From Flavobacterium sp. 140616W15 (GTDB lineage: Bacteria; Bacteroidota; Bacteroidia; Flavobacteriales; Flavobacteriaceae), in assembly GCF_003668995.1 (NCBI RefSeq), contig NZ_CP033068.1:3286001-3350000 (forward strand): DNA of 64,000 nucleotides. Reading direction: 5' to 3'. The notes under the pieces were generated by a model. The model ran no database searches and had not been told where the DNA came from. It saw only the letters and a program-made list of their open reading frames with translations. Every line of letters begins with the position of its first letter. The first letter of the stretch is position 1. Made by a program: the position numbers and the translations under genes. Shown here piece after piece: positions 1 through 64,000 of this stretch.

Positions 1-1574
1 TTAAACCTCCAACTTCAACAACCAAGTCGTTCAATGTTAAGTTTTCATAAAACTCGTACTCACCTGGATTTTTAACTTCTCCATCAATCGTAACTTTGTA
101 TTCTTCTCTAAAATCCAAAATAGAATATACTGTTACAATATCTTCTCTTTTAATAATACGTCAGAATTTAAATCCCCTGAAAGTGCTTTTGCTAAATCAA
201 CATTTACAATTTCTGTCGTTAAATCCGATTTTAAACGAATAATCCTGGCTCGTTTTGTATAAGCATCTTCTTTTAAACCTTCTGCTCTTGTTATTAATTC
301 AGAGATACGCATTCCTTCTGTAAAAGAATAGAAATCTGGTCTAAACACTGCTCCTTCAACTTGAATACGATTTTCAAATCGATTTAATATTTTTGCCACT
401 TTAACAACATCTCCAGATTGAGGTTGGTATATGTTAAATTCACTTTCATTAACATCATGAACCTTAAACTCTTTTCCTGTTTTCTGTAAAACATTTACCG
501 AAGCTGTATAAGCTAAGTCATTAAATCCTGATGTAAAAGATAATAAATCATTAAAAGTCTCCCCTTTTTTCATCTCAAAAATTCCTGGACGTTTCACCTC
601 TCCTGTTACTGTTACTCGCATGCTGTAAGCTGGAATTCGAATAACATCATTTTCTTTCAAGCCAACATTATCTGATTGATCTCCTTTTAGTAAAAACTTA
701 TATATGTCTATATTTCTATAAACCCTGTTATTACGAATCAATTCAATATTCCTATAGCTACCATTTTTGCCTGGTCCACCTGCTAAATGCAAAGCATTAT
801 ATACTGTCGCCAAAGAAGACACTGAATAATTACCAGGTTGTTTCCCTCCAACAATAGTAATTTTGATTGTTCTTATTTTTGCTAAACTAACACTTACTTG
901 CGATTGACCTGATCTAACCGTACTATACACTTTTGCAATAGCAGCTTTAATTTTTGTGTAGCTGCCTCAATAGTCATTCCCGATACAGCAATTTGACCGA
1001 CATATTGTATCGTAATCTTTCCTTCAACACTTACAGGAATATTATCTTCAAATTCCTGAACACCATAAACACTAATTTGTAATTCATCTCCAGGCCCTAA
1101 AATATAATTCATTGGCGTTGCCAATTTCAGATCAGGCTCAAAATTCAATGTAGGATTATCAAATAACTCGGAACCAAAGATTAAAGCATTTATAGAATCT
1201 TTTATTTTAACATTGATAATTTCTTGCTGTTTCCTTCCGAATTCAGTCTTTTTATTTTTGCCATCCTTACCATCTAAATCTTTATCTTTTGGATCTTTAT
1301 CTTTCTGGTCTTTTTTAGAAACCTGATCTAATCTTATTTTCAATTTAGAAAACTCAGATTTACTCATTCCTTTTGATAGAATTGCTTCCTCTGCATCGTC
1401 TATACTAAGACTTTTAGCTTCTAATTGATTTTTGATTTTATTAATATCACTATCTGATAAATAATCAACTTTAACAGCACTTAAATCTTTAGACTTTAAA
1501 ATATCTTGAGCTGACATATTTAATGATACCAAAAGAGCAAAAAATAATATAAATACTGCCGTTATCTTTTTCAT
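1..1574 (-). pseudogene. Multi-SLBB polysaccharide export protein (Wza-like), two frameshifts, cut by window edge
   Basis: Exports capsule or exopolysaccharide across the outer membrane. The start at 1574 (MKKITAVF) is preferred over the in-frame ATG at 1598 because it opens a clean signal peptide ending near NMSA. A charged linker with a Lys/Asp-rich stretch (KDKDPKDKDLDGKDGK) follows, then a Poly_export domain with LGPGDELQISVYG, then repeated SLBB units recognisable by TVTGEVKRPGIFEM, IQVEGAVFRPDFYSF and TIDGEVKNPGEYEFY. The frame breaks twice. Adding one A to the run complementary to 951-955 restores TQKIKAAIAKVYSTV, and adding one A to the run complementary to 148-151 restores LLKREDIVTVYSI, after which the frame is open to base 1. 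It lies 70 nt downstream of rmlB. Two one-base losses in A runs suggest sequencing error or recent inactivation. The family is clear; whether the gene works is not. Confidence 0.8.
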
Positions 1575-1644
1575 ATAGTTTATTTTAATAAAATTCATTT
1601 AGGTAACTTCTAATTCAATACCCTGAATTAAAAATTACAAATAT

Positions 1645-2691
1645 CTAAGAATATTGTTTTTTATAATAATCTTTATAAGTTCCAGAAGTCACATTTTGCA
1701 ACCATTGTTCGTTACTTAAATACCAATTTATAGTTTTTTCTAATCCTTCTTCAAAAGTGACTGAAGGCTTCCATCCTAATTCTCTATTAATTTTAGAAGC
1801 ATCGATTGCATACCGCAAATCATGCCCGGGTCTATCTTTTACGTAAGTTATCAATTCTTGAGAAGTGCCTTTATCTCTTCCTAATTTCTCATCCATGATT
1901 TGACACAATAATTTAACCAAATCAATATTCTTCCATTCATTAAAGCCTCCAATATTGTACGTTTCATGATTTTTCCCTTCATGAAATACTAAATCAATAG
2001 CATTAGCATGATCCTCTACAAATAACCAATCACGAGTATAATTACCATCTCCATATACTGGCAATGGCTTATTATTGATGATATTATTAATAAAAAGGGG
2101 GATTAATTTTTCAGGAAAGTGATAGGATCCATAATTATTAGAACAATTCGTTAAGACATAAGGCAAGCCATATGTTTCACCATATGCGCGTACAAAATGA
2201 TCAGAACTTGCTTTTGAAGCTGAATAAGGGGAATTAGGATCATAGGCTGTTTTTTCAGTAAATAATCCTTCGGCTCCAAGTGACCCATAAACCTCATCGG
2301 TACTAATATGGTAAAATCTCTTACCCTCTTGATTATTCTTCCATTGATTTTTTGCTGCATTAAGTAAATTCATCGTTCCAATAACATTCGTTTTTACAAA
2401 CGAAAGTGGATCTTCTATTGAGCGGTCTACGTGAGACTCGGCTGCCAAATGCAGCACTCCTTCAAACTCATTTTCTGAAAAAAGATTATTTATAAAGGAT
2501 TCATCAACTATATCTCCTTTAACAAAAGTATAATTGGGTTTATTTTCAATATCTTTAATATTCTCCAAATTACCTGCATAAGTCAATGCATCTAAATTAA
2601 AAATATGATATTGTGGATATTTTGTCACAAAACGTCTTACTACGTGCGATCCAATAAATCCAGCACCTCCTGTTATAAGTATTTTTTTCAT
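1645..2691 (-). CDS. rmlB: dTDP-glucose 4,6-dehydratase
   Basis: Converts dTDP-glucose to dTDP-4-keto-6-deoxyglucose, the branch point to rhamnose and other deoxysugars, in the cytoplasm using bound NAD. The 348-residue length is normal for the family. The Rossmann glycine motif GGAGFIG sits at residues 8-14, the dehydratase-specific TDE triad at 131-133, and the SDR YxxxK pair at Y156/K160. The stop of the upstream manC-like gene lies 7 nt away, so the two are co-transcribed. No rmlA, rmlC or rmlD is visible in the window, so the final sugar cannot be named; the rest of the pathway may lie beyond the left edge. Confidence 0.95.
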   Translation of the reverse strand: MKKILITGGAGFIGSHVVRRFVTKYPQYHIFNLDALTYAGNLENIKDIENKPNYTFVKGDIVDESFINNLFSENEFEGVLHLAAESHVDRSIEDPLSFVKTNVIGTMNLLNAAKNQWKNNQEGKRFYHISTDEVYGSLGAEGLFTEKTAYDPNSPYSASKASSDHFVRAYGETYGLPYVLTNCSNNYGSYHFPEKLIPLFINNIINNKPLPVYGDGNYTRDWLFVEDHANAIDLVFHEGKNHETYNIGGFNEWKNIDLVKLLCQIMDEKLGRDKGTSQELITYVKDRPGHDLRYAIDASKINRELGWKPSVTFEEGLEKTINWYLSNEQWLQNVTSGTYKDYYKKQYS

Positions 2692-2698
2692 TTTTATC

Positions 2699-3700
2699 TT
2701 AGTTCAATAATTCAGAGTTCCGCCTCTCTAATTCTCCATATAAATCCTTGACATCTTGCGAATTTTCTTTTTGCAAAATCAAATTAGCTGTATCTGTGTG
2801 CACAAAAATAGTATTTTTTAATCCCAAAAATGTTGTATGCTTATCAGAACCAATAACCATATTACCAAACTTATCTACAAAATGCCCTTTAGTAATTAAA
2901 TAATCATATACTGATTCAAAAGATCCTAAATCAGACCAAGCAAAAGCTGCTGGAACTACTTTGATCTTTTTACTACGTTCCATAACCGCATAATCAATAC
3001 TTATAGAAGGAATATCTAGTGATAAGTCTAAATCTAAATTACCATTTTTATTATTCTCCCAAACTTTTTTAGATTTTTCATATACTTCAGGCTGATATGT
3101 TTTTAATTCATCTAATAACACACCTGCTTTAAAACAGAACATTCCGCTGTTCCATAAAAAATTACCTCTTGCAATAAAATCCTTAGCTGTAACACTATTA
3201 GGTTTTTCACGAAAAGAAACTACGTCATCACCTCTCGATTCGATATATCCATATCCTGTTTCTGGCTTCGTTGGTACGATTCCAAACGTTACAATGTATC
3301 CTTCTTCTGCCTTAGCAATTGCTTTTTTTATTGCTTGATTATACTGCCCCATTTCATCAATAATATGATCCGAAGGTGTTACGATTAATATATCGTCAGG
3401 TTGAGAAGCAAAGGCGGCAAAGGCAATAGCAGCTGCTGTATTTCGAGGAGTTGATTCTACAATATTAATATAATCCTTTCCCAACTTCTTCATTACCTTT
3501 TCACTCAGATGACAATTATCAATGTTTCCAACAACCATAACTTTGTCTGCCAAATTAGCATTTCGTTCCACCGTCATTTCAAACAATGATTTTTCTTCAA
3601 ATATCTCTAAATATTGTTTGGGCATGCTTTTACGAGAAAGTGGCCACAATCTACTACCTACTCCACCTGTTAAAATAACGTGAGTTATTGGCATTCCCAT
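2699..3700 (-). CDS. manC: Mannose-1-phosphate guanylyltransferase
   Basis: Makes GDP-mannose from mannose-1-phosphate and GTP. The N-terminus carries the nucleotidyltransferase signature GGVGSRLWPLSRKSMPKQ (about residues 12-29), followed by VTPSDHII and the FREKP sugar-nucleotide motif. At 333 residues it is the single-domain form, without the phosphomannose isomerase cupin found in bifunctional ManC. Two in-frame starts (3700 and 3694) differ by two residues; the first lies only 3 nt after the stop of the upstream cytidylyltransferase. It belongs to the second transcription unit of the polysaccharide locus, supplying GDP-Man or its GDP-fucose derivatives. Confidence 0.9.
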   Translation of the reverse strand: MGMPITHVILTGGVGSRLWPLSRKSMPKQYLEIFEEKSLFEMTVERNANLADKVMVVGNIDNCHLSEKVMKKLGKDYINIVESTPRNTAAAIAFAAFASQPDDILIVTPSDHIIDEMGQYNQAIKKAIAKAEEGYIVTFGIVPTKPETGYGYIESRGDDVVSFREKPNSVTAKDFIARGNFLWNSGMFCFKAGVLLDELKTYQPEVYEKSKKVWENNKNGNLDLDLSLDIPSISIDYAVMERSKKIKVVPAAFAWSDLGSFESVYDYLITKGHFVDKFGNMVIGSDKHTTFLGLKNTIFVHTDTANLILQKENSQDVKDLYGELERRNSELLN

Positions 3701-3703
3701 ATA

Positions 3704-4126
3704 TTATATCCTTTTTAATTGTTTTTCTGCAACCTCTTTTCTAAGATTACTACTTGAGAATCGATGATCTCTAACATTAAAGTATAACGTTATTCCTTTT
3801 TGCTCACAATAAGCACGTCCAGTAAAATTTTCATTCCTATATTCATCACCAATAATACGAACATCTATTTTGAAAGAACGCAAAATATCTTCTAGATCTT
3901 GCTCTGTTGCATAAGGAACAATTTCGTCAACAAATTTGCATCCTTTTAATTGTATGTATCTTTCTACTACTGTTTGCGAAGGAATATTTTTTTCTGGACG
4001 ATCAAGTGTTGGATCTATTTGCAAACCCACTATTAAATAATCACATTCCCTCTTTGCTTCTTCTAACATCTTAATATGCCCAGCATGCAATAAATCAAAA
4101 GCACTAAAAGTTATTCCTACTCTCAT
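3704..4126 (-). CDS. Cytidylyltransferase-like protein (TagD/glycerol-3-phosphate cytidylyltransferase family)
   Basis: Small nucleotidyltransferase of the HxGH class. The first 20 residues contain FSAFDLLHAGH, with HAGH at 14-17 binding the nucleotide phosphates. The C-terminal RFSSSNLRKEV occupies the place of the RTxGISTT motif of TagD. Length (140 residues) matches glycerol-3-phosphate cytidylyltransferase. It sits between the UDP-HexNAc dehydrogenase (15 nt gap to its repaired stop) and manC (3 nt gap), so it likely activates a polyol phosphate or similar group decorating the polysaccharide. The substrate cannot be read from the sequence; the altered second motif makes CDP-glycerol only one option. 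Confidence 0.75.
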   Translation of the reverse strand: MRVGITFSAFDLLHAGHIKMLEEAKRECDYLIVGLQIDPTLDRPEKNIPSQTVVERYIQLKGCKFVDEIVPYATEQDLEDILRSFKIDVRIIGDEYRNENFTGRAYCEQKGITLYFNVRDHRFSSSNLRKEVAEKQLKRI

Positions 4127-4141
4127 AATTTAATTTAAAAT

Positions 4142-5424
4142 TTACAGTCTATTATCTGCAATATCTCCTAATATTCCTTTTACATCATACAACAAGCTAT
4201 TTTCTTTTTGTAGTTCTGAAAAATTTAAATTCAAAAATCAGCATGTGCTACTCCTAGAACAACTGCATCAAATTTTTGATTAGGTATTATATTGATTATA
4301 TCTAATTTATATTCTTTATATACTTCTTCTAAACTTGCCAATGGGTCAAATATTGTAACTGTAACCCCATATTCTTTTAAAGCATTTATTAAATCTACAA
4401 TTTTGGTATTACGCACATCAGGACAATTTTCTTTAAATGTGATTCCGAGCATTAAAATATTAGCTCCATTTACATAAATTCCTTTTTTCAGCATAAGCTT
4501 GATCACTTGAGAAGCAATGTACTCTCCCATGCTGTCATTTAAACGGCGTCCTGCCAAAATAATTTCTGGGTGATATCCAAATTCCTGAGCTCTTTGTGCT
4601 AAATAATAAGGATCAACACCAATGCAATGACCACCAACTAATCCTGGCTTGAACGGCAAAAAATTCCATTTTGTTCCTGCAGCCTCTAAAACAGCCTGAG
4701 TATCAATATCCATTAAATTGAATATTTTTGCTAATTCATTTACAAATGCAATATTAATATCTCTCTGTGAATTTTCGATAACCTTAGCCGCCTCTGCAAC
4801 TTTTATTGTCGGTGCTAGATGTGTTCCTGCAATAATTACAGTTTTATATAATTCATCAACTTTTTTACCTATTTCAGGTGTTGAACCTGAGGTAACTTTC
4901 AGAATTTTCTCAACCGTATGCTCTTTATCTCCTGGATTAATTCGCTCCGGCGAATATCCTGCGTAAAAATCAACATTATATTTCAATCCAGATATTCTTT
5001 CCAGAACGGGAACACACTCTTCTTCAGTGACTCCAGGATAAACAGTAGATTCATAAATAACTATATCTCCTTTTTTTAAAACCGAAGCAATACTCTCACT
5101 TGATTTATATAAAGGAGTTAAATCTGGTCTATTATTCTTGTCAACTGGAGTTGGAACTGTTACTATATAATAATTGCAATCTTTTATATCCTCCATTTTT
5201 GAGGTACAAAACAAACCAATTGCATCCCCTGTTTTGTCAAGTAAAACTTTTTGCAAAGTTTCATCATCAACTTCAAATGTCGTATCGGTACCTGATCGCA
5301 ATGAACTTACTCTTGACTGATTAATATCAAAACCAACAACAGAATACTTTGTAGCAAATAATCTCGCTAATGGCAATCCAACATAACCCAAGCCTATAAT
5401 TGCTATTTTTACGTTTTTTTCCAT
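4142..5424 (-). CDS. Nucleotide-sugar dehydrogenase (WbpO/TviB-type UDP-HexNAc dehydrogenase), frameshifted near C-terminus
   Basis: NAD-dependent two-step oxidation of a UDP-N-acetylhexosamine to the uronic acid, probably UDP-GalNAc to UDP-GalNAcA given the epimerase in the same locus. The Rossmann motif GLGYVG is at residues 11-16 and the catalytic cysteine is C267 in [14 protein letters not shown]. As written, the frame stops at 4231 after GVAHADF. One extra base in the A-run 4233-4237 (T on the coding strand) restores a further 30 residues ending in [16 protein letters not shown] and a stop at 4142, giving 427 residues, the usual family length. The contraction therefore looks like a sequencing error or a very recent mutation. 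A strong promoter precedes it at 5523-5553. Confidence 0.85.
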
Positions 5425-5522
5425 ATATTTCTAGTTGTATTTCATCATTATAATCATTTATTCCCACAGCTTCGCTTATCCAAGTCACATTTTGACCTAG
5501 ATAACCGAACATACACTTTTGG

Positions 5523-5553
5523 CAAATATACCATAATAAGGCTATTAATTCAA
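5523..5553 (-). promoter_or_regulatory. Bacteroidota-type promoter for the second polysaccharide transcription unit
   Basis: On the minus strand TTG (5551-5553) and TATATTTG (5523-5530) are spaced by 20 nt, matching the TTG/TAnnTTTG consensus of the Bacteroidota housekeeping sigma factor. It leaves a leader of about 90 nt before the dehydrogenase start at 5424. It lies downstream of the 5655-5694 terminator, so the distal genes can be expressed independently of the wza-wzc unit. Confidence 0.6.
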
Positions 5554-5654
5554 TAGCAAAAACTACTGAAACAATAAAAAATAAATTATTAAGTAGCTAA
5601 AAAAACACAATTGGCTAAAAGTCAACATAAAAATATTCTTAACTCAAACACAAG

Positions 5655-5694
5655 GCATAAAAAAATCACTAAAACTAGTGATTCTTTTTTATGC
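5655..5694 (-). terminator. Long hairpin terminator after the UpxY-like gene
   Basis: A near-perfect inverted repeat: GCATAAAAAA and TTTTTTATGC arms enclose ATCACTA/TAGTGAT with a 4-nt loop. It has T-rich runs in both directions, so it could stop transcription on either strand. It is 36 nt beyond the stop of the antiterminator gene and separates the two halves of the polysaccharide locus. Confidence 0.65.
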
Positions 5695-5730
5695 AAATTA
5701 TCACAAATACCTCACAATTATCTTGTTAAT

Positions 5731-6195
5731 TTATTTGTATTTTATTTTTAACACGCAACCTAATGACTCCAAAACTAATGTATAATGAGTATTAGATATT
5801 TCTCGAACTATTGCATCCTGACTACTAAAAGCACCTGAATCTAACTTTATTTTATCTCCTATCTTAAATGGAGCTACTGAAACTTCGCTAATCGCAGGAG
5901 ATTCTATGCTACTTTTAATAATCCTAATTTCTTCATCACGAACAATTGCCGGTTTACCCAACCAAAATAAATAACGAATAACTCCAGGAATTTGAAACAC
6001 TAAATTTCTATCCAAGTCTTCTAATTGAACAAAAACATAAGAATTAAACAAAGGCACTTCTACCTTTTTTTTTCTATCCGACCATTGTCTTATTTGAATA
6101 ATCAATGGGCAATAACACTTTACCCCTATCTTATTTAATTGATCCGCAACTTTTTTTTCCCATCTGGGTTTAGTATAAACTACATACCAATTCAT
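5731..6195 (-). CDS. UpxY/NusG-like transcription antiterminator
   Basis: Specialised NusG paralogue of the UpxY/RfaH type that promotes elongation through a polysaccharide operon. The 154 residues comprise an NGN domain (WYVVYTKPRWEKKVADQL at the N-terminus, VPLFNSYVFVQ around 47-57, IPGVIRYLFW) and a C-terminal KOW-like segment beginning about residue 110 (APFKIGDKIKL). It lies 67 nt after ugd and before the 5655-5694 hairpin. In Bacteroides, UpxY genes usually open the locus; here it is the fifth gene, so it could control read-through of the hairpin that follows it. That is inference; the family call is firm. Confidence 0.85.
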   Translation of the reverse strand: MNWYVVYTKPRWEKKVADQLNKIGVKCYCPLIIQIRQWSDRKKKVEVPLFNSYVFVQLEDLDRNLVFQIPGVIRYLFWLGKPAIVRDEEIRIIKSSIESPAISEVSVAPFKIGDKIKLDSGAFSSQDAIVREISNTHYTLVLESLGCVLKIKYK

Positions 6196-6262
6196 TATTA
6201 TTTATTTTGTTATGAATTTTATCTACAAACATCAATACAACAGCAACTAATTCATTACAATA

Positions 6263-7654
6263 TCATGACCCAATACCCAGATATACAAATCCGATTTTCT
6301 TTAGCTCTTCTTTATCTAATATATTTCTTCCATCAAAAACAAAAGCTGGTTTTTGCATTGAATTATAAATTCTTTCCCAATCATATTTCACAAACTCATC
6401 CCACTCAGTCAAAACAGCAATCGCATGAGCTCCGTTACAAGCTTCATAAGCATTTTCAAAAGTAGCAACTGCTTTAGTATTCTCTTCTAAAACTCTAGTT
6501 TCTAAATAATTTAAGTCATTTAGCATCTTTTCCCTAGAGACTTTAGGATCATAAACAGCAATTTTAGCTTGTTCGTTAATCAAATCATCAGCTACATAAA
6601 TCGCTGCTGACTCACGCGTATCATTTGTATCCTTTTTAAAAGCCCAACCTAAGAATGTTATTTTTTTGCCTGAAACGGTATTATATAGTGTCTGAACAAT
6701 TTTATTGGAGAACCTTTTCTTCTGATGGTCATTCATAATAATCACTTGCTCCCAATAATCGGCTACTTCATTTAATCCATATGACTTTGCAATATAAACT
6801 AGATTTAAAATATCTTTTTGAAAACATGATCCTCCAAATCCAACAGAAGCTTTAAGAAATTTAGAACCAATTCTTGTATCCATTCCAATTGCTCTTGCCA
6901 CTTCATCTACGTCAGCTCCAGTCTTCTCACACAATTCAGACATGGCATTGATTGAAGATATTCTTTGAGCCAAAAATGCATTTGCAGTCAACTTTGATAG
7001 CTCTGATGACCAAACATTTGTCGTTAGAATTCTATCTGATGATACCCAATTCGAATACACTTCTACAAGAGCGTCTATTGCTTCTTTACCTTCTGATGTA
7101 GCATCACCACCAATTAATATTCGATCTGGATTTAACAAATCTGTTACTGCCGTACCTTCAGCTAAAAACTCAGGATTTGATAAAATTTGAAATTGAACTC
7201 CATTTCCTGTATTGTCCAAAATACTTTTAATAGCTTCAGCTGTTCGTACTGGCAATGTCGATTTTTCGACTACAATCTTATTATCTTTTGCAATCTTGGC
7301 AATTTGTCTTGCACATAATTCAATATACTTTAAATCTGCTGCCATTCCTTTCCCTTTTCCATAGGTCTTAGTAGGCGTATTTACAGATATAAAGATAATT
7401 TGAGCCTCATCTATAGCTTTTTCAACATCAGTAGAAAAGAATAAGTTTCGACCTCTCGCTTCGGCTACAATCTTATCTAGGCCAGGTTCATAAATTGGTA
7501 TATTATCGGTATTCTCATCATTCCATGCCTTGATTCTTTCTTCATTTAAATCAACTACTGTAACTTGTATATGCGGACATTTTTGTGCTATAACTGCCAT
7601 AGTTGGTCCACCTACGTAACCTGCACCAATACAACAAATCTTTGTGATTTTCAT
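6263..7654 (-). CDS. ugd: UDP-glucose 6-dehydrogenase (animal-type)
   Basis: Oxidises UDP-glucose to UDP-glucuronate with two NAD. The 463-residue length and the sequence resemble the animal-type UGDH subgroup rather than the shorter bacterial form. Features: Rossmann motif GAGYVGGP (10-17), substrate loop [11 protein letters not shown], catalytic cysteine C277 in [11 protein letters not shown], and the C-terminal NAD/UDP domain with [14 protein letters not shown]. It sits 54 nt downstream of the epimerase gene in the wza-wzc unit. A second dehydrogenase at 4142-5424 acts on a different sugar by family, so both glucuronate and a HexNAc-uronate are plausible repeat-unit components. Confidence 0.93.
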
Positions 7655-7708
7655 CTAACTAAATTTACAAATATTTTTTATTCTGTTTTTATTCTATTTT
7701 AAAGAAAA

Positions 7709-8689
7709 CTATTTCTTTAAGTTACTCCAATACCAACTTACAGCTTCTTTCAAACCTTCTTGTAAAGAATATTTAGGATCGTATTCTAATAATCTTTTTG
7801 CTTTATCTATACTTGCTAAAGAATGCGGAATGTCTCCTGCTCTAGTTGGCCCATAGGTTATTTCTATAGACGCAATTTTAGCATCATTTTCGGATAAATA
7901 TTTTTTTAAATAACCAACTAAATCATTTAAGGTATTTCTATCTCCATATGCAGTATTATAAACTGTATTAACTGCTTCTGGATTCTTAGTCGTAATAGCC
8001 AAAGCATTCATTTGAATCACATTATCAATATAAGTAAAATCACGCGAAAAATTCCCATCCCCATTAATAACTGGGCTTTCGTAATTCATTAATTGCATTA
8101 CAAATTTAGGAATCACCGCTGCATAAGCTCCTTTTGGATCTTGTTTCCTTCCAAAAACATTAAAATAACGCAATCCAATTGTTTCCAACCCATAAGTTCT
8201 GCTAAAGATCTCAGCATATAACTCATTTACATATTTTGTAATAGCATAAGGTGACAATGGTTTTCCTATTACTTCTTCTACCTTTGGTAATCCTTCTGAA
8301 TCACCGTAAGTAGACGAGCTTGCTGCATAAATAAATCGTTTTACTTTAGCATCTCTTGAAGCCACAAGCATGTTTAAAAATCCCGAAACATTAACGTCAT
8401 TCGTTGTAATTGGGTCATTTATGGATCTTGGAACTGAACCCAAAGCTGCCTCATGTAAAACATAATCAACCCCTTGAACCGCTAAAATACAATCAGCTAT
8501 ATTTCGAATATCTCCTTCAATTAATTTAAAATTGTCATTCGCAACAAAATCTTTTAAATTATGTCGATGACCTGTCGAAAAATTATCTAAACAAACAACT
8601 TTATGACCTTGCCCTAAGAAATATTCACATAGATTAGAACCTATAAAGCCAGCTCCTCCGGTAATTAATATCGTGTTTTGTGATTCCAT
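7709..8689 (-). CDS. UDP-N-acetylglucosamine 4-epimerase (WbpP/TviC-type)
   Basis: Extended SDR epimerase interconverting UDP-GlcNAc and UDP-GalNAc. The NAD-binding GGAGFIG lies at residues 11-17, the catalytic SSSTYGD at 124-130 and YAITK at Y148-K152. The stretch ALGSVPRSINDP is typical of the WbpP group that prefers N-acetylated sugars over UDP-Glc. It is 25 nt downstream of wzc. Its product is the expected substrate of the dehydrogenase at 4142-5424, which together would yield UDP-GalNAcA. Substrate preference is inferred from resemblance, not shown. Confidence 0.85.
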   Translation of the reverse strand: MESQNTILITGGAGFIGSNLCEYFLGQGHKVVCLDNFSTGHRHNLKDFVANDNFKLIEGDIRNIADCILAVQGVDYVLHEAALGSVPRSINDPITTNDVNVSGFLNMLVASRDAKVKRFIYAASSSTYGDSEGLPKVEEVIGKPLSPYAITKYVNELYAEIFSRTYGLETIGLRYFNVFGRKQDPKGAYAAVIPKFVMQLMNYESPVINGDGNFSRDFTYIDNVIQMNALAITTKNPEAVNTVYNTAYGDRNTLNDLVGYLKKYLSENDAKIASIEITYGPTRAGDIPHSLASIDKAKRLLEYDPKYSLQEGLKEAVSWYWSNLKK

Positions 8690-8714
8690 AATTAATACTT
8701 TAAATGACTCGATA

Positions 8715-11162
8715 TTATTTTTTACTGAATTTATTAAAAATCGCTTTTAATAAACTTACTTTTTTTGATTCCTCGTGGTATCCATTAGAATAACTTCCAT
8801 AGCCGTATCCATATCCATAAGTTGCTCCGTATTTGGCTTTATTCTCAAATCCATTCAAAACAATACTTGCATTTGTGAGTTCTCCTCTTTTAACCCTATT
8901 ATTCAACAACGTTATCATATCTTTTTTGGTATAATTTTGTCTCACAATATACAAAGTTACATCACTATATTGTACCAATTCTAAAGAATCTGAAACAAGT
9001 CCAACTGGAGGCGTATCTAAAATTATGTAATCGTATTTTGTCTTCAACTCATTCATGAATTCTTTCATCGTTTCTCCTAAAATCAATTCAGAAGGATTTG
9101 GAGGAACTGGTCCTGAAAAGATGACATCCAAATAAGGAATCTTAGTTTTATTTGTAATTTCTTCTAAGTTTTTCTCCTTAATCAAATAATTAACCACGCC
9201 CATTTCATTAGTCAATTCAAATTCTTCTGCCAACCTTGGCTTTCTTAAATCAAGACCTACGATAACGGTTCTTTTTTCACTTAATGCAAATACAGTAGCT
9301 ATATTAATAGAACAAAACGTTTTCCCTTCACCACTTATCGATGAAGTTATCATTAATGTCTTTGCTCCATCAACTTGTTGCTTTTTATATAAAAACTGTA
9401 AAGAAGAACGAATTGACCTAAACGACTCAGACAAAGCAGATTTAGGCTTACCAAACACCGCTAAATTCGTGGCCTCATTATTTACTCCCACCACTCCAAT
9501 TAATGGAATCTGTGTTTGCCTACTAACATCTTCTATATTCTGGATCGAGTTATTAATAAAAAAAATAACACATATTAATAATAACGGAATTAGCACCCCC
9601 AAGAACAATGCCAAAACATAATTAACTGATGTCTTAGGCCCTATCAATCCACCACCAATATCTTTGGCTGGATCTATAAAATGAATATCCGATAAATTAG
9701 CCGCTTTTACTATATCTGCCTCACTTCTTTTTTGAAGAAATGTACTGTAAACATTATCGCTTAAATCGTACTTTCTCTTAATTTTCAATAATTCTTGTTG
9801 CTCTTCTGGCAATTTTTTTATTGTACTTTCTGTCTGTCCAATTTTACTATTAACCATTTCCAAATCATATTGTAAAGAAAACTTTGCCGAAGCAATATTT
9901 TCTAACAATACATTCTTGATAGCCATCATTTGATTATCAAAATCTTTAAAAATCTTATCACTTTTTACTGCATAGGCCATTTCTGATCTTTGTGCAGAAA
10001 GCGATATTAACTTAGAAACATTTATAACAATGTTTGGATCTTCTATTCCTGCAACTGATGGAGCGGGCAACCTAGAATAATCAACACTGTTTTTTAAATA
10101 TGTTTTTAACGAATTATAATATGCTATTTTACGAGTAACCTTATCTTTTTCGACATCAAAGTCCATGATTTTATCTGAAAACTTACTCCCTCCTTCTTCT
10201 ATATTATAAACATTTTTGCCTTTTCGAAATGTCTTTAATTCATCTCCAGTCTGCTTTAACTGCGCCTCCATTGCCACAAGTGTACTATCTATGAAATTAA
10301 TTGTATTTGTCGCAAATTGATTTTTACTATCAAGTTGAATTTTTATTAGCATTTTTACTGTCGAATTTAAATATTCAACCATTCGTGCTTTATTGGTTCC
10401 TTGCATTCCTAATGTAATTATCGAACTTCCTCCTTCGTCAGATCTTACACTTATACCACGGTATTGCGCAACCGTTCCATCAAAATCATTAAATCGCACA
10501 AAATATTCTTTGCCTTTATAAAAACCAGGATTATCATTTATTTGCAATTTCCAGTTTAAGAAGGGCAACGAAACTTGTTCTCCAACTTTATACTTCTTTA
10601 CAAAATCTCCTATCTCTACAGCCGTGCTACTATATGAATTATTAGCATAAGTGATTAATGAAACTGAATTATTCTCAAAAGGAATTCTAATTTCATATTC
10701 ATTAGCATTTAAAAACTTAATACTAATTAATGCCGCTGCTAATTGTCCTTTCGATTTATCTATAGCAACAAAAAAAGGGACAGCTCCATAAGAGTCTACC
10801 ATATTATACTTGCCTTGTTCTAGATAATCGATATAATATTGCAACTTATCAACAACTCGCTCATTGTGAGATCTCGATTGTAACACTGTGATTGTATTAC
10901 TTATTTGATCGGAAGTTCCTCCCCAATTAAATACTAAACTTGTATTTGAAGTAAAGAATGGATTATTTTCTTCTTTTATGGAAATCAAAGTTTCCATTCC
11001 ATATATTTTTTCTTTACGAATATTTACCTGATAAGCAATTGCAAAGGAAATTATTAAACTCAATAAAAACCATTTCCAGTATCCCCCAATTTTCAACAAA
11101 AAACCTTTAAAATCAAAATCTGATTGATTGTCAAAAATCGAAAAATCTTTTATGTCTAACAT
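8715..11162 (-). CDS. wzc: Polysaccharide co-polymerase with BY-kinase domain (Wzc-like)
   Basis: Inner-membrane chain-length regulator fused to a bacterial tyrosine kinase. The 815 residues show an N-terminal Wzz domain with TM1 near residues 30-45, a long periplasmic coiled-coil region (about 270-480), TM2 near 510-535, and a cytoplasmic kinase with Walker A SSISGEGKT (about 600), Walker A' VIVGLDLRKP and Walker B YIILDTPPVG. The C-terminus carries a tyrosine cluster (YGATYGYGYGYGSYSNGY), the autophosphorylation tail. It starts 11 nt after the wza-like gene, the usual partner forming the trans-envelope export machine. A phosphatase partner is not visible. Confidence 0.93.
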   Translation of the reverse strand: MLDIKDFSIFDNQSDFDFKGFLLKIGGYWKWFLLSLIISFAIAYQVNIRKEKIYGMETLISIKEENNPFFTSNTSLVFNWGGTSDQISNTITVLQSRSHNERVVDKLQYYIDYLEQGKYNMVDSYGAVPFFVAIDKSKGQLAAALISIKFLNANEYEIRIPFENNSVSLITYANNSYSSTAVEIGDFVKKYKVGEQVSLPFLNWKLQINDNPGFYKGKEYFVRFNDFDGTVAQYRGISVRSDEGGSSIITLGMQGTNKARMVEYLNSTVKMLIKIQLDSKNQFATNTINFIDSTLVAMEAQLKQTGDELKTFRKGKNVYNIEEGGSKFSDKIMDFDVEKDKVTRKIAYYNSLKTYLKNSVDYSRLPAPSVAGIEDPNIVINVSKLISLSAQRSEMAYAVKSDKIFKDFDNQMMAIKNVLLENIASAKFSLQYDLEMVNSKIGQTESTIKKLPEEQQELLKIKRKYDLSDNVYSTFLQKRSEADIVKAANLSDIHFIDPAKDIGGGLIGPKTSVNYVLALFLGVLIPLLLICVIFFINNSIQNIEDVSRQTQIPLIGVVGVNNEATNLAVFGKPKSALSESFRSIRSSLQFLYKKQQVDGAKTLMITSSISGEGKTFCSINIATVFALSEKRTVIVGLDLRKPRLAEEFELTNEMGVVNYLIKEKNLEEITNKTKIPYLDVIFSGPVPPNPSELILGETMKEFMNELKTKYDYIILDTPPVGLVSDSLELVQYSDVTLYIVRQNYTKKDMITLLNNRVKRGELTNASIVLNGFENKAKYGATYGYGYGYGSYSNGYHEESKKVSLLKAIFNKFSKK

Positions 11163-11173
11163 TTTGTAGGTTT

Positions 11174-11974
11174 TTAAAGTTTTAAAAGTAAAAATGTAGT
11201 TGTTGCCAAAGAAATTATAGTGATTATTGTTCCAATAGATTCTATTCCTGTTCTACCCGTCCCCCAAGTTTTTTGCTTAAGTGGTTTTACATATATATAA
11301 TCATTTGGTTGTAAAAAATAATATGGAGATTTTATTGCATTAAGATCCGTAAGATCTATATCATGCATTTCGACTCCTGTTGGTGATTGACGAATAATAG
11401 TAACGGCTTTTCTATTACCTGTAATTGTAATATCACCAGAATTAGCAATGGCCTCCATTACATTTACCTGTTGCTGAAAAAGTGTTTTGGTACCTGGAGA
11501 TCCTACTTCTCCATTTATTGTATATCTAAAACCTCCAAGCTTTACTGTTACAAATATATTTGCTTCTGGCTTGAAATGTTCGTCTAATAATTGTTTTTCT
11601 ATTTTAACACGTACTTCTTCAAGTGTGTATCCCATAACATTTATTTCCCCCAGAACTGGCATTCTTATATTTCCATGATCATCAACTGTAAAGCCATCAA
11701 AATATAATCCTGCTTCTGAGTTAGATAAATTTTGTCCTACGGTTTTATCTGTAGTATTAAAAATAGCTACCAACTTTGGATCAATTGCTTTTATATTAAT
11801 ACTTAAGATATCATTAGTCTGTAATCGATAGGGTTTTGATTCTACAGCAGCAACAATATTACTTTCAGTACTTGTTGTTCCTTTATCTTGTAAATAAACT
11901 AAATCATTTAGCGGAATGCATGATGCAAAAAGAGTGCTAATAAGCAACAACAGATAAAGAGAGTTTTTATTCAT
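11174..11974 (-). CDS. wza: Polysaccharide export outer-membrane lipoprotein (Wza-like)
   Basis: First gene of the polysaccharide unit. Signal peptide with lipobox LFASC (Cys19), then a Poly_export domain (RLQTNDILSINIKAID), one or two SLBB-like repeats (TINGEVGSPGTKTLF) and a hydrophobic C-terminal segment (about residues 244-264) that could insert in a membrane. At 266 residues it is the short Bacteroidota form, without the extra SLBB repeats seen in the longer export protein at the left edge. A TATATTTG -7 element 17 nt upstream of the start supports it as the transcription start of the locus. Confidence 0.88.
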   Translation of the reverse strand: MNKNSLYLLLLISTLFASCIPLNDLVYLQDKGTTSTESNIVAAVESKPYRLQTNDILSINIKAIDPKLVAIFNTTDKTVGQNLSNSEAGLYFDGFTVDDHGNIRMPVLGEINVMGYTLEEVRVKIEKQLLDEHFKPEANIFVTVKLGGFRYTINGEVGSPGTKTLFQQQVNVMEAIANSGDITITGNRKAVTIIRQSPTGVEMHDIDLTDLNAIKSPYYFLQPNDYIYVKPLKQKTWGTGRTGIESIGTIITIISLATTTFLLLKL

Positions 11975-11991
11975 TTACAGAATTTTAATAG

Positions 11992-12020
11992 CAAATATAG
12001 CTTTTCATTTATTATTTAGA
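11992..12020 (-). promoter_or_regulatory. Probable promoter of the wza-wzc unit
   Basis: TATATTTG on the minus strand at 11992-11999 matches the TAnnTTTG -7 element. The -33 region is T-rich but lacks a clear TTG. It lies just upstream of wza and downstream of the recR stop. Confidence 0.45.
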
Positions 12021-12047
12021 AAACATCAATTTTCTCGACTGACTCTG

Positions 12048-12668
12048 TTAACTATTTTTAAACGTTTTCTCAAACGGAACCCTATGCAATATACTTCGTC
12101 CAAGGGTTACTTCGTCTGCATATTCTAATTCATCTCCTACAGCAATTCCGCGTGCTATTGTTGAAATTATAATTTCAGCATCAGCTATTTGTTTGTAGAT
12201 ATAAAAGTTGGTTGTATCGCCTTCCATTGTTGAGCTTAAAGCAAAAATGATTTCGTTTACCCCACCTAACTTTACCTTTTCTACTAAGGTAGTTATATTC
12301 AACTGACTTGGTCCAACTCCTTCAATAGGAGAAATTTTCCCTCCTAAAACATGATAAATCCCTTTATATTGCCCTGTGTTTTCTATAGCCATTACATCGC
12401 GAATATCCTCAACTACACATATTGTCTGATGATTTCTTGCAGTGTTAGCACAAATTTCACATACTGCAATATCAGAAATATTATGACAGCTTTCGCAAAA
12501 TTTAATATCGGCACGCATTGTCATTAATGCTTCGGCTAAAAAACCTGTTTGTTCTTTGGGCTGTTTTAATAAATGTAAAACTAATCTCAAAGCTGTACGC
12601 TTACCAATACCTGGCAATTGTGACATTTCGCTGACTGCTTTCTCTATTAATTTTGAAGAAAATTCCAT
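12048..12668 (-). CDS. recR: Recombination mediator protein RecR
   Basis: Works with RecF/RecO to load RecA at single-strand gaps. The 206 residues show the helix-hairpin-helix start ([20 protein letters not shown]), a four-cysteine zinc motif (CESCHNIS...CEIC) and a Toprim domain ([13 protein letters not shown] through [14 protein letters not shown]). Usual length. It precedes wza on the same strand, but the promoter at 11992 suggests separate expression. An upstream palindromic repeat (12791-12879) separates it from the CoA-binding gene. Confidence 0.96.
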
Positions 12669-12790
12669 GAAGACAAAAATACTAAATTTGTGGGTTTACT
12701 CGACTTTTGTTTTATGGAAAATAGAAGTTTCAAATAACTGAGATTTTACATTTCATAAAACTTCTTATTATAATTGTTCTTATTAGGAAC

Positions 12791-12879
12791 TAGCCCAGAT
12801 AGAAGCGACATCCTTTTTCTGTTCGCCACAGCGAACAGAAAAAGATATAGCGGATAGCTGGAAATAGCTACTAAAAAAA
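12791..12879. repeat. Palindromic intergenic repeat, copy 1
   Basis: About 88 nt shared with a second copy at 51440-51527. Conserved ends (TAGCCCAGAT, then GATATAG, then AGCTGGAAAT) flank a central perfect 14-bp stem (12813-12826 with 12831-12844, loop CACA). The stem sequence differs between copies while pairing is kept. Lies between the CoA-binding gene and recR. Confidence 0.7.
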
Positions 12880-12903
12880 CAATAAATTAATTATTTTACA
12901 GAA

Positions 12904-13269
12904 CTAATACTGATTTGTTGTAAGCAAAACTAATGTACAGGCAACTTGAGCCTTAATGTTATTAAGTTCTAACAACTGATACAACTCTGGATTTTCAGTT
13001 CCTGGATTAAAAATCACTCTCTTAGGCTTAGCTTCTACAATATAATTATAATAATCTCGCTGACGCGATGGATTCAAATATAAAGTAATTGTATCGATAT
13101 TTTTAAGCGGAATTGCCTTTGTATGAATTTTTACTCCAGCAACTTCTCCAGCATTTTGTCCAATTGCCAAAACGGTATGTCCTTTTTCTACTAATTTATT
13201 TATAGCTAAAAAAGCATATCTATCTGGCTTGGTAGTTGCTCCAAGCACTACTGTTTTTTTATTTTTCAT
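12904..13269 (-). CDS. CoA-binding domain protein (YccU-like)
   Basis: Small Rossmann-fold protein of the CoA_binding_2 family. In 121 residues it shows the N-terminal VVLGATTKPDRYAFLA nucleotide-binding turn, a central strand with TITLYLNPSRQ, and FNPGTENPELYQLL near residue 95. Proteins of this family bind CoA or NAD-like ligands, but the physiological role is unknown. Monocistronic by context: the upstream neighbour is divergent and the downstream gap holds the palindromic repeat. TACTTTTG on the minus strand just upstream of the start could be its -7 element. Confidence 0.8.
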   Translation of the reverse strand: MKNKKTVVLGATTKPDRYAFLAINKLVEKGHTVLAIGQNAGEVAGVKIHTKAIPLKNIDTITLYLNPSRQRDYYNYIVEAKPKRVIFNPGTENPELYQLLELNNIKAQVACTLVLLTTNQY

Positions 13270-13424
13270 TGTCTTTAATATATACTACAAAAGTAATCAA
13301 AAAGGTTTAGCTCTTGGATGATTTAAAAAGTTTAGTTATTTTTCAACAAAATCAATTACCTATTAATTAAACTACAATCATATCTTTTAAAAAAGACTAT
13401 TTTTACAAGACTAAACAAGACTTT

Positions 13425-14054
13425 ATGGATCTATTTATTTACTTATTTGCTGCTCTTTTCTCGGTATTAAACCCAATTGGAACAGTTCCAATCTTTGTAG
13501 GATTAACACAACACGACTCCAAGAAAGAGCGTTCCAGAATTTCTTTATGGACTGCAATAAATGTTTTCCTAATCTTAATCGTTTCATTTTTTGTGGGACA
13601 ATATATGCTAACTTTCTTCGGAATTAGTATCGATGCTCTCCGTATTGCTGGAGGAATTATAATTGTAAATTCAGGATTCTCTCTACTTTCAGGAAAATTC
13701 AACAAGAAAAGAGGGATAAACAAAAAGATAGAAACAGATGCACAACAAAGAAATGATATTGCTCTTACCCCACTTGCAATCCCGATGCTTGCAGGCCCTG
13801 GATCAATATCTTTATTAATTGCTTTTTATCAAGAACACCACCAAACTAGCGAAGTTATAATAGGTTCATTTGCTATTTTAGCAATTGCTGTTGTAATTTT
13901 TATTATTCTTAGAAGCGCACATTATCTTGCTAAGATACTTGGAGCATCAGGAATTGTTGCAATATCTAGAATAGTTGGCTTTATTGTAATTGCAATTGGA
14001 ATACAATATATAGTGAGTGCAATTATCAATATAATTAAAGTGAATTTAATGTAA
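13425..14054 (+). CDS. MarC-family integral membrane protein
   Basis: Multi-pass inner-membrane protein (209 residues, about six hydrophobic segments) of the MarC/UPF0056 family. The N-terminus (FSVLNPIGTVPIFVGLT) and the central LTPLAIPMLAGPGSISLLI are the two inverted repeat-like signatures of the family. Function is not established; earlier links to multiple antibiotic resistance were not confirmed. It stands alone on the plus strand and converges with the ctlX-like gene at a shared bidirectional terminator (14074-14112). Confidence 0.88.
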   Translation: MDLFIYLFAALFSVLNPIGTVPIFVGLTQHDSKKERSRISLWTAINVFLILIVSFFVGQYMLTFFGISIDALRIAGGIIIVNSGFSLLSGKFNKKRGINKKIETDAQQRNDIALTPLAIPMLAGPGSISLLIAFYQEHHQTSEVIIGSFAILAIAVVIFIILRSAHYLAKILGASGIVAISRIVGFIVIAIGIQYIVSAIINIIKVNLM

Positions 14055-14073
14055 TTTTGATTTCGCTAAAAAT

Positions 14074-14112
14074 AAAAAAAGGGATAAATACTTAAAATTT
14101 ATCCCTTTTTTT
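14074..14112. terminator. Bidirectional terminator between marC-family gene and ctlX-like gene
   Basis: A 16-bp inverted repeat (AAAAAAAGGGATAAAT and its complement) with a 7-nt loop gives T runs on both strands, placed between two convergent genes. Confidence 0.75.
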
Positions 14113-14128
14113 ATAATTCTGTTTTAAC

Positions 14129-15064
14129 TTATGCTCTTGGTAAAAATACTTCTGCCATCATACATCTTGCACTTCCTCCACCGCAAGCTTCGATAGTATC
14201 TAAACTTGAACTTAAAATTTCCGCATGGTTTTCTAATTGTGAAATTTGCTTTGGCGTTAAACTTTGATGAGCTGAAGCACTCATTACAATATATTTTTTA
14301 TCATTTGCTCCACGAACTTCAAGCATATTTCCTGCGAAATTATTTACTTGAGCTTCTGTAATTAAAATAACTTCTTTTTTATCCGCTTTTAGATTTTCAA
14401 GAACCATTTTACGCTCTTTTTTATCATCAATACAGTCTGCACAAATCACAGCAAAAGTCTCTCCTAAACACATCATAACATTAGTATGATAAATTAGTTT
14501 TCGTTCTCCATTAACAGTTTGAAATGCTTCAAAAATAACTGGTGCATAATCAAAATCTTCACAGAATTCTATAAATAATTCTTCATCAGCTCTTGGTGAC
14601 AAGGCGCAATATGCTTTTCCATTTGCTCTATCCAAAAGTAAGCTCCCTGTTCCTTCTAAGAAAAAACCATCCTCTTCTGCCGATGTATAATCTACGATAT
14701 TATTGATTTCGAATCCTTTTTCTTCTAAAATATCTAAGATATCTTCACGACGCTCCTGACGACGGTTTTCGGCAAACATAGGATATAATGCTACATCCCC
14801 ATTTTCATGAAAAGAAACCCAGTTGTTTGGGAATATACTATCTGGCGTATCTGGATTTAGAGTATCTTCTACTACGGTTACATCTACTCCAACTGCTCTT
14901 AATTTCTCAACGAAAGCATCAAACTCTTGTTGTGCTTTTGCATTTACTGTAGCTGGCAAAAGCCCATCTAACACTTTTTGATAATAATTGTTTACTGCCG
15001 TTTGTTCATTCATACGGAATGCCACTGGGCGAATCATTACTATTGCGTTTGTAGTTTGTTTCAT
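14129..15064 (-). CDS. ctlX: Citrulline-hydrolase-like guanidino-modifying enzyme (CtlX type)
   Basis: Pentein-fold enzyme of the amidinotransferase/arginine deiminase superfamily. The 311 residues show IFPNNWVSFH, the EGTGSLLLDR acidic motif, a histidine in YHTNVMMCLG and the nucleophile cysteine near the C-terminus in GGGSARCMMAE. CtlX-type members hydrolyse citrulline to ornithine; substrate here is by family resemblance only. It lies 76 nt downstream of another pentein enzyme (15141-16055) on the same strand, so a two-gene guanidino catabolic or regulatory unit is likely. Confidence 0.75.
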   Translation of the reverse strand: MKQTTNAIVMIRPVAFRMNEQTAVNNYYQKVLDGLLPATVNAKAQQEFDAFVEKLRAVGVDVTVVEDTLNPDTPDSIFPNNWVSFHENGDVALYPMFAENRRQERREDILDILEEKGFEINNIVDYTSAEEDGFFLEGTGSLLLDRANGKAYCALSPRADEELFIEFCEDFDYAPVIFEAFQTVNGERKLIYHTNVMMCLGETFAVICADCIDDKKERKMVLENLKADKKEVILITEAQVNNFAGNMLEVRGANDKKYIVMSASAHQSLTPKQISQLENHAEILSSSLDTIEACGGGSARCMMAEVFLPRA

Positions 15065-15140
15065 TTTATTTATTTTTTTGTTTCAAACTTCAGGTTTCAT
15101 GTTTGCAATAAACTTGAAAACTAAAACTTAAAAACTATTT

Positions 15141-16055
15141 TTAGTCTCTAATTAACGGCAATGTCGAACATCTTAACAACCCTTCTTGTTTAGCTATTTC
15201 AGCATAAGGAATTTCTTCTACAACAAAACCATTACCTCTTAACCAATTATTTAGTCTCGTAAAATTCTTCTCTGACACAACAACATTTGTATCTATTGAA
15301 AAAACATTAGAATTCATATAATACATTTCTTCTCTCTCGATATGAAATAAATTCTCTTTACCAAAAAGACTCACTAGATACATATAATCAGCTTCTTCAC
15401 GAAATCCTCTTCTATAAATAATTCCTTTATCTTTCCCTACTGGTTGAAAGCAACAATCAAGATGCAAAGCATTATCGCGAGCTTCAATTTTAGATTTAAC
15501 TAAATCAAACTCTTTAACTATTTTATTTGGAAACAAATTTCTAATGAATTCAACTCCCTCCATATTTGTTCTTGCGGTAATATAATCTTTATAGTCACTT
15601 CCTTTATAAGTCCCTATAAAAATATAATCATTCCAAAGCATAACATCTCCTCCTTCAATATGCACTTCTACAGGTGGACGAACAACTTTGTTAGGATCCA
15701 TTTGATCTATTATGTATTGGATTGCATCCAACTCACGTTCTCTATCAGGTAAAATATTCGATTTCACAAAAACGTCATCTATTACGAAACCAATATCTCT
15801 AGCGAAAATCTGATTGTAATTTTCAATCATTTCAGGACGAAAAACTGTCACATTGTATTTTTGAAGTACTGCATTAAAAGCTTCCATTTCGGCAACCATA
15901 TCAGACTCTACTGGATAAGTTCCTGCCTTAATATGCTCCAATGATTTCGGATCATACGCTTCCTCTATAGTTGGCGTAGGTCCGTTATGAACTGCAGATC
16001 CCAAAACTACAGCCCGTAATCTTGATGTTTCGTTCTTTACATTTAATTGTAACAT
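15141..16055 (-). CDS. Dimethylarginine dimethylaminohydrolase-like/arginine deiminase-family protein
   Basis: Second pentein-fold enzyme. Recognisable elements are FARDIGFVID (substrate Asp), HIEGGDVMLW (Glu and Asp), a catalytic His in ALHLDCCFQ and the nucleophile Cys in LLRCSTLPL close to the C-terminus (304 residues). By overall layout it resembles DDAH and related amidinohydrolases acting on methylated arginine or similar guanidines. A TATCTTTG -7 element at 16076-16083 overlaps the edge of the gltA terminator. Exact substrate is uncertain. Confidence 0.75.
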   Translation of the reverse strand: MLQLNVKNETSRLRAVVLGSAVHNGPTPTIEEAYDPKSLEHIKAGTYPVESDMVAEMEAFNAVLQKYNVTVFRPEMIENYNQIFARDIGFVIDDVFVKSNILPDRERELDAIQYIIDQMDPNKVVRPPVEVHIEGGDVMLWNDYIFIGTYKGSDYKDYITARTNMEGVEFIRNLFPNKIVKEFDLVKSKIEARDNALHLDCCFQPVGKDKGIIYRRGFREEADYMYLVSLFGKENLFHIEREEMYYMNSNVFSIDTNVVVSEKNFTRLNNWLRGNGFVVEEIPYAEIAKQEGLLRCSTLPLIRD

Positions 16056-16082
16056 ATTCTATTATTTGATTTCAACAAAGAT

Positions 16083-16113
16083 AAAAAAAAGCTTCACAGT
16101 TAAGTGAAGCTTT
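16083..16113 (-). terminator. gltA terminator
   Basis: Stem AAAGCTTCAC/GTGAAGCTTT with a 6-nt loop, followed on the minus strand by eight T, 11 nt beyond the gltA stop. Confidence 0.8.
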
Positions 16114-16123
16114 AAATTGAATT

Positions 16124-17401
16124 TTATTTATTCGATTTGAATTCTCTTAAAGGATGACCAGTATATATTTGTCTAGGTCGACCGATTGGTTCTTTATTTT
16201 CACGCATTTCTTTCCATTGCGCAATCCATCCTGGTAATCTTCCGATAGCAAACATTACTGTAAACATATCAGTAGGAATTCCTAATGCTCTGTAAATGAT
16301 TCCTGAGTAAAAATCTACGTTAGGATATAAGCTTCTTGATTTAAAGTATTCATCTTCAAGAGCTGCTGCTTCTAATTTTTTAGCTATCGCTAAAATTGGA
16401 TCATCAACACCTAATGTATTTAAAACTTCATCTGCAGCTTTCTTAATAATTCTAGCTCTCGGATCAAAGTTTTTATAAACTCTATGACCAAATCCCATTA
16501 AACGGAATGGATCATTTTTATCTTTGGCTTTCGCCATAAATTTATCTGTATCTCCACCGTCTTTATTAATCTCTTCTAGCATCTCAAGAACAGCTTGGTT
16601 TGCACCTCCATGAAGTGGTCCCCAAAGTGCAGAAACTCCAGCAGAAATCGAAGCAAATAAACCTGCATGAGAAGATCCAACCATTCTTACTGTAGATGTA
16701 GAACAGTTTTGTTCATGGTCACCATGTAAAATGAACAATTTATCTAATGCATTAACTATAATAGGGTTTGCTGCATAAGGCCCAGTAGGCAATTTAAACA
16801 TCAATTGCATGAAGTTCTCTACATATCCTATCGTATTGTCATAATAGTTTAATGGATACCCCATAGTTTTTCTATACGTCCATGTAGCAATAACAAGAAA
16901 CTTAGCTATTGTTTTACAAACAGCCTCATACATTTCTTTTTCATTTTCTACATTTACCGACTTAGGATTAAAAGCTGTCAAGGCACTTGTCAATGCAGAC
17001 AAAACCCCCATAGGATGAGCCGTTTTTGGAAAACCATCAATGATGTTTTTCATTTCTTCGTTTACCAAAGTATGCTTTTTAATATCAGCATCAAATTGTG
17101 CTAATTGTTGAGCAGTTGGTAATTCTCCAAAAATTAATAGATAAGATACTTCAGGAAAACTTGCTCGTTCGGCTAAATCTTCGATTGAGTATCCTCTGTA
17201 ACGTAAAATTCCTAATTCACCATCAAGAAAAGTAATTTCACTTGTACAAGAACCAGAGTTTTTATATCCTGGATCAAGAGTAATGAAACCAGTTAAATCA
17301 CGTAATTTGTTAATATCGACAGCAGATTCATTTTCGCTTCCAGTTATAACAGGAAGTTCAATTTTCTTACCATCTACTTCTAGGGTAGCTATTTTTGACA
17401 T
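16124..17401 (-). CDS. gltA: Citrate synthase
   Basis: Condenses acetyl-CoA and oxaloacetate at the entry of the TCA cycle. The 425 residues match the hexameric type II enzyme: N-terminal domain with TLDPGYKNSGSC, catalytic histidines in LHGDHEQNCSTS and GFGHRVYKN, and the active Asp in NVDFYSGI. Flanked by its own terminator and a TAGATTTG promoter element (17440-17447), so it is expressed alone. Confidence 0.97.
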   Translation of the reverse strand: MSKIATLEVDGKKIELPVITGSENESAVDINKLRDLTGFITLDPGYKNSGSCTSEITFLDGELGILRYRGYSIEDLAERASFPEVSYLLIFGELPTAQQLAQFDADIKKHTLVNEEMKNIIDGFPKTAHPMGVLSALTSALTAFNPKSVNVENEKEMYEAVCKTIAKFLVIATWTYRKTMGYPLNYYDNTIGYVENFMQLMFKLPTGPYAANPIIVNALDKLFILHGDHEQNCSTSTVRMVGSSHAGLFASISAGVSALWGPLHGGANQAVLEMLEEINKDGGDTDKFMAKAKDKNDPFRLMGFGHRVYKNFDPRARIIKKAADEVLNTLGVDDPILAIAKKLEAAALEDEYFKSRSLYPNVDFYSGIIYRALGIPTDMFTVMFAIGRLPGWIAQWKEMRENKEPIGRPRQIYTGHPLREFKSNK

Positions 17402-17439
17402 AATATAATCGGAAATAAATCTTTTAAATAATAATTTAT

Positions 17440-17447
17440 CAAATCTA
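17440..17447 (-). promoter_or_regulatory. Probable gltA -7 promoter element
   Basis: TAGATTTG on the minus strand, 38 nt upstream of the gltA start, fits TAnnTTTG. The -33 region is T-rich without an exact TTG. Confidence 0.4.
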
Positions 17448-17501
17448 AGGAATTTAAGACTAACTAAAAAAGGAATCTTGCTATGAATTTGTTAAAACTC
17501 C

Positions 17502-17540
17502 AAAAAAAAACCATTCGTTTTCACGAATGGTTTTTTTTTT
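17502..17540 (-). terminator. eno terminator
   Basis: Stem CCATTCGT/ACGAATGG with a short T-rich loop, extended by A and T runs of nine to ten bases on each side, 20 nt beyond the enolase stop. Symmetric, so it could also work on the plus strand. Confidence 0.8.
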
Positions 17541-17559
17541 AAATATATAACTCTTACAA

Positions 17560-18864
<1,305 letters not shown>

Positions 18865-18968
18865 TTATTATTAAATTATAAATATTTTTCGAAATTATAA
18901 AAATATTTAACACCAATTAAGTTCCTTAGCAATAAAATACTTTTATTTATTAACTCAATCGTTTTAGT

Positions 18969-20072
18969 TTAATTCCCCTTTATGTTCTCAATAAACTGAT
19001 CAAACAAATAAGATGAATCATGTGGCCCTGGACTAGCTTCTGGATGGTATTGTACAGAAAAACAATTCTTATTTTTCATACGCATACCCGCAACAGTTTC
19101 GTCATTAAGGTGCAAATGTGTAATTTCTAAATCCGGATGATTATCTAGTTGTTCTTTATTAACAGCAAAACCATGATTTTGCGATGTAATCTCACCTTTA
19201 CCTGTAATTATATTCTTAACTGGATGATTTATTCCTCTATGTCCGTTAAACATTTTATAAGTAGAAACTCCATTTGCTAAAGCAATAACTTGGTGTCCTA
19301 AACAAATACCGAATAATGGCTTATCATTTGCCAAGATCTCTTTAGCAACTTCGATTGCACCAAATAATGGATCTGGATCACCTGGGCCATTTGACAAGAA
19401 ATATCCATCTGGATTGAATGCAGATAAATCTTTAAATGTCGAATCATATGGAAACACTTTGATATAACAATCTCTTTTTGCCAAATTACGCAAAATATTC
19501 GTCTTAATCCCTAAATCTAATGCTGAGATTTTATAAGTTGCGTTTTCATCTCCATAAAAGTACGGTTCTTTTGTTGATACTTTAGAAGCAAGTTCCAATC
19601 CTTCCATATTGGGAACATTTGCTAATGCGATCTTTAAATCCTCTATAGATGTCCCGTCAGTACAAATAACAGCATTCATTGCTCCGTTATCACGTATATA
19701 ACTAACTAATGCTCTTGTATCAACATCAGAGATGCAAATAAGATTTTCTTTTATAAAATATGACTCTAAACTCTCTGAAGCACCTTCTCGAGAATAGTTA
19801 AAGCTAAAGTTTTTACAAACCAATCCTGATATCTTGATACTATCAGACTCTATTTCAGAATCATTTACGCCATAATTTCCTATATGAGCATTGGTAGCAA
19901 CCATAATCTGACCAAAATAAGAAGGATCTGTAAAGATTTCTTGATACCCTGTCATTCCTGTATTAAAGCAAACTTCGCCAAAAGTTGTACCACTAATTCC
20001 GATTGATTTTCCGTGAAAAATTGTTCCGTCGCTTAATAAAAGAATGGCGCTTTGTCGTGTTGTGTATTTCAT
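18969..20072 (-). CDS. carA: Carbamoyl-phosphate synthase small subunit
   Basis: Glutaminase subunit supplying ammonia to CarB for arginine and pyrimidine synthesis. The 367 residues contain the N-terminal CPSase_sm domain (GTTFGEVCFNTGMTGYQEI) and a class I amidotransferase domain with the nucleophile in GICLGHQVIALA and the catalytic His in QYHPEASPGPHD. carB is not adjacent here. It has a well-formed promoter at 20091-20121 and is separated from rplQ by a strong terminator. Confidence 0.97.
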   Translation of the reverse strand: MKYTTRQSAILLLSDGTIFHGKSIGISGTTFGEVCFNTGMTGYQEIFTDPSYFGQIMVATNAHIGNYGVNDSEIESDSIKISGLVCKNFSFNYSREGASESLESYFIKENLICISDVDTRALVSYIRDNGAMNAVICTDGTSIEDLKIALANVPNMEGLELASKVSTKEPYFYGDENATYKISALDLGIKTNILRNLAKRDCYIKVFPYDSTFKDLSAFNPDGYFLSNGPGDPDPLFGAIEVAKEILANDKPLFGICLGHQVIALANGVSTYKMFNGHRGINHPVKNIITGKGEITSQNHGFAVNKEQLDNHPDLEITHLHLNDETVAGMRMKNKNCFSVQYHPEASPGPHDSSYLFDQFIENIKGN

Positions 20073-20090
20073 TTGTAATTAGATATTTTG

Positions 20091-20121
20091 CAAATTTAAT
20101 TTTTTAAAAGAGCGAGTGCAA
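20091..20121 (-). promoter_or_regulatory. carA promoter
   Basis: Minus strand TTG (20119-20121), 20-nt spacer and TAAATTTG (20091-20098), placed 18 nt before the carA start. Confidence 0.6.
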
Positions 20122-20195
20122 GGTTTTTTAAAAAATTCATCTCTAAAAATAAAACCCTAAGAGGGGAAAGTGTTAGATTATTGTGTTTTAGTTTC

Positions 20196-20240
20196 AAAAA
20201 AAACAAAAAAAAAGGATAAACTAGTAACTAGTTTATCCTT
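20196..20240 (-). terminator. Terminator of the ribosomal superoperon
   Basis: 13-bp perfect stem AAGGATAAACTAG/CTAGTTTATCCTT with loop TAA, followed on the minus strand by two T runs. It begins 28 nt past the rplQ stop and ends the transcription unit. Confidence 0.85.
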
Positions 20241-20268
20241 AATTCTTATTGAATGATTATTTTCATAA

Positions 20269-20757
20269 TTATTCAGAAGCTTCAGTTGTCGTTTCTGTAT
20301 CAGCAGCAGGAGCTTCAGAAGTCTCTTCAGCTTTCTTTGCTTTTCCACCACGACGGCTTTTTGCTTTTTTAACTTCTTTTTTACCTCCGTTGTAAAGTTC
20401 ATTGAAATCAACAAGTTCGATCATCGCCATATCAGCGTTATCTCCTAAACGATTTCCAACTTTAATGATACGAGTGTATCCACCTGGACGGTCTCCTACT
20501 TTAGCAGCTACATCTCTGAACAAGTCAGTTACAGCATATTTGCTACGTAAGTATGCAAAAACAATACGACGATTGTGAGTCGTATCTTCTTTTGATTTTG
20601 TGATTAAAGGCTCAACGAATTGTTTAAGCGCTTTAGCTTTAGCAACAGTAGTGTTAATACGTTTGTGCTCAATAAGAGAACAAGCCATATTAGCCAACAT
20701 AGCTTTTCTATGTCCAGTCTGTCTGCTTAAGTGATTGAATTTTTTTCCGTGTCTCAT
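20269..20757 (-). CDS. rplQ: 50S ribosomal protein L17
   Basis: Large-subunit protein near the exit tunnel. The conserved core ([20 protein letters not shown] to about residue 120) is followed by a 40-residue Lys- then Glu/Ala/Thr-rich tail ([19 protein letters not shown]), so it is 162 residues against about 120-130 in most bacteria. Such tails are common in Bacteroidota L17. Last gene of the superoperon, 36 nt after rpoA. Confidence 0.97.
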
Positions 20758-20793
20758 TGCTATGTTAAATTTAACTCGCCTAAGCGAATTAGA

Positions 20794-21786
20794 TTATTCT
20801 TTATCTAGTTTGTATTTAGCTAAATCCATTCCGAAAGTTAAATTCTTAACTGCAACAAGTTCATCAAGTTCAGTTAAAGATTTTTTACCAAAATTACGGA
20901 ATTTCATTAGGTCATTTTTATTGAACGATACTAAATCACCAAGTGTATCAACTTCAGCCGCTTTCAAGCAATTTAATGCTCTCACAGATAAATCCATATC
21001 AACAAGCTTAGTTTTAAGCAATTGTCTCATATGTAATGACTCTTCATCATACGATTCTGTTTGTGCAATTTCGTCAGCCTCGAGTGTAATTCTTTCGTCA
21101 GAGAATAACATGAAGTGGTGAATTAAAACTTTAGCAGCTTCAGTAAGGGCATCTTTAGGATTAATAGATCCATCAGTTTTGATTTCAAAAACTAATTTTT
21201 CGTAATCTGTCTTTTGCTCAACACGGAAGTTTTCAATTGCGTATTTTACATTTTTTACCGGAGTAAAAATTGAATCTGTAAAAATAGTTCCAATTGCAGC
21301 ATTCTGTTTTTTGTTCTCCTCAGCAGGAACGTATCCTCTACCTTTTTCGATCGTTAAATCGAAATTCAGTTTAATTTTACTATCTAAATTACAGATAACA
21401 AGGTCTGGATTCAGTACTTGGAAACCTGAAATAAATTTTTGAAAATCACCTGCTGTTAATTGATCTTTACCAGAAACAGAAATAGTAACTGATTCATTAT
21501 CGATATCTTCAATTTGGCGTTTGAAACGAACTTGTTTAAGATTAAGGATAATTTCGGTAACATCTTCAACAACACCTGAGATAGTAGAAAACTCATGATC
21601 TACACCTTCAATGCGAACGGATGTAATTGCATAACCTTCTAATGCTGAAAGCAAAACTCTTCTAAGTGCATTACCAACAGTCAATCCATAACCAGGTTCT
21701 AAAGGTCTAAATTCGAATTTACCTTCAAAATCGGTTGAATCGATCATGATAACTTTATCGGGCTTTTGAAAATTAAATATTGCCAT
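20794..21786 (-). CDS. rpoA: RNA polymerase alpha subunit
   Basis: Assembles RNA polymerase and contacts promoters and activators. The 330 residues split into the dimerising N-terminal domain ([20 protein letters not shown]) and the DNA-contacting C-terminal domain with two helix-hairpin-helix elements ([31 protein letters not shown]). Starts 21 nt after rpsD. Confidence 0.98.
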
Positions 21787-21807
21787 AAATTTCGACTAAG
21801 TCAATTA

Positions 21808-22413
21808 TTATTTGTTGTACAACTCTACGATTAATTGTTCTTTAATGTTTTCTGGAATTTGAAGTCTCGCAGGTACAGAAACAAAAGTCCCTTCTTTAAG
21901 ATCATTATTCCAAGTAATCCATTCATAAACATGACTTGAATTAGATAAAGAACGTTCGATAGCTTCTAAAGATTTAGATTTTTCACGAACAGCAACTTTA
22001 TCACCAGGCTTAAGGTGGTAAGAAGGAATATTAACAACTTCACCGTTTACTGTAACGTGTCTGTGAGATACGATTTGACGTGCACCTCTTCTAGAAGGAG
22101 CAATACCCATTCTAAAAACTACATTATCAAGTCTTGCTTCACATAATTGTAATAAAACCTCACCAGTAACTCCTTTAGTAGCTGATGCTTTTTCGAATAA
22201 ATTTCTGAATTGTTTTTCTAAAATTCCGTAAGAATATTTAGCTTTTTGCTTCTCCATTAACTGAACAGCATACTCAGATTTTTTTCCTCTTTTTTTAGCC
22301 ATCCCGTGTTGTCCAGGTGGGTAATTTCTTTTTTCGAAAGATTTGTCATCTCCGAAGATTGCTTCGCCAAATTTACGAGCGATTCTTGTGCTTGGACCAG
22401 TATATCTTGCCAT
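21808..22413 (-). CDS. rpsD: 30S ribosomal protein S4
   Basis: Primary 16S rRNA binder and 30S assembly initiator. 201 residues with the N-terminal [15 protein letters not shown] and an S4 RNA-binding domain ([22 protein letters not shown]). There is no zinc-binding cysteine cluster in its N-terminus, so it is the C-minus form. An 89-nt gap separates it from rpsK, long for this operon; I found no clear promoter in it. Confidence 0.98.
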
Positions 22414-22502
22414 TTTAAATTGTTTAAGATTGAGATTATGAATTCAGGTCTTATCCTTCGATAATCTATTTTCAATCTAGGTTATACTATATTTTTTGAG
22501 TA

Positions 22503-22886
22503 TTAAACTCTACGTCTTTTAGGAGGACGACATCCGTTGTGAGGCATTGGAGTAACATCGATAATCTCTGTAACTTCAATTCCACCGTTATGAATAGAAC
22601 GGATAGCAGACTCACGTCCGTTTCCTGGTCCTTTTACATAAACTTTAACTTTTTTAAGTCCTGCCTCAAGAGCTACTTTACTACAATCTTCTGCTGCCAT
22701 TTGAGCTGCGTACGGAGTATTCTTTTTAGAACCTCTGAAACCCATCTTACCAGCTGAAGACCAAGAAATAACTTCACCTTTCTTATTAGTCAAAGAAATG
22801 ATAATGTTGTTGAAAGTGGCAGAAATATGAGCTTCACCCGTTGATTCAACGATAACTTTACGTTTTTTTGCAGTTGCTTTAGCCAT
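22503..22886 (-). CDS. rpsK: 30S ribosomal protein S11
   Basis: Platform protein contacting the E-site region. 127 residues of normal length with [17 protein letters not shown], the [12 protein letters not shown] loop and the basic C-terminus [13 protein letters not shown]. 8 nt after rpsM. Confidence 0.98.
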
Positions 22887-22894
22887 ATTACTTA

Positions 22895-23269
22895 TTATTT
22901 AGTTGCTTTTTTCTTGTTAGCAACAGTTTTTCTTTTACCTTTTCTTGTTCTAGAGTTGTTTTTAGTTCTTTGTCCTCTTAATGGAAGACCAGATCTATGA
23001 CGGATACCTCTATAACAACCAATATCCATTAAACGTTTGATGTTTAAAGAAACTTCAGAACGTAATTCTCCTTCAATTTTAAAAGATGATACTGCTTCAC
23101 GAATTGCTCCGATCTCATCATCATTCCACTCTTGAACTTTTTTATCTTGGCTTACTTGAGCTTTTTCTAAAATCTCAATAGCTCTACTTCTCCCTAATCC
23201 AAAGATATAGGTAAGTGCTATAACACCTCTCTTATTTTTTGGGATATCTACCCCTGCTATTCTTGCCAT
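22895..23269 (-). CDS. rpsM: 30S ribosomal protein S13
   Basis: Head protein forming intersubunit bridges with L5. 124 residues: [20 protein letters not shown] at the N-terminus, [17 protein letters not shown] in the middle and a lysine-rich tail that reaches the P-site tRNA. Two nt after rpmJ. Confidence 0.98.
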
Positions 23270-23271
23270 AA

Positions 23272-23388
23272 TTATCCTTGTCTTTGTTTAAATCTAGGAT
23301 TCTTTTTGTTTATTACGTACAATCTCCCTTTTCTACGCACAATGATGCACTCGGGACTTCTCTTTTTTACTGATGCTCTAACTTTCAT
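23272..23388 (-). CDS. rpmJ: 50S ribosomal protein L36
   Basis: A 38-residue protein beginning [14 protein letters not shown] and ending NPRFKQRQG, read directly from the minus strand between infA and rpsM. It has only one cysteine (Cys14), so the CxxC...C/H zinc ribbon of canonical L36 is absent. This is the zinc-independent form, which is the rule in Flavobacteriia as far as I know. Gaps of 12 nt to infA and 2 nt to rpsM. Confidence 0.97.
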
Positions 23389-23400
23389 AGTGAATATCCT

Positions 23401-23616
23401 TTAATATCTATAAGTAATTCTTGCTTTTGACAAGTCGTAAGGGCTCATTTCTAGTTTCACTTTATCACCAGGTAATAATTTGATGTAATGCATACGCATT
23501 TTTCCAGAAATATGAGCAATTACAATATGTCCATTTTCTAATTCTACACGGAACATCGCATTTGATAATGCTTCAATGATTGATCCGTCTTGTTCTATTG
23601 CTGATTGTTTTGCCAT
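23401..23616 (-). CDS. infA: Translation initiation factor IF-1
   Basis: OB-fold protein that occupies the A site during initiation. 71 residues, normal length, starting [13 protein letters not shown] and containing [19 protein letters not shown]. Lies between secY (7 nt) and rpmJ (12 nt), the usual spc-alpha junction. Confidence 0.98.
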
Positions 23617-23623
23617 ATAAAAA

Positions 23624-24970
23624 TTAAGCTACTGCTTTTCTATTTTTACCAGTCTTCATTAAACCATCATAATGTTTGTTTAACAAGTATGAATTGATTT
23701 GTTGAATAGTATCTATTGCAACACCAACCATAATTATTAACGAGGTACCTCCAAAAAACATTGCCCAAGATTGTTGTACATCCATAAAACTTACAACAAT
23801 GGCTGGGAACACAGCAATCAAAGCAAGGAATAAAGATCCTGGGAAAGTTATTAAAGACATTACTTTATCAAGAAAATCTGAAGTTTCAACTCCTGGTCTA
23901 ACACCTGGAATAAAACCACCACTTCTCTTTAAGTCATCAGACATCTTATTAGTAGGTACTGTGATCGCAGTATAAAAGAAAGTAAATACAACAATTAAAG
24001 TTGCAAACACAAAGTTATACCAGAATCCAAACATATTACTAAAAGTACCTACAATTGATTGTGATGCGTCTGATTTTGATAATCCAGCTACAGCCGCAGG
24101 AATAAACATAATTGCTTGAGCAAAAATAATCGGCATAACCCCAGAAGCATTAAGCTTAAGTGGAATCCATTGTCTATTTCCTCCCATCAAATCTTGCTCA
24201 TAATCACCTGAAGTTGTACGACGAGCGTATTGTACAGGGATTTTACGAACTGCCATAATTAACAGTACACAAGAAATGATTACTAATAACCAAATAATAA
24301 TTTCAATAACTAATAACATTGGTCCTCCATTGTTATTGGTAACTCTGGTTGTAAATTCTTGAATAAAAGCTTGTGGAAAACGAGCTAATATACCAACCAT
24401 AATCAACAATGAAATTCCATTTCCAATACCTTTATCTGTAATTTTCTCTCCTAACCACATGGCAAAAATTGTACCTGTAACCAAAATTATCACAGAAGAA
24501 AATAAAAACTCAAAAGAATTAAAACCTAGTAAGAATGCACTACTAGGTAATGTTCTATATAAATTATAGATGTAAGTTGGTCCTTGAACTAGTGTAATAA
24601 CAATAGTTAACCAACGTGTTATCTGATTAATTTTTTTTCTACCGCTCTCCCCATCATTTTGAAGTTTTTGTAAATACGGAATCGCAATTCCCATTAACTG
24701 TACAACAATAGACGCTGAAATATAAGGCATAATACCTAAAGCAAAAACTGAAGCTTTAGAGAATGCACCTCCGGTGAACATGTCTAGAATAGATCCTAAA
24801 CCATTTTTTGTTTGTCCCGCTAATCCAGTCAATTGCGTTGCATCAATTCCAGGAAGCGTAACGTGTGCTCCAAAACGATATACTAAAAGAAGTCCTAAAG
24901 TAATTAAGATTCTATTTTTTAGTTCTTCGATTTTCCAAACATTACTTATTGATTCAATAAATTTCTTCAT
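23624..24970 (-). CDS. secY: Preprotein translocase subunit SecY
   Basis: Channel-forming subunit of the Sec translocon in the inner membrane. 448 residues with about ten transmembrane segments. Recognisable elements are the TM2a plug region ([20 protein letters not shown]), the cytoplasmic loop with [15 protein letters not shown] and the FIPGVRPG loop before TM9. Located after rplO, as in nearly all bacteria. Confidence 0.98.
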
Positions 24971-24982
24971 ACAATAGAAAAA

Positions 24983-25435
24983 TTATATTGTTACAGCCTC
25001 TCCACCAGCAGCTTCAATAGCAGCTTTTGCAGTAGCAGTAAATTTGTGAGCAGTTACTTTTAATTTTGCTTTCAACTCTCCTCTACCTAAAATCTTAACG
25101 ATTTCATTTTTGGTAGCTAGACGATTAGCCACATAAACTGTCATATCAACAGAGTCTGTAATAATACCATTGTCTACTAATAATTGAAGCGTATCTAAAT
25201 TTACACCTTCGTATTCTTTACGGTTGATGTTTGTGAAACCAAACTTAGGTACACGTCTTTGAAGTGGCATTTGCCCTCCTTCAAATCCAATCTTTTTAGA
25301 ATAACCAGAACGAGATTTTGCTCCTTTGTGACCTCTTGCAGAAGTACCACCTTTTCCTGAACCTTCTCCTCTACCTAATCTTTTATTTTGATTGTGCGTT
25401 GACCCTTCAGCTGGTTGTAAGTTACTTAAATTCAT
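24983..25435 (-). CDS. rplO: 50S ribosomal protein L15
   Basis: Late-assembly protein with a long basic extension entering the rRNA core. 150 residues; glycine/arginine-rich N-terminus (RLGRGEGSGKGGTSARGHKG), then FEGGQMPLQRRVPKFGF. 11 nt after rpmD. Confidence 0.98.
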   Translation of the reverse strand: MNLSNLQPAEGSTHNQNKRLGRGEGSGKGGTSARGHKGAKSRSGYSKKIGFEGGQMPLQRRVPKFGFTNINRKEYEGVNLDTLQLLVDNGIITDSVDMTVYVANRLATKNEIVKILGRGELKAKLKVTAHKFTATAKAAIEAAGGEAVTI

Positions 25436-25446
25436 AACAGTATTTG

Positions 25447-25629
25447 TTATTTAGCTTCTTCAACAGAAACTAAGTGTTTAACTTTGTTTATCATCCCAAG
25501 GATAGCAGGATTTGAATCATGCTCTACAACTTGTCCCATTTTACGTAGACCTAAAGCTTCCAAACCTCTTTTTTGAGAAAGAGGACAGTTGATTTTGCTT
25601 CTTACTTGTTTTACTAATAATTTAGCCAT
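25447..25629 (-). CDS. rpmD: 50S ribosomal protein L30
   Basis: 60-residue ferredoxin-like fold protein: [20 protein letters not shown] then [20 protein letters not shown]. Normal length and position between rpsE (12 nt) and rplO (11 nt). Confidence 0.97.
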
Positions 25630-25641
25630 AATTTCCTTGAA

Positions 25642-26163
25642 TTAACCTTTAAAAACTTTTTCTAAAGAAACACCTCTTTGTTTTGCAACAGTATAAGCGC
25701 TTCTCATTTGTAATAAAGCATCAAAAGTTGCTTTAACTACGTTATGAGGATTTGATGATCCTTGAGATTTAGATAATACATCGTGAATACCTACTGATTC
25801 AAGAACTGAACGAACAGCTCCACCAGCAATAACTCCTGTACCATGAGACGCAGGAATTAAGAATACACGTGCACCACCAAATTTACCTTTTTGTTCGTGA
25901 GGAACTGATTGTCCATTCAAAGGAATTTTAACTAAATTTTTCTTAGCATCTTCTACTGCTTTCGCAATTGCTTCAGAAACATCTTTAGATTTTCCTAATC
26001 CATGTCCTACAACTCCATTTTCATCACCTACAACTACAATAGCAGAAAAACCGAAAGCTCTACCACCTTTTGTAACTTTAGTAACACGATTAACACTTAC
26101 CAGACGATCTTTAAGTTCAAGACCACTTGGTTTTACCAATTCTACATTTTTGTATTTAGACAT
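25642..26163 (-). CDS. rpsE: 30S ribosomal protein S5
   Basis: Fidelity protein at the mRNA entry side. 173 residues: dsRNA-binding-like N-terminal domain with [18 protein letters not shown], the [13 protein letters not shown] loop, and a C-terminal domain with [17 protein letters not shown]. The loop region where spectinomycin-resistance changes occur reads VTKVTKGGR, the usual sensitive pattern. Confidence 0.98.
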
Positions 26164-26169
26164 AATATA

Positions 26170-26520
26170 TTAGAATTTAAGTCCAGCCGCTCTTGCGCCT
26201 TCTGCTAATGATTTAATACGACCGTGATATAAGTATCCTCCTCTATCGAAAGTTACTGTATCAATCCCAGCTTTTAACGCTTTTTCTGCAACAAGTTTTC
26301 CAACTGCGTTTGCAATTTCTACGTTCGTACCTTTACCTATTTCTTTTTCTCTTGAAGATGCAGCAAATAAAGTAACACCGTTTACGTCATCAATAAGTTG
26401 TGCGTAAATTTCTTTGTTACTTCTAAATACAGATAGTCTTGGTTTAGCAGCATAACCACTAATCGTTTTTCTAATTCTGAATCTAATTCTCTGTCTTCTA
26501 TCAGATTTTGTTAATGACAT
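26170..26520 (-). CDS. rplR: 50S ribosomal protein L18
   Basis: 5S rRNA-binding protein of the central protuberance. 116 residues with [20 protein letters not shown] and the C-terminal [20 protein letters not shown]. 11 nt after rplF. Confidence 0.98.
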
Positions 26521-26531
26521 AATCTTATTTT

Positions 26532-27074
26532 TTAAGCTGATTTACCTGCTTTTCTTCTTAATACTTCACCTACAAATTTAACACCTTTACCTTTATATGG
26601 TTCTGGCTTACGGAAACCTCTAATTTTTGCCGCAACCTGACCTAAAAGTTGTTTATCAATTGATGTTAATTTTACGATAGGGTTTTTACCTTTTTCAGAT
26701 ATTGTCTCTAAAACTACTTCAGGAGCAATTTCTAAAACAATATTGTGAGAATATCCAAGAGCTAAATCTAACTTTTGTCCTTGGTTTGAAGCTCTATAAC
26801 CTACCCCAACCAACTCTAAAGATTTAGTAAACCCTTCATTTACACCAACAATCATATTATTGATTAATGATCTGTAAAGTCCGTGTTTTGCTCTGTGATC
26901 TTTGTGATCAGACGATCTTTCTACTAATACTTGATCGCCTTCAACTGTAACAGTTACGTCCGAAAACTCCTGAGTAAGTTGACCATTCTTTCCTTTTACT
27001 GTAATAATACCATCTTTAACTTCAACAGTCGTAGCAGCAGGGATTACAATTGGATTTTTACCTATTCTTGACAT
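26532..27074 (-). CDS. rplF: 50S ribosomal protein L6
   Basis: Two tandem RNA-binding folds near the factor-binding site. 180 residues beginning [18 protein letters not shown] and ending in [19 protein letters not shown]. 18 nt after rpsH. Confidence 0.98.
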
Positions 27075-27092
27075 CTTATATAGTCTTTATAA

Positions 27093-27491
27093 TTAGTATA
27101 CGTAACAGATTACTTCACCACCTACATTTAATTGCTTAGCTTGTTTTCCTGTCATCAAACCTTTTGATGTAGAAACAATAGCAATTCCTAATCCGTTAAG
27201 GATTCTTGGTAAGTTAGCAGCACCTGCATATTTACGCAAACCTGGTTTACTAATTCTTTGGATATCTTTAATTACCGACTCTTTAGTATCTTTATCATAC
27301 TTCAAAGCGATTTTGATTGAACCCTGAACGGCGTTGTCCTCAAATTTGTAACTCAAGATATAACCTTGATCAAATAAGATCTTAGTTATTTCTTTTTTTA
27401 GATTAGATGCCGGAATTTCAACAACTTTGTGGTTTGCAGCCACAGCGTTACGAACTCTCGTCAAATAATCTGCAATAGGATCTGTATACAT
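27093..27491 (-). CDS. rpsH: 30S ribosomal protein S8
   Basis: Core 16S rRNA binder; in E. coli also the translational repressor of the spc operon. 132 residues from [16 protein letters not shown] to GGEVICYVY. The start at 27491 is chosen over an upstream in-frame ATG at 27527, which lies inside a hairpin and adds a non-conserved MSPENHNRN extension. Preceded by a 104-nt gap with its own promoter and a long hairpin, unlike the tight spacing of its neighbours. Confidence 0.97.
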
Positions 27492-27511
27492 ATGTATTTG
27501 ATTGCGATTAT

Positions 27512-27541
27512 GGTTTTCGGGAGACACTCGTCTCCCGAACC
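27512..27541 (-). promoter_or_regulatory. Hairpin in the rpsH leader
   Basis: On the minus strand GGTTCGGGAGAC pairs with GTCTCCCGAAAACC (two-base bulge) around the loop GAGT. It sits between the -7 element at 27572-27579 and the rpsH start, with no T run after it, so it is not a simple terminator. A ribosomal-protein autoregulatory site is possible. Confidence 0.5.
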
Positions 27542-27571
27542 TTTAATCAATTAAAATTATTTTTTGGTTTG

Positions 27572-27602
27572 CAAAAGTAATAACTTATTGCGAGATTACC
27601 AA
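27572..27602 (-). promoter_or_regulatory. Internal promoter upstream of rpsH
   Basis: Minus strand TTG (27600-27602), 20-nt spacer and TACTTTTG (27572-27579). The -33 element overlaps the last codons of rpsN. Confidence 0.5.
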
Positions 27603-27865
27603 GACGCCTTTTTAACTCCAGGAATTAATCCATTATTAGCCATCTCACGGAAAGTTACACGTGAAATACCAAATTGACGAATATAACCTCTTGGTCTACC
27701 TGTTAATTTACAACGGTTGTGCAAACGAACTGGTGAAGCATTTTTAGGTAATTTTTGTAAACCTTCAAAATCTCCAGCTTCTTTCAAAGCTTTTCTTTTC
27801 TCAGCATACTTAGCTACCGTTTTCTCTCTTTTCACCTCACGGGCTTTCATTGATTCTTTAGCCAT
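27596..27865 (-). CDS. rpsN: 30S ribosomal protein S14 (zinc-free form)
   Basis: 89 residues of the long type: lysine-rich N-terminal half then [20 protein letters not shown] and the C-terminal [11 protein letters not shown]. The paired CxxC zinc motifs of the short form are missing. 3 nt after rplE; its end overlaps a promoter for rpsH. Confidence 0.98.
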
Positions 27866-27868
27866 GTC

Positions 27869-28420
27869 TTAATTCTTTTTAAAAGGTAAACCTAATTCAG
27901 CCAATAATGACTTTGCTTCTTTGTCTGTTTGAGCAGTTGTAACAAAAGTAATATCCATTCCTGAAATTTTGTTTACTTTATCAATATCAATTTCTGGGAA
28001 AATGATTTGCTCTAAAACTCCAAGGTTGTAATTACCTCTTCCATCAAAACCAGTAGCTTTGATACCACTAAAATCTCTTACACGTGGTAAAGCAGAAGTA
28101 ATAAGTCTATCTAAAAACTCATACATTCTTTCACCACGTAAAGTAACTTTTGCACCAATCGGCATCCCTTTTCTCAATTTGAATGACGCAACGTCTTTCT
28201 TTGAAATAGTAGATACTGCTTTCTGTCCAGTGATCTTTGTTAACTCATCAACTGCATAGTCAATAAGTTTTTTATCAGATACAGCTGCACCAACTCCACG
28301 GCTCAAAACGATTTTTTCCAATTTAGGAACTTGCATTACGTTTGTGTATCCGAATTCCTCTTTAAGAGCAGAGATTACTCTACTCTTATATTCTTCTTTT
28401 AGTCTAGGTGTATATGCCAT
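27869..28420 (-). CDS. rplE: 50S ribosomal protein L5
   Basis: 5S rRNA and P-site tRNA contacting protein. 183 residues with [20 protein letters not shown], the tRNA-facing loop [20 protein letters not shown] and [17 protein letters not shown]. 2 nt after rplX. Confidence 0.98.
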
Positions 28421-28422
28421 TA

Positions 28423-28737
28423 CTATAGTACTTGATTAGATTTTTTTGAAAATCTTACTTTCTTATCTCCTTCTACTCTAATACCAACTCTAGTTGCTTC
28501 CTTAGTTTTAGGATCAATTAGTGAAATGTTAGATATTTGTATAGAAGCTTCTTTCTTAACGATACCACCTTGAGGGTTTTTAGCACTTGGTTTTGTATGT
28601 TTCGAAACCATGTTTACACCTTCAACTATCGCTTTATTTTTCTCACGGTAAACACGTAAAACTTTACCTTCTGAACCTTTATGGTCTCCAGCAATTACTC
28701 TTACGATATCTCCTGATTTTATTTTTAGCTTTATCAT
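28423..28737 (-). CDS. rplX: 50S ribosomal protein L24
   Basis: Assembly initiator near the tunnel exit. 104 residues, KOW motif [17 protein letters not shown] near residue 15, then [19 protein letters not shown]. 11 nt after rplN. Confidence 0.98.
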
Positions 28738-28748
28738 CTTAAAACGAA

Positions 28749-29117
28749 TTAAAGCACTTCTGGTGCTAATGATACAATTTTCATGAATTGTTTTTCACGA
28801 AGTTCTCTTGCTACCGGACCAAAAACACGAGTTCCTCTCATTTCCCCTGCAGCGTTCAATAGAACACATGCATTATCATCGAAACGGATATAAGAACCAT
28901 CAGCTCTTCTCACTTCTTTTTTGGTACGTACAACAACTGCAGTTGAAACAGCTCCTTTTTTAACGTTTCCGTTAGGAGTTGCATCTTTGATAGAAACTAC
29001 AATCTTGTCACCAACAGAGGCATACCTTCTTTTGGTACCTCCTAAAACACGGATAGTTAAAACTTCTTTTGCTCCCGTGTTATCTGCTACTTTTAGTCTT
29101 GATTCTTGTTGTACCAT
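28749..29117 (-). CDS. rplN: 50S ribosomal protein L14
   Basis: Intersubunit-face protein and partner of the silencing factor RsfS. 122 residues: [19 protein letters not shown] to [18 protein letters not shown]. 2 nt after rpsQ. Confidence 0.98.
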
Positions 29118-29119
29118 AA

Positions 29120-29380
29120 TTATTTAGCTCTTTCTAAGATTTCAACTAATCTCCAACATTTTGATTTACTTAAAGGACGCGTTTCGCTAATTCTTACAGT
29201 ATCTCCAATGTTACAGTCGTTTGTTTCGTCGTGTGCAACGTATTTCTTTGTTTTCAACACGAACTTACCGTATAATGGGTGTTTTACTTTTCTTACTTCA
29301 GCAATAACAATAGACTTGTCCATTTTATTTGAAGTAACAACACCAATTCTTTCTTTTCTTAAATTTCTTTTTTCTTCCAT
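29120..29380 (-). CDS. rpsQ: 30S ribosomal protein S17
   Basis: OB-fold 16S rRNA binder. 86 residues with [20 protein letters not shown] and the conserved [20 protein letters not shown]. 17 nt after rpmC. Confidence 0.98.
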
Positions 29381-29397
29381 CTTTCAGCAGAATACAA

Positions 29398-29589
29398 TTA
29401 TTGTAACTCTCTTTTAGTTAACTCTGTAGCCAATCTTGCAACTGTTCTTCTTACACTTCTAATTTGAAGTGGGTTCTCAATTGGAGAAATAGCGTGGGCC
29501 ATTTTTAGGTCAGCATATATCTTCTTAGTTTGACTAAGTTTTTCTTGCAACTCCGCTGCAGAAAGATCTTTTATTTCTGATTGTTTCAT
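29398..29589 (-). CDS. rpmC: 50S ribosomal protein L29
   Basis: Two-helix protein at the tunnel exit, part of the trigger factor and SRP docking site. 63 residues: MKQSEIKDLSAAELQEKLSQ, then RSVRRTVARLATEL. 13 nt after rplP. Confidence 0.97.
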   Translation of the reverse strand: MKQSEIKDLSAAELQEKLSQTKKIYADLKMAHAISPIENPLQIRSVRRTVARLATELTKRELQ

Positions 29590-29602
29590 AATATATTATA
29601 AA

Positions 29603-30028
29603 TTATGCTTCGAAATCTCTAGCAACAACGAACTTAGTTTTTACTGGAAGTTTTTGCGCTGCAAGACGTAAAGCCTCTTTTGCAACTGACAATGGAACTC
29701 CTCCAACTTCAAACATTATTCTTCCGGGTTTAACAACTGCAGCCCAATATTCTACTGCACCTTTACCTTTACCCATACGTACTTCAAGAGGTTTCTTAGT
29801 GATTGGTTTGTCTGGAAATATTTTGATCCATAATTGTCCTTCTCTTTTCATGAAACGAGTTGCAGCAATACGCGCAGCTTCGATTTGACGAGAAGTTAAG
29901 AACATTCCATCTTCATGTACAGATTTAATACCAAACATTCCATTAGAAAGTTCAAATCCTCTTTGAGAATTTCCTTTCATTTTACCTTTTTGTACCTTAC
30001 GGTATTTTGTTCTTTTAGGCTGTAACAT
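29603..30028 (-). CDS. rplP: 50S ribosomal protein L16
   Basis: A-site tRNA-contacting protein. 141 residues: [20 protein letters not shown], then the loop [19 protein letters not shown], with [15 protein letters not shown] after it. 19 nt after rpsC. Confidence 0.98.
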
Positions 30029-30047
30029 TTTTCTTTAGTTTAAAAAT

Positions 30048-30800
30048 TTACTTTCTTTTACGAGCGTCTGGTTTTGAACCTTTATTAAAGTTAGATTTGC
30101 CACGAGGAGCATCTCCACCTTTTCCACCACCAGCTTGTTTTTTATCCATTCCAGCAAGTGGAGAAAGATCTCTCTTTCCATAAACTTCACCTTTCATGAT
30201 CCACACTTTGATCCCCATTCTACCGTAAGTAGTGTGAGCTTCTGCAAGTGCATAATCAATATCAGCTCTGAAAGTTGATAGAGGAATTCTACCTTCTTTG
30301 AAACCTTCTGAACGTGCCATTTCAGCTCCATTCAAACGTCCTGAAATCAAAACTTTGATACCTTCAGCGTTCATACGCATAGAAGCAGCAATAGCCATTT
30401 TGATTGCACGTCTGTAAGAAATACGACTTTCAATTTGACGTGCGATGCTTGTCGCCACAAGATAAGCATCTAATTCAGGTCTTTTAATTTCAAAGATGTT
30501 AATTTGAACCTCTTTGTCTGTAATTTTCTTAAGTTCTTCTTTTAACTTGTCTACCTCTTGACCACCTTTTCCGATAATAATACCAGGTCTAGCAGTAGTG
30601 ATAGTAACGGTTACAAGTTTCAAAGTTCTCTCGATGATTACTTTTGATACACTAGCTTTTGATAAACGAGCGTGGATATACTTTCTGATTTTGTGATCTT
30701 CGGCAAGTTTATCACCGTAATCATTTCCACCATACCAGTTTGAGTCCCACCCTCTGATGATACCAAGTCTATTTCCAATTGGATTTGTCTTTTGTCCCAT
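30048..30800 (-). CDS. rpsC: 30S ribosomal protein S3
   Basis: Head protein at the mRNA entry tunnel. KH domain with the GxxG loop in [19 protein letters not shown], then the S3_C domain with [20 protein letters not shown]. 250 residues with a glycine/lysine-rich tail after about residue 215. 5 nt after rplV. Confidence 0.98.
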
Positions 30801-30805
30801 GCTGC

Positions 30806-31219
30806 TTAAGAATTGCTTTGTGTGTTATTGATAGCTCCAAGCACGATTGTAACGTGATTAGAACGTTTTCTTATTCTGTGTGCACGACCTTGTGGAGCTG
30901 GACGAAGTCTTTTTAACATCATTCCACCATCTACTCTGATCTCCTTAACAAATAATCCAGCTTCTTCTAAATTACCTTCACTATTTTTTTGCTCCCAGTT
31001 ATTGATTGCAGATAATAATAGTTTCTCTAATTTTCTTGAAGCTTCTTTAGAACTAAATCTTAAAATGTTAAGTGCTCTTTCTACCTTCTGACCTCTTACC
31101 AAGTCCGCTACTAAGCGCATTTTTCTAGGTGAAGTAGGGCAGTTATTCAATTTTGCGAAAGCAATAGACTTATTAGCCTCTTTTCTCGCATCTGCTGTTT
31201 CTCTTTTACGAACTCCCAT
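30806..31219 (-). CDS. rplV: 50S ribosomal protein L22
   Basis: Tunnel-lining protein; changes in its beta-hairpin give macrolide resistance. 137 residues, about 20 longer at the N-terminus than E. coli L22 ([17 protein letters not shown]). Core from [20 protein letters not shown], hairpin in [20 protein letters not shown], which looks unaltered. 6 nt after rpsS. Confidence 0.98.
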
Positions 31220-31225
31220 TGCTTC

Positions 31226-31504
31226 TTATTTTTTACCTTTATTTTTTGCTCCAGCATGACCTCTAAAAGATCTAGTTGGTGAAAATTCTCCTAATTTGTG
31301 ACCTACCATGTTTTCTGTTACGTAAACTGGTACAAATTGACGACCGTTATGAACTGCGATAGTTTGTCCAACGAAATCTGGAGTAATCATAGAAGCTCTA
31401 GACCAAGTCTTAACAACTGCATTTTTACCACTTTCTACGTTTTCTTGAACTTTCTTGTCTAACTTATAATGAACGAAAGGTCCTTTTTTTAATGAACGTG
31501 CCAT
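31226..31504 (-). CDS. rpsS: 30S ribosomal protein S19
   Basis: Head protein pairing with S13. 92 residues: [18 protein letters not shown], then [19 protein letters not shown]. 7 nt after rplB. Confidence 0.98.
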
Positions 31505-31511
31505 ATCTTAA

Positions 31512-32336
31512 TTATTTCTTTCTACGTTCTACGATATACTTGTTACTCGGGTTTTTCTTAGAACGAGTTCTATAACCTTTAGCTGGTATTCCATTTCTTG
31601 AACGTGGATGTCCACCAGAAGAACGTCCTTCTCCACCACCCATTGGGTGATCAACAGGGTTCATTGCAACAGGTCTTGTTCTAGGTCTTCTTCCTAACCA
31701 TCTTGTTCTACCTGCTTTACCAGATACAACTAATTGGTGGTCTGAATTAGATACCGCTCCAATTGTAGCTGCACAAGTTAACAAGATCAATCTTGTTTCA
31801 CCAGATGGCATTTTAATTGTAGCATATTTTCCATCTCTCGCCATCAATTGAGCAAATGTTCCAGCTGAACGAGCAATTACTGCTCCTTGACCTGGTCTCA
31901 ATTCGATACAAGAAATAACAGTTCCTAAAGGAATTCTACTTAAAGGCAATGTATTTCCAATTTCAGGTTGAGATTCTGGACCAGAAACTAATTTCTGACC
32001 AACTTTCAATCCGTTTTGAGCAATTACATACGTTTTCTCTCCATCAGCATAAGCTAATAAAGCGATAAATGCAGTACGATTTGGATCATATTCGATCGAT
32101 TTCACTGTAGCAGGAATTCCTTCTTTTGTACGTTTGAAATCAATAATACGATATCTCTGCTTGTGACCACCACCCGTATAACGCATGGTCATCTTTCCTT
32201 GACTATTTCTACCTCCAGAGTTTTTTATCGGCGCTATCAAAGAGCGTTCCGGCTTATCAGTTGTAATGGCGTCATAACCATTCACAACTCTAAATCGCTG
32301 ACCTGGGGTAATAGGTTTTAATTTTCTTACTGACAT
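31512..32336 (-). CDS. rplB: 50S ribosomal protein L2
   Basis: Conserved protein close to the peptidyl transferase centre and subunit bridge B7b. 274 residues with the [20 protein letters not shown] core near residues 50-60 and the C-terminal loop [20 protein letters not shown]. The second histidine of the E. coli DHPHGGGEGR loop is methionine here, a variant I associate with Bacteroidota. 9 nt after rplW. Confidence 0.98.
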
Positions 32337-32345
32337 TTTTCTATC

Positions 32346-32636
32346 TTAGATATTGTTGTAAAAATCAATTGTTTCTCCTTCTTGTACTTGAACAATTGCT
32401 TTTTTGATTGCATTTGTCTTTCCGCTGATCAAACCACTTTTTGTGTATTTTGTAGTTCTATCCGGTCTTACATTCATTGTGTTAACACTCAAAATAGTTA
32501 CTCCATAAGTAGCTTCAACAGCTTTCTTAATCTGAACTTTATTTGCTTTTTTGTCAACAACAAAACCGAAGCGATTCAAAACTTCACTTTCCTTGGTTAC
32601 TTTTTCAGTTACTATAGGTCTAATTATGATGCTCAT
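32346..32636 (-). CDS. rplW: 50S ribosomal protein L23
   Basis: Tunnel-exit docking site for trigger factor and SRP. 96 residues: IIRPIVTEKVTKESEVLNRF and KANKVQIKKAVEATYGV. 7 nt after rplD. Confidence 0.98.
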   Translation of the reverse strand: MSIIIRPIVTEKVTKESEVLNRFGFVVDKKANKVQIKKAVEATYGVTILSVNTMNVRPDRTTKYTKSGLISGKTNAIKKAIVQVQEGETIDFYNNI

Positions 32637-32643
32637 ATTCCTA

Positions 32644-33273
32644 TTATTTGCTTAAATTTTCTTCAATTACCTCTAAAGAGCTCTCCAATAACACTAAATT
32701 ATTAGCATTTAGAATAGCGTAAGTGCTTAATTCATAACTACTTACAACATTAGAAGCTTTCAAATTGCGTGACGACAAATATACATTTTTATTTGACTCT
32801 CCCAACACAAATAGAGATTTTTTATTTTCTAACCCTAAAGCTTTCAAAACGTTAATGAAATTTTTAGTGTTTGGTGTTTCAAAATTAAAGTCTTCCAAAA
32901 CAACAATACTTGCTTCTTTTGCTTTAATAGAGAAAGCTGATTTTCTAGCCAATCTCTTCAAGTTTTTATTCAATTTAAATGAATAACTTCTTGGTCTTGG
33001 TCCAAAAACTGTTCCACCACCTTTAAACAAAGGGTTTTTAATACTACCCGCACGAGCAGTACCTGTTCCTTTTTGCTTTTTAATCTTACGCGTACTTCCC
33101 GCTACTTCAGCTCTTTCTTTAGCCTTGTGAGTACCTTGTCTTTGATTTGCTAAATATTGTTTAACATCAAGATATACAGCGTGATTATTTGGTTCAATTG
33201 CGAATACTGAATCAGAAAGTTGAACTTTTCTTCCAGTATCTTTTCCGTTGAAATCTAATACTTTTACTTCCAT
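32644..33273 (-). CDS. rplD: 50S ribosomal protein L4
   Basis: Tunnel-constriction protein and, in E. coli, S10 operon repressor. 209 residues with the extended loop [19 protein letters not shown] and [20 protein letters not shown]. Its start overlaps the stop of rplC by one base, indicating translational coupling. Confidence 0.98.
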
Positions 33274-33890
33274 TACTTCTGAATGATTACATAAGAGTTG
33301 TTATGACCAGGAACACATCCTTTAATAACTAGTAAGTTCTTTTCAGCAACTACTTTTAAAACTCTAAGGTTTTGAACTTTTACATTGTCTCCTCCCATTC
33401 TTCCAGCCATACGCATTCCTTTGAATACTCTAGATGGATAAGAAGAAGCTCCCACAGAACCTGGCGCTCTTAAACGGTTGTGTTGACCGTGAGTTGCTTG
33501 ACCAACACCACCAAAACCGTGACGTTTTACAACCCCTTGAAAACCTTTACCTTTAGACACACCTTGTACATCTACAAATTCTCCTTCAGAAAAAATAGAA
33601 ACATCAATAAGATCTCCTAATTTTTGCTCTGTTGCGAAATCTTGGAATTCAACGACTTTTTTCTTAGCTACAGTTCCCGCTTTTTTAAAGTGACCTAAAG
33701 CCGCTTTTGTGGAATGTTTCTCGTTTTTGTCATCGAAACCAAGTTGCAACGCTTCGTACCCGTCAACACCTTTGGTTCTGACTTGGGTAACAACGCATGG
33801 ACCAGCCTCGATTACTGTACAAGGAATATTTTTCCCGTTTTCATCAAAAATACTAGTCATGCCGATTTTTCTACCAATTAACCCAGACAT
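33273..33890 (-). CDS. rplC: 50S ribosomal protein L3
   Basis: Early assembly protein reaching the peptidyl transferase centre. 205 residues: [19 protein letters not shown], then [16 protein letters not shown] and [20 protein letters not shown]. Preceded by a 154-nt gap with a promoter (33964-33994), so it probably starts a sub-unit of the superoperon. Confidence 0.98.
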
Positions 33891-33963
33891 AAATATTAAT
33901 TATTAATTATTAAATATAAATATAGAACGCAGCTTTTAACCGAATCCTATTTTTTAAGAGGTG

Positions 33964-33994
33964 CAAAAGTATAACTTATTTACACACAAACCAA
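33964..33994 (-). promoter_or_regulatory. Internal promoter upstream of rplC
   Basis: Minus strand TTG (33992-33994), 20-nt spacer and TACTTTTG (33964-33971), in the 154-nt gap between rpsJ and rplC. Same -7 octamer as the rpsH promoter. Confidence 0.55.
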
Positions 33995-34044
33995 AAAAAA
34001 TATTTTTCGCTTAAAAACAGCGTCCTTTTTTACTCTTGAACTAC

Positions 34045-34350
34045 TTAAACTTTGATCTCAACTTCTACTCCACTTGGTAATTCAAGTTTCATTAAAGCAT
34101 CAATAGTTTTAGATGAAGATGAATAAATATCAATTAATCTCTTATATGACATTACTTCAAATTGCTCTCTCGCTTTTTTGTTAACGTGCGGAGAACGTAG
34201 TACAGTGAAAAGTTTTTTATGTGTTGGCAACGGAATTGGACCTGTTACAACAGCACCGGTACTCTTAACTGTTTTTACAATCTTTTCAGCAGATTTATCC
34301 ACCAACATGTGATCGTAAGATTTTAGTTTTATTCTGATTTTTTGACTCAT
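34045..34350 (-). CDS. rpsJ: 30S ribosomal protein S10
   Basis: Head protein and, with NusB, antitermination partner. 101 residues: [20 protein letters not shown] and [20 protein letters not shown]. It is grouped with fusA (11 nt) and not with rplC, from which it is separated by a promoter. Confidence 0.98.
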
Positions 34351-34361
34351 TTTCTTAAAGA

Positions 34362-36518
34362 TTAAGCGTTTCCTTTTGCTTTTTTGATAACTGCTTCTGA
34401 AATATTAGAAGGCGTTTCAGCGTAGTGTGAAAATTCCATTGTAGATGTTGCTCTACCAGATGAAAGCGTTCTTAATGTTGTTACATATCCAAACATCTCT
34501 GACAAAGGCACATCAGCCTTGATAGTTTTAGCACCATTTCTATCACCCATGTCATTAACCTGACCTCTACGACGGTTAATATCACCTACGATATCTCCCA
34601 TGTTTTCTTCCGGTGTAATAACCTCCATTTTCATGATTGGCTCAAGAATGATTGCTCCCGCAGCTTTAGCTACTTCTCTATACCCCATTCTAGCTGCAAG
34701 CTCAAAAGAAAGCGCATCTGAATCGACAGGGTGGAAAGATCCATCAGTTAAAGTCACTTTTAAACTATCTACTTGGTATCCTGCTAAAGGACCAGTTTTC
34801 ATAGCTTCACGGAAACCTTTTTCTACAGATGGAATATATTCCTTAGGAACGTTACCACCTTTTACAGCATTAATAAACTGTAATCCTACAGGAACTTTAC
34901 CATCAACTTCATCAGCTGGCCCAAGTGTAAATACGATATCTCCGAATTTACCACGACCTCCTGATTGTTTCTTATATGTTTCTCTATGCGTAGCAGTTTT
35001 AGTAAACGCTTCTTTATATTCAACTTGAGGCTCACCTTGGTTCACTTCAACTTTAAACTCACGTTTCATACGATCAATCAAGATATCCAAGTGAAGCTCA
35101 CCCATACCTGATATAATTGTTTGCCCTGAAGCCTCATCTGTTCTAACTGTAAAAGTTGGATCTTCCTCAGCTAATTTAGCTAAAGCCATACCCATTTTAT
35201 CCACATCAGCTTTAGTTTTAGGCTCAATTGCAATACCAATTACTGGAGCAGGGAATTTCATTGACTCAAGAATAATTGGGTGTTTTTCATCACACATTGT
35301 ATCTCCAGTCTTAATATCTTTAAACCCAACTGCCGCACCAATATCTCCAGCCTCGATATACTCGATAGGATTTTGCTTATTAGCATGCATTTGGTAGATA
35401 CGAGAAATTCTTTCTTTATTTCCAGAACGAGTATTCAAAATATATGAACCCGCATCTAAACGACCTGAATAAGCACGGAAAAAAGCTAAACGACCAACAT
35501 AAGGATCAGTAGCAATTTTAAATGCTAAAGCAGCGAATGGCTCCTTTACATCAGGACGACGGATAATCTTCTTTTGATCTTCCTCTAACAATTCAGCATC
35601 ATCAGGATGAATACCCTCAATACCTTCTTTATCCATAGGAGACGGCAAATACTTACAAACAGCATCTAACATAAACTGAACTCCTTTATTTTTAAAAGAA
35701 GAACCAGCAAGCATCGGAATGATTGCCATATCTATAGTAGCAGCTCTTAAAGCATTATTAATCTCTTCTTCAGTAATAGAATTCTCATCTTCCATGTACT
35801 TATCAAGAAGATTCTCATCATAGTCAGCAACCGCCTCAATAAGTATAGATCTAAATTCTTTTACCTCTGCAAGCATATCCTCAGGGATAGGCACGATATC
35901 AAAAGTAGCTCCTTGAGTTTCATCATGCCAAATAATAGCTTGATTCTTAACCAAATCAACCACACCTTTGAAATCATTCTCTTCACCGATTGGCAAAGTG
36001 ATTGCAACTGCATTAGATTTCAACATATCTCTAACTTGCTGACATACATTCAAAAAGTTAGAACCTTGTCTATCCATTTTATTAACAAATCCCATACGAG
36101 GAACTCTATATTGATCAGCAAGTCTCCAGTTAGTTTCTGATTGAGGCTCAACACCATCAACAGCACTAAACAAGAAAACCAACCCATCAAGTACACGTAA
36201 AGAACGATTTACCTCTACAGTAAAATCAACGTGTCCTGGAGTATCAATAATATTAAAATGATATGGTTTTGATTCTGGCAAAGCCTTACCTTGCTCTGTT
36301 GGAAAACTCCACTCACAAGTTGTAGCTGCAGAAGTAATTGTAATACCTCTTTCCGCTTCTTGCTCCATCCAGTCCATTGTTGAAGCACCATTATGCACCT
36401 CACCAATTTTATGTGTTTTCCCTGTATAAAAAAGGATACGCTCTGTAGTTGTTGTTTTACCAGCATCAATATGCGCAGCAATCCCTATATTTCTTGTATA
36501 TTTTAAATCTCTAGCCAT
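34362..36518 (-). CDS. fusA: Elongation factor G
   Basis: GTPase driving translocation. 718 residues: G1 loop [13 protein letters not shown] (about 16-28), G3 [13 protein letters not shown]4 VNKMDR, then domains II-V with the domain IV loop [12 protein letters not shown]. Length is slightly above the usual 700, with a lineage-type insertion near the effector region ([20 protein letters not shown]). 10 nt after rpsG. Confidence 0.98.
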
Positions 36519-36528
36519 TTCTTATGAA

Positions 36529-37005
36529 TTAAAATCTAAAGTGAGAGAATGCTTTATTAGCTTCAGCCATCTTATGAGTGTCCATTCTCTTCTTAACAGC
36601 CGCCCCTTCTTCTTTAGCCGCAGCTAAACATTCTGAAGCTAACCTTTGAGCCATAGATTTTTCATTTCTTCTTCTAGAATAAAGTATCAACCACTTCATT
36701 GCCATAGAAATCTTACGATCTGGTCTGATTTGCATTGGAATTTGGAATGTAGCTCCACCAACTCTACGACTACGTACTTCTACGTGAGGCATAACATTAG
36801 TTAAAGCATCTTTCCAGATTTCTAATGATGATTTTTCTGAATCTTGCTTTTTAGATTCAATGATGTCAATTGCATCATAAAATACTTTAAAAGCTGTAGA
36901 TTTCTTACCGTCCCACATTAAGTTATTCACAAAACGCGTTACCAACTGGTCATTAAACCTCGGATCTGGTAAAAGTGGTCTTTTCTTTGCCGCTCTTTTT
37001 CTCAT
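36529..37005 (-). CDS. rpsG: 30S ribosomal protein S7
   Basis: Primary head-assembly protein at the E site. 158 residues: MRKRAAKKRPLLPDPRFNDQ, then FVNNLMWDGKKSTAFKVFYD and VRSRRVGGATFQIPMQIRP. 22 nt after rpsL. Confidence 0.98.
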   Translation of the reverse strand: MRKRAAKKRPLLPDPRFNDQLVTRFVNNLMWDGKKSTAFKVFYDAIDIIESKKQDSEKSSLEIWKDALTNVMPHVEVRSRRVGGATFQIPMQIRPDRKISMAMKWLILYSRRRNEKSMAQRLASECLAAAKEEGAAVKKRMDTHKMAEANKAFSHFRF

Positions 37006-37027
37006 GTCTTTTTTTTAAAAGTTTAAA

Positions 37028-37411
37028 TTACTTTTTTGCTTCTTTTGGGCGTTTAGCACCGTACTTAGATCTTCTTTGCGTTCTTCCTGCAACTCCTGAC
37101 GTGTCAAGCGCTCCACGAACGATATGATATCTAACACCTGGTAAATCTTTTACCCTTCCGCCTCTAACTAATACTATCGAGTGCTCTTGTAAATTGTGTC
37201 CTTCTCCAGGGATGTAAGCATTTACTTCATTACCATTTGTCAAACGTACACGCGCTACTTTACGCATTGCAGAGTTTGGTTTTTTTGGTGTAGTAGTGTA
37301 AACACGCGTACAAACCCCTCTTCTTTGAGGACAAGAATCTAAAGCAACCGATTTACTCTTCTTAGTCATCTGAGTTCTTCCTGTTCTTACTAATTGTTGA
37401 ATTGTTGGCAT
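37028..37411 (-). CDS. rpsL: 30S ribosomal protein S12
   Basis: Decoding-centre protein. 127 residues starting [20 protein letters not shown]; this ATG at 37411 is conserved, whereas an upstream in-frame ATG at 37495 would add a non-conserved extension across the promoter. The streptomycin-relevant lysines are present in [12 protein letters not shown] and [12 protein letters not shown]. First gene of the superoperon. Confidence 0.98.
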
Positions 37412-37445
37412 AATTAATACTAAAAATTTATTATGTATATTAAAT

Positions 37446-37496
37446 TCCCGCTTTTTACGGGGTTGCAAATGTATAAAATATTTTTCACTATACAAA
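37446..37496 (-). promoter_or_regulatory. rpsL (superoperon) promoter and leader hairpin
   Basis: Minus strand TTG (37493-37495), 19-nt spacer and TACATTTG (37466-37473), the best promoter match in the window. The expected transcript begins near 37460, at a short hairpin CCCG-TAAAAAG-CGGG (within 37446-37462). Confidence 0.65.
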
Positions 37497-37593
37497 CGTT
37501 AATGCATTAATTTTCAATAAGATTATTTAACCTTATGATTTTAATCTCAAAGATTAGATATTTGTATTATTTTTAATAAAACACTTTTAAAAC

Positions 37594-39303
37594 TTGAAAA
37601 CACTTTTCACTTTTTTTCTAATAATGACTTTAAGTTTACAATGTCGCGCACAACATTTTGAATTAAAGATAGCTGGAGAAAATAATTTAGACGAAAAAAT
37701 CATAGACTCCATCCCATATTTAAAAAAACACAAAACCGTCAAATCCATCACTGATGAGATACAATTATTCTCAGAAAAACTTTCAACGAAAGGCTATATT
37801 GACAACAAAATAACATCAAACGATCACACAAACGACAGCTTATACATCATCAGATTCAGCCTAAGGAAGAAAATAAATTTCATACATATATATATAGACA
37901 AAGAAAACACAATTTTAAAAACAGTATTCCCTAACATAAAAGAAGATACCCTCATAATTCCGTACGAAGAAATCGAATCACTATTAAACACAAAACTAAA
38001 CCAACTTGAGCAGCTAGGTTACTCTTTTACAAATTTAAAACTAACAAACATCCAACATAAAAAAAACACTCTTTACGCTAATCTAGATTTCAAAAACAAG
38101 AAGAAAAGAGAAATAAACTCAATCATATTAAACTTCACACAAAACAACCAATCAAATTTTTTTCCTAAAGGCCACCTAAAACAACTTAACAAAAAATACA
38201 ACAATAAAACCTTCAACCAAGAATCCATAAAACAACTCTACCAAGACATAAACAATTACGAATTCGTCTCTCAAACCAAATACCCAGAAATACTTTTCAC
38301 GAATGATTCCACCAAAATCTATACTTATATTGAAAAAAGAAAAGCAAACACCTTTGATGGCTATATCGGCTTCACAAACAGCGAAAGCAAAAAAGTAACA
38401 TTTAATGGATACTTAGACATCACCTTACTCAATACCCTTCATGCTGGAGAAAAATTTTCCTTATACTGGAAAAGCGACGGAAGCCAACAAAAAACTTTTA
38501 ACACAAGTTTAGAGATCCCATACATTTTCAAAACCCCATTAGGAATAAAAGCTCAACTAAACATCTTTAAACAAGACAGCACGTTTCAGAATAGCAAAAC
38601 CGCAATTAACCTTGGATACTACATCAACTATAACTCAAAAATATACTTAGGCTACCAATCTACAGAATCAAGCGACATACAGAATACAAACAACTCAACA
38701 ATCAGTGATTACAAAAACTCATACACCACAATAAACTACAATTACAAAAAAACAAACTACAACAACAATCTATTTCCAGAAAAAGCACACATAAACTACA
38801 TAGTCGGCTATGGCAAAAGAAACACAAATAACGAGCCTGAAACTGCAAAAAATAGCAAGCAATTTTACAGCTCGTTTAACATAAACTACAATTTTAAGCT
38901 AAACGAAAAGAATTATATTAACATAAATTCACAGAATTTTATCTTAAAAAGCGACAACTATATTATCAATGAATTATTAAGATTTGGAGGCATAAATTCA
39001 ATTCGTGGTTTTTCAGAAAACAGCCTACAAGCGAATTTCAATTGTCTAATTCTTACAGAATACAGATACTTAGTTTCACAAAACCTATACATCAATTCCA
39101 TAGCAGATTATGGTATATACCAAGACTTAACAAACAATATTAATCAAAAAGAAATCAAAAAATTAATAGGAATTGGCATTGGAGTCACCATACAAACTAC
39201 AAATGGATTATTAAAAATCGCCACGACAAACGGAAGCTCTAAGACGCAAAATTTACAATTAAACAACACTATCATAAACATAAGTTATAATGTTAAATTT
39301 TAG
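37594..39303 (+). CDS. Omp85/BamA-TamA-like outer-membrane beta-barrel protein
   Basis: Predicted signal peptide ending LQCRAQ, an N-terminal periplasmic part with POTRA-like repeats (about residues 20-230) and a C-terminal barrel with alternating aromatic strands. The Omp85 signature is visible as LRFGGINSIRGFSENSL near residues 463-480, and the protein ends in Phe (ISYNVKF). At 569 residues it is shorter than BamA. The start is TTG at 37594: an in-frame stop precedes it, and the next ATG (37624) would remove most of the signal peptide. Very Asn/Lys-rich and AT-rich compared with the ribosomal genes beside it. Exact role (protein or lipid transport) is unknown. Confidence 0.75.
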   Translation: MKTLFTFFLIMTLSLQCRAQHFELKIAGENNLDEKIIDSIPYLKKHKTVKSITDEIQLFSEKLSTKGYIDNKITSNDHTNDSLYIIRFSLRKKINFIHIYIDKENTILKTVFPNIKEDTLIIPYEEIESLLNTKLNQLEQLGYSFTNLKLTNIQHKKNTLYANLDFKNKKKREINSIILNFTQNNQSNFFPKGHLKQLNKKYNNKTFNQESIKQLYQDINNYEFVSQTKYPEILFTNDSTKIYTYIEKRKANTFDGYIGFTNSESKKVTFNGYLDITLLNTLHAGEKFSLYWKSDGSQQKTFNTSLEIPYIFKTPLGIKAQLNIFKQDSTFQNSKTAINLGYYINYNSKIYLGYQSTESSDIQNTNNSTISDYKNSYTTINYNYKKTNYNNNLFPEKAHINYIVGYGKRNTNNEPETAKNSKQFYSSFNINYNFKLNEKNYININSQNFILKSDNYIINELLRFGGINSIRGFSENSLQANFNCLILTEYRYLVSQNLYINSIADYGIYQDLTNNINQKEIKKLIGIGIGVTIQTTNGLLKIATTNGSSKTQNLQLNNTIINISYNVKF

Positions 39304-39330
39304 TGTTTAACAAAAAAATATTTTTATTTA

Positions 39331-39387
39331 CTAGGAAAGTTAACAAATTATTAAGAGTTTTGCGATACTAATTCAAAATATTTAAAA
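39331..39387 (+). promoter_or_regulatory. Leader of susC-like gene 1, shared with susC-like gene 2
   Basis: The 57 nt before the start closely match 45913-45971, including GAGTTTTG, YGAT and CTAATT blocks. GAGTTTTG is one base from TAnnTTTG-type -7 octamers at its first position, so this may be a weak or regulated promoter. Confidence 0.45.
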
Positions 39388-42300
39388 ATGAAACTAAAGT
39401 TCAATGGATTCTTAGTGCTATTCTTAGTACTAGTCGCGCAACTTACTTTTGCGCAAGAAAGAGTTGTTTCAGGGACTATTTCCGACAATGCGGGCATGCC
39501 ATTACCAGGCGTGAGTGTATTGGTCAAAGGAACTAAAACCGGAACACAAACCGATTTTGATGGAAAATATTCTATCAAAGCTTCTTCAAGCCAAGTTTTG
39601 GTATTTAGCTACATTGGGATGAAAACCCAAGAAATAGCTGCAAGTTCTTCAGTAATCAATGTGAAACTGGCCGATGATTCAGTAGAATTAGAAAGCGTTG
39701 TTATTACTACTGCATTAGGGATCAAAAGAGAGAAAAAATCACTTGGATACTCTGCTCAAGATGTAAAAGGTGAAATAATCAGTGAAGGTGGAACAACCAA
39801 TGCTGTTTCTGCTTTATCTGGAAACATTGCGGGTCTTCAAGTTACTGCTCCATCTACAATGGGTGGTTCTACAAGAGTTATCTTAAGAGGTGTTGGATCT
39901 GTTACAGGAGAAAACAAACCACTTATCGTAGTTGATGGAATCCCATTAGACAATGGAAATTACAATGATTCCAACACCACAAGAGGTGCTGGAGGTAGAG
40001 ATTACGGAGATGCTTCTGCGGATATTAACCCAGACGACATTGAATCTGTAACTGTATTAAAAGGTGGACCAGCTGCTGCATTATACGGAAGTAGAGCAGG
40101 TAATGGTGCTATCTTATACACTACTAAATCTGGAAAGAAAAAAGGTGGTAAAAGCGAATTCTCTTTCAACACAGGTCTAACAATGGAGTCTATAAACATC
40201 AGACCAAATTTACAAAGATCATATGGTGGAGGTTCTATGTCAACTTTCAAAACCCAAGTTATTGATGGCAAAACTTACAACCTAGCAGAATATGATGTAG
40301 ATGAAAGTTGGGGACCAAAGTTTGATCCAAACGTAAAATACTTACCTTGGAATGCTTTTGACAAAGAATTTGCAAATGATTACATGAAAGAGAGATCATG
40401 GACAGCTTCAGCAAATGATGTAGATTCATTCTTTAGAGTAGGTACAACTAAAACTAACTCTTTATCATACTTGACATCTACTCAAGATAGTAATTTCAGA
40501 CTTTCTTATAGTAACCAACAGACTGAAGGTATAACACCAAATTCTTCACTTAAGAAAAATACTTTCTCGATTAATGCAAATTCTAAACTTGGAGATAAGT
40601 TTAAAGTTGAAGGAATGATGACTTTTGTACAAACTAAAGGATTCAACAGACCTGAAGTAGGATACGGAGACAATTCAGTGGCTCAAAAATTCTATCAATG
40701 GGGACAAAGACAACTTGATTTCAATGATTTGAAACAATATAAATTAGCAGACGGAAGCCAAAGATCTTGGAATAGAACTGCATGGAATGATGGAACACCA
40801 TTGTACTCTGATAATCCATATTGGATCATGAACGAAAACACTTCTGACGACACAAGAAATCGTTTGTATGGTAATGCTAAACTAACCTACAACATAACTC
40901 CTGATTTGTATTTAGTAGGTAACGTTTACGGAGACATGTATACTTTGAACATTAACGAAAGAGTAGCAGTAGGTTCTCAAGCTACATCAAGTTTCAAATC
41001 AACTACACGTACTTTAAGTGATTTTAACTACGAAGCTCGTATTCATTATGACAAACGTTTTGGCAAATTCAGCATCAGTTCATTTGCTGGGGTTAACAAA
41101 AGAGTATCTGAATACTCATTACTAAGTGGCGAAACCGTAGGTGGACTTAATTTAGCTAACATATACAGCCTTTCAAACAGTGTTGAAAGTGCTCTAGCAA
41201 AAAACTCTGGAACCGATAGCCAAACAAACAGTGTCTATGGTTTTGTTTCTATCGGATATAATGATATGCTATTTTTAGAAGCAACAGACAGAAATGACTG
41301 GTTTAGTACAACATATAAAGATGTTAATTACGCTTCACTTACAGGAAGTTTTGTTTTCTCTGAATTAATGAAAAACTCTTCATGGCTTAACTATGGTAAA
41401 TTAAGAGGAGGTTGGGCTCAAGCAGGAAATGCGACAAGTGCATACAGTTTAAATAACTACGCTGACACATATATCCCTTTCCAAGGAGATCCTAGATACA
41501 GTAATGCTCCTAGATCGAACGACAAATACTTAATACCAGAATTAAAGACTACTAAAGAAATTGGTTTAGAATTAAGCCTATTTAACAGAAGACTTAATAT
41601 AGATGCATCTTACTACGATGTTCTAACAGAAAACTTAATAACTCCAGTACAAGTTTTCGATGGTACTGGTTACTCAAGTTCTAATAAAAATGCTGGGAAA
41701 TTACAAAACAAAGGTTTTGAAACAACTATAACACTTACACCAGTAAGAACTCAAGATTTCTCATGGGACGTTACATGGAACTTTGCTAAAAATGAGAACA
41801 AACTATTAGAATTATCTGGAGACGCACAATCTTTATTATTACAAATTGCACCATTCCGTGCTTCATTGTACGCAATAGTTGGTCAACCATACGGTCAGAT
41901 TTACGGAACAGATTTTACTTATGATGACAAAGGAAACAAAGTCATAGGAGCTAATGGTAGATACGTAGCATCAGGTCAAAAATCACTTGGTTCGACTACT
42001 CCAGACTACAATATGGGTCTTAGAAACTCATTCAAATACAAAAATTTCAGTTTAAGCGCATTATTTGACATGCAAAAAGGTGCAAGCTACTTCTCAACAT
42101 CACATATGTACGGAATGTACTCTGGTATGCTTGAAGAAACTGCAGCAAACGGAGTACGTGAAAACGGGGTAGTTCTAGAAGGTGTATTAGCAGACGGAAC
42201 CCCAAACACAAAATCACTTACTGGTGTTCAATGGGGTAAAACTTATTCTGCTGGTATAGATAAACTTAATGTTTTCAGTTCTGACTACATTAAATTAAGA

Positions 42301-42519
42301 GAAGTTATATTCTCTTACAGTTTCCCAGTAAAATACACAGGTCCTTTCTCAGCAGTTAAGTTATCAGCCTTTGGTAGAAATCTATTTACATGGAACCTAG
42401 ACTGGAAAGGAATGGATCCAGAAATGGCATCATACGGTAGTGGAAACGTTCAAGGAATAGAAGGTGGTTCTTTACCATCAACTAGAACATACGGAATGAA
42501 TCTAGAATTAAAATTCTAA
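39388..42519 (+). CDS. SusC/RagA-family TonB-linked outer-membrane transporter (1)
   Basis: Outer-membrane active importer working with the SusD-like lipoprotein encoded 11 nt downstream. Of 1043 residues, the signal peptide ends LTFAQ, a carboxypeptidase-regulatory-like domain covers about 24-100 (SGTISDNAGMPLPGVSVLVK), the TonB plug about 110-250 (PLIVVDGIPLD, ALYGSRAGNGAILYTTK), then a 22-strand-type barrel ending in Phe (MNLELKF). No STN domain, so no direct sigma/anti-sigma link is expected. The substrate (glycan or peptide) is not evident, as no hydrolase accompanies it. Confidence 0.93.
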   Translation: MKLKFNGFLVLFLVLVAQLTFAQERVVSGTISDNAGMPLPGVSVLVKGTKTGTQTDFDGKYSIKASSSQVLVFSYIGMKTQEIAASSSVINVKLADDSVELESVVITTALGIKREKKSLGYSAQDVKGEIISEGGTTNAVSALSGNIAGLQVTAPSTMGGSTRVILRGVGSVTGENKPLIVVDGIPLDNGNYNDSNTTRGAGGRDYGDASADINPDDIESVTVLKGGPAAALYGSRAGNGAILYTTKSGKKKGGKSEFSFNTGLTMESINIRPNLQRSYGGGSMSTFKTQVIDGKTYNLAEYDVDESWGPKFDPNVKYLPWNAFDKEFANDYMKERSWTASANDVDSFFRVGTTKTNSLSYLTSTQDSNFRLSYSNQQTEGITPNSSLKKNTFSINANSKLGDKFKVEGMMTFVQTKGFNRPEVGYGDNSVAQKFYQWGQRQLDFNDLKQYKLADGSQRSWNRTAWNDGTPLYSDNPYWIMNENTSDDTRNRLYGNAKLTYNITPDLYLVGNVYGDMYTLNINERVAVGSQATSSFKSTTRTLSDFNYEARIHYDKRFGKFSISSFAGVNKRVSEYSLLSGETVGGLNLANIYSLSNSVESALAKNSGTDSQTNSVYGFVSIGYNDMLFLEATDRNDWFSTTYKDVNYASLTGSFVFSELMKNSSWLNYGKLRGGWAQAGNATSAYSLNNYADTYIPFQGDPRYSNAPRSNDKYLIPELKTTKEIGLELSLFNRRLNIDASYYDVLTENLITPVQVFDGTGYSSSNKNAGKLQNKGFETTITLTPVRTQDFSWDVTWNFAKNENKLLELSGDAQSLLLQIAPFRASLYAIVGQPYGQIYGTDFTYDDKGNKVIGANGRYVASGQKSLGSTTPDYNMGLRNSFKYKNFSLSALFDMQKGASYFSTSHMYGMYSGMLEETAANGVRENGVVLEGVLADGTPNTKSLTGVQWGKTYSAGIDKLNVFSSDYIKLREVIFSYSFPVKYTGPFSAVKLSAFGRNLFTWNLDWKGMDPEMASYGSGNVQGIEGGSLPSTRTYGMNLELKF

Positions 42520-42530
42520 AATAAGACAAA

Positions 42531-44120
42531 ATGAAAAAAATATTCATATCATTATTATCAGTTATGGCTTTTGGCCTACTGACAACTACCGTAAGCTGTA
42601 GTGACGGTTTAGAAGAATTAAACCAAGATCCCTACAGACCAGAGATCGTTAAAGTACCTGCTTATGGAATTTTCAATTACGCAAATAAGTCTTTACTAGA
42701 CGAAACAAGAAGCGTTTTCCCATCAGGAAGATTAGCGTTGCCTTGGGTACAATATTCTGCTCAGACAACTTATACTGAAGAAGATAGATTCCAATTCAGA
42801 ATTTCATCAAGAGATGCTTATTTCCAAAATTTGTACTTTGTTGCAAGAGATTACAAAACAATAATCGAAGCAAATACAAATCCTGAAACAGCTCCAAAAA
42901 ACGCAGCTTATGGTAATAATAAAAATCAAATTGCAGCCGCTAGAGTAATGTTAGCTTATACATTTTCAGTATTAGCTGATACTTATGGAGATGTTCCTTA
43001 TTATTCATACGGAAATAATGATCCAGATTTTCAAGCATTACAATTAGATAAAAATATTGAAACACCAAAATTTGCTTCGCAATTAAAAATCTACACAGAT
43101 ATCCTAAAAGAGTTAAAAGAATCTGTTGCGATGTTGGTTATGAGCGAGCCAGTTTTCACAAAAGGAGATTATCTTTTTGGCGGAGACGCTGAGAAACTTA
43201 AAAAATTCGCCAACTCTTTACGTTTACGTATAGCAACAAGAGTAAACGGAGTTGTACCTGGAGCTGCTGCTCATATCACAGAAGCAATAGCATCAGGGGT
43301 AATGGCAAGTAATGATGATAGCGTTGGTTTAACATATGAGAACAACAACGTAAACCCTGCTCCTTTCTACAAAGGATTCTATTTAGAAAACAGATCAGAT
43401 TTTAGAGTTGCAAACACTTTTATTGATTTATTAAAAGGTAAAATTGGGGTTTTTGGAATTGTTGATCCAAGATTACAAAAATACGCAGCACCTATTACTG
43501 CTGGTTTATTAGACATTAGAGATCAAGCCTATGCAGAAACTAACGACTTAACAAAGTACGCAGGTATGCCTTATGGTCTTGCAAATGATGAAGTTTCAAC
43601 ACAGAAAGCTAACACTTCAGTTTTTAGTTATAATGTATTGAAAAAAGATTATACTGAAATCATAATGGAGTACGCAGAAGTAGAATTTTTACTTGCTGAA
43701 AATAATGGATGGAGTGATACTAATTACAAAAATGGTATTAGAGCGTCTATGGAACGTTGGGGTGTAGATGATGCTAAGATTAATACTTACTTAGCTGCTG
43801 TAGCTGCTCCAAGTAAAGAAAATGTATTGACTCAGAAATATCTTGCTTTGTTTATGCAACCAGCAGAAGCTTGGGCTGAATACAGAAGAACAGGTTTTCC
43901 ATCTTCTTTATTAAAACCAGGACAAAAATATCCACTAAATGTTCCTGTGGGTTCAAAGGTTGAATATACTTTTGTTCCATTAGAACCACTAACAGATTTG
44001 CCTACTCGTTTAACATACCCTACTAACTCAGCTACTCTAAATAGTGCAAACTATGCCGAAGCTGCTAAAAACATGGGTGGTGACAAACTAGATTCAAAAT
44101 TAATCTGGGATAAAAACTAG
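42531..44120 (+). CDS. SusD/RagB-family lipoprotein (1), SusD-like_2 type
   Basis: Surface lipoprotein acting as the lid of the SusC channel. Lipobox ending at Cys23 (TTTVSC), then an alpha-helical TPR-like scaffold with ADTYGDVPYYSYG near residues 150-165 and the C-terminal AEYRRTGFPSS. 529 residues. Co-transcribed with the SusC-like gene 11 nt upstream and closed by the hairpin at 44158-44188. Confidence 0.92.
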   Translation: MKKIFISLLSVMAFGLLTTTVSCSDGLEELNQDPYRPEIVKVPAYGIFNYANKSLLDETRSVFPSGRLALPWVQYSAQTTYTEEDRFQFRISSRDAYFQNLYFVARDYKTIIEANTNPETAPKNAAYGNNKNQIAAARVMLAYTFSVLADTYGDVPYYSYGNNDPDFQALQLDKNIETPKFASQLKIYTDILKELKESVAMLVMSEPVFTKGDYLFGGDAEKLKKFANSLRLRIATRVNGVVPGAAAHITEAIASGVMASNDDSVGLTYENNNVNPAPFYKGFYLENRSDFRVANTFIDLLKGKIGVFGIVDPRLQKYAAPITAGLLDIRDQAYAETNDLTKYAGMPYGLANDEVSTQKANTSVFSYNVLKKDYTEIIMEYAEVEFLLAENNGWSDTNYKNGIRASMERWGVDDAKINTYLAAVAAPSKENVLTQKYLALFMQPAEAWAEYRRTGFPSSLLKPGQKYPLNVPVGSKVEYTFVPLEPLTDLPTRLTYPTNSATLNSANYAEAAKNMGGDKLDSKLIWDKN

Positions 44121-44157
44121 TATTATTTTAAGTGTTATTTGACACTATTACAATAAG

Positions 44158-44188
44158 AAACCACCAACGAAAGTTGGTGGTTTTTTTT
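44158..44188 (+). terminator. Terminator after SusD-like gene 1
   Basis: 11-bp stem AAACCACCAAC/GTTGGTGGTTT with a GAAA tetraloop and eight T. Its T run runs straight into the -7 element of rlmB. Confidence 0.85.
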
Positions 44189-44189
44189 A

Positions 44190-44197
44190 TATATTTG
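44190..44197 (+). promoter_or_regulatory. rlmB -7 element, probably leaderless transcript
   Basis: TATATTTG lies only 4 nt before the rlmB ATG at 44202, so transcription would begin at or next to the start codon. The -33 position falls inside the preceding terminator stem and has no clear TTG. Confidence 0.4.
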
Positions 44198-44201
44198 CAT
44201 T

Positions 44202-44936
44202 ATGGAAAAAGAACATCAAATATTTGGGATTAGAGCTATCATAGAAGCAATCCAAGCTGGTAAAGAAGTAGACAAAGTATTCATCCAAAAAGAAATTTCT
44301 GGTGAATTAATGAAAGATTTAATGAAAGTGATGAAACGCGCTAATATTAATTTTTCTTATGTACCTGTTGAAAAACTAAATCGCTTAACTCCAAATAACC
44401 ATCAAGGCGCTGTCGCAACCATATCTCCAATTGGTTTTATCGACATAGAGCATCTAGTAGAATCGACTCTAGAATCTGGGTTAAAACCATTATTCCTGAT
44501 ATTAGATCAAATATCTGATGCTAGAAATTTTGGTGCCATTATTAGAACTGCAGAATGTACTGGAGTAAACGGAATCATTGTTCAAAAAGCGGGTTCTGCT
44601 CCTGTAAATGGAGATACCGTTAAAACATCGGCTGGTGCCGTTTTTAATGTTCCAATATGCAAAGTAGAACACATTAAAGATGCTGTATTTTACCTTCAAG
44701 GATCCGGAATAAAAACCGTTGCCGCAACTGAAAAAACAGATAAAAACATTTACGATTTATCACTAAACGAACCTTTGGCAATTATCATGGGATCTGAAGA
44801 CAGAGGCATTAACCCTTCTGTTCTTAAAATTGTTGATGAAAAAGCAAAATTACCTATGTTTGGTACTATTGGCTCTTTGAATGTTTCTGTTGCTTGTGGC
44901 GCTTTCTTATATGAAGCTGTTAGACAAAGAAGCTAA
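44202..44936 (+). CDS. rlmB: 23S rRNA 2'-O-ribose methyltransferase (RlmB/TrmH family)
   Basis: SPOUT-class methyltransferase. N-terminal substrate-binding domain (EKEHQIFGIRAIIEAIQAGK) and a knotted SpoU domain with motif 1 DQISDARNFGAIIRTAE, motif 2 IIMGSEDRGI and motif 3 IGSLNVSVACGAFLYE. 244 residues, normal. By family it methylates G2251 of 23S rRNA using SAM; a related TrmH-type target cannot be excluded. It stands between two SusCD pairs, with its own terminator at 44983-45027. Confidence 0.9.
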   Translation: MEKEHQIFGIRAIIEAIQAGKEVDKVFIQKEISGELMKDLMKVMKRANINFSYVPVEKLNRLTPNNHQGAVATISPIGFIDIEHLVESTLESGLKPLFLILDQISDARNFGAIIRTAECTGVNGIIVQKAGSAPVNGDTVKTSAGAVFNVPICKVEHIKDAVFYLQGSGIKTVAATEKTDKNIYDLSLNEPLAIIMGSEDRGINPSVLKIVDEKAKLPMFGTIGSLNVSVACGAFLYEAVRQRS

Positions 44937-44982
44937 ATAACATAATCTTAGAAAGTAAATATAGCTTTCTAGTCGTTTAACA

Positions 44983-45027
44983 AAAAACTATACTTGTAAA
45001 ATCAATATTTACGAGTATAGTTTTTTT
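44983..45027 (+). terminator. rlmB terminator
   Basis: Stem AAACTATACTTGTAAA pairs with TTTACGAGTATAGTTT (one G-T wobble), loop of about 7 nt, then a T run. Confidence 0.8.
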
Positions 45028-45912
45028 GCTATACACACAACAGATAATAATTTTTAAAATTAAAACTAGTCAATAATATCTCAAATTAAACACAACCCTG
45101 GCTAGTTTCTTTAGTTTACAAAACGCACAATTCCTAAAAGTTACGTTAAACCCCTTCATCTATTTCTCAAAAAAAGCCAAGCATCAATATCTCAAATAAC
45201 AATAAAAATTTTTCGTAAGAAACTAAGATAGCACTTAATATTGATTACAAGTTTCATCATTTCCTTAAAATAAATATGGTGATAAAAATCTACATAAAGC
45301 GATCCAAACAGATACAAATTTAAGTTCAATATAAGCGCATAAGGAAATTAAGCTAAAAAATAAACAATCCGTAGCAAAGAATAAACCTTCATAAAAAATG
45401 AGATGACTACAAAACAAATTGATGTATCCATATAAAATTCAAAAAAGTAGTGTTAACGAAAAAAGCAAAATAAAAACACTTATAATACATGGATTTGACA
45501 GTGGAAACATAGATTAAAATTTAATATTTCATGACAATCATTTATATTCAACTTAAAACCATAATTTACATAGTTAAAAGAGTGTTTCAACTCAATAATA
45601 CTGTCTATACTCTACCAATTTTAAGAAATTAAAAGCAAAGAACGCAGTGAGCCCCCGTCATACATACAAATTATTCCTATTAAATGAAAAATTGAGCTCA
45701 AAAAAAATCACTTTTTATTCAATCCAAAAAATCATTTTTTTTAATCATAAAAAATAAAGCATTTCATTAAAAAAATGCAAATTTAATAAAAAGCACATAA
45801 AAATTTAACTTTACCTGTTTTAAAAAACAAGTAATAACTTACAATTAATAAATATTTTTAGTAAGAAATATAAACTTATTCCTAGAAAAAAGCTGTTTAT
45901 TGAAATTACCAA
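45028..45912. other. Gene-free AT-rich stretch between rlmB and susC-like gene 2
   Basis: About 885 nt with no ORF over 60 codons, no recognisable remnant in any frame I tried, and no repeat shared with the rest of the window. A short inverted repeat (GCATTT/AAATGC) lies near 45767-45790. Possibly a fully decayed gene or a long regulatory region for the downstream SusCD pair. Confidence 0.5.
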
Positions 45913-45971
45913 TTAGGTAGATTAACAATTTATTGTGAGTTTTGTGATTCTAATTAAAAATATTAAAAAGA
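45913..45971 (+). promoter_or_regulatory. Leader of susC-like gene 2, shared with susC-like gene 1
   Basis: Closely matches 39331-39387 (TTAACAA, GAGTTTTGTGAT, CTAATT, AAATATT blocks in the same order and spacing) and ends at the ATG. Confidence 0.45.
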
Positions 45972-48900
45972 ATGAAATTAAAGTTCAAAGGGATCTTAGT
46001 GCTATTCCTAGCACTAATTGCGCAACTAACTTTTGCACAAGAAAGAGCTGTTTCAGGTACTGTTTCTGACAATACAGGGATGCCATTACCAGGTGTTAGT
46101 GTATTAGTAAAAGGAACAAAAACGGGAACACAAACTGATTTTGATGGAAAATACACTATCAAAGCTTCATCGAATCAGGTATTAATTTTTAGCTACATTG
46201 GAATGAAAACCCAAGAAGTAGCTACAACGTCATCTACAGTTAATGTAAAATTAAAAGATGACTCAGTAGAACTAGAAGGCGTAGTTGTTACAGCTTTAGG
46301 AATTAAAAAAGAAGAGAAAAAACTTGGGTATGCAGTATCTAAAGTTTCTGCGGATGAAATTACTAAATCAGGTGAGCAAAATGTTCTTCAAGCATTAGCT
46401 GGTAAAGCTGCTGGAGTACAAATCATCGGATCTGGTGGAACTCCTGGTGCATCTAGTAAAATTATCATTAGAGGAACAAATACTATTACAGGTACAAGTG
46501 ACCCTCTTATCGTAGTAGATGGTATTCCAATTGATAATTCTACAACTCAAACTAGTGCAGGTGACAACCCTTTTAATGCAAACTTATCAGGAATCAATAA
46601 CTCAAACAGAGCATTAGACATTAATCCTGATGACATCGAAAGTGTTACTATTCTTAAAGGACCTGCTGCAGCTGCTTTATACGGAGCTAGAGCTGGTAAC
46701 GGTGTTATTATTTACACTACTAAGAAAGGTAAAAACGGAAAAGGACTAGGTATTGATTACAATAATTCGTTAGCTATAGACAAAGTAAGTCAATTGCCTG
46801 CAAGACAAAACAAATATGTTCAAGGTAATTATGACAAAGCTGGAGTTCCTCAATATGCATCAAATACTCCACAAAGTTGGGGCCCATCGGCTGCATCATT
46901 AGGTCTTCCTACTTACGACAATCCACGTAATTTCTTTCAAGAAGGTATTACTCAAACTAATAATATTTCGATATACGGAGGAGATGACAAAGCTACCTTT
47001 AGAGCTTCTTATGGTAACGTTACGCAAACAGGGATGATTCCTGAAACAGGATTAAAAAGAAATACTCTTAGACTTTCAGGAGACTTAAAATTAAGCGAAA
47101 AATGGAAAGCGGGTGCTAGTATGCAATACACGCACACAACTACTACTTTAGCCCAAAACGGTAGTAATGCTTCTGGAGTTATGTTAGGTTTAATGCGTTC
47201 TCCTATTAATTATGACTTAAGAAACTACAAGGATGAGTTTGGAAATAACACCAACTATTTCTCTGGATATGACAATCCTTACTTTACTGTAAATGAAAAT
47301 CAAGCAACAAGTGATGTAAATCGTGTTTTGGGTAACATCTACTTAACGTACAATCATGCAAAATGGTTATCATTAACAGCAAAAGGTGGTATTGATACTT
47401 ACTCAGACGCACGTAAACAAATCTATGCTGTTTCATCAAATGGTGATGATTTAGGTGGGATTGGTGAAGTTGCTTACAATAGCATCACAAACAAAGATTA
47501 CTATGGAGATTTAATAGCTTCAGGTTTAATACCATTAAACTCAGAATCGATAAAAATCAACTATACTGCGGGTCTTAACTTACGTTCTAATCAATATTTA
47601 GATATATTTTCAAGAGGTAAAGGTTTATCTGTACCAGGTGTATATAATTTGGGTAACGCAACTCAATTATACGCTTCTAACGTAGAAGAAAACACAATTT
47701 CTAGAGCTCTTTTTGCTCAAGTAGATTTTGACATCAAAGATCAACTTTTCATATCTGGTACAATCCGTAAGGAATGGGCATCTACATATGGTGACAATGT
47801 AAAAAGTGCTGTATTTCCTTCAGGAACGGCTTCTTGGATAGCATCAAATACCTTTGATTGGGGCAATTTCGTAAAATTTAGCTATGGATATGGAGAAGTA
47901 GGTATTGCGCCAGCAGCATATCGTACCAAAAGTTTTTACTCAAAACCATCCATGACTGATGGGTTCACAAATGGTTTAAGTTTTCCTTACAATGGAATAA
48001 ATGGAATGGCTTTAGCTGGTCGTTTATCTAATCCTGATTTAAAACCAGAAAGAGTATTAGGTCACGATTTAGGATTAAGTACTAAATTTTTAAACAATCG
48101 TTTAGCGATAGATGTGAATTTATACTATAAAACATCTAAAGATTTATTAATTGATGTACCATTACCACAGTCATCTGGCTTTGCAGCACAATATAAAAAT
48201 GCGGCTGAATTAGTTAACAAAGGTATTGAAGTAGAGATTGGCTACGATATATTTAAAAAAAGCAATCCATTTCAATGGAATGTTAATTTAAACTGGGCTA
48301 AAAACGAAAATGAAGTAACAGATATATCAGGTGGTTTACCTGAAATATCAATAGAAACTGCTTTTGCATCTATTGGATATTATGCTGTAAAAGGACAACC
48401 ATTAGGAAGTTTTTACGGAACGAAATGGAAACGTGATGAAAATGGGCAAAAAATCATTGGAAGCAATGGATTAGCTGTCGTAGCTGATGAAGTAGGGAAT
48501 TTAGGAAATTCAGCTCCAAAATGGACTGGTGGTATCAGAAATACTTTCTCTTACAAGAGAGTAACTTTGTCTGCTTTATTAGATATTAGACACGGAGGAG
48601 AAGTTTACAATGGTACACTAGCTAGAATGCACAGCATAGGTGTCTCTGAAGCCTCTGCAGATAGAGAAAGAACTTATGTCATAGAAGGTGTTAAAGAAGA
48701 TGGAACTCCGAATGACAAAGCAATAACAGCCCAACAATATTATCAAAAATATCTTGGTGATGGTGGTGGAGCAGCAGAAGAGGCAGTAGAAACTGTAAAC
48801 TGGGTTAGACTTCGTGATGCAACAATTAGCTATGATCTGAATGTAAAACAATTCCCATTCGTAACTGCGGCACAAATATCTCTAACAGGAAGAAACTTGT

Positions 48901-49034
48901 GGATAAATACAAACTACAAAGGAGTAGACCCTGAAACTAGCTTAACTGGTGCTGGATCTAGAATTAATGGATTAGACTATTTCAACAATCCTGGTAGTAA
49001 ATCTTTCATAATGAGTCTACGCGTAAGCTTTTAA
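45972..49034 (+). CDS. SusC/RagA-family TonB-linked outer-membrane transporter (2)
   Basis: 1020-residue outer-membrane importer. Signal peptide ending LTFAQ, carboxypeptidase-regulatory-like domain (about 24-100), plug (SDPLIVVDGIPID, ALYGARAGNGVIIYTTK) and barrel ending in Phe (FIMSLRVSF). The first 100 residues are nearly the same as in the transporter at 39388, but from the plug onward similarity drops to ordinary family level, so the two should import different substrates. Partner SusD-like gene starts 17 nt downstream. Confidence 0.93.
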   Translation: MKLKFKGILVLFLALIAQLTFAQERAVSGTVSDNTGMPLPGVSVLVKGTKTGTQTDFDGKYTIKASSNQVLIFSYIGMKTQEVATTSSTVNVKLKDDSVELEGVVVTALGIKKEEKKLGYAVSKVSADEITKSGEQNVLQALAGKAAGVQIIGSGGTPGASSKIIIRGTNTITGTSDPLIVVDGIPIDNSTTQTSAGDNPFNANLSGINNSNRALDINPDDIESVTILKGPAAAALYGARAGNGVIIYTTKKGKNGKGLGIDYNNSLAIDKVSQLPARQNKYVQGNYDKAGVPQYASNTPQSWGPSAASLGLPTYDNPRNFFQEGITQTNNISIYGGDDKATFRASYGNVTQTGMIPETGLKRNTLRLSGDLKLSEKWKAGASMQYTHTTTTLAQNGSNASGVMLGLMRSPINYDLRNYKDEFGNNTNYFSGYDNPYFTVNENQATSDVNRVLGNIYLTYNHAKWLSLTAKGGIDTYSDARKQIYAVSSNGDDLGGIGEVAYNSITNKDYYGDLIASGLIPLNSESIKINYTAGLNLRSNQYLDIFSRGKGLSVPGVYNLGNATQLYASNVEENTISRALFAQVDFDIKDQLFISGTIRKEWASTYGDNVKSAVFPSGTASWIASNTFDWGNFVKFSYGYGEVGIAPAAYRTKSFYSKPSMTDGFTNGLSFPYNGINGMALAGRLSNPDLKPERVLGHDLGLSTKFLNNRLAIDVNLYYKTSKDLLIDVPLPQSSGFAAQYKNAAELVNKGIEVEIGYDIFKKSNPFQWNVNLNWAKNENEVTDISGGLPEISIETAFASIGYYAVKGQPLGSFYGTKWKRDENGQKIIGSNGLAVVADEVGNLGNSAPKWTGGIRNTFSYKRVTLSALLDIRHGGEVYNGTLARMHSIGVSEASADRERTYVIEGVKEDGTPNDKAITAQQYYQKYLGDGGGAAEEAVETVNWVRLRDATISYDLNVKQFPFVTAAQISLTGRNLWINTNYKGVDPETSLTGAGSRINGLDYFNNPGSKSFIMSLRVSF

Positions 49035-49050
49035 TTAAAAACTAATAAAA

Positions 49051-50466
49051 ATGAAAAAATACATAAAAGGTATAATTCTAACAGCGTTTAGCATAACGTT
49101 ACTAAACAGTTGTCAATCTGAATTAGATGAATTTAACAACAATCCTAATAACCCCTCAGTTAGTACCCCTTCTTTATTGATGGCTGCAATGGAAGTTTCA
49201 ACATTTTCTACGCATACAAGTGGTTTAATGAGAAATACAGGCATTTTTACACAACATTTGGCGGGTACAAATATTGGGCAAATGGGACCAATCGCAAGTT
49301 ATATTGTAACCGAAGGAGATGTAAACAATGAGTGGAACCTTATTTATGGTACTACTTTAATGAATGGACATATCTTAAATAGAGATTTTGCAAAAGACTA
49401 TCCTTATTACAATGGAATAGGTCAGGTATTAACTGCTATAAATCTAGGATACGCTACAGATATGTGGGGAGATGTACCTTATGATGAAGCATTTCGTGCA
49501 GAACAAGGGAACAAAGCTCCTAAGTACAATACACAGCAAGAAATATACACCAGATTACAAACCATCTTAGATGATGCTATTATAAACTTAGCAAAACCCT
49601 TAGCTAGTAATGAAAAAGTACCTGAGGAGGACGATATGATTTTTAAAGGTGATACTAAAAAATGGATAAAAGTTGCTTACGTATTAAAAGCTAGATATGC
49701 TTTAAGACTGACTGCTATTGAAGGTAATGTTGCTGCTCAAAAAGCATTAGATTATATTACTCTAGCAGGTATGACTAAAAACGAAGATGATGCAAATACT
49801 TTGTTTACAAGTGAATCTAATAGTTTTAACCAATGGTATGCTTTTGAAGATACACGTGACAACTACTTAAAAGTGGGTAAATATATTGTTGATTATCTAA
49901 AAAACAACAATGACCCTAGACTATCAAGTATGATAGCCTTAACCAAAGCTCCAGTTCCTTTGCCACCGGGAACCATATTTATCCCAGAATATATAGGAAA
50001 TGCACCTGAGGATCAATCATCTGTTGGAACTTCTTATATCGGAGCAGCATTTGCTAGTAAAGACTCTCCTATTGGAATTGTAACTTATGCGGAAGCAAAA
50101 TTTATTGAGGCTGAAGCTAGAGCAATATTAGGACAATCAGGCGTACAAACTGCATTGAAAGATGCTGTAACTGCTTCTGTGACTAAGATTACTGGTACAG
50201 CTCCTACAGCAGGATTTTTAGCAACTGCAACTGCTGATTTTACTATTGCTAACATTATTCAACAGAAATATATTGCTCTATTTTTAACTATGGAGCCATA
50301 TAATGATTATAGAAGAACAGGTTTTCCTGCGTTAGTTCCTAATCAAGATTCTAATACAAAAACTATACCTGTAAGACTACCTACTCCGTCTGATGAAAGA
50401 CAATACAACCCAAACGCAACTGTGGTTAGTAATGTTACATCTCATATTTGGTGGGATAAAAACTAA
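49051..50466 (+). CDS. SusD/RagB-family lipoprotein (2), SusD-like_2 type
   Basis: Substrate-binding surface lipoprotein paired with the transporter just upstream. Lipobox at Cys21 (LLNSC), ATDMWGDVPYDEAFRAEQG near residues 135-153, and NDYRRTGFPALVP near the C-terminus; 471 residues. It differs strongly from the SusD-like protein at 42531. Followed by the hairpin terminator at 50491-50527. Confidence 0.92.
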   Translation: MKKYIKGIILTAFSITLLNSCQSELDEFNNNPNNPSVSTPSLLMAAMEVSTFSTHTSGLMRNTGIFTQHLAGTNIGQMGPIASYIVTEGDVNNEWNLIYGTTLMNGHILNRDFAKDYPYYNGIGQVLTAINLGYATDMWGDVPYDEAFRAEQGNKAPKYNTQQEIYTRLQTILDDAIINLAKPLASNEKVPEEDDMIFKGDTKKWIKVAYVLKARYALRLTAIEGNVAAQKALDYITLAGMTKNEDDANTLFTSESNSFNQWYAFEDTRDNYLKVGKYIVDYLKNNNDPRLSSMIALTKAPVPLPPGTIFIPEYIGNAPEDQSSVGTSYIGAAFASKDSPIGIVTYAEAKFIEAEARAILGQSGVQTALKDAVTASVTKITGTAPTAGFLATATADFTIANIIQQKYIALFLTMEPYNDYRRTGFPALVPNQDSNTKTIPVRLPTPSDERQYNPNATVVSNVTSHIWWDKN

Positions 50467-50490
50467 TACTGTTTAAGCAATAGTATTACA

Positions 50491-50527
50491 ATAACCACTC
50501 TGAATAAACAGAGTGGTTATTTTTTTT
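50491..50527 (+). terminator. Terminator after SusD-like gene 2
   Basis: 12-bp stem ATAACCACTCTG/CAGAGTGGTTAT, loop AATAAA, then a T run on the plus strand only. Confidence 0.85.
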
Positions 50528-50562
50528 ATATGATTGTCTTCTAAAAAAATAAAACATCTACT

Positions 50563-51333
50563 TTAATTCTTTTCTGTTTTTGTAGCATTGTCATCTTCTA
50601 CAAAATCATAAACAACATTTAAGTTAGAGGTAAAAAAAGATTCTCTCTCGACAATAATCTCTTCTGGTTCGGGTAAATTAACAAAATTACCTTGTTCATC
50701 AAAATGTTTCATAAAAGCATCTTCTTCAGGATTGAAATTAGGATCTTGCCAATCGTATAAAATAGGTTTTCGATATTCGGGTGTTTTATATTTTAATGAT
50801 ATTAAGAAACCTGTTATCAATCCCGCCAAATGACCTTCCCAAGAGATTGATGTGTCTACTTCTGGAAAAACATACCAAATCATCCCTCCATAAAGCAAAA
50901 CAACGGATAACGACAAAGCCACTAATCGGTAATATTGAGTTTGTATGCCTTTGAAAAAAATAAAACTCACCAAAACATATATCAAGCCACTTGCTCCTAT
51001 ATGATAATTGGGTCTTGCAATGATCCAAGTAATTAATCCCGAAAAGAATATTCCGTAAAGAATTACGGGAACTGTTTGCTTTGGATAAAAAAATTGAAGC
51101 GCTGCCAATAAAACCAATAATGGTATCGAATTATTATACAGATGACTTATATCTGCATGGATAAAAGGACTAAATATGATTCCTTGTAAACCTGAAAATA
51201 CTCTAGGGAATATACCGTATTCGTAAAAATCGAAATCATACCGTATTTGTAACCAATATACAATCCATAACAACAATACAGAAAACAATGGTAGTATAAC
51301 AACCGAATTGGTAAACTTAAAAGGATTTTCCAC
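50563..51333 (-). CDS. Rhomboid-family intramembrane serine protease
   Basis: Inner-membrane protease with six hydrophobic segments in the first 190 residues. The N-terminal part of the core has HADISHLYNNSIPLL, the catalytic serine is in HIGASGLIYVL (GxSG) and the catalytic histidine in WEGHLAGLITG. The last 60 residues form an acidic cytoplasmic tail. 256 residues; single gene between a convergent SusD-like gene and the divergent rarA. Substrates unknown. Confidence 0.9.
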   Translation of the reverse strand: MENPFKFTNSVVILPLFSVLLLWIVYWLQIRYDFDFYEYGIFPRVFSGLQGIIFSPFIHADISHLYNNSIPLLVLLAALQFFYPKQTVPVILYGIFFSGLITWIIARPNYHIGASGLIYVLVSFIFFKGIQTQYYRLVALSLSVVLLYGGMIWYVFPEVDTSISWEGHLAGLITGFLISLKYKTPEYRKPILYDWQDPNFNPEEDAFMKHFDEQGNFVNLPEPEEIIVERESFFTSNLNVVYDFVEDDNATKTEKN

Positions 51334-51439
51334 TATTGATTATAATATATGATTAGTAGCTAAATTTATGTCAAAAATTTATCCAAAATAAATATAATGC
51401 TATTTTGTCAGACACTTATCTAATGCTAAAGCAGTTTTT

Positions 51440-51527
51440 TAGCCCAGATCGAAACGGCATCCTTTATTGTTGCTCCTTTAGCAATAATAAAGATATAGTG
51501 AAGAGCTGGAAATTGCTCTTAAAAAAA
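51440..51527. repeat. Palindromic intergenic repeat, copy 2
   Basis: Second copy of the element at 12791-12879, between the divergent rhomboid and rarA genes. The 13-bp central stem (51462-51474 with 51480-51492, one G-T pair, loop CCTTT) has a sequence unlike copy 1, while the flanks TAGCCCAGAT, AAAGATATAG and AGCTGGAAAT are kept. Confidence 0.7.
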
Positions 51528-51573
51528 GCTAAATGTGATGACAAATCAAAATTGAAAATAGTAATTTTACAAA

Positions 51574-52851
51574 ATGGAAGCACCATTAGCAGAACGCATA
51601 CGACCACAGAAATTAGAGGACTATATTAGCCAAAGTCATTTGGTTGGACCAAATGGTTCTTTAACGCAACAAATAGTAAAAGGAATCATCCCGTCATTGT
51701 TATTTTGGGGACCTCCTGGAACAGGAAAAACGACTTTAGCTCAAATTATTGCACAGGAATCTAAACGTCCTTTTTATATACTGAGCGCTATTAATTCTGG
51801 GGTAAAAGATATTCGTGATGTTATTGAGAAAGCGAAACAAAGTGGGGGTTTATTTACTGCCAAAAATCCTATTTTGTTTATTGATGAGATTCATCGTTTT
51901 AGTAAATCGCAACAAGATTCGCTTCTTGCCGCTGTAGAAAAAGGATGGATTACTCTTATTGGAGCTACAACCGAAAATCCGAGTTTTGAAGTAATTCCTG
52001 CCTTATTATCAAGATGCCAAGTTTATATTTTGAATGCTTTTACAAAAAGTGATTTAGAATTATTATTACATCGCGCTATGAAAACCGATGTTATATTAGC
52101 TACTAAAAAAATTGATTTAAAAGAAACCGAAGCGCTATTGAGACTTTCTGGAGGTGACGGAAGGAAGTTGTTAAATATATTTGAACTAGTTATAAATGCA
52201 TCACCAAATGATGATATAATTATTACTAATGATCGTGTGTTTGAACTGGTACAGCAAAACACGGTTTTGTATGACAAAAGTGGTGAACAACATTATGATA
52301 TTGTTTCGGCTTTTATAAAATCAATTCGTGGAAGCGACCCTAACGGTGCTGTTTATTGGTTAGCAAGAATGATTGAAGGTGGTGAAGATGTAAAATTTAT
52401 TGCTAGAAGAATGCTAATTCTATCTAGTGAAGATATTGGAAATGCAAACCCTACAGCATTTATTATGGCTAATAATACTTTTCAGGCTGTTACCACTATT
52501 GGTTATCCTGAAAGCAGAATAATACTAAGCCAATGCGCAATTTATCTCGCAACTTCGCCTAAAAGTAACGCTTCTTATCTGGCTATCGGTAATGCGCAAC
52601 AACTTGTAAAACAAACTGGAGATTTACCTGTTCCTATACATTTGCGCAATGCCCCTACAAAATTAATGAAAGAACTGGGTTATGGAGATGATTATAAATA
52701 TTCGCATGATTATGCAAATAACTTTGCCGAGCAGGAGTTTTTGCCCGATGCAGTATCTGAAACTGTATTATATAATCCCGGCAACAATTCTAGAGAGAAT
52801 AGCAACCGGGAATTTTTGAGAAATCGCTGGAAAGACAAATACGGATACTAA
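51574..52851 (+). CDS. rarA: Replication-associated recombination protein A (RarA/MgsA), AAA+ ATPase
   Basis: Clamp-loader-like ATPase acting at stalled forks. Walker [14 protein letters not shown] (about residues 47-59), Walker [16 protein letters not shown], sensor 1 [11 protein letters not shown], then the C-terminal oligomerisation domain with [20 protein letters not shown] and EDIGNANP. 425 residues, normal. The start [11 protein letters not shown] is the conserved one. Its stop codon lies within the loop of a short terminator hairpin (52841-52862). Confidence 0.95.
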
Positions 52852-52862
52852 ATCCGTTTTTG
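52841..52862 (+). terminator. Short terminator overlapping the rarA stop codon
   Basis: ACGGAT/ATCCGT stem with loop ACTAA that contains the TAA stop, followed by TTTTTGTTTT. Confidence 0.5.
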
Positions 52863-52864
52863 TT

Positions 52865-53601
52865 TTAGAATTTAACGACTACTTTTTCTGAAACTAATTT
52901 GTCGTTTTGATAGTACTCAAAGTACCATTCGTTGTCTTTAACATTTAAAGATCCTTGAATATCTCCTTTTATAGCTATAAATGAATCTGGACGAGAAGTT
53001 TTCATTAACTTCATAACAACTTTTGGAGTTTTATCAATTAACTGATATCCTGTTTCTGTAGGTTGCGCATACAACAAATTAGGATCATCGTTATTCACAA
53101 TAGTCTTAGCAACTGTAGTAGAAGCAACAACTAAAGGAGCCACTGAAACTGGCAGTTGATTATTTGAATTTGTTGAGGATTTGCCATTATATTTATAATT
53201 TAAAGCATTAACTGACATAAAAGCCTGATATAAAGCTTCAGAATATGCTTGGTCATATTCTTTTATTTTACTTCTCCCTACATCTGATGTAAAAACAATT
53301 TTCCCATAACAATCTTTAAATGTAATATACAGTTTTGTCACTAAAAAAGCATTGTCTTTAATTACATTTATATACAATAAATCACATCTGTTATAACTTT
53401 CTGAACCAGCTTCATCTGCATAAAATGCATCAAAACCAGCTTTCTTCAAATTAAACTTTGTAAGAGTAGCCAATCTATATTGATTATCACTTCTCATAAA
53501 ATCATATTTCAACGGAACAACAACCGCTTTATAATCGTTCAGAGATTGAGAGAAACCGTAGCTTGAGATAAAAAAAGCAATAATAAGATTCTTGTTTTCA
53601 T
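52865..53601 (-). CDS. Exported protein of unknown function, frameshifted in the signal peptide
   Basis: Not a family I recognise. As written, the ATG at 53599-53601 gives MKTRILLLLF and then leaves frame; adding one T to the run complementary to 53570-53576 joins it to SSYGFSQSLNDYKAVVVPLK and on to KYDFMRSDNQYRL, giving 245 residues with a good signal peptide. The mature part starts with an ABC-like lipoprotein-type repeat-free region (RLATLTKFNLKKAGFDAFYA) and ends in a beta-rich DNEWYFEYYQNDKLVSEK. A Ser/Asn-rich linker lies near the middle. Third gene of a radC-HAD-this operon (4-nt gap). Exported location is firm once the frame is repaired; function unknown. Confidence 0.7.
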
Positions 53602-53605
53602 AGTT

Positions 53606-54298
53606 TTATAAATATTTTTTAAGTTCTAATAAATGATTAATTTGTTTTATATTTTGTTGTGCTTCAACATTCTTTTCATTAAAGAAAATTGCATCTATTC
53701 CTGCATTTAATGCACCTTGAATATCCGCATCTAGACAGTCACCAATCATAATACTATTTTCTTTTTTAGAATTAGCAACATTTAAGGCATATTCAAAAAT
53801 AATAGGATTGGGTTTCTTTACCCCTGCCATCTCAGAATTTGTAATCGTTTGAAAATAAGACCCTATATTTGAGTTGGTTATTTTTCGATTTTGAACATCT
53901 GCAAATCCATTTGTAATGATATGTAACTTATATTTATCTTTTAGATATTCTAAAACCTCAATTGCACCATCAAAAAGATTATTATTATCTGGTAGTATTC
54001 GAATATACTCTTCAGACATTTCATCAATTAATTTATCAGAAATCTCATAATTCAAAGCATCAAAAGTATGCTTCAATCTATTATAACGCAATTCTATATG
54101 CGAAATTTTATCGTTTTGATATAATTTCCAACAAGCTTGATTTATGGGAATATATTGTTCTATAAACTCATTAATGTTGATTGTTGGATGGCTTTCTTTT
54201 AAAATAGTCTCAAATGCTAATTCTGAATTTTTATCAAAGTCCCAAAGGGTATGATCTAAATCAAAAAAAATGTCGGTAATCATGGTATTGTTTTTCAT
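53606..54298 (-). CDS. HAD-family hydrolase, YjjG-like pyrimidine nucleotidase
   Basis: Haloacid dehalogenase-type phosphatase. Nucleophile motif FFDLDHTLWDFD, motif II TNGFADVQNRK, motif III Lys in EMAGVKKPNPIIFEYAL and motif IV MIGDCLDADIQGA. The WDFDKNS continuation and 230-residue length resemble YjjG, which removes phosphate from non-canonical pyrimidine nucleotides. Start either at 54298 (MKNNT) or at 54283 (MITDIFFD); the second fits the family better but the first lies 2 nt after the radC stop. Confidence 0.82.
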   Translation of the reverse strand: MKNNTMITDIFFDLDHTLWDFDKNSELAFETILKESHPTININEFIEQYIPINQACWKLYQNDKISHIELRYNRLKHTFDALNYEISDKLIDEMSEEYIRILPDNNNLFDGAIEVLEYLKDKYKLHIITNGFADVQNRKITNSNIGSYFQTITNSEMAGVKKPNPIIFEYALNVANSKKENSIMIGDCLDADIQGALNAGIDAIFFNEKNVEAQQNIKQINHLLELKKYL

Positions 54299-54300
54299 TC

Positions 54301-54993
54301 TTAAAAAATTCCTTCATCTACAAAACTATAATATTTTGACTCAGTTATAATCAAATGATCTAAAACTTTAACATCTAAACTATCCCCTGCACGTTTTAAT
54401 TTATTTGTAATTTGCTTATCTGCTTCACTTGGCTTCAAAACTCCCGAAGGATGATTATGGCATAAGATTAAACCAGTAGCACCATTTTCGAGTGCTAATT
54501 TAAAAACCAATCGCACATCTACAATAGTACCCGAAATTCCTCCTTTACTTAATTGTGATTTTAAGATAATATTGTTTGAATTATTTAAAAATAAAACCCA
54601 AAATTCCTCATGCGGTAACTCTCCAATAATTGGGAGCATGATTTCAAAAACTCTTTTGCTAGATGTGATCATCGTTAACTCTCCAATGTCCTCCACTCTT
54701 CTGCGTCGTCCTAACTCTGTCGCGGCAATAATCGAGACTGCTTTTGCACTCCCTATCCCTTTAAAAGTAATTAATTGCGCAAGAGACAATTTGCCTAGCG
54801 AATTCAAATTGTTATCTACACTAGAAAGAATTCTTTTACTCAAATCAACAGCAGATTCATTTCTGCTTCCTGAACCAATTAAAATAGCTATTAATTCTGC
54901 ATCACTCAAAGCATCTTTCCCTTTGAGAATCAGTTTTTCACGAGGCTTATCATCCTCGGACCAAACTGTAATAGGCAAATGTGTTAGTTTCAT
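54301..54993 (-). CDS. radC: RadC-family JAB/MPN protein
   Basis: RadC homologue with a helix-hairpin-helix N-terminal region (LAQLITFKGIGSAKAVSII) and a C-terminal MPN+ metalloprotease-like domain with the JAMM motif CHNHPSGVLKPSEAD. 230 residues. Despite the name, a direct DNA repair role is not established. First gene of a three-gene operon with the HAD hydrolase (2-nt gap). Confidence 0.92.
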   Translation of the reverse strand: MKLTHLPITVWSEDDKPREKLILKGKDALSDAELIAILIGSGSRNESAVDLSKRILSSVDNNLNSLGKLSLAQLITFKGIGSAKAVSIIAATELGRRRRVEDIGELTMITSSKRVFEIMLPIIGELPHEEFWVLFLNNSNNIILKSQLSKGGISGTIVDVRLVFKLALENGATGLILCHNHPSGVLKPSEADKQITNKLKRAGDSLDVKVLDHLIITESKYYSFVDEGIF

Positions 54994-55209
54994 AAATACG
55001 TATCAAAAATTTTATTAAATATAAATTCAGATTTTTATGAGTGTGCCCACACAACTCAAATCCTCAATATTCATACAAATATCTTATTAAGCTAAGTTAC
55101 ATTTAAAATAAGAAAATTCGGTCAATAAAGCAAAAAAAGCTATTTTTAATATACTTAAATTAAATAAAAAAGAATAAAATATAGTACACTCCTATTAATG
55201 GCTATATAG

Positions 55210-55795
55210 TCTTGTGGTTGCAAACAAGAGCAAAGAGACAAAAACACATCGTATAACACTTTGACAAACAATACACTTTAAGAAAAACTATCGAATGTAG
55301 CAATTTCAACAATAGATCCAACATACATTATGACTCAGCTTATTTATGGATTGAATACCTGAATGGTGATGTTCTCCAAAACAAAGGATTCTGCACAGAT
55401 GTAATTATAAGATCTTATCGAATAATGAAACATAGACTTACAAAAAGAAGTACATGAAGATATGGTTGCTAATTATTTGAAATATCAGAGTTTAAAATAT
55501 GGGGACTAACAAAAACCGACGCTAATATAAACCACAGAAGAGTTCTTAATTTAGAAGTTATCTTTGAAAGAAATGGACAAAAGCTAACAGTAAACCAAGA
55601 TCCCTCAATATATAAAAACAGAAGAAATAGTAACTTGGATGATAAATGAAAAACTCTCTCATATTGGAATTATCACTAATAAAAAAAACACGTGATGGAA
55701 AGCGAAACCTAATCGGTCATAATATTGGCGGAGGCCAAGTATTAGAAGACTACCTATTTAAATATAAAATTATAGTCCATTATACATATATATAA
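55210..55795 (+). pseudogene. Decayed DUF1287 lipoprotein gene
   Basis: Conserved DUF1287 (YijF-like) blocks can be read in order but in different frames: SCGCKQEQRDKN (a lipobox), EKLSNVAISTIDPTY, YDSAYLWIEYLNGDV with GFCTDVIIRSYR, QKEVHEDMVANYLKY, WGLTKTDANINHRRVLNLEV, EEIVTWMINEKLSHIGI and HNIGGGQVLEDYLFKYKI, ending at the stop 55793-55795. At least five frame changes and internal stops occur within 600 nt, and several do not fall in homopolymers, so this is real decay. Signal peptide start is no longer readable. Confidence 0.75.
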
Positions 55796-55796
55796 T

Positions 55797-55824
55797 AAAA
55801 AAGCCAACTAGATCTAGTTGGCTT
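55797..55824 (-). terminator. mpl terminator
   Basis: Perfect palindrome AAGCCAACTAGATCTAGTTGGCTT followed on the minus strand by six T-rich bases, 34 nt beyond the mpl stop. Confidence 0.75.
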
Positions 55825-55857
55825 TGGTAAAAAAATTTTATTCCATTAATATTGAGA

Positions 55858-57213
55858 TTATTCGATTAACACCTTTACATCATCAAAGTTCAAACCACCA
55901 TAATTTCCTGAACTCATCAATAACAATGCTGAATTTTCTAAATTAAGATTAAATAAGTATTCTTTAAAATCATTTGGATTTGTATAAATAATCAAGTCTT
56001 TTCGATTAAATGCTGTTGCTATTTGCTCATAAGTAACTTCATCTAATTGCTTAATTTTTACTGCATCTGGCGAATAAAAAACAATAGCAACATCCGCATA
56101 TTCTAATGCTCCTTCATATTCTTTTAAAAAAGCCGCATTTAGACTGCTATAAGTATGTAATTCTAAACAAGCAACTAAAGTACGATTTGGATATTGCTCT
56201 TTAACTGCTTTTGTTGTTGCGGCAACTTTACTTGGCGAATGTGCAAAATCTTTATAGGCAACTTTACCTTTTCCTTCTGCAATTTTCTCTAGTCGTTTAG
56301 AAGCTCCTTTAAAATTTGCTATGGCTTCGTAAAAATCGGCTTCATCAACACCCATATTCTGGCAAATCCATTTTGCTCCAGCAAGATTATTCAAGTTATG
56401 TGCTCCAAAAACTTCAATTGGCATATTCCCTTCTGGTGTTTCAAGAAGTGTTACTCCATCACTTACTGTATAATTTGGTGTATTATATGGTAATTTTCGA
56501 ATTGGATTTGTAGCCGCTTCAGCCACACGTCTTACTTCTGGATCATTATCATTGTAAACCAATATCCCTCCATTTGTAATTTTCTCAATGAAAATCTCAA
56601 ACTGCTCAACATAATTCTCATAAGTAGGAAAAACATTAATGTGATCCCAAGCTATACCTGAAATCAAAGCTATATTAGGTTGATATAGATGAAACTTTGG
56701 TCTTCTGTCTATAGGCGAAGATAAATACTCATCTCCTTCAAGAACCATAAAATCATTCTCTTCGGTAAGATGTACCATAGTATCAAAACCTTCTAATTGT
56801 GCTCCGACCATATAATCAACTTCGATATTATGATAATGCATTACATGCAAAATCATCGAAGTTATTGTAGTTTTTCCGTGAGATCCACCAATAACTACTC
56901 TAGTTTTGTTTTTAGATTGCTCGTATAAAAACTCCGGGTAAGAATAAATTTTCAATCCTAGTTCTTGAGCTTTAAGTAACTCCGGATTATCTGCCTTAGC
57001 ATGCATTCCTAAAATTACTGCCTCAATATCAGAAGTAATTTTTTCAGGAAACCAACCCATTTCTAAGGGTAATATTCCTTTTTTTTCTAATCTCGATTTT
57101 GAAGGTTCAAAAATAGCGTCATCACTACCTGTAACTTGATATCCTTTATTATGCAATGCTAATGCTAAATTGTGCATGGCGCTTCCGCCTATGGCTATAA
57201 AATGTGTTTTCAT
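55858..57213 (-). CDS. mpl: UDP-N-acetylmuramate:L-Ala-gamma-D-Glu-meso-DAP ligase
   Basis: Recycles murein tripeptide by joining it to UDP-MurNAc in the cytoplasm. Mur ligase layout: N-terminal UDP-binding IGGSAMHNLALALHNKGYQV, P-loop GGSHGKTTITSMIL near residue 110, central ALISGIAWDHINVFPTY, and C-terminal domain with AHSPSKVAAT. 451 residues. The opening IAIGGSAMHNLAL and the length fit Mpl rather than MurC. Preceded by a TPR gene 40 nt upstream on the same strand. Confidence 0.88.
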   Translation of the reverse strand: MKTHFIAIGGSAMHNLALALHNKGYQVTGSDDAIFEPSKSRLEKKGILPLEMGWFPEKITSDIEAVILGMHAKADNPELLKAQELGLKIYSYPEFLYEQSKNKTRVVIGGSHGKTTITSMILHVMHYHNIEVDYMVGAQLEGFDTMVHLTEENDFMVLEGDEYLSSPIDRRPKFHLYQPNIALISGIAWDHINVFPTYENYVEQFEIFIEKITNGGILVYNDNDPEVRRVAEAATNPIRKLPYNTPNYTVSDGVTLLETPEGNMPIEVFGAHNLNNLAGAKWICQNMGVDEADFYEAIANFKGASKRLEKIAEGKGKVAYKDFAHSPSKVAATTKAVKEQYPNRTLVACLELHTYSSLNAAFLKEYEGALEYADVAIVFYSPDAVKIKQLDEVTYEQIATAFNRKDLIIYTNPNDFKEYLFNLNLENSALLLMSSGNYGGLNFDDVKVLIE

Positions 57214-57253
57214 TTTAGTTTGCTCAGTTATACGTTTGTTTGTCTTGATTAAA

Positions 57254-57949
57254 TCAATTTTTATTGTTTTTATACTCCTCCAAAACTTCTTTTGCCTTAA
57301 TAGGCTGATTCATTTTCTTTTGGTATAAGTTGGCAAGCATAGTATAACTTGCCTTAGATTTACTTGCTATAATTGCATGTTTGTATTGTCGCTCGGCATC
57401 AGAATATCTTTTAAAATATTCATCAATATGGCCTCTTGACATATATCCGTCTATGGGAGACAACTTTAATAATTCATCAGAATATTTTATAGCTTTAGCT
57501 TGACTCCCACCAACAATTGCTGGTAATTGTAGATTTAATTCTATAAGAGCCCAACGCGCTCCAATATGTTTTGGATTTAGTACAATTGCTTGCTCAAACG
57601 CTCCTCGTATTTCATCAATCATTCCGAGTGCCTTAAATTTATTCACCTCAAGAGCTTTCATTCCTAAAGCACCACCGTATTTATAAAAATTATTAGCAAC
57701 TGCTGGCTTTAACTCTTTTAGCTTTTTATAATAAATTACAGCATCATTCCACTTTTTATTATGACTAGCAATATCACCCAAATACTCTAATGATTTAAAA
57801 TCAGAGGGATTTTCTTTTAAAGCAGATTTAAAAAGATCCTCTGCCTTATCAAAATTCTCCGCATCAAATAATTTTTGAGCTTTCTCAAAAGTTGTCTGCG
57901 ACCAGAATAAGGTCGGAAATAAAAGAAAGATTATTATTATTTGTTTCAT
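57254..57949 (-). CDS. Exported TPR-repeat protein
   Basis: 231 residues: signal peptide (ends LFWSQ), then about four to five tetratricopeptide repeats (AENFDKAEDLFKSALKENP, KWNDAVIYYKKLKELKP, AFEQAIVLNPKHIGARWALI, YSDAERQYKHAIIASKSKAS). TPR proteins mediate protein contacts; no enzyme motif is seen. It likely shares a transcript with mpl and is divergent from the alpha-2-macroglobulin gene at 58070. A TATTTTTG octamer overlaps the region just before its start. Confidence 0.8.
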   Translation of the reverse strand: MKQIIIIFLLFPTLFWSQTTFEKAQKLFDAENFDKAEDLFKSALKENPSDFKSLEYLGDIASHNKKWNDAVIYYKKLKELKPAVANNFYKYGGALGMKALEVNKFKALGMIDEIRGAFEQAIVLNPKHIGARWALIELNLQLPAIVGGSQAKAIKYSDELLKLSPIDGYMSRGHIDEYFKRYSDAERQYKHAIIASKSKASYTMLANLYQKKMNQPIKAKEVLEEYKNNKN

Positions 57950-58069
57950 ACTCCAAAAATAGCAGAAATATAAAACGTATCGTTTCTTTTTAAGTATAAA
58001 TTAGTAATTTGTAAGGAAATTATTTTCAACACAACACCAATCTTTTAAAATAATACTAAACCTGTTTTT

Positions 58070-61000
58070 ATGAAGAATATCTATTTTGTCTTATTTCTAA
58101 TTTCTGCCTCTTTATTTGGGCAACAATATGAAAAAAATTGGAATAAAGTAATTGAAAACGAAAATCTCGGCAAAATAAAAACTGCTAATAAAATTGTTGC
58201 TGAAATCTATAAAAGAGCTGTAGCAAATAAAGATGAAGTGCAAATTATAAAATGCTTCTTTTATAACTCGAAGTACCTACAAGTTGTTGACGAAAATGCT
58301 CAGTCAAAGATTTTGAACAACTTGAGGTTTGAAATAAATCGTGCTTCAATCCCATCAAAAGCAATTCTGAATTTGGTTTATGTTAAATGTTTAAATGATT
58401 ATTTAGAAAGAAACCGCTATAAAATTAGCAATATAACAAATACTATAGAGGTCGATGACAATTTTTTAACATGGGCAACAGCTAATTTTGAAAACCAAAT
58501 TAAAAATGCCTTGATTAAATCCTTAGAAAATGAAGCGATTTTAAAAGCTACACCACTAGTTAATTATGAAGCAATTTTTGAATATCTAACTTTAGAAAAT
58601 TTTAAATCTCAAAATTTATATGATTACGTAATTTTAGAAAACATTGTACTATATACAAAAAAAATACAACCATGGGGAATCCAAAAAAGTGATTTCACTT
58701 CTTACAAAAAAGAACTTTTAGGCAAAACAAATGATTTTATAAAATTAAACTTGGACTTTATAACCAATGAAAATCTTCGTTTGGTTTTGTCTTTATATCA
58801 AAAAAAAGAAACGAATCAGCCTACAGCAGAAAATCAGTTTAAGCGTATTCTTTTTTCTAAAAATTATTTAATTGAAAATAACGATGATTATGTAAATTCA
58901 TTAAACATCCTTCAAAAAAGTACTAAGAATGAACATTTGATTCAAAAAATTCAATTACAAAAAGCTATTCTTTTAGAAGAAAAGGCATCAAAAAAAACTC
59001 ATCCTGATTACAACATCAAAGCAATTATAATTCTCGACAGTATCACAAGAATTAATAATCGATCAAATACGTACAAATTAGCGCTTGAAAGAAAGGAACG
59101 TATTAGGTCCAAATCAATAAACATTCAACTTCAAAAATACACTTACAATGAAGAGAATATCAGAGCTTACATCAACTATAAAAACGTAGATCAGCTTAAA
59201 ATTTCATTTTACAGGATTAGTCAAAAGCAACTAAAAGAATATGAAAACAATTCTACTCAGAAGAAAGACTTAGTTGACTCAATTATCCAAAAGGAGCCGC
59301 TTCTTTCGTCAAAATTTTATTCATTAAAAAACAAAAAAGATTATTTTGAATATTCTACAGAAATACTATTGCCTAATCTAAAAACTGGCTCTTATTTAGT
59401 TTATTTTGAAAGTGAATCTGACACCAAAGATAAAAAAGCCTTCGCGTTTGAAACCATTACAACTTCAAACATTTCAGTACTAGCATCACAAAATGACTCA
59501 AAAGAAACATTTCAAGTTCTAGATCGAAAAACAGGAAAACCTTTAGAGAATGCAACAATAAAATCTCTTAGGTTCAATATCCAAACAGACAAAGATGGTT
59601 TAGCTTCTTATAAAAAAGATTCCATTTATAATTATAAAACTATCGAATTGTCTCACGCAAATGACACCATTTTAATTAGCAAAAATTATATTCAATACAG
59701 TAACATTTACAATGAAAATGAAAAAGAAGATTCAAATGGAAAAGTTGAATTTTTCCTAGACAGAGCTATTTACCGCCCAGGACAGACTGTATATTATAAA
59801 GGAATAGCTATTCAGAAAAATAAAAACAAAACGAATGTCGTTACAAATACAACTTTTAAAATTACAATTGAAGACCCTAATGAAGATAGTATTAAAGAGT
59901 TTAATGTAACAACAAATGAATTCGGCTCTTTTTCAGGAAAATTTACTTTACCAAAAAATGGATTAACAGGTAATTTTAGAATTATTACAGAAGAGCCTAA
60001 TGACTATGAGAAAGATTCAATTTATAACAAAAAAAAAGCCCAACATCCTTTTTGGGATAATGTACATTTTGAAAATTCACAATCAGATTTCAGAGTTGAA
60101 GAATATAAACGTCCTAAATTCGAAGTTACATTTGAACCAAAAAAAGAAAGTTTTCAACTTAATCAAGCTATAAAAGTAAAAGGAACCGCCAAAGCTTTTG
60201 CAGGAAGCATCATTTCTGATGCAAAGGTTACCTATACTGTAACTAGATATATAAATTATTTTAGAAATTATTATGGACGGGAAGAACCCGAAGTTTTAGT
60301 AACAGAAGAAACTAAAACTGATGCCTCAGGTAAATTCATTATTGATTTTATGGCAGTTCCATCTAAAAACTCAAACAAAGAGCAATTACCTATTTTTAAT
60401 TATATAATAAATGCATCCATAACCGATATTAATGGTGAAACTCATACTGCTGAAACCACTATAAAAGTAGGATATCATGATTTAATTCTTAATGCCACAC
60501 TTCCTAATAAAATCGAGACTAAAAACAAAAATGAAATCACACTAACAAGTACTAATTTAAATGGAGAATTTCTAGCTACAAAAGGAGAAATTAAAATCTA
60601 TTACATTAGTCCTTTCTCAAATAAATTCAAGTCTAGAACTTGGGAAAAACCTGAAATAAACAATATATCCGAACAAGATTTTGAAATATTATTTCCATTC
60701 GAAAACAATAAAAAAGACACATTAGATAAAGCTACTGGAACTTTAGTTTTTTCTAAGAAAGTCAACACTGAAAAAGATAAAAAAGTCACTTTAGACTTTA
60801 TTTCAAATTATAAATCTGGTAATTACAAAATAGTTTTCTCAGCAAAAGACAGCTTCAATAATCCTATTGAAAGCTCATCCGAATTTAAACTTACGCAAAG
60901 CGAAGACAAATACGATACAGGGAAATTATTTACCGTAAAACAAACTAATGATGATCCTAAAAAAGATGGTTTTGTTTTATTAAAAATAACTTCGGTTATT

Positions 61001-64000
61001 CCTGAACTTTATATTATAACAACTGGAAATTATGACAGTAAAGTATTTTTTGAAGAAACAAAACATCTTAAAAATAATGAAGTCACCATGAAAATTCCAT
61101 TGAAAAATGAATTTGAAAAACAAATTAAATTAGGATTTGAAAGTGTTTTTGAAAACCAAACCTTTAATGATGAAGTAGCAATAACTTTAAAAAATCATGT
61201 CCCAACATTAAACTGGAAAGTAGAAAGTTTTAGAAATAAAATACAGCCTGGCAGCAGTGAAAATTGGTCCTTTCAATTAAATACAAATGGCACTAGGAAT
61301 GAAGCAGAAGTTTTGGCTTCTATGTATGATAGCTCATTGGACCAATTTACTACTAAAGATTGGAGTAGCTTAGATTTCAACCGATACAATTATAATGGAA
61401 TCAATACTAAAACATATTTAGGATTTGAAAAAACATCTACAAGTGTCAGAAATCTAAACACATATTTGAAAGGTATACAAGTAAATAATGAAACTACAAA
61501 TTTAATTTGGTTTGGATTTAATTTTAATACCCCCAATTCAATTTACCAACAAAAAGAATATCAAAAACAGCTTAGTAAAAAAACAAGAAAACCTGCCAAT
61601 GCAAAACTAATTTGGGGCATAATCTCAGATAATGAAGGCTTGCCACTACCAGGAGCATCTATCACGGTAAAAAACACACCAAGATCTACAACATCTGACT
61701 TTGATGGTTACTATGAAATTGATGCCGCTACAGGAGAAGAGTTGGTTTTTTCTTACGTAGGAATGCAGACCAAAACTGTTGAAATAAATAATTCAAAAGA
61801 AATTACTATAGCCTTAGAAGAAGACTCTAATCAACTTCAAGAAGTTGTAGTTACAGCTTTGGGAATGAAAAAAGAAAAAAAATCGATGAGTTATTCAGTT
61901 GAAGCTACTGGAACTGGAACCGCAGCTATTGTTGAAGAAGATAATCAAGTAAATAATACTCTAGGAATTAGCGACAGTCTTCAAGGGTTTATTAATGGAG
62001 TTAGTATCTCTAAAAGTCCCACTAATAGATTAATCGTTCGTGGAGCAAGCTCTATAGCGACAAACAAAGATGTATTATGTATAATTGATGGAGAAATCGC
62101 AACCGAAGAAACAATTAAAAACCTAAATCCTTCAGTCATCCTTTCAGTTGATGTTATAACAGAAAAAAAAGCAACTGCTCTTTACGGAAACAAAGGAGCA
62201 AATGGGGCCATAATAATCACCACAAAAAATGCTATAAAAGAACTAACCCAAGTAAAAGCAAGAAAAAATTTATCGGAAACCGCTTTCTTTCTTCCAAATT
62301 TAAAAACGGATGCTAAAGGAAATGTTAGCTTTAATTTCACTTCACCCGAAGTTTTAACCGCTTGGAAACTCCGATTATTGGCACATAACAAAGATGCTGT
62401 TTCGAGTTATTTAGAGAAAAGTGTTATTACCCAAAAAGAACTAATGGTTTTGCCGAATTTCCCACGTTTCTTAAGAGAAAAAGACACGATTGTTATTAGT
62501 ACTAAAATATCAAATATTACTGCTGAAGCTAAAACTGGAATTGCAATCTTACAGTTTTTTGATGCTACAACAATGCAACCAATTGATGCAAAAATGCTGA
62601 ATGTAAAAAACGTTAAAAACTTTACTGTTGAGGCATTTGGAAATACAACTGCAAGTTGGACTGTTTCGATTCCAGAAGGCATACAAGGTGTACAATATAA
62701 AATTCTAGCTAAATCAGGTAATTTCTCTGATGGTGAAGAAAACATACTTCCTGTTTTAACAAATAACATGTTGGTTACTGAAAGTATCCCAATTTGGGTT
62801 CGAGAAAATTCAACCAAAGAATATACACTTGAGAATCTAAAAAATAACACTTCAACAACTTTAAAAAATCACCAACTTACATTAGAATATACTTCTAATC
62901 CTGCTTGGATTGCGATTCAGTCTTTGCCCTATTTAATGGAATACGAACATGAATGTGCTGAGCAAACTTTTGCACGCTTTTATGCTAATTCTTTGGCTTC
63001 AGAAATCATATCGAGTAATCCGAAGATTGCAACTATTTTTGAAAATTGGAGAAAGAACGAAAAACTGAATTCAAAATTAGAAGAAAATGAAGAACTAAAA
63101 TCAATCATTATTGCAGAAACTCCTTGGTTAAATGACGCACAAAGCGAAGACGAAAAGAAAAAGAATCTAGCTCTTTTATTTGATTTAGAAAAAATGAAAA
63201 CTTCACAAGAAGCTACATTTGATAAATTAAAACAAAAGCAAAAAATATCTGGAGGATTCTCTTGGTTTGACGGAAGTGATGAAAACGAATACATTACAAG
63301 GCACATTCTAGCAGGTTTAGGTCATCTATCTAAATTGAATAAAACAGAAGATAATAATGATAAAATTGATGCTATTGCCAAAACCGGAATTCCATTTCTG
63401 GATAACAAGTTTTTAGAATACTATAAAACTAAAAATTTAAAAGCAACCAATAAACTAATCTGGATTAATCCTTATTCTGATTTACATTATCTCTATACCA
63501 GAAGTTTTTATTTAGATAATTATCCCCTTTCGGATACTTTGAAAAAAGCTACTAAATTATATCTTGAAACCACAAAGAAAGACTGGTTAAAGTATTCTCT
63601 TTACGAAAAAGGATTAGCCGTCTTAACCTTAAATCGCTTCGGAGAAAGTGAAACAGCTAAAAAAATCATCGAGAGTTTAAAAGAAACAGCTTCTAACAAT
63701 GAAGACTGGGGAATGTACTGGATTACGAATAAAGCGGGATGGTATTGGTATCAAGCACCTATAGAAACTCAGGCTTTATTGATTGAGGCTTTCGCTGAAG
63801 TAAATAATGACACTAAATCAGTAGATGCGATGAAAGTCTGGCTGCTAAAAAATAAGCAAACCAAAAACTGGCCAACTACAAAATCCACTACCGAAGCCGT
63901 TTATGCCTTATTAATGCAAGGCAAGAATGGATTAAGCATAAAAGACAATACTGTTATTAAAATTGGAGATGAAAAAATTCTAAACGAAAAACTAAACGAA
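58070..64000 (+). CDS. Alpha-2-macroglobulin-family protein with an inserted SusC-type CarboxypepD_reg + TonB-plug module (partial, runs off right edge)
   Basis: Signal peptide (ISASLFGQ) at the N-terminus; about 1,977 codons are open to the window end without frame break. Helical N-terminal region (to about 330), then macroglobulin MG domains with the MG2 signature LDRAIYRPGQTVYYKG near residue 565, and the A2M region opening at MYDSSLDQF. At about residues 1178-1390 a foreign module is inserted: WGIISDNEGLPLPGASITVK, EEDSNQLQEVVVTALG, LIVRGASSIATN and ALYGNKGANGAIIITTK, i.e. a carboxypeptidase-regulatory fold plus a TonB plug with no barrel. A2M then resumes with FFLPNLKTDAKGNVSF and the thioester motif CAEQ at C1629-Q1632. 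Bacterial A2M proteins are thought to trap proteases in the envelope; the plug's role is unknown. Confidence 0.85.
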   Translation, partial: MKNIYFVLFLISASLFGQQYEKNWNKVIENENLGKIKTANKIVAEIYKRAVANKDEVQIIKCFFYNSKYLQVVDENAQSKILNNLRFEINRASIPSKAILNLVYVKCLNDYLERNRYKISNITNTIEVDDNFLTWATANFENQIKNALIKSLENEAILKATPLVNYEAIFEYLTLENFKSQNLYDYVILENIVLYTKKIQPWGIQKSDFTSYKKELLGKTNDFIKLNLDFITNENLRLVLSLYQKKETNQPTAENQFKRILFSKNYLIENNDDYVNSLNILQKSTKNEHLIQKIQLQKAILLEEKASKKTHPDYNIKAIIILDSITRINNRSNTYKLALERKERIRSKSINIQLQKYTYNEENIRAYINYKNVDQLKISFYRISQKQLKEYENNSTQKKDLVDSIIQKEPLLSSKFYSLKNKKDYFEYSTEILLPNLKTGSYLVYFESESDTKDKKAFAFETITTSNISVLASQNDSKETFQVLDRKTGKPLENATIKSLRFNIQTDKDGLASYKKDSIYNYKTIELSHANDTILISKNYIQYSNIYNENEKEDSNGKVEFFLDRAIYRPGQTVYYKGIAIQKNKNKTNVVTNTTFKITIEDPNEDSIKEFNVTTNEFGSFSGKFTLPKNGLTGNFRIITEEPNDYEKDSIYNKKKAQHPFWDNVHFENSQSDFRVEEYKRPKFEVTFEPKKESFQLNQAIKVKGTAKAFAGSIISDAKVTYTVTRYINYFRNYYGREEPEVLVTEETKTDASGKFIIDFMAVPSKNSNKEQLPIFNYIINASITDINGETHTAETTIKVGYHDLILNATLPNKIETKNKNEITLTSTNLNGEFLATKGEIKIYYISPFSNKFKSRTWEKPEINNISEQDFEILFPFENNKKDTLDKATGTLVFSKKVNTEKDKKVTLDFISNYKSGNYKIVFSAKDSFNNPIESSSEFKLTQSEDKYDTGKLFTVKQTNDDPKKDGFVLLKITSVIPELYIITTGNYDSKVFFEETKHLKNNEVTMKIPLKNEFEKQIKLGFESVFENQTFNDEVAITLKNHVPTLNWKVESFRNKIQPGSSENWSFQLNTNGTRNEAEVLASMYDSSLDQFTTKDWSSLDFNRYNYNGINTKTYLGFEKTSTSVRNLNTYLKGIQVNNETTNLIWFGFNFNTPNSIYQQKEYQKQLSKKTRKPANAKLIWGIISDNEGLPLPGASITVKNTPRSTTSDFDGYYEIDAATGEELVFSYVGMQTKTVEINNSKEITIALEEDSNQLQEVVVTALGMKKEKKSMSYSVEATGTGTAAIVEEDNQVNNTLGISDSLQGFINGVSISKSPTNRLIVRGASSIATNKDVLCIIDGEIATEETIKNLNPSVILSVDVITEKKATALYGNKGANGAIIITTKNAIKELTQVKARKNLSETAFFLPNLKTDAKGNVSFNFTSPEVLTAWKLRLLAHNKDAVSSYLEKSVITQKELMVLPNFPRFLREKDTIVISTKISNITAEAKTGIAILQFFDATTMQPIDAKMLNVKNVKNFTVEAFGNTTASWTVSIPEGIQGVQYKILAKSGNFSDGEENILPVLTNNMLVTESIPIWVRENSTKEYTLENLKNNTSTTLKNHQLTLEYTSNPAWIAIQSLPYLMEYEHECAEQTFARFYANSLASEIISSNPKIATIFENWRKNEKLNSKLEENEELKSIIIAETPWLNDAQSEDEKKKNLALLFDLEKMKTSQEATFDKLKQKQKISGGFSWFDGSDENEYITRHILAGLGHLSKLNKTEDNNDKIDAIAKTGIPFLDNKFLEYYKTKNLKATNKLIWINPYSDLHYLYTRSFYLDNYPLSDTLKKATKLYLETTKKDWLKYSLYEKGLAVLTLNRFGESETAKKIIESLKETASNNEDWGMYWITNKAGWYWYQAPIETQALLIEAFAEVNNDTKSVDAMKVWLLKNKQTKNWPTTKSTTEAVYALLMQGKNGLSIKDNTVIKIGDEKILNEKLNE

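Follow-up and report, generated by a model that had tools for sequence, protein, structure and literature searches.

SusC- and TonB-like pieces at the predicted bait site of a Flavobacterium alpha-2-macroglobulin

The window, a stretch of 64,000 nucleotides of the Flavobacterium sp. 140616W15 genome, ends inside a gene of the alpha-2-macroglobulin (A2M) family. Judged from its sequence, the insert in the encoded protein is a collage of SusC N-terminal parts and a TonB-linker-like piece. Our favoured reading, to which we give a probability of roughly 55%, is that this insert is a self-mimic bait: it would act as a decoy against proteases whose targets are the Ton system and LptD.

The A2M-family gene (58070..64000; this and all features given by window position below are on the plus strand) opens at 58070 and runs beyond the window to G000:C1:3350591, so that the window holds residues 1–1977 of the complete 2173-aa protein. 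The genome is a single contig of 4,935,222 bases. The profile matches stand in the order MG2 (PF01835, 59750..60007, residues 561–646, E 3.9e-18), NTE-type CarbopepD_reg_2 (residues 1183–1261), A2M (PF00207, 62279..62533, residues 1404–1488, E 1.8e-15) and bMG10 (residues 2036–2160). MG2, PF00207 and bMG10 are thus in the order of a thioester-type A2M, and a CxEQ motif, CAEQ, lies in the thioester domain (62954..62965, residues 1629–1632). The protein belongs to the known bacterial A2M family, but its bait is of a new kind. PF07703 and the Pfam Plug domain were missing from its domain list. By eye, the N-terminus resembles a signal peptide that lacks a lipobox cysteine, and a simple pattern found no lipobox in 73/73 full-length named relatives. 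The A2M is probably periplasmic.

A peptidase S46 gene (L006:7666-9810, minus strand) lies directly downstream of the A2M gene and is convergent with it. Two susC genes are located at 39388–50466 of the window, approximately 9 and 16 kb upstream, and each is followed by an ORF that, by position, resembles a susD partner. Broken or split susC genes are also present in the genome at G000:C1:542.2-545.1 kb, 1767.8-1770.9 kb and 3563.0-3565.9 kb.

A preliminary description of the window had read a SusC N-terminal module without its barrel inside the A2M protein, and the profile search agreed on both points. Residues 1181–1390 matched TIGR04056 positions 3–220 (E 5.6e-53); the match halted at position 220 of 981, and PF00207 followed immediately past the insert. 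The parts of the module are in SusC order: the NTE (CarbopepD_reg_2, 61604..61822, residues 1179–1251), the Ton-box link LQEVVVTALG (61835..61864, residues 1256–1265) and the plug remainder (61970..62227, residues 1301–1386) with the SusC/RagA signature at its end. An assembly chimera of an A2M gene and a susC fragment was ruled out because the genome is one contig and the layout recurs in other genomes. An ordinary MG domain with chance similarity to a plug was ruled out by the TIGR04056 match and the structure alignment. The same architecture, proposed as a search target in that description, was found repeatedly in other Bacteroidota. Database names uniting both domains, which it had vaguely remembered, do exist: some A2Ms are called SusC/RagA receptors or 'TonB-dependent receptor plug' proteins, an oddity that the insert explains. 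Barrel-less plugs were also seen by eye outside A2Ms, in two adjacent small proteins with SusC parts at L362 (G174:C26:46500-49500). Both bear a plug signature: one, of 220 aa, is secreted and also has an NTE, and the other, of 321 aa, is anti-sigma-like and also has a membrane segment.

The insert follows the conserved anchor MYDSSLDQF (61322..61348), which ends the bait-region domain and is directly followed by a variable stretch. In 6/7 relatives scanned, PF07703 ended at most 19 residues from the MYDxSLD anchor, and then came a variable stretch and PF00207. The A2M flanks of the structure model aligned to residues 855–1126 of the E. coli A2M (ECAM). The disordered bait of ECAM, given as Arg923–Leu942 in PMC4498604, lies within this range, so the insert, on this model, occupies the site of the E. 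coli bait. The same paper describes how, in known A2Ms, cleavage of the disordered bait springs the protein and the protease is bound via the thioester. Swapping the bait of the E. coli A2M decides which protease is captured, according to PMC9918453. The bait of one short-bait relative was modelled at a pLDDT below 50.

The bait was compared among close homologues, a set of 196 proteins taken from the best 120 of 6987 matches to the A2M body and the best 120 of 202 matches to the module. The 189 proteins longer than 2000 aa were kept (116 from the A2M-body list and 73 from the module list); where the source named them, they were Flavobacterium or Flavobacteriaceae. The plug part was the most variable stretch among these 189 homologues, with a mean pair identity of 0.26–0.33 in its first half vs. 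0.8–0.9 around the thioester. Some relatives had NTE, Ton box and plug and others had part of these, and P0117 and P0009, among those printed, had no plug. The preliminary description was partly supported in its functional readings. Judged by position, its idea of a bait-region replacement exposed to proteases is the best-fitting of those offered. Its suggestions that the plug serves as a gate or pairs with SusC barrels were left unsupported, because in many relatives only fragments of the module survive, and their order is often different.

The collage contains one piece beyond the module described earlier. Residues 1276–1300 (61895..61969), between the Ton box and the plug, are identical at 19/25 positions to the linker region of the TonB encoded in the same genome; the best 25-residue BLOSUM score was 95, whereas 2000 shuffles reached at most 49. 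When the DNA of the module was searched independently against the genome that carries it, four non-self matches appeared, namely three susC genes (one split) and one tonB, the latter match lying upstream of the TonB_C domain. The TonB of this genome was matched (E<1e-3) by 102/189 homologue baits vs. 0/945 shuffles and 0/1512 segments from elsewhere in the same A2Ms; the shuffles preserve composition only, and the related sequences are not independent. The matches mostly covered TonB residues ~97–170 (the linker), rarely the C-terminal domain and never the first 60 residues. The sources are matched to the lineage: among 12 TonBs tested in seven genomes, six picked for TonB-like baits plus this genome, the best match was the genome's own TonB in 5/7. 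TonB pieces were common only in Flavobacterium-like homologues (f3 3/30, f4 3/29, other named Flavobacteriaceae loci 3/78).

LptD was matched by 54/189 homologue baits vs. 3/945 shuffles and 3/1512 same-A2M segments. The 911-aa donor ORF was identified as LptD by PF19838 (E 2.9e-169), and 53/54 of the LptD HSPs ended by its residue 252. Since the Pfam LptD_2 match begins at residue 240, these pieces are N-terminal yet overlap the first residues of LptD_2. From the LptD fold, the stretch up to residue 252 is presumably still within the periplasmic domain. SusC was matched by 187/189 baits, a count taken without a shuffle control, and 3877/3924 of the HSPs began in the first 300 SusC residues. 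The bait matched SusC/TonB/LptD in 114/79/49 of the 116 homologues picked by A2M body and in 73/23/5 of the 73 picked by module similarity. The E-values for baits against TonB, LptD and SusC come from BLAST with small databases and no composition correction.

Donors were also sought at the protein level with one bait, that of the A2M in genome G174, against two genomes. In the Flavobacterium sp. 140616W15 genome (E<=0.05) it gave 28 matches, of which 25 overlapped TIGR04056 hits and the remaining three were an A2M, a TonB and an LptD. In G174 itself it gave 43: the A2M, one LptD-like ORF, one TonB, a pair of small ORFs and a further 38 of 982–1247 aa.

These donors bear on an alternative in which the bait tolerates almost anything, and multi-copy susC and other envelope genes donate in-frame fragments that drift until they are replaced. 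This fits the variability of the plug part and the close homologues in which whole modules, fragments and losses stand side by side. It also fits the number of susC genes, with 23 TIGR04056 matches above the family cut-off in this genome. However, the donors found in both searches of this genome were only SusC, TonB and LptD, mostly in their periplasm-facing parts. Copy number alone fails for the TonB and LptD donors, because TonB_C has six matches in this genome and LptD was matched once by the G174 bait. We consider such capture without selection unlikely, and the distribution of pieces across the phylum also weighs against it.

The phylum survey comprised loci from several further groups and 80 named loci, whose titles place nearly all of them in Flavobacteriaceae. 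All control A2Ms came from within the phylum. Among 257 loci, 21 had no bait end and four no bait start (these losses included 13/30 loci in the class of G132 and 7/30 in f2), and 232 baits were left, 224 of them distinct. SusC blocks were scored at the 99% point of shuffles, at which ~1.5 matches per block are expected. The 154 short distinct baits contained the Ton-box link in 45, the LQGKVAGV-type plug strand in 37, the IRIRG strand in 22, the NTE block in three, the signature block in three and the PLYVVDG block in none. In the 70 long distinct baits, for which the pooled threshold is lenient, N-terminal blocks occurred in 34–44. The six SusC barrel blocks were found in 0–4 of the short and 0–8 of the long baits at these 1% thresholds, which counts against a bait that takes up any fragment at hand.

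A scan of all SusC positions in 45 short named baits again showed two peaks, at the Ton-box link and LQGKVAGV. N-terminal matches occurred in 30/45 of these baits vs. 16% of shuffles and barrel matches in 17/45 vs. 39% of shuffles; among same-A2M control segments, 89% matched barrel windows and 23% matched N-terminal windows, which reflects composition. Four-letter words with the strongest enrichment in the baits include DFDG, ALYG, VVGY, VGYG, LDEV and EVVV.

The Ton-box link is the commonest piece of the short baits, and it raises another possibility, docking, in which the Ton box binds the TonB C-terminal domain and tethers the trap to the Ton complex beside the SusC channels that admit foreign peptides and proteins. 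The Ton box that this requires is present in the window protein. The SusC protein Bt1763 needs its Ton box, DEVVVTG, for transport, as stated in PMC7782687. However, the link was undetected in 109/154 short baits, TonB binding is not expected of TonB-linker or LptD pieces, and NTE and plug are unnecessary for it. We regard docking as improbable.

Baits with pieces of transporters, TonB or LptD recur in several Bacteroidota families and are widespread but not universal. The Ton-box link was near background in f5 (3/30) and in the class of G132 (1/17), in a set that compares 'phylum' with other groups and includes duplicate loci. SusC was found in 15/15 f5 genomes tested, although f5 baits mostly lack the pieces. 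In G132 there was no SusC at E<=1e-100, and likewise in 8/10 tested genomes of its class. The bait piece of G132 matched six other ORFs of G132 (E 6e-7 to 7e-3), which by eye look like another class of TonB-dependent transporter (TBDT)-like proteins; the printed alignments, of which the sixth is incomplete, jump 22–31 plug residues. Some f2, f4 and f5 baits (e.g., L284, L187 and L235) hold calcium-site-like strings of the DxDGVxD type, possibly from another donor. Strings of this type occur in OmpA-like proteins.

The order of the pieces differs between short and long baits. Where a short bait combined the Ton-box link with a further piece, the link was last in 20/24 cases, unlike in SusC, and these 20 span several families. 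In long baits that had such pieces together with a plug end (signature or PLYVVDG block), the link came first, as in SusC, in 22/24, and it was also first in 12/14 long baits without a plug end. A single ancestral insertion of a SusC N-terminus, decayed in most lineages, is very improbable: full NTE–plug modules do share one site in many Flavobacteriaceae, and f3 and f2 loci, too, have signature-bearing modules, but the difference in link order disfavors simple decay, and TonB, LptD and non-SusC transporter pieces cannot be decay products of SusC, so that piece order and the other donors already strain this explanation.

The thioester motif was missing in 12/23 f2 loci, and f2 A2Ms without it (e.g., L284 and L292) can still bear Ton-box-like baits. 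Overall, 11/18 motif-less loci keep a Ton-box-like string; the pieces thus do not go hand in hand with covalent capture.

As a self-mimic, the bait would be built from periplasm-facing parts: NTE, Ton box and plug of TBDTs, the TonB linker and the N-terminal region of LptD, the last of these in relatives. A loose periplasmic protease, whether from a rival, a predator or the host or the cell's own stray enzyme, would cut the bait in place of these parts. The cut would let the A2M collapse and expose its thioester, and the protease would then be held covalently. The pieces resemble periplasm-facing parts of machines that are not easily spared, and a bait copying them may be cut by whatever cuts them. 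The likeness of the bait to the nutrient-import and outer-membrane machinery of the cell suggests that it lures enzymes attacking that machinery, and selection for substrate mimicry may maintain the pieces. Several points count against the self-mimic reading. Many baits have no recognised piece, TonB pieces are common in one group of homologues only, Ton-box-like strings also occur in loci that lack the thioester motif, the NTE is a folded domain and thus odd in an easily cut bait, and the fast evolution of the plug part also fits a loss of constraint.

A broader proposal is tentative and, in our judgement, falls somewhat short of an even chance. Bacteroidota A2Ms may be integrated-decoy immune proteins in which selection rebuilds the bait from the lineage's own protease-exposed Ton and LPS-assembly parts, recording what attackers cut. 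If baits copy self proteins, the bait would be a readable list of periplasmic protease targets. The open-licence literature searched, outside which most subscription journals lie, gave no account of A2M baits that contain pieces of TonB, LptD or a Ton box.

The window protein resembles type I bacterial A2Ms (E. coli YfhM/ECAM and Salmonella SaA2M) in MG2, the A2M domain, bMG10, CxEQ and the bait position. It differs in a bait of SusC- and TonB-like pieces, with LptD-like pieces in relatives, and in the missing lipobox of the 73 relatives noted above. Its bait spans ~240 residues, whereas that of ECAM has 20 residues without density (PMC4498604). Like the SusC/RagA N-terminus (Bt1763 and RagA), the window protein has an NTE, a Ton box, a plug and a signature, arranged as in SusC. 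Unlike these proteins, it has no barrel, carries a TonB-linker-like piece before the plug and is embedded in another protein.

In plant NLR integrated decoys, a guard protein contains a built-in duplicate of a self protein that attackers target. The self-like pieces in the window A2M are comparable by analogy only, as the protein family differs and the proposed outcome is enzyme capture instead of signalling; the self-mimic bait, if true, would be a bacterial instance of the integrated decoy. The engineered E. coli A2Mcap has a swapped bait whose sequence was selected to suit a protease (PMC9918453). A2Mcap is engineered with one short site, whereas the window bait is natural and resembles the cell's own proteins. 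MagD of P. aeruginosa, which is a type II A2M and lacks the thioester, aids resistance to some type VI effectors according to PMC12663445, and may serve by analogy as a distant precedent for an A2M role in defence against other bacteria.
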